Virus record (IMG/VR): IMGVR_UViG_3300031767_000006
Span: 1 to 20,752 of that record
DNA length: 20,752 nt
Reading direction: 5' to 3' (one strand)
Origin: a virus
The position numbers were made by a program, and so were the translations under genes. The notes below the pieces were generated by a model. That model did not search any database. It had not been told where the DNA came from and saw only the letters and a program-made list of their open reading frames with translations. Below are positions 1 through 20,752 of the stretch, one piece after another. The number at the start of each line of letters is the position of its first letter. Position 1 is the first letter of the stretch.

Positions 1-266
1 TCCATCACGTCGCAGATGTGGGGGTGGTTGTCTGCGAAGCCGTAGAGCAGCGCGGCGTTCTCGATTTCTTCAGCGGATTGTAGGCCGGCCAGACGCTCGC
101 ATGATACGACGTATCGCGTCTTCCTTCGCGTTTTAGTCGGCCACATGTACTTCGCGGCCTGTTCGGCGTTGGACGCGAGCAAGTACAGCCTACAGTTCTC
201 AGTGCCTACAACTACGCTAAACCAAGCGCAATACAAAAGGTTCTGGGGATAGTGGTTGTGGTTCAT
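1..266 (-). CDS. Hypothetical phage protein, C-terminus beyond the window
   Basis: A leftward reading frame starts at an ATG (266-264) and stays open for 88 codons to the left edge, so the 3' end is missing. The start has a strong Shine-Dalgarno, AAGGAG, about 8 nt upstream on the minus strand. The product begins MNHNHYPQNLLYCAWFSVVV and later reads LYLLASNAEQAAKYMWPTKTRRKTRYVVS, which suggests a small alpha/beta fold, but I recognise no family. It lies 13 bp after the stop of the upstream leftward gene and so probably shares its transcript. The reading frame and ribosome site are seen directly; the function is unknown. Confidence 0.6.
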   Translation of the reverse strand, partial: MNHNHYPQNLLYCAWFSVVVGTENCRLYLLASNAEQAAKYMWPTKTRRKTRYVVSCERLAGLQSAEEIENAALLYGFADNHPHICDVM

Positions 267-279
267 CTGTCTCTCCTTT

Positions 280-576
280 CTATCCTTGTGGCAGGTGATC
301 TGCCACGAGTTCACGCTGTAGTGGCCACCGTGCGAGATGCCAGGTGATGCTGTTCAGCTCGATGACCTCGTGTTGTGGTTTGCGCGCCAGGAAGATGAAT
401 GCTTCGCGTGCGAGCGCGACGGCCAGAGCAACGTCTTCAGCATCCAGCCGGCGGTCCGCCCGCCCGATGACCAGATGCTCACGCGGCTGATAGCTGAGCG
501 CTAAGCCAGGGGCAATAAAGCCCTTGAGCGGACGCTCCTCGCGGAACGCCCGCTCAAGGTCGCTTATCGAGATCAT
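280..576 (-). CDS. Hypothetical small phage protein
   Basis: A 98-residue leftward frame starts at ATG 576 (MISISDLERAFREERPLKGF). A longer version from TTG 609 adds 11 basic residues and has no ribosome site, so I prefer the ATG. The ATG lies 23 bp inside the end of the upstream ribbon-helix-helix gene, which suggests translational coupling because no clear Shine-Dalgarno precedes it. The middle is an alanine-rich helix (LDAEDVALAVALAREAFIFLA). I recognise no family, catalytic motif or membrane segment. The DNA at 522-559 forms a 10-bp inverted repeat within the gene. It is probably a small early protein made together with the regulator; its role is unknown. Confidence 0.5.
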   Translation of the reverse strand: MISISDLERAFREERPLKGFIAPGLALSYQPREHLVIGRADRRLDAEDVALAVALAREAFIFLARKPQHEVIELNSITWHLARWPLQRELVADHLPQG

Positions 577-763
577 GTTGCGCTTGCGCTTCGAGTCGTG
601 GCAATGCAAACTCGACTAGCTCGCGTGTGATCTGGCTTATGCTGATGCGCCGCGCGCGCGCGAGCGCTTTGATGCGCTCCTTGTGACCCGGGCTGACGTA
701 GCACGTCAGCATGTGCTTCTTCTCGATATGTTCTTGTTCCCAGTTCCTCATAGTGCACTGCAT
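554..763 (-). CDS. Ribbon-helix-helix (Arc/CopG-like) DNA-binding protein
   Basis: A 69-residue protein with a short tail and then a pattern typical of ribbon-helix-helix repressors: a beta strand (LTCYVS, about residues 19-24), a basic helix (HKERIKALARARR, about 27-39) and a second helix after SISQITRELVEFALPRLE (about 41-58). Proteins of this fold bind palindromic operators as dimers of dimers. The start is uncertain: ATGs at 763, 751 and 712 are all possible and none has a good ribosome site. The gene is the first one leftward of the divergent control region. Palindromes lie directly next to it (755-773) and over the rightward promoter (898-911), so autoregulation and control of the early operon are plausible. 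The fold is inferred from pattern; the target sites are a guess. Confidence 0.65.
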   Translation of the reverse strand: MQCTMRNWEQEHIEKKHMLTCYVSPGHKERIKALARARRISISQITRELVEFALPRLEAQAQHDLDKRP

Positions 764-773
764 AATACAGTGC
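755..773. promoter_or_regulatory. Inverted repeat beside the ribbon-helix-helix gene, candidate operator
   Basis: GCACTG and CAGTGC arms (755-760 and 768-773) flank a 7-bp AT-rich centre (CATAATA). On the minus strand the centre reads TATTATG, which could also be a -10 element for the leftward genes, although no good -35 lies at the right distance. The ACTG/CAGT half-sites resemble those of the palindrome at 898-911 over the rightward promoter. The position suggests an operator for the adjacent regulator. Confidence 0.4.
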
Positions 774-793
774 CGTATGCGCTTCAGATTGGG

Positions 794-826
794 TTATCCA
801 CAGACTTATCCACAGGTTTATCCACA
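794..826 (+). other. Three DnaA boxes at 12-bp spacing (candidate origin or DnaA-controlled region)
   Basis: The nonamer TTATCCACA, the consensus high-affinity DnaA box, occurs three times in direct orientation at 794-802, 806-814 and 818-826. Each copy is separated by 3 bp, so the period is exactly 12 bp. The cluster sits in the only divergent intergenic region of the window, where leftward and rightward genes part, as is common for replication origins of phages and phage-plasmids. It could instead let host DnaA regulate the flanking promoters, or bind another protein as short iterons. The boxes are seen directly; origin function is inferred. No replication initiator gene is visible in the window. 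Confidence 0.65.
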
Positions 827-871
827 AACTGAGACCAAACCTTAGAGTTTCATGAGAATGCTGCGCGCCCC

Positions 872-899
872 TTGACAGGCGGATGCGGGCGCATACAAT
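872..899 (+). promoter_or_regulatory. Sigma-70-type promoter of the rightward early operon
   Basis: TTGACA (872-877) and TACAAT (894-899) are separated by 16 bp, close to the bacterial housekeeping consensus. Transcription should begin near 906, leaving a leader of about 25 nt before the ATG at 933, with a Shine-Dalgarno AGGAGG at 921-926. The -10 element and start region overlap a perfect palindrome (898-911), so the promoter is probably repressible. Confidence 0.75.
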
Positions 900-911
900 A
901 CTGCGCAGTAT
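898..911. promoter_or_regulatory. Perfect 14-bp palindrome over the early promoter, candidate operator
   Basis: ATACTGCGCAGTAT is perfectly self-complementary and spans the end of the -10 element to about +5 of the rightward promoter, a classic repressor position. Its ACTG/CAGT half-sites recall the inverted repeat at 755-773 beside the ribbon-helix-helix gene, so that protein is the obvious candidate ligand. Binding is inferred. Confidence 0.5.
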
Positions 912-932
912 CCTAGAGAAAGGAGGAGACAG

Positions 933-1271
933 ATGAAGACGCGAGAAATCCTATCAGCATTCGGTTTGCAGTTGTGGCGCTCCTATGGCCGGTGGTTCGC
1001 CTGTCGGCCCACTGAAGGGCCTGCCTTCGCTGAGCATTCAGCGAAGAGCACGCGCGAACTTGTGGAGATGATCGTTCCCCCGCCGCCGGCGGCGCTTTCC
1101 CCGTCACCAGAAGCTATCGCTGCCTGGGCCGAGGAGTGTGCGGCTTCTGCGTATGGCAAGGTGAAACCCGAATCACTTGCCAAGGCCGCGTTCGCGGCAT
1201 ACGGACTGACCCCTAGCCAGGAGAACCTCAGCATATTCGCTGATGTGGTTCGTGCATGGAAGCGCGAATAG
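933..1271 (+). CDS. Hypothetical protein, first gene of the early operon
   Basis: A 112-residue protein starting at ATG 933, 6 nt after a full AGGAGG ribosome site (921-926), so it should be well expressed from the promoter at 872-899. It has a short N-terminal region with aromatic residues (LQLWRSYGRWFACRP), a proline-rich linker at about residues 49-59 (PPPPAALSPSP) and an alanine-rich helical C-terminal part ending AFAAYGLTPSQENLSIFADVVRAWKRE. I recognise no family and see no membrane segment or metal-binding motif. It is followed by a strong intergenic hairpin (1291-1319). Being first in the operon suggests a very early product, perhaps host take-over or regulation, but this is only positional reasoning. 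Confidence 0.6.
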   Translation: MKTREILSAFGLQLWRSYGRWFACRPTEGPAFAEHSAKSTRELVEMIVPPPPAALSPSPEAIAAWAEECAASAYGKVKPESLAKAAFAAYGLTPSQENLSIFADVVRAWKRE

Positions 1272-1290
1272 CAGCCGTTGCAAGCCTATC

Positions 1291-1319
1291 GTCCCGGCGC
1301 TCATCACGAGCGCCGGGAC
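1291..1319 (+). repeat. Perfect intergenic hairpin (12-bp stem, 5-nt loop)
   Basis: GTCCCGGCGCTC (1291-1302) and its exact complement (1308-1319) flank a 5-nt loop. There is no T tract after it, so it is not a standard terminator. It ends just before the ribosome site AAGGAG of the next gene (start 1335). An mRNA stabiliser, processing site or translation modulator are the likeliest roles. A second hairpin with the same layout lies at 2992-3018. Confidence 0.7.
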
Positions 1320-1334
1320 AAAGGAGAACAAGAG

Positions 1335-1724
1335 ATGAACGAGATTCAGATGAATGAGACCCTAAAGGACCTTATCGAACGTGGTGTGGCAATCCGTAAC
1401 CAGCGGATTACCGAAGAGAAAGCGCGAATCGCCGCGCTCAATGAGAAACTCGCTCGTGAGCGAGAAGAGCGCAAACGCGAGATTCGCGCAATTCTTTCCG
1501 CACCGCTCGACGACCTCGCGGAAGTAGATGCCGGCGTCACCCACGCATACATCTATGTCCGAAAACCCTTCCCTGGGAAGGGCAAGGTAAGGATTTATGC
1601 GTCGAAGAAGGACGACCAGTGGCATCTGCTTGAGTTCGCCGCCTACAACCCGGACGGCTATTATCTCAAGTTCCAGACGCTCGAAGAAGCCTTAGCGTTT
1701 GCAGCAGGAGCGCTGGAAATATAG
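1335..1724 (+). CDS. Hypothetical protein with N-terminal coiled coil
   Basis: A 129-residue protein starting at ATG 1335, preceded by AAGGAG (1321-1326). The frame is open upstream to 1278, but that part covers the intergenic hairpin and has no ribosome site. Residues about 10-50 are a highly charged heptad-rich helix (ITEEKARIAALNEKLAREREERKREIRAIL), clearly able to form a coiled coil. Residues about 60-129 look like a small alpha/beta domain (THAYIYVRKPF, KVRIYASKKDDQWHLLEFAAYN). I recognise no family. The next gene starts 11 bp after its stop. It may be a small oligomeric early protein; its function is unknown. Confidence 0.6.
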   Translation: MNEIQMNETLKDLIERGVAIRNQRITEEKARIAALNEKLAREREERKREIRAILSAPLDDLAEVDAGVTHAYIYVRKPFPGKGKVRIYASKKDDQWHLLEFAAYNPDGYYLKFQTLEEALAFAAGALEI

Positions 1725-1735
1725 TGAGAAGTGCC

Positions 1736-2413
1736 ATGAACGAGATAACCCCTACTAATCCCGTGAACGCTAGCGCACTAGAGCGCGTCCTGATCGCCGG
1801 TGACCTTTCTGGACTAAGCGAGTCGCAGCGCATCGAGTACTATAAAGCAGTCTGCGAGTCGCTTGGCTTAAACCCACTGACGCGCCCGTTCGAGTACCTG
1901 AGGCTCAATGGCCGCTTGGTGCTGTATGCAACGCGCGCGGCTGCTGACCAGCTGCGCGCCATCCACGGCATCAGCATCTTGGACTTTCGTGTCGAGCATC
2001 GAGACGATTTGCTGACAGTGACAGTTCGTGGGCGCAACCGCGAGGGTCGAGAGGATGTAGAGATTGGAGCGGTCTCTGTGGCCGGCCTGCGCGGTGATGC
2101 GCTGGCCAACGCCGAGATGAAAGCTCTCACGAAGGCTAAGCGCAGGTTGACTCTTAGCCTGGCTGGCCTCGGCTGGTTGGACGAGTCCGAGGCTGAGACT
2201 ATCCCCGGCGCTCAGCGCGTGACCGAGCCGCAGCCAGCACCAGCGCTAACAGACGAAGCGCAAGCGCTCCGCCAGCTTCTGGCGGAGCGCGCGAAGGAAC
2301 TGCCCGCGGATTCCCCGCTGCGCGCTCAGGCACGCGAGGCGTGGCGGTCAGGCGATGCTGATGTGATGAGAGAAGTTCTTAGTTCCATAGAAGGAGGGAA
2401 GAAAGATGAATAG
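1736..2413 (+). CDS. Putative RecT-like single-strand annealing / recombination protein
   Basis: A 225-residue protein starting at ATG 1736, with a weak GAGAAG site just upstream; a GTG at 1724 would add four residues. Residues about 10-145 hold the pattern YYKAVCESLGLNPLTRPFEYLRLNGRLVLYATRAAADQLRAIHGISI, then ANAEMKALTKAKRRLTLSLAGLGWLDE. This pattern, a cofactor-free alpha/beta core with conserved GLNPLTRPF, I associate with phage RecT/Sak-type annealing proteins; the match is from memory and tentative. The C-terminal 70 residues are a charged, alanine-rich tail whose DNA contains a 12-bp perfect hairpin (2264-2290). Location in the early operon fits a replication/recombination role. No nuclease partner is seen next to it. 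Confidence 0.45.
   Translation: MNEITPTNPVNASALERVLIAGDLSGLSESQRIEYYKAVCESLGLNPLTRPFEYLRLNGRLVLYATRAAADQLRAIHGISILDFRVEHRDDLLTVTVRGRNREGREDVEIGAVSVAGLRGDALANAEMKALTKAKRRLTLSLAGLGWLDESEAETIPGAQRVTEPQPAPALTDEAQALRQLLAERAKELPADSPLRAQAREAWRSGDADVMREVLSSIEGGKKDE
2264..2290 (+). repeat. Perfect hairpin inside the recombinase-like gene (12-bp stem)
   Basis: GCGCTCCGCCAG (2264-2275) pairs exactly with 2279-2290 around a 3-nt loop. It lies in the region encoding the poorly conserved C-terminal tail, so the protein should tolerate it. It is one of several such hairpins in the early operon. Confidence 0.6.
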
Positions 2414-2981
2414 CCAGAAAGTTCAGATGCTCCGTTCGATCAATCAGATCGAGTCCACGATTCGCCCGCCAGTAAATAGCCTCTCGATGTTTATAGCTGC
2501 CCTTACAGCGATGGGCAGCGGCGAGACGATTCGGCGCGCGCTGGAGCGCCTCAGCAAGTGCACGCCGGAGCGCGAAATTCAGAGCGCCGACGAGCTGATT
2601 CACGCTCTCCACGAGATCGGGGAGGCTGACATTGCCAGCAAAATCAGCCGCCGAATCGCCGAGTTGCAGGAGGGTAAATCTGCGGACGCAGTTAACGGCC
2701 TCTACGCGCTAGTTGAGCTGCTGCCCCACGATGCCTATATGTCGTTCGGGTTCGCCGTGGAGTCAGCGCAAATTCGCTGCGGCGAGCACCCGAATCCTCA
2801 GGAGCTTCTCCGGGATATCGATTTCGACCGCGAGGGGTTTCGGTTTGGTCCGGCATGGGAGTTCTGGGACGAGCGCGCGCCGGAGGCGATCAAGACGGCA
2901 CGCGCAGCGTTTGTCGCCCACTTACTCCATGCTGCCGGACTAGCTGACGAACCAGATTATCCCGAACCGCTTGCCGATTAG
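2406..2981 (+). CDS. Hypothetical protein, tandem paralogue A
   Basis: A 191-residue protein starting at ATG 2406 behind an AAGGAGGG ribosome site (2391-2398); it overlaps the end of the upstream gene by 8 bp. It is clearly related to the product of the next gene (3041-3601). Shared blocks in order are AL-AMG, KISRR--EL--G-SADAV-GL-AL, CGEHPN--EL---IDFD-EGFRFGPAW-FW, and FVA-LL--AGL-DEP. It looks helical and soluble, with no membrane segment. The family is unknown to me. Tandem duplication beside a DUF1874 anti-CRISPR-type gene makes a host-interaction or counter-defence role conceivable, but nothing in the sequence proves it. Its AL-AMG region is also a 7-bp RNA hairpin (2496-2519). Confidence 0.6.
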   Translation: MNSQKVQMLRSINQIESTIRPPVNSLSMFIAALTAMGSGETIRRALERLSKCTPEREIQSADELIHALHEIGEADIASKISRRIAELQEGKSADAVNGLYALVELLPHDAYMSFGFAVESAQIRCGEHPNPQELLRDIDFDREGFRFGPAWEFWDERAPEAIKTARAAFVAHLLHAAGLADEPDYPEPLAD

Positions 2982-2991
2982 TTCAATCGCA

Positions 2992-3018
2992 GCCGGTGGC
3001 GCGTTCAGCGCCACCGGC
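2992..3018 (+). repeat. Perfect intergenic hairpin (11-bp stem, 5-nt loop)
   Basis: GCCGGTGGCGC (2992-3002) and its exact complement (3008-3018) flank the loop GTTCA. It lies between the stop of paralogue A and the ribosome site AAAGGAG of paralogue B (start 3041), with no T tract. The layout is the same as the hairpin at 1291-1319 although the stem sequence is unrelated, which points to selection for structure rather than sequence. Confidence 0.7.
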
Positions 3019-3040
3019 ACAACACAAAGGAGTGTTAGCG

Positions 3041-3601
3041 ATGACAAGCATGATGCACAGAAGTGTCTATCTTATGTTGATCGCCCTTTCAGCAATGGGC
3101 GATCACCAAACTGTTTACCGCACATTGGCGGTGCTGGGTTTTAAGGCACAGCACCGCAACATTTACAGTGTTGATGCGCTCCTAAGGATCATCGAAGAAG
3201 TTGGAGAGTGGCTTCTCGCACGAAAAATCTCTCGCCGTCTCTCCGAGCTAAAAAAGGGAGAATCGGCAGATGCCGTCGCCGGTCTGTGGGCGTTAGCCCA
3301 GGCGAACGAGTATGACGTGGGATGCGCATTCGGCTGTGCTGTCAACTTTGCTGAGGCATGCTGTGGTGAGCACCCGAATCGAGTTGAGCTTTTCAACCAG
3401 ATCGATTTTGATCACGAAGGATTTCGATTTGGTCCTGCCTGGGATTTTTGGGGAGATCTATCTCCCAAAGCAGTCGCGGCAGCGCGCGAGGGATTTGTAG
3501 CGCGCCTGCTCAATATAGCAGGTTTAGGCGACGAACCTGAACTAAAAGGAGGAATAAACGATGACCACGATTCTTCTCAACTCCGCGATGATGCCCGATG
3601 A
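3041..3601 (+). CDS. Hypothetical protein, tandem paralogue B
   Basis: A 186-residue protein starting at ATG 3041 after AAAGGAG (3026-3032); upstream in-frame sequence covers the intergenic hairpin and is unlikely to be translated. It is a paralogue of the preceding gene, sharing KISRRLSELKKGESADAV, CGEHPN and IDFDHEGFRFGPAWDFW. Where paralogue A ends shortly after DEP, this protein continues for about 18 residues that are encoded by the ribosome site and first codons of the next gene in another frame, giving a 41-bp overlap. That tail probably arose by loss of an earlier stop. The DNA at 3078-3105 forms a 9-bp hairpin at the position homologous to the one in paralogue A. Function unknown. 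Confidence 0.6.
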   Translation: MTSMMHRSVYLMLIALSAMGDHQTVYRTLAVLGFKAQHRNIYSVDALLRIIEEVGEWLLARKISRRLSELKKGESADAVAGLWALAQANEYDVGCAFGCAVNFAEACCGEHPNRVELFNQIDFDHEGFRFGPAWDFWGDLSPKAVAAAREGFVARLLNIAGLGDEPELKGGINDDHDSSQLRDDAR

Positions 3602-3947
3602 GGGCCTCTATATCTTGCAGCGAGTGAGCCGCGAGTTCTTCGCAGAACTGGTCGCCGACGCCCACCGGCGCGGCGAATTGCAGAGTTATGTCGGTTACGC
3701 CGAGACCGCTCAGCACATTGAGCGGATTGCTCACGTGCCGACTCCGGTCAACCGGGCGTTTACGCAGCTGCCTGATCAGGCGTTGATCGCGGTTTGCAAA
3801 CTTAAGTACCGGGTTAGCGACCCAGGCGCAAAAGGCAAGCTGCAACCCAGCGAAGACGACTACGAGTATTACGTGGCAACGTATGACCGCAATTGCCTGC
3901 GCTGGAGGATTGTGAATGATGAATCGCAGCCTTCGCAAGCTGCGTGA
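3561..3947 (+). CDS. DUF1874 / AcrIII-1-like protein (putative viral cA4 ring nuclease)
   Basis: A 128-residue protein starting at ATG 3561 behind AGGAGG (3547-3552). It follows the DUF1874 (STIV B116-like) pattern: ILLNSAMMPDEG at residues 4-15, a helix, SYVGYAETAQ at 42-51, VPTPVNR at 59-65, then ALIAVCKLKYRV and KGKLQPSEDDYEYY at about 91-104. AcrIII-1 members of this family bind and cut cyclic tetra-adenylate, the second messenger of type III CRISPR defence, so the predicted role is counter-defence in the cytoplasm. One oddity: archaeal members have a catalytic His in the G-H-x-S/T motif, and here the residue after the glycine is Tyr46. It may use another chemistry, act as a cA4 sponge, or have a different ligand. 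Family assignment is fairly confident, activity is not. The length suits the family, with about 20 extra C-terminal residues. Confidence 0.7.
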   Translation: MTTILLNSAMMPDEGLYILQRVSREFFAELVADAHRRGELQSYVGYAETAQHIERIAHVPTPVNRAFTQLPDQALIAVCKLKYRVSDPGAKGKLQPSEDDYEYYVATYDRNCLRWRIVNDESQPSQAA

Positions 3948-4221
3948 AGTGGTCAAATCCGCCCGGCTAGCAGATCTGCCGGTAGCCAAAGCTCTGAAGG
4001 TTCTTGCCGATATGCCTGAGGCAAGAGCCTTCAAACTCGCGCCCGACGTTCTCCGCCAGATGCTACTTGAAAGTCTCCCGGAGCGGTACGCTGTCTTTCT
4101 ACTTGATCGCGCTGGTTACCGAGTGGAAATGTCGCTTGCTGACCTGGCGTACTTCGCCAGATACGATGAGATATTAGCAGAGCTGGCAGTCTCGGTAATC
4201 CTGTATCTGGATAAGGAATGA
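3916..4221 (+). CDS. Hypothetical protein between DUF1874 and MoxR genes
   Basis: A 101-residue protein starting at ATG 3916 (a second ATG follows at once), 7 nt after GGAGG (3904-3908). It overlaps the end of the DUF1874 gene by 32 bp, and its TGA overlaps the ATG of the AAA+ gene (ATGA), so all three are translationally coupled. The N-terminus is basic and helical (MMNRSLRKLREVVKSARLADLPVAKALKVLADMPEAR); the C-terminus is acidic and hydrophobic (LAYFARYDEILAELAVSVILYLDKE). I see no recognised domain. Its tight coupling to the MoxR-VWA pair suggests it may be a partner of that complex. Confidence 0.6.
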   Translation: MMNRSLRKLREVVKSARLADLPVAKALKVLADMPEARAFKLAPDVLRQMLLESLPERYAVFLLDRAGYRVEMSLADLAYFARYDEILAELAVSVILYLDKE

Positions 4222-5051
4222 TCATGTTTGCGCCCTGGTACACCCCCCGACCATCAGATCGCCTTGTAGCTCGTCTATTGACCGAGCGCAACGGCGACGG
4301 TGTGTGCGCCGTCATCATCACAGGCGCGCCTGGCGTGGGCAAGACATCGTTCGCCCGCGCCCTCGCCGAGGGCATGGGCGGGCGACTCGTGGAGTACTAC
4401 GCTCACCACTGGACCTCAGATGAAGATATGTTCCTGGCGGTCGATCCAGCGCGCGTTGCCGCGATTGCCGGCGGCCACGACATGCCGCTCAGCAATACAT
4501 ACCGACGCGGCGCGCTTCTGCGAGCTACGCTGCTGTCGCGGCGAATGCCGGTCGTCCTGCTCCTCGACGAGTGGGACAAGTCGCCAGAACACTGCGACGC
4601 GCTGCTATTGGAGTTTCTCCAGAGCGGCACAGTACATGGCAGGCACGGCGAGCGCTGGCGCGCAAACACGCGCCAGCTGGCTGTGGTGATAACGAGCAAC
4701 GGTCTGCGCGAGTTGATCGAGCCGCTCCAGCGACGGTGCTTTCGATATGAGATGCCGTACCTGCCGCCGGAAGTGGAGGCCGATGTTCTTCGCAAGGTCA
4801 CTGGCGCGCCCGTCGGCGCGATCAGGTTGGTCGTGAAGGCGATGGGCCTGATTCGCGCGAATGGTCGCTCGTCGCCTTCATTGCAGGAGGGAATGATGCT
4901 TCTGCGTGGGATGGCGCTGGCGAACGGCGTGGACGACGTGCATTTGCTCGTCCGAGGGTATCTGATTAAGGATGCCCAGGATGAGGGCGCACTAAAGTCG
5001 CTGGGTAACCTTGCAGCATTGCTCTGGGGAGAGTGGAAGCGCCGTGGCTAG
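4218..5051 (+). CDS. MoxR-type AAA+ ATPase
   Basis: A 277-residue ATPase. The Walker A is GAPGVGKTS at residues 36-44 and the Walker B VVLLLDEWDKS at about 112-122, followed by a sensor-1-like VVITSNGLREL and an arginine-rich PLQRRCFRYEMPYLPP with the likely arginine finger. Order and length match MoxR ATPases (usually 280-350 residues), which work as hexameric chaperones with VWA-domain partners. ATG 4218 overlaps the preceding stop (ATGA); ATG 4224, two codons on, is better spaced from AAGG (4213-4216) and may be the true start. The VWA gene follows with an 8-bp overlap. Such pairs remodel target proteins or insert metals; the target here is unknown, and no cobaltochelatase large subunit is present. 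Confidence 0.85.
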   Translation: MIMFAPWYTPRPSDRLVARLLTERNGDGVCAVIITGAPGVGKTSFARALAEGMGGRLVEYYAHHWTSDEDMFLAVDPARVAAIAGGHDMPLSNTYRRGALLRATLLSRRMPVVLLLDEWDKSPEHCDALLLEFLQSGTVHGRHGERWRANTRQLAVVITSNGLRELIEPLQRRCFRYEMPYLPPEVEADVLRKVTGAPVGAIRLVVKAMGLIRANGRSSPSLQEGMMLLRGMALANGVDDVHLLVRGYLIKDAQDEGALKSLGNLAALLWGEWKRRG

Positions 5052-6381
5052 AAGATATATAAAGCTCAATCCCAGACGTAAGCATGCCATCTTGCAGATG
5101 ATGGCAGGACGTAACCGCCTGGATGTTGTCATTGACGGTTTTACGGTGGAGTTTCATTATCTACCTGGGTGGAACGAAGTAATGGTTTACGCTCCAAGGG
5201 TCACGCCAGCGATCCAGAGTTATCTGTCGCGCATCCCTCTCGCTTCTGCTGATGACGATTTGTCATCAGCAGAAGCGAGCGTAAATGCGCTCGTGCCGAA
5301 AGACTCCTCACGTTCTCTAGCACATGATGCTAGTGAGAACGCGGATTCTTCGGTATGTGGGGATGGCGAACCCCAAGCAGAATCACAGGGTGATTCTGCT
5401 GGCGATCTCAGTGAGTCACCTGAAGTTCAGGGCGAGGATTTGTCCTCGAACGGCACAAGCCGGGACTCTGAGGCCGCCGAACAACATCCGGGTAGCGCCT
5501 CGTCATTGGGCGACGACGACGCCGAGGAGAGCGTGCCGGATGGCCAAGCGGAGTGCAATGCCTCTGCTGCGGCGTCGCACGCGGCAGAGGAAGCCACCAG
5601 CGGGGCGCTGGACAGCGATGCTGTCCAGCAACGGTGCAAATCCGTTCCGTCCGCTGGCGACGACGCGCCGGCGTCGGAAAACATCCGGCGCACTTTTATC
5701 TCTAGAGCCGAGCTGTCGCGTTTCCCTAAGTCGTCGCACGGCGGTGTGTTCGCGCAATTCTCTGATGTCGAGCTTGACCGCGCGATGATCGCTCGCGCGC
5801 GCCGCGCGTTTCGACGCATGTTCCTGGGCGGCGAGACGAAGCCAGGCCCGCGCTGGAATGCGCGCGCGATTGCAATCAAGAGCGCAGGCTATCTGCGGCA
5901 GTGGACTGCGGACGACCGCAGACGCGAGTCGGGACGACCGACCTTGCTCATCTTGCCGGATGTTTCGGGGAGCATGGGTAAGCTCGCGCGCAGTGTCGTT
6001 GCCTTTGCCGTCGCGTGCTACGGCACGCTCAGCGAGGGGGACATTGTGTGTGTGTCGCACTCGAACGCAGAGCCAGTCGAATACATGCCTGAAAGGTTGT
6101 CGGGCATGAGCTACGAGCAAATCATCAGGCAGCGTAACGTGCGCGCTATCGTAATTGCCGCTGACCACGATGGCGAGGACACGTTTTTTCGGCTCGCTCA
6201 CCTCGTACCGCGCGTGTACTGGCTATCTCCATTCGGCTGCAACCAAATAGAGCGCCCGCGAATCCGCGACACGCGCAAGGTGCTGGCCGACTGGCCAGAG
6301 GACATCCAGCGGCGAGTGATATACGCCGATGGGTGTGGCGACCCAGAGAGCTGCTTGACAGCTCTGGAGATGATGATATAA
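5044..6381 (+). CDS. VWA-domain protein with long acidic linker, partner of the MoxR ATPase
   Basis: A 445-residue protein. I place the start at GTG 5044, which overlaps the ATPase stop (GTGGCTAG); a TTG at 5011 would overlap more and lacks a ribosome site. Residues about 1-60 form a small beta-rich domain. Residues about 65-215 are an acidic Ser/Ala/Glu/Asp-rich linker, probably disordered, whose DNA holds six or more hairpins. Residues about 215-300 are basic and helical. From about 295 to the end is a VWA domain with a perfect metal-ion site, D306-V-S308-G-S310-M, and a later DHDGED segment. The layout (acidic linker before a C-terminal VWA) recalls CobT/ViaA-type partners of MoxR ATPases. 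The TAA stop (6379-6381) overlaps the -10 element of the non-coding RNA promoter. Confidence 0.85.
   Translation: MARRYIKLNPRRKHAILQMMAGRNRLDVVIDGFTVEFHYLPGWNEVMVYAPRVTPAIQSYLSRIPLASADDDLSSAEASVNALVPKDSSRSLAHDASENADSSVCGDGEPQAESQGDSAGDLSESPEVQGEDLSSNGTSRDSEAAEQHPGSASSLGDDDAEESVPDGQAECNASAAASHAAEEATSGALDSDAVQQRCKSVPSAGDDAPASENIRRTFISRAELSRFPKSSHGGVFAQFSDVELDRAMIARARRAFRRMFLGGETKPGPRWNARAIAIKSAGYLRQWTADDRRRESGRPTLLILPDVSGSMGKLARSVVAFAVACYGTLSEGDIVCVSHSNAEPVEYMPERLSGMSYEQIIRQRNVRAIVIAADHDGEDTFFRLAHLVPRVYWLSPFGCNQIERPRIRDTRKVLADWPEDIQRRVIYADGCGDPESCLTALEMMI
5239..5279 (+). repeat. Perfect 18-bp hairpin with 5-nt loop in the VWA linker
   Basis: CTCGCTTCTGCTGATGAC (5239-5256) is exactly complementary to 5262-5279, with loop GATTT. 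It is the longest perfect inverted repeat I saw. It encodes an acidic Ser/Ala/Asp stretch and is the first of a series in the linker DNA. Confidence 0.8.
5311..5629 (+). repeat. Cluster of further short hairpins in the VWA linker
   Basis: At least five more inverted repeats follow: 5311-5341 (6+6 bp with a 2-nt bulge, loop CATGA), 5376-5400 (10 bp, loop CAGGG), 5433-5448 (6 bp, 4-nt loop), 5561-5590 (10 bp with one G-T pair, 10-nt loop) and 5607-5629 (9 bp, loop CGATG). Three of them have 5-nt loops. The stems are unrelated to one another, so this is repeated architecture rather than one repeat family. Confidence 0.7.
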
Positions 6382-6382
6382 T
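6355..6382 (+). promoter_or_regulatory. Perfect consensus sigma-70 promoter for the hammerhead RNA
   Basis: TTGACA (6355-6360) and TATAAT (6377-6382) are both exact consensus hexamers with a 16-bp spacer. The promoter lies within the last codons and stop codon of the VWA gene and points rightward into a 216-bp non-coding stretch. The predicted transcription start (about 6388-6390) falls on the first base-paired nucleotides of the hammerhead ribozyme. Confidence 0.8.
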
Positions 6383-6387
6383 CTATG

Positions 6388-6481
6388 TGCGTCACTGAGA
6401 CGACCTGGAGCTTAGTCTAGCTAGAAGGAATATCAACACAGGTCCACTCAGTCTGACGAGGGGTGGTAGCCCCGAAACGCA
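6388..6481 (+). ncRNA. Type III hammerhead self-cleaving ribozyme
   Basis: All conserved parts are present. Stem III pairs TGCGT (6388-6392) with ACGCA (6477-6481). The cleavage nucleotide is C6393 in the triplet GTC. Stem I pairs ACTGAG (6394-6399) with CTCAGT (6447-6452), continues past a 2x2 internal loop with GACCTG (6402-6407) and CAGGTC (6439-6444), and ends in a loop of about 30 nt. The core CTGACGA is at 6453-6459, stem II is GGGG (6460-6463) with CCCC (6470-6473) around TGGTAG, and GAAA is at 6474-6477. Because stem III is the open end, this is a type III hammerhead. Cleavage is predicted between 6393 and 6394. Hammerheads are known from phage genomes, but one sitting at a transcription start is unusual. 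Confidence 0.85.
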
Positions 6482-6542
6482 ATCCCGTACGAGGGGTTCT
6501 GAAAGAGGAAACGACTATCCCGCTTGAGGGGTTCTAAAAGAA
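6474..6542 (+). repeat. Two tandem 34/35-nt repeats, CRISPR-repeat-like in form
   Basis: Unit 1 (6474-6507) and unit 2 (6508-6542) share GAAACG, ATCCCG, GAGGGGTTCT and AAAG blocks; about 28 of 34 aligned positions match. Each unit can form a small CCC/GGG hairpin. Read on the minus strand they run CTTTCAGAACCCC-N6-GGGATTG-CGTTTC, which resembles CRISPR repeats in length and form, but there is no spacer between them. Unit 1 begins inside the hammerhead (GAAA, stem III). ACGAGGGGT also occurs in the hammerhead core at 6456-6464, so the units may have arisen by duplication from it. Confidence 0.65.
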
Positions 6543-6544
6543 AG

Positions 6545-6586
6545 CACGCGCCCGGTACTGCTAGAGCACCGGGCGCGTGTTGTTTT
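6545..6586. terminator. Strong intrinsic terminator between converging operons
   Basis: CACGCGCCCGGT (6545-6556) pairs perfectly with 6568-6579 around an 11-nt loop. On the plus strand it is followed by TTGTTTT (6580-6586), ending the non-coding RNA and early operon. On the minus strand the hairpin is followed by CTTTCTTTT, so it may also end the late operon, whose last stop codon is at 6598. Confidence 0.85.
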
Positions 6587-6597
6587 GTGAGCGCTTA

Positions 6598-7110
6598 CTA
6601 TCGAGTGCCTAGGTAAACAAGGTTGATTATTATGGAGTTCACCGCGAAGCCGCCTGGGCCGCCTAAGTTGTAGAACCGCACTTGGTATTCCGCTCCGCCT
6701 TCCGGTACATTCACGTACTGCACACCGCCAAAGTCGTAGACAAGGTAGTATTCCTGCGCATTGAACGGCATGCGGCCTACCTGCCAAATGTGATAGGGCG
6801 GCACTTGCTGAATCATCTGGATGCCAAAGGTTGATGGACCAGTGGCCGCACCATTGACTGAAAGCGTGTAGCCAAACACGCCGCCCTGCTTAATCTTTAT
6901 CGCTTGCGCAGTAAAGTTATGCTCAAAAATTCTTCCTCTCAGATTGCGGACGAACGTAACCGGGAAAATGTAGTCGAGGCCAGACGGGACGAAGGTAAAA
7001 CCGTAGCATAGAATCTCGGCTGTGGCAGGCGCGAAACTGTCTCCGCGCTCCATCACACCTAATCGCTCACGTACGTCCAAATTGTCGTCGCCGCCGCTTG
7101 TATAACTCAT
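6598..7110 (-). CDS. Putative distal tail / fibre protein
   Basis: A 170-residue protein, the last gene of the late operon. Its ATG (7110) overlaps the stop of the preceding tail gene by 4 bp. It is rich in beta-forming and Gly/Asn/Tyr residues (GYGFTFVP-like N-half, GGVFGYTLSVNGAATGPSTFGIQMIQ, AEYQVRFYNLGGPGGFAVNSIIINLVYLG), as expected for a virion beta-sandwich subunit. Following distal tail and Gp37-like genes, it is likely a tail tip, fibre or receptor-binding component. I recognise no specific family, and no chaperone or peptidase domain is seen. The frame ends 12 bp from the terminator tail. Confidence 0.5.
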   Translation of the reverse strand: MSYTSGGDDNLDVRERLGVMERGDSFAPATAEILCYGFTFVPSGLDYIFPVTFVRNLRGRIFEHNFTAQAIKIKQGGVFGYTLSVNGAATGPSTFGIQMIQQVPPYHIWQVGRMPFNAQEYYLVYDFGGVQYVNVPEGGAEYQVRFYNLGGPGGFAVNSIIINLVYLGTR

Positions 7111-8168
7111 ATCCGCATCACACCTAGCTCCATACTGTCAACCTGCGCACCGGCTACCGTGTAGCGCTCGCCAACCACATACGCGACGCCGGCGCACTGC
7201 TGATTATCTGCCGCGACCATAAACACCTGGTCTCCAAGCCTTGGCGTTTCGTCCGCGAAAACCTGCCCAGCACCCGCTTCAACCGGTCGCCAGCGCATCA
7301 GCGCCGCCTGTGCTGCTGCTGACGAGCCGGTTGCTCGACCGTCTATTCTGTCCTCCCAATACGTGAAGACACCGAATAAGCCGCGGGGCGACCACGCCCG
7401 TGCCACGTCTCTGTCAACGCCTAAGCCGTAACCGAGAGCAACTCCAGCGGTCGGCTGACTCCGGTCATACGCCCACGCCTCATACCTGATTGTCTTATTC
7501 CACCACAGGCGGAGAATTCCGAAACGCTGTAGAGAATGAGCAAACACCAAGGAGACGGATGGTTCAATGCGATATGTACCAACTTCGTTCTTCGTGTCGG
7601 ACCACCTGCCGCACTCGAACCACCAAACTAAAGGGAATCCCTTTGCGTGAGCGAGGCGCGTAATCTCCTTTGCGGATTCTAGACGAGACGCCCAAGCGAA
7701 CGACGTGCTGACATTCACGCTCGGCGCTACGTTGTCCGGCACGACGATTAGCCTTTCGCGGAGACCTGCTCCGCCCCCATGCATTGGCACGCTTTCCGTC
7801 GGTCTCAGCGATATTAAAACGCCCCTGGCCGCGTCGCCACTCCACTGCGCATCAGATGTCCCGGCATACCGGTTGGGGTAATAGTCGCGCAGGTAGCGCA
7901 GGAACGTCTCGCCTCGTACCACGTAGTAGGTGTTGCGCCGCTCAATCGCAGTGATGAAATAGTACTCTCTGCGGTCAGGGAGCATCACCATCAGCACGTC
8001 TCCGTACGCGCTAAGGTTGTAGCTCGACACGCTCAAGCTTATCTCCAGCTCACACGTTGCCACATCCATCGCGCGCCGTTCGAATGAACCGCTGAGCGCA
8101 ACCGCGCCGGTGCGATTCCCCCAACCGCTGAGTGATGACAATGCAAGAGTGACCTCAGCGCCAATCAT
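7107..8168 (-). CDS. Siphovirus Gp37-like tail protein (baseplate-hub type)
   Basis: A 353-residue protein overlapping both neighbours (14 bp with the distal tail gene upstream, 4 bp downstream). It shows LSGSFERRAMDVATCELEISLSVSSYNLSAYGDVLMVMLPDRREYYFITAIERR, then RGETFLRYLRDYYPNRYAG, and later GDQVFMVAADNQQCAGVAYVVGERYTVAG near the end. An N-terminal beta domain bounding a measured field (D-R-EYYFI), followed by a G-E-L-RYL-R-block, resembles the ReqiPepy6 Gp37-like family of tail-associated proteins found after Dit in siphoviruses. It probably forms part of the tail tip beneath the tape measure. Assignment is by pattern and position. Confidence 0.6.
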   Translation of the reverse strand: MIGAEVTLALSSLSGWGNRTGAVALSGSFERRAMDVATCELEISLSVSSYNLSAYGDVLMVMLPDRREYYFITAIERRNTYYVVRGETFLRYLRDYYPNRYAGTSDAQWSGDAARGVLISLRPTESVPMHGGGAGLRERLIVVPDNVAPSVNVSTSFAWASRLESAKEITRLAHAKGFPLVWWFECGRWSDTKNEVGTYRIEPSVSLVFAHSLQRFGILRLWWNKTIRYEAWAYDRSQPTAGVALGYGLGVDRDVARAWSPRGLFGVFTYWEDRIDGRATGSSAAAQAALMRWRPVEAGAGQVFADETPRLGDQVFMVAADNQQCAGVAYVVGERYTVAGAQVDSMELGVMRI

Positions 8169-9909
8169 GCTTGTATCTGTTTATTTCGACATCAACTGAT
8201 GGCACACTTCCGCCAACCGCAAACCAGTACCGCTCTATTTCCTCGTTCGCTGATCCTCTGAACATTCTGTCATAACGTGTGCCAGGCAATGGCGTGATAA
8301 CCCCCCCGCTGTGATACTTTGGCTCGTATTCATCTGCTTGAGTCTGCGGATCAATTACTTCCCCAAAAATTTCCGTGTCCACCTTGCTGTAGCAACTGAA
8401 CACTGGGACAGAAAGGCTGCCGAGCTTAGGCACAATCTCCGCTGTCGTGCCGGTGTTTGGGACAGTGCTGACATTAACACTTACCGGCGTCCAAAGGGTA
8501 GCAACATCCCTGAACCCAATGCACATCAGATTGTTTTTCCTGCGTATGGCGATGCTGTTCGTGTTCGATGCAAATAACGGCATCACCGTTCCATCATCCC
8601 CAAGCCTAAACACCTTTCGCAGTTCGCTGCCTCCGAGCAAAAAGCGCTCAGCTGCGCAACCTACCTGAACGGCGGCGACCGACACAGCTGGATAGGCGTA
8701 CGGCACAACACCGCTCAAGTCCTTTAAGCGGCACAGAGTGCCGAACAAGCGCCCGGCGTGAACCGGGGAATCAGCGCCTATTATCACGTTGTCAATCTCT
8801 GATGACTGGTCAATCTCGGTTGGTGACCATGTTGACTCGCCTTCTGCTACGAAGTAGGGCGAGACTTGCTCGCTCCAAACCACAAGCCAACTTCGTTGCG
8901 GTGACGGCTGGCGATGCGCAATTGCAATGCGGACGTTGTCTTTGTACAGCACGTCTCTGATTCTCCCACCACCGGGGAAGATGACGCTCGTTGGGAACGG
9001 CGAAAACGTGTTGAGAATATCCCCGTTTATATTCACGACGACCATCCCTGCCAGCCCGCCCGTGGTCCGATACTGGCTGAACTCGCCCACTGCGATGTAT
9101 TGGTCTCCAAACCGCCTAATGCGATGAGGTATGCCGTTGAAAGAACCTAATACTGCCGGCGAAGAGGAAGGATAAGTGAAGCGCACCAGTTGATTTACTC
9201 CTTGTGCAACAGCTATTATGTTCTCATCGTGCGTCACGCAACCGCGCAGGAAGGTTGAACCCGTCACAGAACCGATGAGCGTAGCTGCTCCGCCCGTAAT
9301 AGGCGCGCGCCAGACCTGTGTATTCGTGAAAATAATCCACTCGTTTGATGGAGATCGGTATTCAATGTTGGTTATTGGTTCTGTGATTCCAGTGATTGGC
9401 GTGAAGCTCATCTCGCTTAGATTCACCACGAACGCGATGCCGGTCAGCGTGTTGTTGGATGCCGGGACCACGCCGACGCTTTCTTGCCAATACACGCTCA
9501 AGCACGCGAAACGCATCGTCACCGTGGCGCGGTACTGGTCGTCTTCGTACTGCGCGTTCATCTGCTCTAGCACGACCGGCACGCTGCTCCATACAGTGCC
9601 TTGAGCGCTGGCGCGCAGCAAGAGCGGTGTTCCTCTGCGCCAGCGCACATGCGACTCTAGCTCCTGTATCGCCGCGTGCAGGTTTACCATGCTTGTTCCA
9701 TGCACGTCAAGCACGATGACGATGCGTCGCGCGCGTCCTTGCAACCCTGCAACCAATGTGCGCCCGCCAAGCGCCTCGCGAGTGAGCACCTCTACTTCAT
9801 CCATCAGGTCGCCCTGGAAGTCGCGCAACACCCACGAGTATTGCCCCGACACGCTGCGGTAGTGCAATGGGGTTAGCGCAGCTCCGCCACGAGACAGTTC
9901 TATCTCCAT
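8155..9909 (-). CDS. Distal tail (Dit-like) protein with large beta-propeller-like extension
   Basis: A 584-residue protein. ATG 9909 overlaps the tape measure stop by 10 bp. Residues about 1-145 look like a siphovirus distal tail N-domain: MDEVEVLTREALGGRTLVAGLQGRARRIVIVLDVHG, a helical ELESHVRWRRGTPLLLRA, then QYRATVTMRFACLSVYWQ. From about 150 to 500 there are repeated short blades (NIEYRSPSNEWIIFTNTQVWRAPITGGAATLIGS, FLRGCVTHDENIIAVAQGVNQLVRFTYPSSS, HRIRRFGDQYIAVGEFSQYRTTGGLAGMVVVNINGD) that read like a beta-propeller. The last 80 residues may return to the tail fold. Ordinary Dit proteins are about 250 residues, so more than half is extra and may bind host surface sugars. The first part is fairly sure, the propeller is inferred. 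Confidence 0.65.
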   Translation of the reverse strand: MEIELSRGGAALTPLHYRSVSGQYSWVLRDFQGDLMDEVEVLTREALGGRTLVAGLQGRARRIVIVLDVHGTSMVNLHAAIQELESHVRWRRGTPLLLRASAQGTVWSSVPVVLEQMNAQYEDDQYRATVTMRFACLSVYWQESVGVVPASNNTLTGIAFVVNLSEMSFTPITGITEPITNIEYRSPSNEWIIFTNTQVWRAPITGGAATLIGSVTGSTFLRGCVTHDENIIAVAQGVNQLVRFTYPSSSPAVLGSFNGIPHRIRRFGDQYIAVGEFSQYRTTGGLAGMVVVNINGDILNTFSPFPTSVIFPGGGRIRDVLYKDNVRIAIAHRQPSPQRSWLVVWSEQVSPYFVAEGESTWSPTEIDQSSEIDNVIIGADSPVHAGRLFGTLCRLKDLSGVVPYAYPAVSVAAVQVGCAAERFLLGGSELRKVFRLGDDGTVMPLFASNTNSIAIRRKNNLMCIGFRDVATLWTPVSVNVSTVPNTGTTAEIVPKLGSLSVPVFSCYSKVDTEIFGEVIDPQTQADEYEPKYHSGGVITPLPGTRYDRMFRGSANEEIERYWFAVGGSVPSVDVEINRYKHDWR

Positions 9910-12752
9910 CCTAGCCTCCGCATTAACTCGAAATCGCTTATCACGCCCTGTGACGACGCAGCATTCACGGTGAGCATGAAGTTGTTGGTGACGTTTTGAT
10001 TCGTCATCTGCTGCTGCCCGCCGCCTATGCCGAACGGAAGACGAATCCTGTTGAGATTCTCAATCACAGTCTGTGCCACATTCAGGCCGAAGTTACGCAA
10101 GCTGAGCAGCGCATTGTTGACTCGCTCAATGAGCGATAGCACGCCATTCAGGTTGACGCCAATTAAGGCCGATACTGTCTCTACAGCTCCGCGTATCGCA
10201 TTCCGAACCATCTCGCTCAAGTTCCTGACGCTGTCGGCAAGGTATCGGACGAACCCGTCCATATCGCCACGCAGGAGTGCAGCAATCGCGCGGATGAATG
10301 ACGCAAGTGTGGTTAGAGCGTCTCGAATCAAAGTGCCGAAGTTGCGCGCGAAGGTGAGTAATGCATTACCGATTTGAGTGACCAGCGGCGAAAGCGCCTT
10401 CAGCACATTCTGGACGTGGGGAGCAAGAGCGGATAGCAACTCGCCTATAGCGCGCAGTGCATCTTGCGCAGCCGGCTTAATGTCAGAGAACACCTCGCCT
10501 AGAACGCGGAATCCCTGTTTAATCAGCGCTTGTAGCTGAACGCCAATATCCCGCAGGACGGGCGCGATTGCCACGCCAATCGCAGCAATACCGTCCAGGA
10601 TTGGCTTAAACGTTGACCAAAGCTCCTCACCGGCCATACGCAGCGAGGCGAGAAGAGCAGAAAAGTCAATCTGCTTCACCGCGTCCCTTGCTAAAGCAAA
10701 AGTCTCAACAATCCTGTCCTTAAGCGGCAGGAACATCCGCCCAAGTTCCTCGCCGACTGTGCGCGTGGCAACAACAAGGGCCGACAGGTCGATTTGCTTC
10801 ACTACTTCTCGCAACTTGACAAAGCCTTCGATGAGCCAGCTGCCAACTTTCTCAGCCACTTCGCGCGCCGCGGAGACAAGAGCCGAGAAGTCGATTTGAC
10901 TCACCACGTCTTTTACCAAGGCTAACCCTTCAGCGAGCAACCTGCCCGCCTTCTCGCCCACGGTCCTCGCCAGCTCGACGAGCGATGACAGGTCGACTTG
11001 CTTCACCACTTCGCTCAACACAGCAAAGCCCTTGGCAAGCAGGCCACCCACTTTGAACCCCACTACGCCCGCCAAGGAGACGAGCGACGATAGGTCGATT
11101 CGTTTAACCACTTCCCCCACAACAGCAAATCCTTTAGCGAGCAGACCGCCTATCTTCTCGCCGACCAAGCGCACTATGGCAATAAGCGGCGAGAAGTTGA
11201 TTTGGCCCACCGCGTTCTTCAGTGCGACAAACCCTTTGGCGAGCAGCTCTCCCACCTTCTCTCCGACCGTGCGCGCTATGGCGAATAGCGCGGAGAAGTC
11301 AATCTGCTTCACCACGTCTCTTAGCAGCGCAAACGCCTTGACGAGCACGCCGCCCACCTTCTCGCTGACCACTCGTATTGCCACGACGAGCGCCGAGAAG
11401 TCAATCTGCTCCACCACGTCTCTCAGCATGGCGAAGCTCTTGACGAGTAGGTTGATTGCCTTCTCGCCGACCGAGCGCATTGTGGCGATGAGCGACGAAA
11501 AGTCGATTCGCTTCACGGTCTCGCTCAGAGTATCGAAACTCTTAGCAAGCCAATTCCCCACCTTCTCGCCGAGATCCTCTACGAACTGAATCACCCGGTC
11601 CTCGGTCAGCAGGTCAGCGATGGTGAAGACTACCTTAGCGAGCGCCGGCAAGAGCTTTTCGCCAAACGCCAAGCCGAGCGTCTCAATGGCATTATTGAGC
11701 GCCTCCTTTGCGCCTCTCAATCCACGCATACGCGCTTCAGCCAGCTCAGCCGCCGCATTCGCCTTTGTCACAGCCTTGTACATCTCGTCGTAGGCTTCCA
11801 CGCCGGCCATAAGGATGATGTTTGCTGCTCGGATGGCGTCCGTGCCGAAAATCGTGGCGAGCGTGTAGTTGCGTTGGTCTTCGCTAAGTTTCGATAAAGC
11901 GCGCGAGAACTGCCCGACAATTTCTCGGAGCGGCAGCATCTTGCCTTTGGAGTCGGTCAGCTTAATGCCGAGCTCGTTCATCATCTCGGCAGCCTTGTCC
12001 GTCGGCGCGACCAGGCGCAACAGCATTGTCTTTAGCGACGTGCCGGCGTCGCTACCCTGTATACCAGCGTTTGCCATGAGCGCGAGCGCCGTGATAGTCT
12101 CTTCGATACTCCTTCCGCTCATAGCAGCCACTGCACTCGCCATCTTGAGCGAATCGGCCATGCTGGTCACGTCAGCCGCGCTCGCGTTTGCGGCAGCAGC
12201 GAGCAAGTCGGCTACCCTGACAGCTTGGTCGCCTTGGAGATTGAAGGCGTTGAGCGCGCCGGCCACAATCTCAGCCGCGCGCGCAGCGTCCAGCTGGCCG
12301 GCGGCAGCAAGCTGGAGCGAACCCTTCGCAGCAGCCATTGCTTGCTCAACAGACAGACCGGCTTTCGCAAGCTCGGTCATTGCTTTTGCAGCATCGAGCG
12401 CAGAAGCAGCAGGGATTGTCACGTCCGCGCCCAGCTGTTTTGCAAGTTCCGAGACTTTGCGCATCTGCTCTCCGGTTGCGCCGCTCACCGCTTGCAAGAA
12501 GTTGAGCTCGCTCTCAAGCTCTGCGGCCTTATTGACTGCTCCACCGATTGCACCGGAGAGCGCTCTCATCCCGTCCTGGACTACGCTGGCGGCCAGGAAG
12601 CCCGCGGCTGCGGAGAACGCCGTCTTAAACGCATCGGCAAGCCCAAAACTTAGTTTTTTGAGCTTGCCAATGTCGTCCGAGACGCCGGCTATCGCGCGTC
12701 GAAAATCTCGCGCGTCGCCCGTAATCTCGATGCGAATCTCACCGTCCGCCAT
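9900..12752 (-). CDS. Tail tape measure protein with 34-residue tandem repeats
   Basis: A 950-residue protein, the longest gene here, in the expected place after the tail chaperone. The N-terminal third has TP901-type tape measure features: a helical start, ASALDAAKAMTELAKAGLSVEQAMAAAKGSLQLA, ALNAFNLQGDQAVRVADLLAAAAN and the GNAGIQGSDAGTSLKTMLLRL-like motif. Residues 397-668 (DNA 10749-11564) are eight exact-length repeats of 34 residues with consensus K-G-LLAKGFA-L-EVVKQIDFSALV-ARTVGE; a ninth with a 7-residue insertion runs to about 709. The C-terminal part is hydrophobic and helical. The protein sets tail length and is ejected into the host. Its start overlaps the frameshifted chaperone by 14 bp; AGGAG lies only 2 nt before the ATG. 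Confidence 0.9.
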   Translation of the reverse strand: MADGEIRIEITGDARDFRRAIAGVSDDIGKLKKLSFGLADAFKTAFSAAAGFLAASVVQDGMRALSGAIGGAVNKAAELESELNFLQAVSGATGEQMRKVSELAKQLGADVTIPAASALDAAKAMTELAKAGLSVEQAMAAAKGSLQLAAAGQLDAARAAEIVAGALNAFNLQGDQAVRVADLLAAAANASAADVTSMADSLKMASAVAAMSGRSIEETITALALMANAGIQGSDAGTSLKTMLLRLVAPTDKAAEMMNELGIKLTDSKGKMLPLREIVGQFSRALSKLSEDQRNYTLATIFGTDAIRAANIILMAGVEAYDEMYKAVTKANAAAELAEARMRGLRGAKEALNNAIETLGLAFGEKLLPALAKVVFTIADLLTEDRVIQFVEDLGEKVGNWLAKSFDTLSETVKRIDFSSLIATMRSVGEKAINLLVKSFAMLRDVVEQIDFSALVVAIRVVSEKVGGVLVKAFALLRDVVKQIDFSALFAIARTVGEKVGELLAKGFVALKNAVGQINFSPLIAIVRLVGEKIGGLLAKGFAVVGEVVKRIDLSSLVSLAGVVGFKVGGLLAKGFAVLSEVVKQVDLSSLVELARTVGEKAGRLLAEGLALVKDVVSQIDFSALVSAAREVAEKVGSWLIEGFVKLREVVKQIDLSALVVATRTVGEELGRMFLPLKDRIVETFALARDAVKQIDFSALLASLRMAGEELWSTFKPILDGIAAIGVAIAPVLRDIGVQLQALIKQGFRVLGEVFSDIKPAAQDALRAIGELLSALAPHVQNVLKALSPLVTQIGNALLTFARNFGTLIRDALTTLASFIRAIAALLRGDMDGFVRYLADSVRNLSEMVRNAIRGAVETVSALIGVNLNGVLSLIERVNNALLSLRNFGLNVAQTVIENLNRIRLPFGIGGGQQQMTNQNVTNNFMLTVNAASSQGVISDFELMRRLGWR
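10626..11564 (-). repeat. 102-bp tandem coding repeats in the tape measure gene
   Basis: Eight units of exactly 102 bp (34 codons) from 11564 to 10749, then a ninth unit of 123 bp to 10626. The DNA copies have diverged but keep the coding pattern, with ATTGACTTCTCGGC-like blocks for QIDFSAL recurring each unit. The repeats probably change tail length in fixed steps by unequal recombination. Confidence 0.85.
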
Positions 12753-13121
12753 ATCTCCTTATCTCGCGCTTCATTCGACGCACTTTTTCGCGCTCGTACT
12801 CACACGCAGCTTCTGCCCAGAAGAGCGAAAGCTCGCGCTCAAGCACCCACGGCGGCACGCCCCAGGTCTCGGCAAGGTGGAGCAGCAAGGTCACTCGGTC
12901 GCGCTCGTGGCCGGTAAAGGGGCTGGCTCTCCTGCGATGTGCTTGACCACGTCCACCAGCTCGTTGAACGACAACTGGCTGGTATCAACCCCGTAGCTCT
13001 CCAGCGCGCGCGCGATAGCCATCAGATCACCTTCAGCGATAGTGGCTTGCAAGCGCGCGTACTCCATGAAGCTCCCTGGAGCGTTCCGGTCGATTCGACG
13101 GACCTTTGTCAAGTCAATCAT
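12739..13121 (-). CDS. Tail assembly chaperone, -1 frameshift product (gpGT-like)
   Basis: If ribosomes slip back one base at C CCT TTA (12921-12915), translation leaves the short frame at Leu69 and continues for 58 codons to a stop at 12741-12739, giving about 127 residues. The extension reads TGHERDRVTLLLHLAETWGVPPWVLERELSLFWAEAA and ends in a basic KVRRMKREIRRYGGR, like the T-domain of lambda gpGT. The heptamer fits X-XXY-YYZ exactly and in the right frame. The extended product overlaps the tape measure start by 14 bp. In long-tailed phages this ratio-controlled pair chaperones the tape measure during tail tube assembly. Frame and site are seen; slippage is inferred from this well-known family behaviour. 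Confidence 0.8.
12891..13121 (-). CDS. Tail assembly chaperone, unshifted form (gpG-like)
   Basis: A 76-residue protein starting at ATG 13121 (ATGA overlap with the tail tube stop). It is helical: SFMEYARLQATIAEGDLMAIARALESYG, then FNELVDVVKHIAGEPAPLPATSATE. Small size, place between tail tube and tape measure, and a slippery site seven codons before the stop identify it as the short form of the tail assembly chaperone. It is made in excess over the frameshifted form (12739-13121). I recognise no closer family. Confidence 0.8.
   Translation of the reverse strand: MIDLTKVRRIDRNAPGSFMEYARLQATIAEGDLMAIARALESYGVDTSQLSFNELVDVVKHIAGEPAPLPATSATE
12915..12921 (-). other. Programmed -1 frameshift site C CCT TTA
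   Basis: The minus-strand heptamer CCCTTTA has its last two codons (CCT, TTA) in the zero frame of the chaperone, so it fits the X-XXY-YYZ slippery rule. Codon TTA is codon 69. After a -1 slip the next codon is ACC and the frame stays open for 58 codons. Confidence 0.75.
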
Positions 13122-14068
13122 GGCAGTGTCGTCACCCCGTTAATGACGCGGATTTGCAGCCAGTTGTTGAGAGGCGCAGCCACGAGCGCTTTGAACGTCA
13201 TCTCGACGGTCATGTTGCCGTCGCGGTCGCCGAACAGCTCCGGGGACTCGGCAATCAGCCCGACAAAGTCGATTCGCAACTCGCGCATGCTGGCTGTCTC
13301 CACGAAGTTGACGCGGATGTTGCGAGCGACTCTGTCCGTCAGCAGTGCATCCACCAAATCCTCGGCGGTCTCGTTGAACTCTGCGGTGATGCTCAGCTGC
13401 GCCTCCCATCGCCCTTCACCCCAGTCAAGGGGCTGCGGGCCTTCAAATATCTTTAGATGCCGGTTGGTGTTAATGCTCAACTCGGCCTCTATCACCGTGC
13501 CCGGTATCTGAGTCGTGCCGTGGGCTGTGCCGACGTTGTCCACGAACCACGATGCGTGCCTTGACAGGACCGGCGTCACGATGCGCGTCGGCAGAGAACC
13601 GGTCAGGGCATTCGCTTGCACGCTTCGTCCGATAAACGCCCAGCTCTCGGTCACCCCAGCATTTGCCTCGTAGCGCAGCGTCCACTCTCTTATGATGCCG
13701 CCGACTACCCTGTACTCCGCACCTGTCGTGCCATACTCTATCGTGTAAATCTGCGGCGCGGCGTAGTTCGTGATCGGCGCATTGAATGTGCGCGCGTTGC
13801 CGCTCGGCGCAACCGGGCCGAACAAGCCAAACAGGCCATAGAGTATGTCCTCGTACGTGCACTGGAGCTCTAGCTCTCCTTCTGCATGACGCTGCGAGAA
13901 GACAATCAGGTCACTCACTGAGCGACCTAGCTCCTCAACCACCGCGTCATTGTGGTTGATGGTGACGCTCCCGTCTTTCACGCCCCGCAAGATGGACGTG
14001 GCAGCGACCGGCGTCGCAAACGCTGTCTGCTGACCTAGCTGAACCCTACGTAGATGAGTCGCTGGCAT
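13118..14068 (-). CDS. Major tail tube protein
   Basis: A 316-residue protein starting at ATG 14068 after AAGGAGAAGG; it overlaps the preceding small gene by 23 bp. The N-terminus (MPATHLRRVQLGQQTAFATPVAATSILRGVKDGSVTINHNDAVVEELGRS) is typical of phage tail tube proteins: Q-G-E/Q-T-FGTPVAA-T--L----. The rest is beta-rich, with LELQCTYEDILYGLFGLFG, EWTLRYEANAGVTESWAFIGRSV and a final NMTVEMTFKALVAA. It is somewhat long because a second related beta domain occupies the C-half (INTNRHLKIFEGPQPLDWGEGRWEAQLSITAEF). It polymerises into the tail tube around the tape measure. Assignment by sequence pattern and gene order. Confidence 0.75.
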   Translation of the reverse strand: MPATHLRRVQLGQQTAFATPVAATSILRGVKDGSVTINHNDAVVEELGRSVSDLIVFSQRHAEGELELQCTYEDILYGLFGLFGPVAPSGNARTFNAPITNYAAPQIYTIEYGTTGAEYRVVGGIIREWTLRYEANAGVTESWAFIGRSVQANALTGSLPTRIVTPVLSRHASWFVDNVGTAHGTTQIPGTVIEAELSINTNRHLKIFEGPQPLDWGEGRWEAQLSITAEFNETAEDLVDALLTDRVARNIRVNFVETASMRELRIDFVGLIAESPELFGDRDGNMTVEMTFKALVAAPLNNWLQIRVINGVTTLP

Positions 14069-14282
14069 CTTTCACCTTCTCCTTTTGAATCGCGTATAAC
14101 CCTCTGACAAACTGAATGTCGTAGGCGTGCACCTTTGCGAGCTGAACGAGTTCGTCGTCAGTGAGCGGGAGAAAAGGCAAGCCGGGGTAGTACACCCTGT
14201 GCCACTTCTCCGCCACTGGCTCATAGACGCCCTTGACGGCCTCCTCTCCTGGCTTGTTACCAAGCTTCTGTTTGTCGCTCAT
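14046..14282 (-). CDS. Small conserved-position tail-region protein, unknown function
   Basis: A 78-residue protein whose ATG (14282) overlaps the tail terminator stop by 4 bp, and whose end overlaps the tail tube start by 23 bp. It is hydrophilic with a charged start and end (MSDKQKLGNKPGEEAVKG, EKVKDASDSST) around a compact core (KWHRVYYPGLPFLPLTDDELVQLAKVHAYDIQFVRGLYAIQ). I recognise no family. Tight packing between tail terminator and tail tube suggests a tail-assembly or regulatory role. Confidence 0.6.
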   Translation of the reverse strand: MSDKQKLGNKPGEEAVKGVYEPVAEKWHRVYYPGLPFLPLTDDELVQLAKVHAYDIQFVRGLYAIQKEKVKDASDSST

Positions 14283-14689
14283 ATCTTCTCCACCACCCTT
14301 GCCATGACGCTGATGCTCAGGTAGTCAGTCCCTGCCAGCGTGTAGATGCTCGGTTCTTCGGCATCCAAGCCAGCAATGTGGTCCACCTGGCCGCCCAGCG
14401 TAACGTCGCTCATGAGCGCCGCCATCACCGCATCAGCAAGCGCATAGAGTGCCGACTGTTGCGCTTCCGTGACACCCTGTGCAATCGGCGAGTGCACGAT
14501 TCGAACGCGGACCAGCGTTTCGATGCGAACCAGCTCATGCGCGTGTTGCCGACGGTTCTCGCCAGCCGGCGTGACGAGCGCCATTGGCAGCGCAGCCGTA
14601 GAAGCGCTCATGGGCACGGTCGTGTAAACCGAGACGATTCCCGGCACGGCAGCGACCACAGCATGTACGGCATTGACAGCGCTCAGCAT
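14279..14689 (-). CDS. Tail terminator / tail completion protein
   Basis: A 136-residue protein starting at ATG 14689 and overlapping the connector gene by 7 bp. The layout is helix (MLSAVNAVHAVVAAVPGIVSVYTT), then strands (LPMALVTPAGEN), a long amphipathic helix (EAQQSALYALADAVMAALMSD), and strands ending DYLSISVMARVVEKI. This alpha-beta pattern with the final strand in YLSI-V-ARVVE fits the tail terminator/minor tail family that caps the tube and joins it to the head. Gene position between connector and tail tube supports the call. I saw no other candidate for this role. Confidence 0.65.
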   Translation of the reverse strand: MLSAVNAVHAVVAAVPGIVSVYTTVPMSASTAALPMALVTPAGENRRQHAHELVRIETLVRVRIVHSPIAQGVTEAQQSALYALADAVMAALMSDVTLGGQVDHIAGLDAEEPSIYTLAGTDYLSISVMARVVEKI

Positions 14690-15231
14690 GGCATCACCTC
14701 GAGCACCACGTACGGGTCAAGCATCTGCGAGATGTCACGTGGCAGTCGCGTATTCAGCGCATTTAGCCCTTCCTGCCCCGTCACATCGAAGACTTGCGCA
14801 TCTTTCGAGCGATACATCCAGCTAGCCAACCGCACGCAGGTCTGCACAATGTCGTCGGGTGGGGCTGCGCTGAACCCCCACTGCCCCGTTACGTCCGCTG
14901 TGTATTCGATGCTCCAACTCTGCGCAGTGTGCTTGATTCTGAGCACCCTGGTCGGCGGATAGAAGGGGACGAAGTCCGCCGGCAGCAGAACATCGCTAGT
15001 ATCGGTGACGACCTGCGTCAGCGCGCGCAGGTCGTCGGGCAAGAAGAAAACGTCGCCGACGATGTGCTCTCGACGAATCGGCCTGGTCGCGGTTGACGCA
15101 GTGAAGCGCCTGCCTGTGTAGCGGTCAATGGCTGCTGACGCGGCATCTATCAGCCGCGTCAGCAGCGCATCTTCGCTCGTCCCGGTGATGCCCAGGTACT
15201 GCTTGACCTGAGCAGGCGTCGCGTAGCTCAT
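14683..15231 (-). CDS. Head-tail connector (gp6-like) protein
   Basis: A 182-residue protein with the typical start of gp6-like connectors: MSYATPAQVKQYLGITGTSEDALLTRLIDAASAAIDRYTGRRF, a helical bundle that forms the ring below the portal. The middle has strands around RREHIVGDVFFLPDDLRALTQVVTD, and the C-half has DDIVQTCVRLASWMYRSKDAQ and a final helix. The usual length is 100-200 residues. ATG 15231 overlaps the end of the upstream gene. Two perfect hairpins occur in its DNA (15007-15036 and 15131-15166). Confidence 0.8.
   Translation of the reverse strand: MSYATPAQVKQYLGITGTSEDALLTRLIDAASAAIDRYTGRRFTASTATRPIRREHIVGDVFFLPDDLRALTQVVTDTSDVLLPADFVPFYPPTRVLRIKHTAQSWSIEYTADVTGQWGFSAAPPDDIVQTCVRLASWMYRSKDAQVFDVTGQEGLNALNTRLPRDISQMLDPYVVLEVMPC
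15007..15036 (-). repeat. Perfect 11-bp hairpin with 8-nt loop in the connector gene
   Basis: GACGACCTGCG (15007-15017) is exactly complementary to 15026-15036. It lies in coding DNA and has no terminator tail. Confidence 0.6.
15131..15166 (-). repeat. Perfect 14-bp hairpin with 8-nt loop in the connector gene
   Basis: GCTGCTGACGCGGC (15131-15144) is exactly complementary to 15153-15166. It encodes the conserved LLTRLIDAASAA helix, so here protein constraint and palindrome coincide. Confidence 0.65.
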
Positions 15232-15617
15232 CAGTCAACGATGGTCGTGCTGGCCAGCTTCGCCGGTGGGTTGTTACGCGCCAGCGTGCCGATAAACACT
15301 ACGGCAACCGTGGCATTCCCGTTTACTACCGCGCGAATCCAGCGATGACCGTCCGGCAACTCTTCGTCGCGGATGTTGATAACAGCCTCGCTGTTCGCAG
15401 AAATGCTGGAGACGGATTTGCCGGCCAGGTTGGTGAACGTGGTGTTGTCGGCAGACGACTGAATCGTGAACGACGGCGGCGTAGTAGCAGCGCCCACGAT
15501 GCACACGGCAGCCACGCCACGCAACAACTGCATGTCCACGCTGTTCGTGTTCGTCGCACCAGTAATTGCCTGCGCCGGCAACCGGCCAGCGATGGTTAGG
15601 AAGTCAGTCGGCTTCAT
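15231..15617 (-). CDS. Putative capsid decoration / head protein
   Basis: A 128-residue protein starting at ATG 15617 behind AGGAGGGTG, in the usual place for a head decoration protein just after the major capsid gene. It is beta-rich: MQLLRGVAAVCIVGAATTPPSFTIQSSADNTTFTNLAGK, a central strand VSSISANSEAVINIRDEELPDGHRWIRAVVNGNATVAVVFIGTLARN, and a short tail. The pattern of S-D-N-T-F followed by W-IRAVV resembles small immunoglobulin-like proteins common in phage heads. Cysteines and catalytic residues are absent. Role inferred from position and fold. Confidence 0.55.
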   Translation of the reverse strand: MKPTDFLTIAGRLPAQAITGATNTNSVDMQLLRGVAAVCIVGAATTPPSFTIQSSADNTTFTNLAGKSVSSISANSEAVINIRDEELPDGHRWIRAVVNGNATVAVVFIGTLARNNPPAKLASTTIVD

Positions 15618-15629
15618 GTCACCCTCCTG

Positions 15630-17534
15630 CTACTGTAGTCTCACGAACGGGCTTACCTCCACGTTCGTCCCGATGTATTTAGCGCGGTCCACCACCCTGG
15701 GCGTGCCATCAGCGTAAACCGTTAGCCGATACGCAGTCTGGTCAAACTCGAAGTAGGCGTCCGCGCTTGCGGCAATCTCGATGTCGCGTACCAGCTGGAC
15801 TGCATACATCGAGAAATCGGCCAGCAGCACGTCGCCAGCAGTGCCAAGCGGATTGACCTTCTCCGTCAGGATGACGGGGATGCCCATTAGTGTGCCAGCA
15901 ATGCCCTGCTGCCAGTTCGGCTGCCACACCGGCGTGTTGCCAACCGAGAACTGGACCAGCTGCGGCAACACGGTCGGGTGGATCAGCCACACCGCGCGAC
16001 CAAGTGAGCCTGGCATCAGCCGCTCCAGCATTCGAGCTGCGTCGACCGGCTTGAACTGGTTGGCCGTGTCGCGCGCTACGCTTACTAGCGCTTGCGCATT
16101 CAGCACGCCGAGCGGTTCGCCTGCGCCAGTGCCGCGGATGAAGTAGTAGTCCAGGTAGTCCGACGCGCTCTCAGCGAGCATCCGGCGTAGCTGAGCATCG
16201 AACGTAGTGCTGGCAAGCATCCGGTTGCTCACGCGCACGATGCCGGCCATGGTCAGCGCGCGAAGCGTGTACTGCTTGAATGCCGGCTCGGTCTCGGCGA
16301 TTGAGCTGTTCTCGCCAACCCACGTGAACCTGATGCCACCGTACCAAGCGAACACGCCAGCAGCGCCTTTGCTCAGGTCAACGACCGGCTGGCGGACCGT
16401 GCCAGGGGCGTCAGTCACGAACGCGCGCGGCAGCACGATGGACTGCTCGCTCACAGCAGTCAGCAAATCGGGAAGCAACGTCTCCGGCACGAGATAGCCC
16501 CCCGACGGGCCAGAACCCGTGCCTAGCGCCTTAATCGCATCGTAGTCCTTGCGCGCCACGGCGCTCATGAAGTCGCGCAAGGTTATGCTCTTGGTCTCAG
16601 TCACAAACATGTGAATCTCCTTCGCCACGCCCTTTCGCGCATCCGCCTTGCCTTCGTCGGCGGTAACGACCGCCGGCGGCTTGGCCTCTGGATACACGAC
16701 TGAGCGGATGGCTTCGACAATCTCGACGCCGAGCGTGCGTGGTTCAGCCGGCGTCGGCGTCAGCGATACCTCAACAATCGGCCAGCGCTCAATCTCGCCT
16801 GTGCTCCTGCGCGAGACCAGGTGACCGGGCGCGCCAGTGCTCATTCCGAGCGCGCCCTGCTCAGCAAGTTGTCTCACAAGCTCGATGTATTTGCTGTGCC
16901 GGTCGAGTTCTGCTTTGACCAGAACGCCGATGTCGTCAACATTCATCTCCTCTACGCGCCCAATCACCTTGAGTCCAATGTCAGGATGAACACCATGCTC
17001 GTAGAGGAGCGGTGGATTGCTCAGACCGAGCAGCTCTGCACCAAAGTCAGTCTTTGGCGTGAAGTACTCGCCGTGCAGGTCGCGCCCGCCGAACACGACC
17101 GCGTAGCCTTCAGCATAGAGCTTGCCTTCCTGCTCATATACCTTCACTGCAAACGAGCGCGTTTCCTGCTCCTGCTCCTGCTTACCCAGCAGTTCTTCGA
17201 GCGCGCGACGCGCCTGGGCGAGCAGCTCTTCCGGCGCATCGATTCCGCCGCGCGCGCCATTCACGGCGGCCAGCGCAAAACGCATGCCTGACGCGACCAG
17301 TCGCGGCTCACCATTCACGATGTCGCCACAGGGTGCAACCAGGTCGCCTTTAGTCGCAGACTCGTCACGGCGGAATAGGAACAAGCGTGAAGCGCGCTCA
17401 AGCGCTTCGTTGCGCATGTCCTCATCTGCGTCGGTCTCATAGCCGGCCCATGCCAGGATGCGTTCACGCGCGGCATCTCCGTCCCACTCGCCGCGCTCGA
17501 TTACAGGAAGATCAGTATCCAGCGTGAATCTCAT
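15630..17534 (-). CDS. Fused prohead protease and HK97-type major capsid protein
   Basis: A 634-residue protein with three parts. Residues 15-115 (WDGDAARERILAWAG ... GDIVNGEPRLVASGMRFALAAVNGARGGIDAPEE) form a domain often found at the N-terminus of phage proteases and head proteins. Residues about 125-275 form the HK97-family prohead protease, with catalytic His180 in LLYEHG and Ser232 in ALGMSTGAP, ending IVEVSLTPTPAEP. From about 315 the HK97 capsid fold follows (SGPSGGYLVPETLLPDLLTAVSEQSIVLPRA, YLDYYFIRGTGAGEPLGVLN, GTLMGIPVILTEKV, ISMYAVQL-like). The usual separate genes are one frame, so self-cleavage near residues 290-315 is expected. ATG 17534 overlaps the preceding stop (ATGA). Confidence 0.85.
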   Translation of the reverse strand: MRFTLDTDLPVIERGEWDGDAARERILAWAGYETDADEDMRNEALERASRLFLFRRDESATKGDLVAPCGDIVNGEPRLVASGMRFALAAVNGARGGIDAPEELLAQARRALEELLGKQEQEQETRSFAVKVYEQEGKLYAEGYAVVFGGRDLHGEYFTPKTDFGAELLGLSNPPLLYEHGVHPDIGLKVIGRVEEMNVDDIGVLVKAELDRHSKYIELVRQLAEQGALGMSTGAPGHLVSRRSTGEIERWPIVEVSLTPTPAEPRTLGVEIVEAIRSVVYPEAKPPAVVTADEGKADARKGVAKEIHMFVTETKSITLRDFMSAVARKDYDAIKALGTGSGPSGGYLVPETLLPDLLTAVSEQSIVLPRAFVTDAPGTVRQPVVDLSKGAAGVFAWYGGIRFTWVGENSSIAETEPAFKQYTLRALTMAGIVRVSNRMLASTTFDAQLRRMLAESASDYLDYYFIRGTGAGEPLGVLNAQALVSVARDTANQFKPVDAARMLERLMPGSLGRAVWLIHPTVLPQLVQFSVGNTPVWQPNWQQGIAGTLMGIPVILTEKVNPLGTAGDVLLADFSMYAVQLVRDIEIAASADAYFEFDQTAYRLTVYADGTPRVVDRAKYIGTNVEVSPFVRLQ

Positions 17535-17959
17535 CGCTTCAGCTCCCGTTCAATGATGCGCGAGAACTCGCGCATCACGGCGCGATTGTAAACCAGTTTA
17601 CTTGCCTCTTCATCGGCGCGCTTCCAGCCGCGGTCTTTGTGGAACGGCTGTTGCGCTTTCCCGACCACAAACGCGGCGTAGCGCGCCTTATTCCTGACGA
17701 CCACCTGCGCACTGCTGGTCGGCGTGACGAACCACTGCTTCGCCAGCCAACCTGTTCGTCGGTACGGCAACCGGACGTTGGCGAGCACGTAGCGACGCTG
17801 ACGCTCGCTCTTCCATCGGATGCGCATCCCAGGCTTGCGCGGCGGATACACGTTCACAGCGTCGCGCAACTTGTAGCCAAGGAACAATAGCGCCGGCGTA
17901 AGGTCAAGTTGACCACGAAACACGCGCGGCAGATTCAAGCGAACGATAGTTTTGCTCAT
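17531..17959 (-). CDS. Small neck-type protein (possibly HK97 gp10-like)
   Basis: A 142-residue protein. I place the start at ATG 17959 with AAGGAG about 10 nt upstream; a longer frame to 18106 lies inside the portal gene and looks like arginine-rich out-of-frame coding. The ATG overlaps the portal stop (ATGA). It has a basic, beta-rich body: LRDAVNVYPPRKPGMRIRWKSERQRRYVLANVRLPYRRTGWLAKQWFVTPT, VVVRNKARYAAFVVGKAQQPFHKDRGWKRADEEA, and a final helix. RTG-L---W, then N-A-YA-FVVG, resembles HK97 gp10-like head-tail joining proteins, but the position between portal and protease is unusual. Function tentative. Confidence 0.5.
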   Translation of the reverse strand: MSKTIVRLNLPRVFRGQLDLTPALLFLGYKLRDAVNVYPPRKPGMRIRWKSERQRRYVLANVRLPYRRTGWLAKQWFVTPTSSAQVVVRNKARYAAFVVGKAQQPFHKDRGWKRADEEASKLVYNRAVMREFSRIIERELKR

Positions 17960-19761
17960 CTTCGGCGTCTCCTTGATTGTTCTAGCGTCGTCCAGCACCG
18001 GCAACTGACGTGCGCCGGCGGCAGCTCGTCCCAGCCATCGCCTTGTTCGCGCCCATCGCGCGGGGCGCAAATTGGACATACGCGCTCGTCGGCGGCGGTG
18101 TGCCACACATGGACGAGCGATACACCGGACTCTTCAAGTATCTGTCTCGCGATGTCCGTCCCCTGCGAGTAAGCGCGCGTAACTTCTGTCGTGGCGATCA
18201 TCTCAGCGCGCTGCCTACCGAACATGCGCGCGATTCGATCAACGAGCATCTCGCGCGTCCAGCCTTCAGCGCGCGCACGGGTGAATAGCTCACTTAGTCG
18301 CTTTCTCGTGGTCTCGTTAATCCCATGGACAAGCTCGTAGCTGTAATCCTTCGCCCATTGCGACGCAAAGTCGTACGCACGCTCCACATCTGCGAAGGAC
18401 GACGACGATAGCATCGCAGCAGTGGCTTGCTCAGTGGCAACAGCAAGCAACAGAGACTCGGCGTATGCACGCGCTTTCTTCTCGAAGCCTTGCTCATCGT
18501 AGCTCAGATCGTCTAACGAGATTGAGTCCTCAAGCACCTGGAGCATCTGCGCCGCGAGTTCCTCACGCTCGCGGTCAAGCGGCGGTTCGACGCGACGCGC
18601 CTTCGCCTCGATGAAGCGCGCGAACGAGAATGGCGAATGGCCAAGGTCGGCAAGCGACCTGACCGCGCGCACCCACGTCTCCGGCAGATCGCGCGGGGAG
18701 AAATCGGCAAGCGTCGTCTTACGCGCCTCGCTCTTGCGCCGCCACTGGTCGAGTTCGCGCAACGCGGATTGCGTCGCTACGTCAACCGGCTGCTCTGTCT
18801 CAAAGCCCAGCATCTGGCGCGCTTCCTCGCGTGTCACCAGGCCGGCCTGGTATAGGTCAATCACGCTCTTGCGCTGTGCGCCCACATCCTCGGCCAGTGC
18901 TTCAATGTCGTCGTAGTTGATTTCCAGACCTAAGGCTTCTGCAATGAGCTCGGCGTCCGGCAGCACCGTGTCGCGCCAGAACGAGATGCGGTGCTCAGCG
19001 GCGGTGGCGTAGTTCGCAGCATCGGTCAACATGGTCACAGGAACGCCGAACGCAGCGCTGATGCGCCTTAACGCCATCTCGTCAACCTGCGACATTGCGA
19101 GCTTATCGAGCGCCGGGATGTCCAGTGGCTTGATTTGCATGCTGCGCCGGAGCACCAGCGCTCGCCATGCATTGCGCACGCCAGACGTGAGACGTTGCCA
19201 CGTCGTGCGCAAGGCTTCTGCATCTGCATCTGTCAGCGCGCCTTCCTCTGGCGTGATGACCAATGGCGGCAATGCACCCTGCTCGAAGAAGGCGCGCGTG
19301 AATTGCTCGGCAGCCAATGCGGTGGCTGCGCTGGTCTCAGCTATCTTCAGCGGTGCAAGGCCGGGCCCGATGTCGCTTGTCGGCGACCAGGTGTGCGCGT
19401 AAATCACCTGTTCAGGCAAGTAACGGCGCGTGAACTGGCCGCTCTGCCAAATGTGTGCAGTGATTCCCCTTATCGCATCCCCTTCCACGCGCATCGCGGT
19501 CGGGTTAAGCACGCGCATGCTGGCACGTTCAACCCAAAACGCGCCTGCGACGCACAACGAAGTCTCGCAAAGGTAATACAAGCGCGCAGGGAATGGTGCT
19601 TGCTGTTCGTCGCGCAGGAAAGAGAGAGAAGCAACGGCGTTGGCGCGCAGGGTGATACAGCGCATGACGTAGGCGTGAAGCGGTTGCGCTTGTGAGCGCG
19701 TCACATAGCCCACAGCGTCAATCGCCTTGGTCGTGCCATACGCCGTCTTGATTGTCACCAT
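17956..19761 (-). CDS. Portal protein fused to MuF-like head morphogenesis domain
   Basis: A 601-residue protein. Residues about 1-330 match HK97-type portals: CITLRANAVASLSFL, LNPTAMRVEGDAIRGITAHIW, YLPEQVIYAHTWSPTSDIGPGLAPLKIAETSAATALAAEQFTRAFFEQGALPPLVI, then DIPALDKLAMSQVDEMALRRISAAFGVPVTML. The remainder is helical and ends in a Mu gpF/SPP1 gp7-like domain with a metal-binding-type run HVWHTAADERVCPICAPRDGREQGDGWDELPPAHVSCRCWTTLE. Portals are usually 400-500 residues and the MuF protein is usually a separate gene. The portal forms the dodecameric DNA gate; the MuF part acts in head assembly or is ejected. ATG 19761 overlaps the terminase stop by 7 bp. Confidence 0.85.
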   Translation of the reverse strand: MVTIKTAYGTTKAIDAVGYVTRSQAQPLHAYVMRCITLRANAVASLSFLRDEQQAPFPARLYYLCETSLCVAGAFWVERASMRVLNPTAMRVEGDAIRGITAHIWQSGQFTRRYLPEQVIYAHTWSPTSDIGPGLAPLKIAETSAATALAAEQFTRAFFEQGALPPLVITPEEGALTDADAEALRTTWQRLTSGVRNAWRALVLRRSMQIKPLDIPALDKLAMSQVDEMALRRISAAFGVPVTMLTDAANYATAAEHRISFWRDTVLPDAELIAEALGLEINYDDIEALAEDVGAQRKSVIDLYQAGLVTREEARQMLGFETEQPVDVATQSALRELDQWRRKSEARKTTLADFSPRDLPETWVRAVRSLADLGHSPFSFARFIEAKARRVEPPLDREREELAAQMLQVLEDSISLDDLSYDEQGFEKKARAYAESLLLAVATEQATAAMLSSSSFADVERAYDFASQWAKDYSYELVHGINETTRKRLSELFTRARAEGWTREMLVDRIARMFGRQRAEMIATTEVTRAYSQGTDIARQILEESGVSLVHVWHTAADERVCPICAPRDGREQGDGWDELPPAHVSCRCWTTLEQSRRRRR

Positions 19762-20752
19762 AGCGCATCAGCAATTGCGCTACTCCTGCCGGCAGCGCGT
19801 GAATACACCCATGCGATAGCCATCACGCAATCATCGTGCATCCCTGCTGGCGCGGAGTACTCGTACGTGCCGTCTTTGCGGCGCTTCTGCGAGAACTGCT
19901 CAAGCTCAGTCAGAACGTAATCGTCATCCGGCAGCGCGATCTCGCCACGTTCAATCGCCCACGCCAGACGCTCAATGATTGCACGCTTTGTGCTGGCCGT
20001 GGTCGTCGCGCCAAGCACAGGAATGTTCTGCGACGCCAGGTAATCAACGACCGGCGCGCCGGCAGCATTATGCTCCACGACAACCTCGATGGCTTGGCAC
20101 TCGCGCGCGATCTGCGCGATGCGCTGAACGGTGCGCGTGTAGTCTTCATGCCGCCAGCGCGTGACCTTCAAGACAGCTGACTGGCTGATGTCAAACACAG
20201 CAACCGCGGTGTAGTCCTCGTCGCGCCCGATGTCCACTCCTAAGGCGAACGGGCCGCGAGGCTCGACCTTGCGCACGCAAGCGCGAACACCACGAAAAAC
20301 GCCGCCGGCTTCATCCACGAACTCAGCCAGCCACTCCTGCCGGTAAGTACGCTCGCTAACAATCTGACGCGCGCGCTCAGCAGCCTCGCGGATGCTCTGT
20401 AGCTTGTTGTCGGTGCTCGGCGCGCGCCATGCTGCGCCTTCCTTCCGGCAGCGCTCGAATTCGCGCCAGAACCAGTTGCGGCCGCGCGGCGTGCTGACGA
20501 GTATTGCGTGCCCCCGGCGGTCCGCCAGTGTTGGCATGAGCACATCGTACCAGACGCGCTCATCCATCAGCGCAGCCTCGTCAACAACGACCAAGTCGAA
20601 CGCTTCGCCGCGGATGGAGTCTGGCGAATCAGCAGAATAGACGCTCAGGCAACCGCCGGACGGGAACTCGATGGTTCGCTCAGCGCGCCGAATGAGCAGC
20701 TGCTTAGCAACTGGCACGGTCATTTGCTCTGCAAACCGCCAGAGCGGGCGCG
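19755..20752 (-). CDS. Terminase large subunit (N-terminus beyond the window)
   Basis: The frame is open to the right edge (332 codons seen), so the true start and Walker A motif are missing; the apparent ATG at 20723 is internal, and in-frame RPLWRFAEQ before it fits the family. Visible motifs are Walker B with catalytic Glu (LVVVDEAALM), the coupling motif VSTPRGRNWFW, and the RNase-H-type nuclease with Asp in GVDIGRDEDYTAVAV, a middle VVEHNAAG, and a final GMHDDCVMAIAW. The protein pumps DNA into the prohead and cuts it. It is followed by the portal gene with a 7-bp overlap. The small terminase lies off the window, presumably to the right. Confidence 0.9.
   Translation of the reverse strand, partial: RPLWRFAEQMTVPVAKQLLIRRAERTIEFPSGGCLSVYSADSPDSIRGEAFDLVVVDEAALMDERVWYDVLMPTLADRRGHAILVSTPRGRNWFWREFERCRKEGAAWRAPSTDNKLQSIREAAERARQIVSERTYRQEWLAEFVDEAGGVFRGVRACVRKVEPRGPFALGVDIGRDEDYTAVAVFDISQSAVLKVTRWRHEDYTRTVQRIAQIARECQAIEVVVEHNAAGAPVVDYLASQNIPVLGATTTASTKRAIIERLAWAIERGEIALPDDDYVLTELEQFSQKRRKDGTYEYSAPAGMHDDCVMAIAWVYSRAAGRSSAIADALW

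Follow-up and report, generated by a model that had tools for sequence, protein, structure and literature searches.

A candidate hammerhead ribozyme at the predicted start of a phage RNA gene that carries a CRISPR mini-array in sister phages

Organization of the unit behind the VWA-like gene

The stretch of viral DNA analyzed here, referred to as the window, was 20,752 nt in length (IMG/VR record IMGVR_UViG_3300031767_000006). A plus-strand operon with a VWA-like ORF at its end and a minus-strand gene at 6598-7110 converged on a compact unit, and the features of the operon and the unit were as follows.

3561-3947, plus strand: STIV_B116-like (PF08960) protein, same operon (27.6 bits, cut-off 26)
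4218-5051: AAA (MoxR-like) ATPase, adjoining the VWA-like ORF
5011-6381, plus strand: upstream ORF (456 aa) containing the VWA-like motif DVSGSMG; it anchors the locus in every relative
6355-6382, plus strand: promoter TTGACA-N16-TATAAT, 12 of 12 consensus positions (-35 box 6355-6360, 16-nt spacer, -10 box 6377-6382)
6388-6481, plus strand: predicted type III hammerhead with every core base present, assigned by comparison of seven phages
6388-6392 and 6477-6481, plus strand: stem III, TGCGT/ACGCA
6391-6393, plus strand: cleavage triplet GUC
6393/6394, plus strand: self-cleavage predicted here, 3' of GUC; two relatives have GUA, which also fits NUH
6394-6407 and 6439-6452, plus strand: stem I, ACTGAG...CTCAGT extended by GACCTG/CAGGTC
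6453-6459, plus strand: core CTGACGA
6460-6463 and 6470-6473, plus strand: stem II, 4 bp, GGGG/CCCC
6474-6476, plus strand: GAA
6482-6506, plus strand: hairpin-like unit 1, ATCCCGTACGAGGGGTTCTGAAAGA, from sequence and alignment; the first of two 25-nt repeats, which start at 6482 and 6517, 35 nt apart
6517-6541, plus strand: hairpin-like unit 2, ATCCCGCTTGAGGGGTTCTAAAAGA, followed directly by the terminator in the window
6538-6586: bidirectional intrinsic terminator hairpin between the converging operons

The promoter was embedded in the last codons of the upstream ORF, whose TAA stop (6379-6381) formed part of TATAAT, and stem III started at 6388, five bases 3' of the -10 box. In 300 dinucleotide-shuffled versions of the window, neither strand contained a promoter with 12 of 12 matches and a spacer of 16-18 nt, and the hammerhead motif scan gave one match in the window and none on either strand of the 300 shuffles, by which a chance origin of promoter or ribozyme was ruled out. 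An earlier note on this DNA had described a self-contained unit of promoter, ribozyme, repeats and terminator between converging operons, with a perfect TTGACA-N16-TATAAT promoter and a terminator ending the unit at 6586, and our analysis confirmed this anatomy. Its estimate that cleavage would remove about five nucleotides also held, a cut at 6393/6394 in an RNA started at 6388-6390 corresponding to a loss of about 4-6 nt. The predicted cleavage would follow the chemistry generally known for hammerheads, and the 5'-hydroxyl end which the note had expected would be its chemical consequence.

By every sequence feature tested except a match to an Rfam model, the unit is a hammerhead. The invariant core (CUGANGA, GAA and NUH) was present in all seven phages with GUC or GUA as the cleavage site, and three stems were recognized, with stem III open and its 5' strand coming first. 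The Rfam hammerhead covariance models did not match the window at any threshold, gathering or lax (E up to 10), perhaps on account of the long stem I; because Rfam found no match, the assignment is based on the complete core and the comparison between relatives. The minimum-energy fold of the isolated window ribozyme contained a CGUC/GACG pairing which excludes stem III, and it was 5.9 kcal/mol better than the bare active fold as drawn. Folded in isolation, the ribozymes of the window and of one relative (L010) favoured this alternative, and the active fold was the minimum in the other five of the seven. The motif scan detected a single ribozyme and no second hammerhead in each unit. Cleavage by the ribozyme, transcription of the unit and its function are predictions from sequence. 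The hairpin-like units were also considered as strongly folded elements, which was rejected since they folded no better than shuffles (z about 0) and showed no unusual stability.

Conservation of the unit in related phages

Searches with the upstream ORF and with two DNA patterns led to six other IMG/VR contigs carrying the unit: L007 (=L003), L008, L009 (=L006), L010 (=L005), L011 (=L004) and L012. The names of these contigs pointed to five metagenomes with neighbouring numbers, which we take to be from Yellowstone hot-spring mats. A gene homologous to the upstream ORF was present in all six and anchored the locus. The VWA-like protein had no match in Pfam, PHROG or named phages, and a DNA search likewise found no relative of the unit in named phages. 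No ribozyme was detected in 60 genomes related to a type I-G host, in a search run without a positive control of its own. The occurrence of a MoxR-VWA pair (4218-6381) in a small tailed phage was a side observation.

Promoter, ribozyme and terminator were kept as a block in all seven phage contigs. The core bases of the ribozyme were invariant, the stems and the NUH site were kept with GUA replacing GUC in two, and one pair of stem I had changed in a compensatory manner, being G-C in four phages and A-U in the other three. In the alignment of the seven sequences 99% of the cells were paired, and this value dropped to 17-42% in controls slid by one to three columns; stems III and II were invariant and thus uninformative on covariation. 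The -35 box was TTGACA in six phages and TTGATG in L009, and four phages had TATAAT as the -10 box where three had TACAAT. All seven kept TTG as the Leu codon in the -35 box, while several other Leu codons varied, leucine having six codons. The distance from the -10 box to stem III was 5-6 nt in every phage with differing bases in between, which fits the start at 6388-6390 that the earlier note had placed at the beginning of the hammerhead. The terminator stem was preserved with altered sequence in L009. Since these seven related sequences come from few sites and form one lineage, their conservation is partly shared descent.

A ribozyme in this position could mainly process the long upstream operon mRNA, cutting read-through where the VWA gene ends, shortening the mRNA and freeing the downstream RNA, with the promoter being secondary. 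The end-of-operon position was the same in all members, and no terminator separated the VWA ORF from the ribozyme, which the ORF reached or even entered; in L008 the stop of the ORF was located inside the ribozyme. However, the conserved boxes and the conserved spacing to stem III argue against this explanation, and a processing ribozyme would have no need of placement at +1. The same was indicated by L059, a more distant homolog (74%), in which TATCCG stood in place of the -10 box and the ribozyme was absent, so that promoter and ribozyme were missing together, as a single data point. We therefore regard mRNA processing as the main role as rather unlikely.

Two further observations were made at these loci. 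In L007, L008 and L011, TACAAT instead of TATAAT left no ORF stop in the -10 box, and the upstream ORF read on into the ribozyme. In L059, a stretch at 4290-4320 (GTGAGTACCGAGACAACGGCCT) resembled the 5' half of the ribozyme and is possibly a remnant or a precursor of it.

CRISPR mini-arrays of the sister phages and the array-less window

In four sister phages (L007, L008, L010 and L011), the sequence directly 3' of hairpin-like unit 2 was the start of a CRISPR mini-array, which filled the space between the hairpin units and the terminator and ended at the latter. Each array consisted of 2-3 direct repeats of 36 nt (GTTTCCACGCTCACAAAAGCGTGGCCCCTTTGAAGC and variants) and 1-2 spacers of 35-37 nt, and the six spacers in total were all different. 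These arrays had at least two direct repeats, unique spacers of constant length and no cas genes, as is characteristic of mini-arrays; no Cas family was found among the 10 proteins tested in the window and the 10 tested in L008.

The core of the phage repeat also formed arrays in Chloroflexota genomes. Two of these loci were read, and both adjoined the type I-G genes cas7g (Csb1), csb2 and cas3g, one of them also cas4g-cas1g. The repeats at both loci were oriented as the cas genes, and the phage array was in sense orientation to the ribozyme transcript. Type I-G Csb2 is reported to cut 4 nt past a 7-bp hairpin, leaving an 8-nt 5' handle (PMC9638904). The phage repeat, CCACGCT..AGCGTGG-CCCC^TTTGAAGC, fitted this layout exactly in the sense of the ribozyme transcript, so that both the core and the arrangement of hairpin and handle matched a cellular CRISPR system. 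An array antisense to the ribozyme transcript, whose reverse complement ends in GTGGAAAC, was rejected on the basis of the cas-adjacent host arrays and the published Csb2 layout. Chloroflexota are suggested as hosts by the repeat only, and the true host would have a type I-G system to judge from repeat similarity.

Protospacers were searched for in the known loci of this set with all six spacers, and in the whole viral collection with parts of two spacers; within this scope no convincing protospacer was found. Six other contigs shared an 18-mer of spacer 1 of L003, but no more than 21-24 of the 35 positions matched in them, which was taken as chance, and spacer 2 of L004 matched only itself in the viral collection. 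Separately, the viral contig 3300046516_001118 (L019) contained four repeats of the same I-G-like type at 442-704, and no hammerhead was detected in it by the motif scan. In the Chloroflexota arrays of L013 (1-272) and L056 (6640-7210), two repeat variants, of the CTAAAAAAGCGTGG and GTCTGAAAAGGCGTGG types, were mixed, and terminal copies were degenerate.

Three of the seven phages, i.e. the window, L009 and L012, were without the array. The nearest relative of the window was the array-bearing L010 (96% over 411 columns, support 100/99), and the presence and absence of the array on the tree required three state changes. A variant first repeat was common to all four arrays and the same degenerate last repeat to three of them, which argues for an ancestral array with repeated losses. 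The window is thus most likely an array-deleted derivative, and we read the loss as a deletion between short stretches of similar sequence that end in AAAAG; gain of the array in several lineages would be a less likely course. As an array-less derivative, the window would encode one state of a phage CRISPR-array transcript and not a stand-alone class. The earlier note knew of no described class with the layout of this roughly 193-nt RNA; the array that L007, L008, L010 and L011 carry in the same unit is absent from the window on which the note was based. The array-bearing, array-less and ribozyme-less sister loci are available for direct comparison.

The distribution, with ribozyme and hairpins in seven of seven phages and the array in four of seven, could also mean that the unit encodes an independent regulatory or antitoxin-like small RNA, and that CRISPR arrays were inserted later at a well-expressed site. 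A tandem arrangement in units of roughly 35 nt is reminiscent of type III antitoxin RNAs. However, no toxin gene lay 3' of the unit in the window, where the next gene converges, the hairpin units folded like their shuffles, and the first and last repeats that the arrays have in common point to a single array in the ancestor, followed by losses. An independent small RNA was considered quite improbable.

The unit was further compared with RNA anti-CRISPRs. In a decoy of the Racr type, the hairpin units or the sister repeats would mimic host repeats and titrate Cas proteins, with the ribozyme providing an end independent of Cas6. Racrs are reported as solitary repeats just 3' of a promoter in phage genomes (PMC10651486), and the phage unit resembles them as a small RNA with CRISPR-like elements in the same position; the hammerhead used in that study was an engineered variant, whereas the ribozyme of the phage unit is natural. 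A PF08960 protein in the same operon suggests a neighbourhood of CRISPR counter-defence. It was also encoded in five of the six other ribozyme phages and in the phage of L059. The viral ring nuclease AcrIII-1 belongs to PF08960, the STIV_B116-like family, and the protein may mark a type III CRISPR system of the host; the one at 3561-3947 had no sequence match among solved structures. On the other hand, the array members have complete repeat-spacer-repeat units with differing spacers, as guides would, and no type I-G or otherwise recognizable repeat was detected in the window, which by the test of a solitary host repeat is not a Racr. A derivation of the hairpin units from a second CRISPR repeat of the host was rejected too, because the CCCGNNNGAGGGG units matched no CRISPR array in 251 Chloroflexota genomes, a set to which the true host may not belong. 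A decoy role was accordingly judged improbable.

A proposed cassette for phage crRNAs and its relation to known systems

Based on the anatomy, conservation, spacing, and repeat identity and orientation described above, our preferred explanation, held with slightly better than even confidence, is that the unit is a naturally occurring cassette for the expression of phage crRNAs, with a transcript trimmed by its own ribozyme and repeats that follow the format of a host type I-G system, and that the array has been deleted in the window. The RNA gene would be composed of a promoter, a hammerhead at +1, a short hairpin unit or two, a cargo and a terminator, the cargo being a cas-less mini-CRISPR array in most members. 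A strong promoter of the housekeeping type, as indicated by its consensus and conserved spacing, would start the RNA at about 6388-6390. With its intact core, the hammerhead would cut after 6393 both in the RNA from its own promoter and in read-through from the upstream operon, and all molecules would receive a uniform 5'-OH end beginning directly in the 12-bp stem I. RNA with a 5'-OH end is no substrate for RppH or for the 5' sensor of RNase E. Offering these enzymes neither phosphates nor a single-stranded tail, the product would probably be stable and abundant. In array members, the host type I-G Csb2 (Cas5-Cas6) would then cut each repeat 4 nt after the hairpin, and the phage spacers would be loaded into the host Cascade, probably against competing elements, as repeat identity and the published Csb2 site suggest. 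The window RNA would be the empty cassette of this scheme.

Against this proposal stand the missing Rfam match, the competing fold in the window and L010, and the two spacers searched for which no protospacer was found. A crRNA precursor has no obvious need for a 5' ribozyme, and with three of seven members lacking the array, the ribozyme may have a function that predates it. We give somewhat less than an even chance to the further statement that in a hot-spring-type phage family the hammerhead is the first element of a CRISPR-array transcript, whereby guides, or a decoy RNA if the array is lost, would be made from a 5'-OH-capped precursor independent of host 5'-end decay. Under the cassette proposal, the conserved +1 placement before an array transcript provides a concrete hypothesis for what a phage hammerhead is for, and a self-cleaving RNA would be linked to CRISPR conflict between phages or between phage and host.

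The 5'-OH end produced by hammerhead cleavage could alternatively be ligated by RtcB, giving a circular RNA as in ribozyme-made circRNAs. Cas6-type cleavage leaves a 2',3'-cyclic phosphate at the 3' end, and Csb2, being Cas6-like, could supply such an end in array members. However, one ribozyme was present per unit, whereas two ribozymes or tandem copies would be expected of a retrozyme or viroid type, and the window RNA would end at an intrinsic terminator with a 3'-OH, which is not an RtcB substrate. The RtcB-type ligation raised in the earlier note needs a partner with a 2',3'-cyclic phosphate or 3'-phosphate and was not supported for the window; a circular product seems very remote.

Both hammerheads in phages and mini-arrays in viruses have been described before, and their combination is new as far as the literature search reached; no report of a natural hammerhead before a CRISPR array was found in literature of incomplete coverage, which is weak evidence of novelty. 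Viral mini-CRISPR arrays were described in SPV1 and SPV2 of Sulfolobales (PMC6858448), and phage mini-arrays are also known. The phage unit resembles them in being cas-less and intergenic, with 1-2 spacers, a cellular repeat, an upstream promoter and spacers that differ between related viruses. Differently, it is bacterial and of type I-G, a hammerhead at +1 and hairpin units take the place of a host-like leader, no inter-viral protospacers were found in the search described above, and the window itself has no array.

The complete core and the location in an intergenic phage region are shared with prokaryotic and phage hammerheads reported before (PMC3088659; reviewed in PMC6155905), while the position at the transcription start before a mini-array, the long stem I and the missing Rfam match distinguish the phage unit from them. 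In the 2017 review, the roles of prokaryotic hammerheads were an open question and a link to phages was noted (PMC6155905). The order of promoter, hammerhead, hairpin and cargo, with a uniform 5' end and a hairpin after cleavage, is also that of the synthetic RiboJ cassette (PMC6206723), of which the phage unit would be a natural counterpart, the insulator having been built independently. In E. coli, RiboJ raised transcript abundance about twofold and made all 5' ends identical (PMC6206723). In contrast to RiboJ, which is derived from a plant satellite RNA, the phage unit is natural, has a different hammerhead and a non-coding cargo, and is located in a phage.

What the first reader, a model, noticed from the sequence alone, without database searches (positions are those of the whole stretch)
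6388..6481. Complete type III hammerhead ribozyme downstream of the phage VWA gene
Every part of a hammerhead can be placed: stem III (6388-6392 with 6477-6481), GTC cleavage triplet ending C6393, stem I (6394-6399 with 6447-6452, continued 6402-6407 with 6439-6444), core CTGACGA (6453-6459), stem II (6460-6463 with 6470-6473) and GAAA (6474-6477). The conserved core and four independent perfect helices are unlikely by chance. Hammerheads are known in some phages, but this one ties to a specific promoter and repeat RNA.
Basis: partly seen in the sequence, partly recalled or inferred. Interest (0 to 1): 0.93.

Follow-up and report, generated by a model that had tools for sequence, protein, structure and literature searches.

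The report
Hammerhead ribozyme heading phage CRISPR mini-arrays
A group of uncultured phages carries a small non-coding RNA gene that starts with a self-cutting hammerhead RNA and, in four of seven relatives but not in this window's phage, goes on into a tiny CRISPR array, a pairing of a natural ribozyme with a viral CRISPR array that I could not find described.

Summary
The hammerhead is real. All parts of a type III hammerhead lie at 6388-6481(+). A full descriptor finds it once in the window and never in 1500 shuffles. Six relatives in IMG/VR keep it. All 11 catalytic-core columns tested are invariant, and the only core changes fall at the two positions a hammerhead tolerates, N7 (C/U) and the cleavage base (C/A). 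Stem I swaps G-C for A-U, and stem III extends by covarying pairs in six of seven. Rfam gives no hammerhead hit, but it also fails to place another clear phage type III hammerhead correctly, so this does not refute it.

The surroundings are the larger find. The hammerhead is the 5' end of a short non-coding gene: consensus promoter, hammerhead, one or two CCCG-N3-GAGGG hairpins, terminator. In four relatives the same transcript also carries a CRISPR mini-array (2-3 repeats, 1-2 spacers) with type I-G-family repeats. The window, L006 and L012 lack the array. A close relative (L029) lacks the cassette.

Most likely the ribozyme trims or insulates the 5' end of this RNA, leaving a 5'-OH flush on stem I. 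Cleavage, host and spacer targets are unproven.

The parts
6355..6382 (+). sigma-70-type promoter TTGACA-16-TATAAT, 12 of 12 consensus bases; the -10 box contains the stop codon of the VWA-like gene; expected start of transcription about 6387-6389
   Evidence: kept in all seven phages with minor changes
6388..6481 (+). type III hammerhead ribozyme; predicted cut between 6393 and 6394
6388..6392 (+). stem III 5' strand, pairs with 6477-6481
6394..6407 (+). stem I 5' strand (6394-6399 and 6402-6407) with internal loop 6400-6401; partners 6439-6444 and 6447-6452
6453..6459 (+). catalytic core CUGACGA
6460..6473 (+). stem II GGGG/CCCC with loop UGGUAG
6474..6481 (+). GAA core plus stem III 3' strand ACGCA
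6484..6505 (+). first leader hairpin repeat CCCGTACGAGGGGTTCTGAAAG (CCC/GGG stem)
6519..6540 (+). second leader hairpin repeat CCCGCTTGAGGGGTTCTAAAAG, 35 bases after the first
   Evidence: its CCCGCTTGAGGG core is invariant in all seven phages
6541..6544 (+). position at which four relatives (L003, L004, L005, L008) carry a CRISPR mini-array of 2-3 type I-G-family repeats; empty here
6545..6586 (+). terminator-like hairpin (15 pairs, 6545-6579) with short T run; lies between the early (+) genes and the converging late (-) genes. The scan itself called it on the - strand; the + strand tail is TTGTTTT
5011..6381 (+). VWA-like gene (DVSGSMG motif) directly upstream; no Pfam or PHROG match

Best explanation
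6355-6586 is an autonomous non-coding RNA gene of a tailed phage whose transcript begins with a self-cleaving type III hammerhead. Shown by sequence: promoter, complete and co-evolving hammerhead, hairpin repeats and terminator; and, in four relatives, a type I-G-family CRISPR mini-array inside the same transcript. Inferred: the hammerhead cuts between 6393 and 6394 during or just after transcription. It removes about 5-7 nt from RNA started at the local promoter, or the whole upstream mRNA from read-through of the VWA operon. The RNA is left with a 5'-OH whose first base is already paired at the foot of stem I. That end should escape pyrophosphohydrolase and 5'-monophosphate-dependent decay, so the ribozyme would act as a 5' cap and insulator of a stable leader RNA. 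Where the array is present, host Cas proteins would then cut crRNAs from its 3' part and aim them at rival phages or plasmids. In the array-less form found in this window the product is only the capped hairpin RNA, whose target is unknown.
For: Descriptor hit with 0 of 1500 shuffles. Seven phages: all core columns invariant, changes only at N7 and the NUH base. Four pairs with changes on both sides, 97.6% of cells paired versus 20-44% when slid, 0/500 shuffles as high in covariation score. Promoter kept directly upstream in all seven, 5-6 bases before stem III. The hammerhead model finds only these seven places in the held records. Arrays: 6 spacers of 36-38 bases as delimited by script (35-37 if a leading G is given to the repeat), 35-36 base repeats, same strand, same terminator. 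The same repeat family lies beside Csx17/Cas8g, Csb1/Cas7g, Csb2 and Cas4g-Cas1g (type I-G) in a Planctomycetota MAG. All three frames over 6383-6592 (+) are interrupted by stops, so the transcript is probably not an mRNA.
Against: No cleavage was measured. The window copy has the shortest stem III (5 bp) and folds better into a rival structure without tertiary contacts, so it may be slow or decaying. crRNA maturation does not need the ribozyme, because Cas processing would remove it. The outer covarying stem III pairs lie so close to the -10 box that promoter-started RNA may not contain them, which fits read-through RNA as well or better. The 5'-protection role is not tested. A relative, L029, lives without the cassette.
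Confidence: 0.55

Rival explanations
1. The hammerhead chiefly separates the upstream early mRNA (AAA and VWA-like genes) from the non-coding RNA, as proposed for hammerheads between prophage genes; the local promoter is secondary.
For: The ribozyme lies directly behind the stop codon of the VWA-like gene. Outer stem III pairs that promoter-started RNA may lack still covary. Perreault 2011 (PMC3088659) proposes processing of polycistronic phage RNA.
Against: A near-consensus promoter is kept immediately before the ribozyme in all seven phages, which mere separation would not need.
Confidence: 0.25
2. RNA anti-CRISPR: the leader hairpins mimic host CRISPR repeats and titrate Cas proteins; the ribozyme trims the decoy.
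For: Hairpins with TCTGAAAAG-like 3' ends stand where the arrays' last repeat (CCCCATTGAAAAG) stands in relatives. Solitary repeat units act this way (PMC10651486). The same phages carry a relative of the viral ring nuclease family STIV_B116, hinting at CRISPR pressure.
Against: Hairpin stem and loop differ from the I-G repeat, and no genome with a repeat like the hairpin was found; the host is unknown. In viral contigs the motif occurs only in this clade.
Confidence: 0.2
3. The ribozyme has no function in the window phage; it is a decaying relic of an array cassette.
For: No array here, shortened stem III, rival fold favoured.
Against: Catalytic core, stems I and II and promoter are intact in the window; two other array-less phages (L006, L012) have long, well paired stem III.
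Confidence: 0.15
4. Chance resemblance or a purely structural hairpin without self-cleavage.
For: No Rfam hammerhead hit.
Against: 0 hits in 1500 shuffles; variation in relatives follows the hammerhead rules; Rfam also misses a clear type III hammerhead in L048.
Confidence: 0.03

Closest known systems
Type III hammerhead ribozyme (Rfam clan CL00010; prophage hammerheads of Perreault et al. 2011, PMC3088659)
   Same: Same core, NUH site, three helices, open stem III; found in phage DNA
   Different: Long two-part stem I of 6+6 pairs with a 31-base end loop; stands at the start of a non-coding gene with its own promoter, not between protein genes
Virus-borne mini-CRISPR arrays (Medvedeva et al. 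2019, PMC6858448; review PMC11656645)
   Same: 1-2 spacers, promoter-bearing leader, no cas gene recognised next to the array in the window's early genes, between genes of a virus
   Different: The leader holds a self-cleaving ribozyme and hairpin repeats; type I-G-family repeats; spacer targets not found; array absent in the window itself
RNA anti-CRISPR / solitary repeat units (Racr, PMC10651486)
   Same: Small phage RNA with promoter, repeat-like hairpin, terminator and no spacer (array-less form)
   Different: Hairpins do not match the I-G-family repeat of the relatives' arrays; the hammerhead in that paper was engineered, here it is natural

Membership tests
Type III hammerhead ribozyme | Core CUGANGA ... 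GAAA and NUH cleavage base | tested here: met
   11 of 11 core columns invariant in seven phages; N7 is C/U, cleavage base is C/A
Type III hammerhead ribozyme | Three helices round the core, open ends in stem III | tested here: met
Type III hammerhead ribozyme | Helices kept by compensatory changes in relatives | tested here: met
   four pairs with changes on both sides, 97.6% of cells paired, slid controls 20-44%; only seven sequences
Type III hammerhead ribozyme | Covariance-model match (Rfam) | tested here: not met
   no hit at E up to 10. This is a detection tool, not a property of the family, and it also failed to place L048's type III hammerhead, so I do not withhold membership for it
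Type III hammerhead ribozyme | Loop I-loop II tertiary contact | not testable with these tools
   A stem I internal loop (AC/YA) 6 pairs from the core and a loop of 5-6 bases on stem II are present in all seven; contact not modelled
Type III hammerhead ribozyme | Self-cleavage | not testable with these tools
   needs in vitro transcription
Virus-borne CRISPR mini-array (relatives L003, L004, L005, L008) | At least two direct repeats with unique spacers of uniform length | tested here: met
   2-3 repeats, spacers of 36-38 bases, all six different
Virus-borne CRISPR mini-array (relatives L003, L004, L005, L008) | Repeat belongs to a known CRISPR type | tested here: met
   same repeat family (stem CCACGCT/AGCGTGG, tail CCCC[A/T]TTGAAGC; loop differs) next to type I-G cas genes
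Virus-borne CRISPR mini-array (relatives L003, L004, L005, L008) | Repeats identical to those of the host's own CRISPR system | not tested
   host not identified; the two genomes with this repeat family have a different loop
Virus-borne CRISPR mini-array (relatives L003, L004, L005, L008) | Spacers target related viruses | tested here: inconclusive
   no target in this clade, in INPHARED, or for two spacers in IMG/VR by degenerate exact pattern
Virus-borne CRISPR mini-array (window 6355-6586) | Repeats and spacers present | tested here: not met
   the window has no repeat of this family
RNA anti-CRISPR (Racr) | Solitary unit nearly identical to a host CRISPR repeat | tested here: inconclusive
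   hairpins do not match the I-G-family repeat; host genome not identified

The most novel reading that the evidence does not exclude
A natural self-cleaving ribozyme is a working part of a phage CRISPR mini-array's leader, giving the array RNA (and its array-less form) a protected 5'-OH end. It would be the first described case, as far as my open-access searches reach, of a natural ribozyme built into a CRISPR transcript.
Probability: 0.5. Interest if true: 0.87.

Novelty: new variant of a known kind. Interest (0 to 1): 0.74.

Why it matters
Hammerheads have been found in many phages without a clear job, and phage CRISPR mini-arrays are known mainly by their spacers. Here the two share one transcript in four related phages, and a shorter form of the same RNA persists without the array. 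That gives a concrete, testable role for a phage hammerhead: making the 5' end of a defence-related RNA. It also offers a natural counterpart to the engineered ribozyme-flanked guide RNAs used in genome editing.

Tried and rejected
Rfam search of the window, of a 301-base piece and of six relatives: no hammerhead; judged insensitive after the L048 control. A second hammerhead at the 3' end, which RNA circularisation would need: none by core pattern or covariance model. Spacer targets: none in the clade, in INPHARED, or for two of six spacers in IMG/VR with codon-degenerate patterns. Host: the repeat occurs in only two GTDB species genomes, a Planctomycetota MAG and an Opitutales MAG, with a different loop; no spacer of the Planctomycetota array fits these phages; a wider Planctomycetota sample added nothing. 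Phage tRNAs for a host hint: none. VIPR guide RNAs (PMC13142463): no GGY/NN repeats seen, rejected by eye. Coding function of the transcript: frames interrupted. Other phage hammerheads with the same stem II (L047, L048, L049) show no CRISPR repeats in the 500 bases after them. Literature: full-text searches with several term sets gave no report of a natural ribozyme with a phage CRISPR array; the library is open-access only.

Full report
WHAT WAS CHECKED. The finding names a complete type III hammerhead at 6388-6481 (+). Reading the sequence places every element at the stated coordinates. A descriptor that requires the NUH cleavage base, stem I, CUGANGA, stem II, GAA, A15.1 and stem III finds exactly one site in the 20,752 bases and none in 1500 dinucleotide-preserving shuffles of both strands.

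RELATIVES. The upstream VWA-like protein finds relatives in IMG/VR, and a hammerhead-specific pattern finds two more contigs. Besides the window (W), six phage contigs carry the element: L003, L004, L005, L006, L008, L012. In an alignment of the seven hammerheads all 11 core columns tested are invariant, while only 6 of 31 columns of the stem I end loop are. The only core variation is at N7 (C or U) and at the base before the cut (C or A), the positions a hammerhead leaves free. Pair counting on the fixed structure gives 97.6% of cells paired (20-44% when the partners are slid), four pairs with changes on both sides, and a covariation score not reached in 500 shuffles. Stem I exchanges G-C for A-U (4:3). 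Stem III is extended by 3-6 further, varying pairs in six phages but not in the window, which has 5 pairs. A covariance model built from these seven finds no other copy in the held records.

RFAM. cmscan gives no hammerhead hit in the window or relatives even at permissive thresholds. As a control, phage contig L048 has a short, textbook type III hammerhead (GUGUGUC ACCGCC..GGCGGU CUGAUGA GGGG..CCCC GAA ACACAC). Rfam reports it only as a sub-threshold, misaligned type II hit. The negative is therefore uninformative, probably because of the long stem I here (my inference).

THE GENE AROUND IT. A perfect TTGACA-16-TATAAT promoter at 6355-6382 overlaps the end of the VWA-like gene and is kept, with minor changes, in all seven phages. 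It ends 5-6 bases before stem III, so RNA started here should begin inside or just before stem III, and self-cleavage would remove only about 5-7 nt. Behind the hammerhead come two near-identical hairpin repeats at 6484-6505 and 6519-6540 (no chance match in 100 shuffles) and a terminator-like hairpin at 6545-6579. All three frames over 6383-6592 (+) are interrupted. The gene lies where early (+) genes and late (-) structural genes converge.

CRISPR MINI-ARRAYS IN FOUR RELATIVES. In L003, L004, L005 and L008 a CRISPR array stands on the same strand between the hairpins and the terminator: 2-3 repeats of the form GTTTCCACGCTCACAAAAGCGTGGCCCCTTTGAAGC with 1-2 spacers each, six different spacers in all. 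In IMG/VR the repeat pattern occurs only in these four contigs. Among GTDB species genomes it occurs in a Planctomycetota MAG and once in an Opitutales MAG. In the Planctomycetota MAG the array follows Csx17/Cas8g, Csb1/Cas7g, Csb2 and a Cas4g-Cas1g fusion, that is, type I-G. The phage repeats share the stem and tail but not the loop of that repeat. The host of the phages is unknown. PADLOC finds no Cas protein among the window's early genes; the relatives' genes were not scanned for Cas. The spacers match nothing in the clade, in INPHARED or, for the two tested, in IMG/VR. The window, L006 and L012 have the hammerhead and hairpin(s) but no array. L029, with 74% identity in the VWA-like protein, lacks the whole cassette.

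HOW IT MOST LIKELY WORKS. Shown: promoter, co-evolving hammerhead, hairpins, terminator, and arrays in relatives. Inferred: self-cleavage, then a 5'-OH end whose first base is paired in stem I. From general knowledge of bacterial RNA decay, such an end is a poor substrate for RppH and for 5'-monophosphate-dependent RNases, so I read the ribozyme as a 5' cap and insulator. The glmS ribozyme, whose 5'-OH product is degraded by RNase J1 in Bacillus (recalled, not looked up), warns that the outcome depends on the host. The hammerhead is not needed to make crRNAs, since Cas processing cuts within the repeats, and it is present without arrays. Its job should therefore concern the precursor or leader RNA itself. 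Covariation of stem III pairs very close to the -10 box suggests that read-through RNA from the upstream gene is also a substrate, so separation of the two RNAs is a serious rival.

WEAK POINTS. No activity data. Seven sequences from related phages. The window copy has the weakest stem III and prefers a rival fold in simple energy models. The hairpins remain unexplained; they may be degenerate repeats, decoys or protein sites.

LITERATURE. Hammerheads in prophages are known and were suggested to cut long phage transcripts (PMC3088659). Viral mini-CRISPR arrays with leaders are known (PMC6858448, PMC11656645). RNA anti-CRISPRs are known, and there a hammerhead was used only as an engineered tool (PMC10651486). 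Full-text searches found no natural ribozyme in a CRISPR transcript.

VERDICT. The combination with CRISPR mini-arrays is a new variant built of two known kinds.

Noticed in passing
window 3561-3947 (+); L020:2824-3198, L010:3049-3429, L023:1755-2084, L024:9845-10207, L021:8139-8501, L038:157-540, L036:89-418(-): A STIV_B116-like (DUF1874/AcrIII-1 family) protein, over the Pfam cut-off in every copy scanned (window and five relatives), in which the GH motif of the ring-nuclease family (active-site His47 in SIRV1 gp29; H47A is inactive but still binds cA4, PMC7213978) reads GY in all eight phages aligned; possibly a cyclic-oligoadenylate-binding sponge instead of an enzyme.
   Followed up: partly
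L004:342-439 and L008:1799-1872: At the same place relatives carry different families of short palindromic repeats (GTGCA-rich in L004, GGTGGAATTTTTCCACC in L008), like fast-changing operator or origin sites.
   Followed up: no
L048:13473-13548 (-): An unrelated phage has a textbook short type III hammerhead directly before a small gene, which Rfam mislabels as type II below threshold.
   Followed up: partly
L047 and L049 (5956-5982): Two contigs share a hammerhead-like CTGATGAGGGG..CCCCGAAAC core inside a long intergenic region with other structured-looking sequence; not resolved.
   Followed up: no
window 5011-6381 and 4218-5051: AAA ATPase followed by a VWA-like protein with no Pfam or PHROG match; its low-complexity middle part is strongly kept between relatives.
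   Followed up: no
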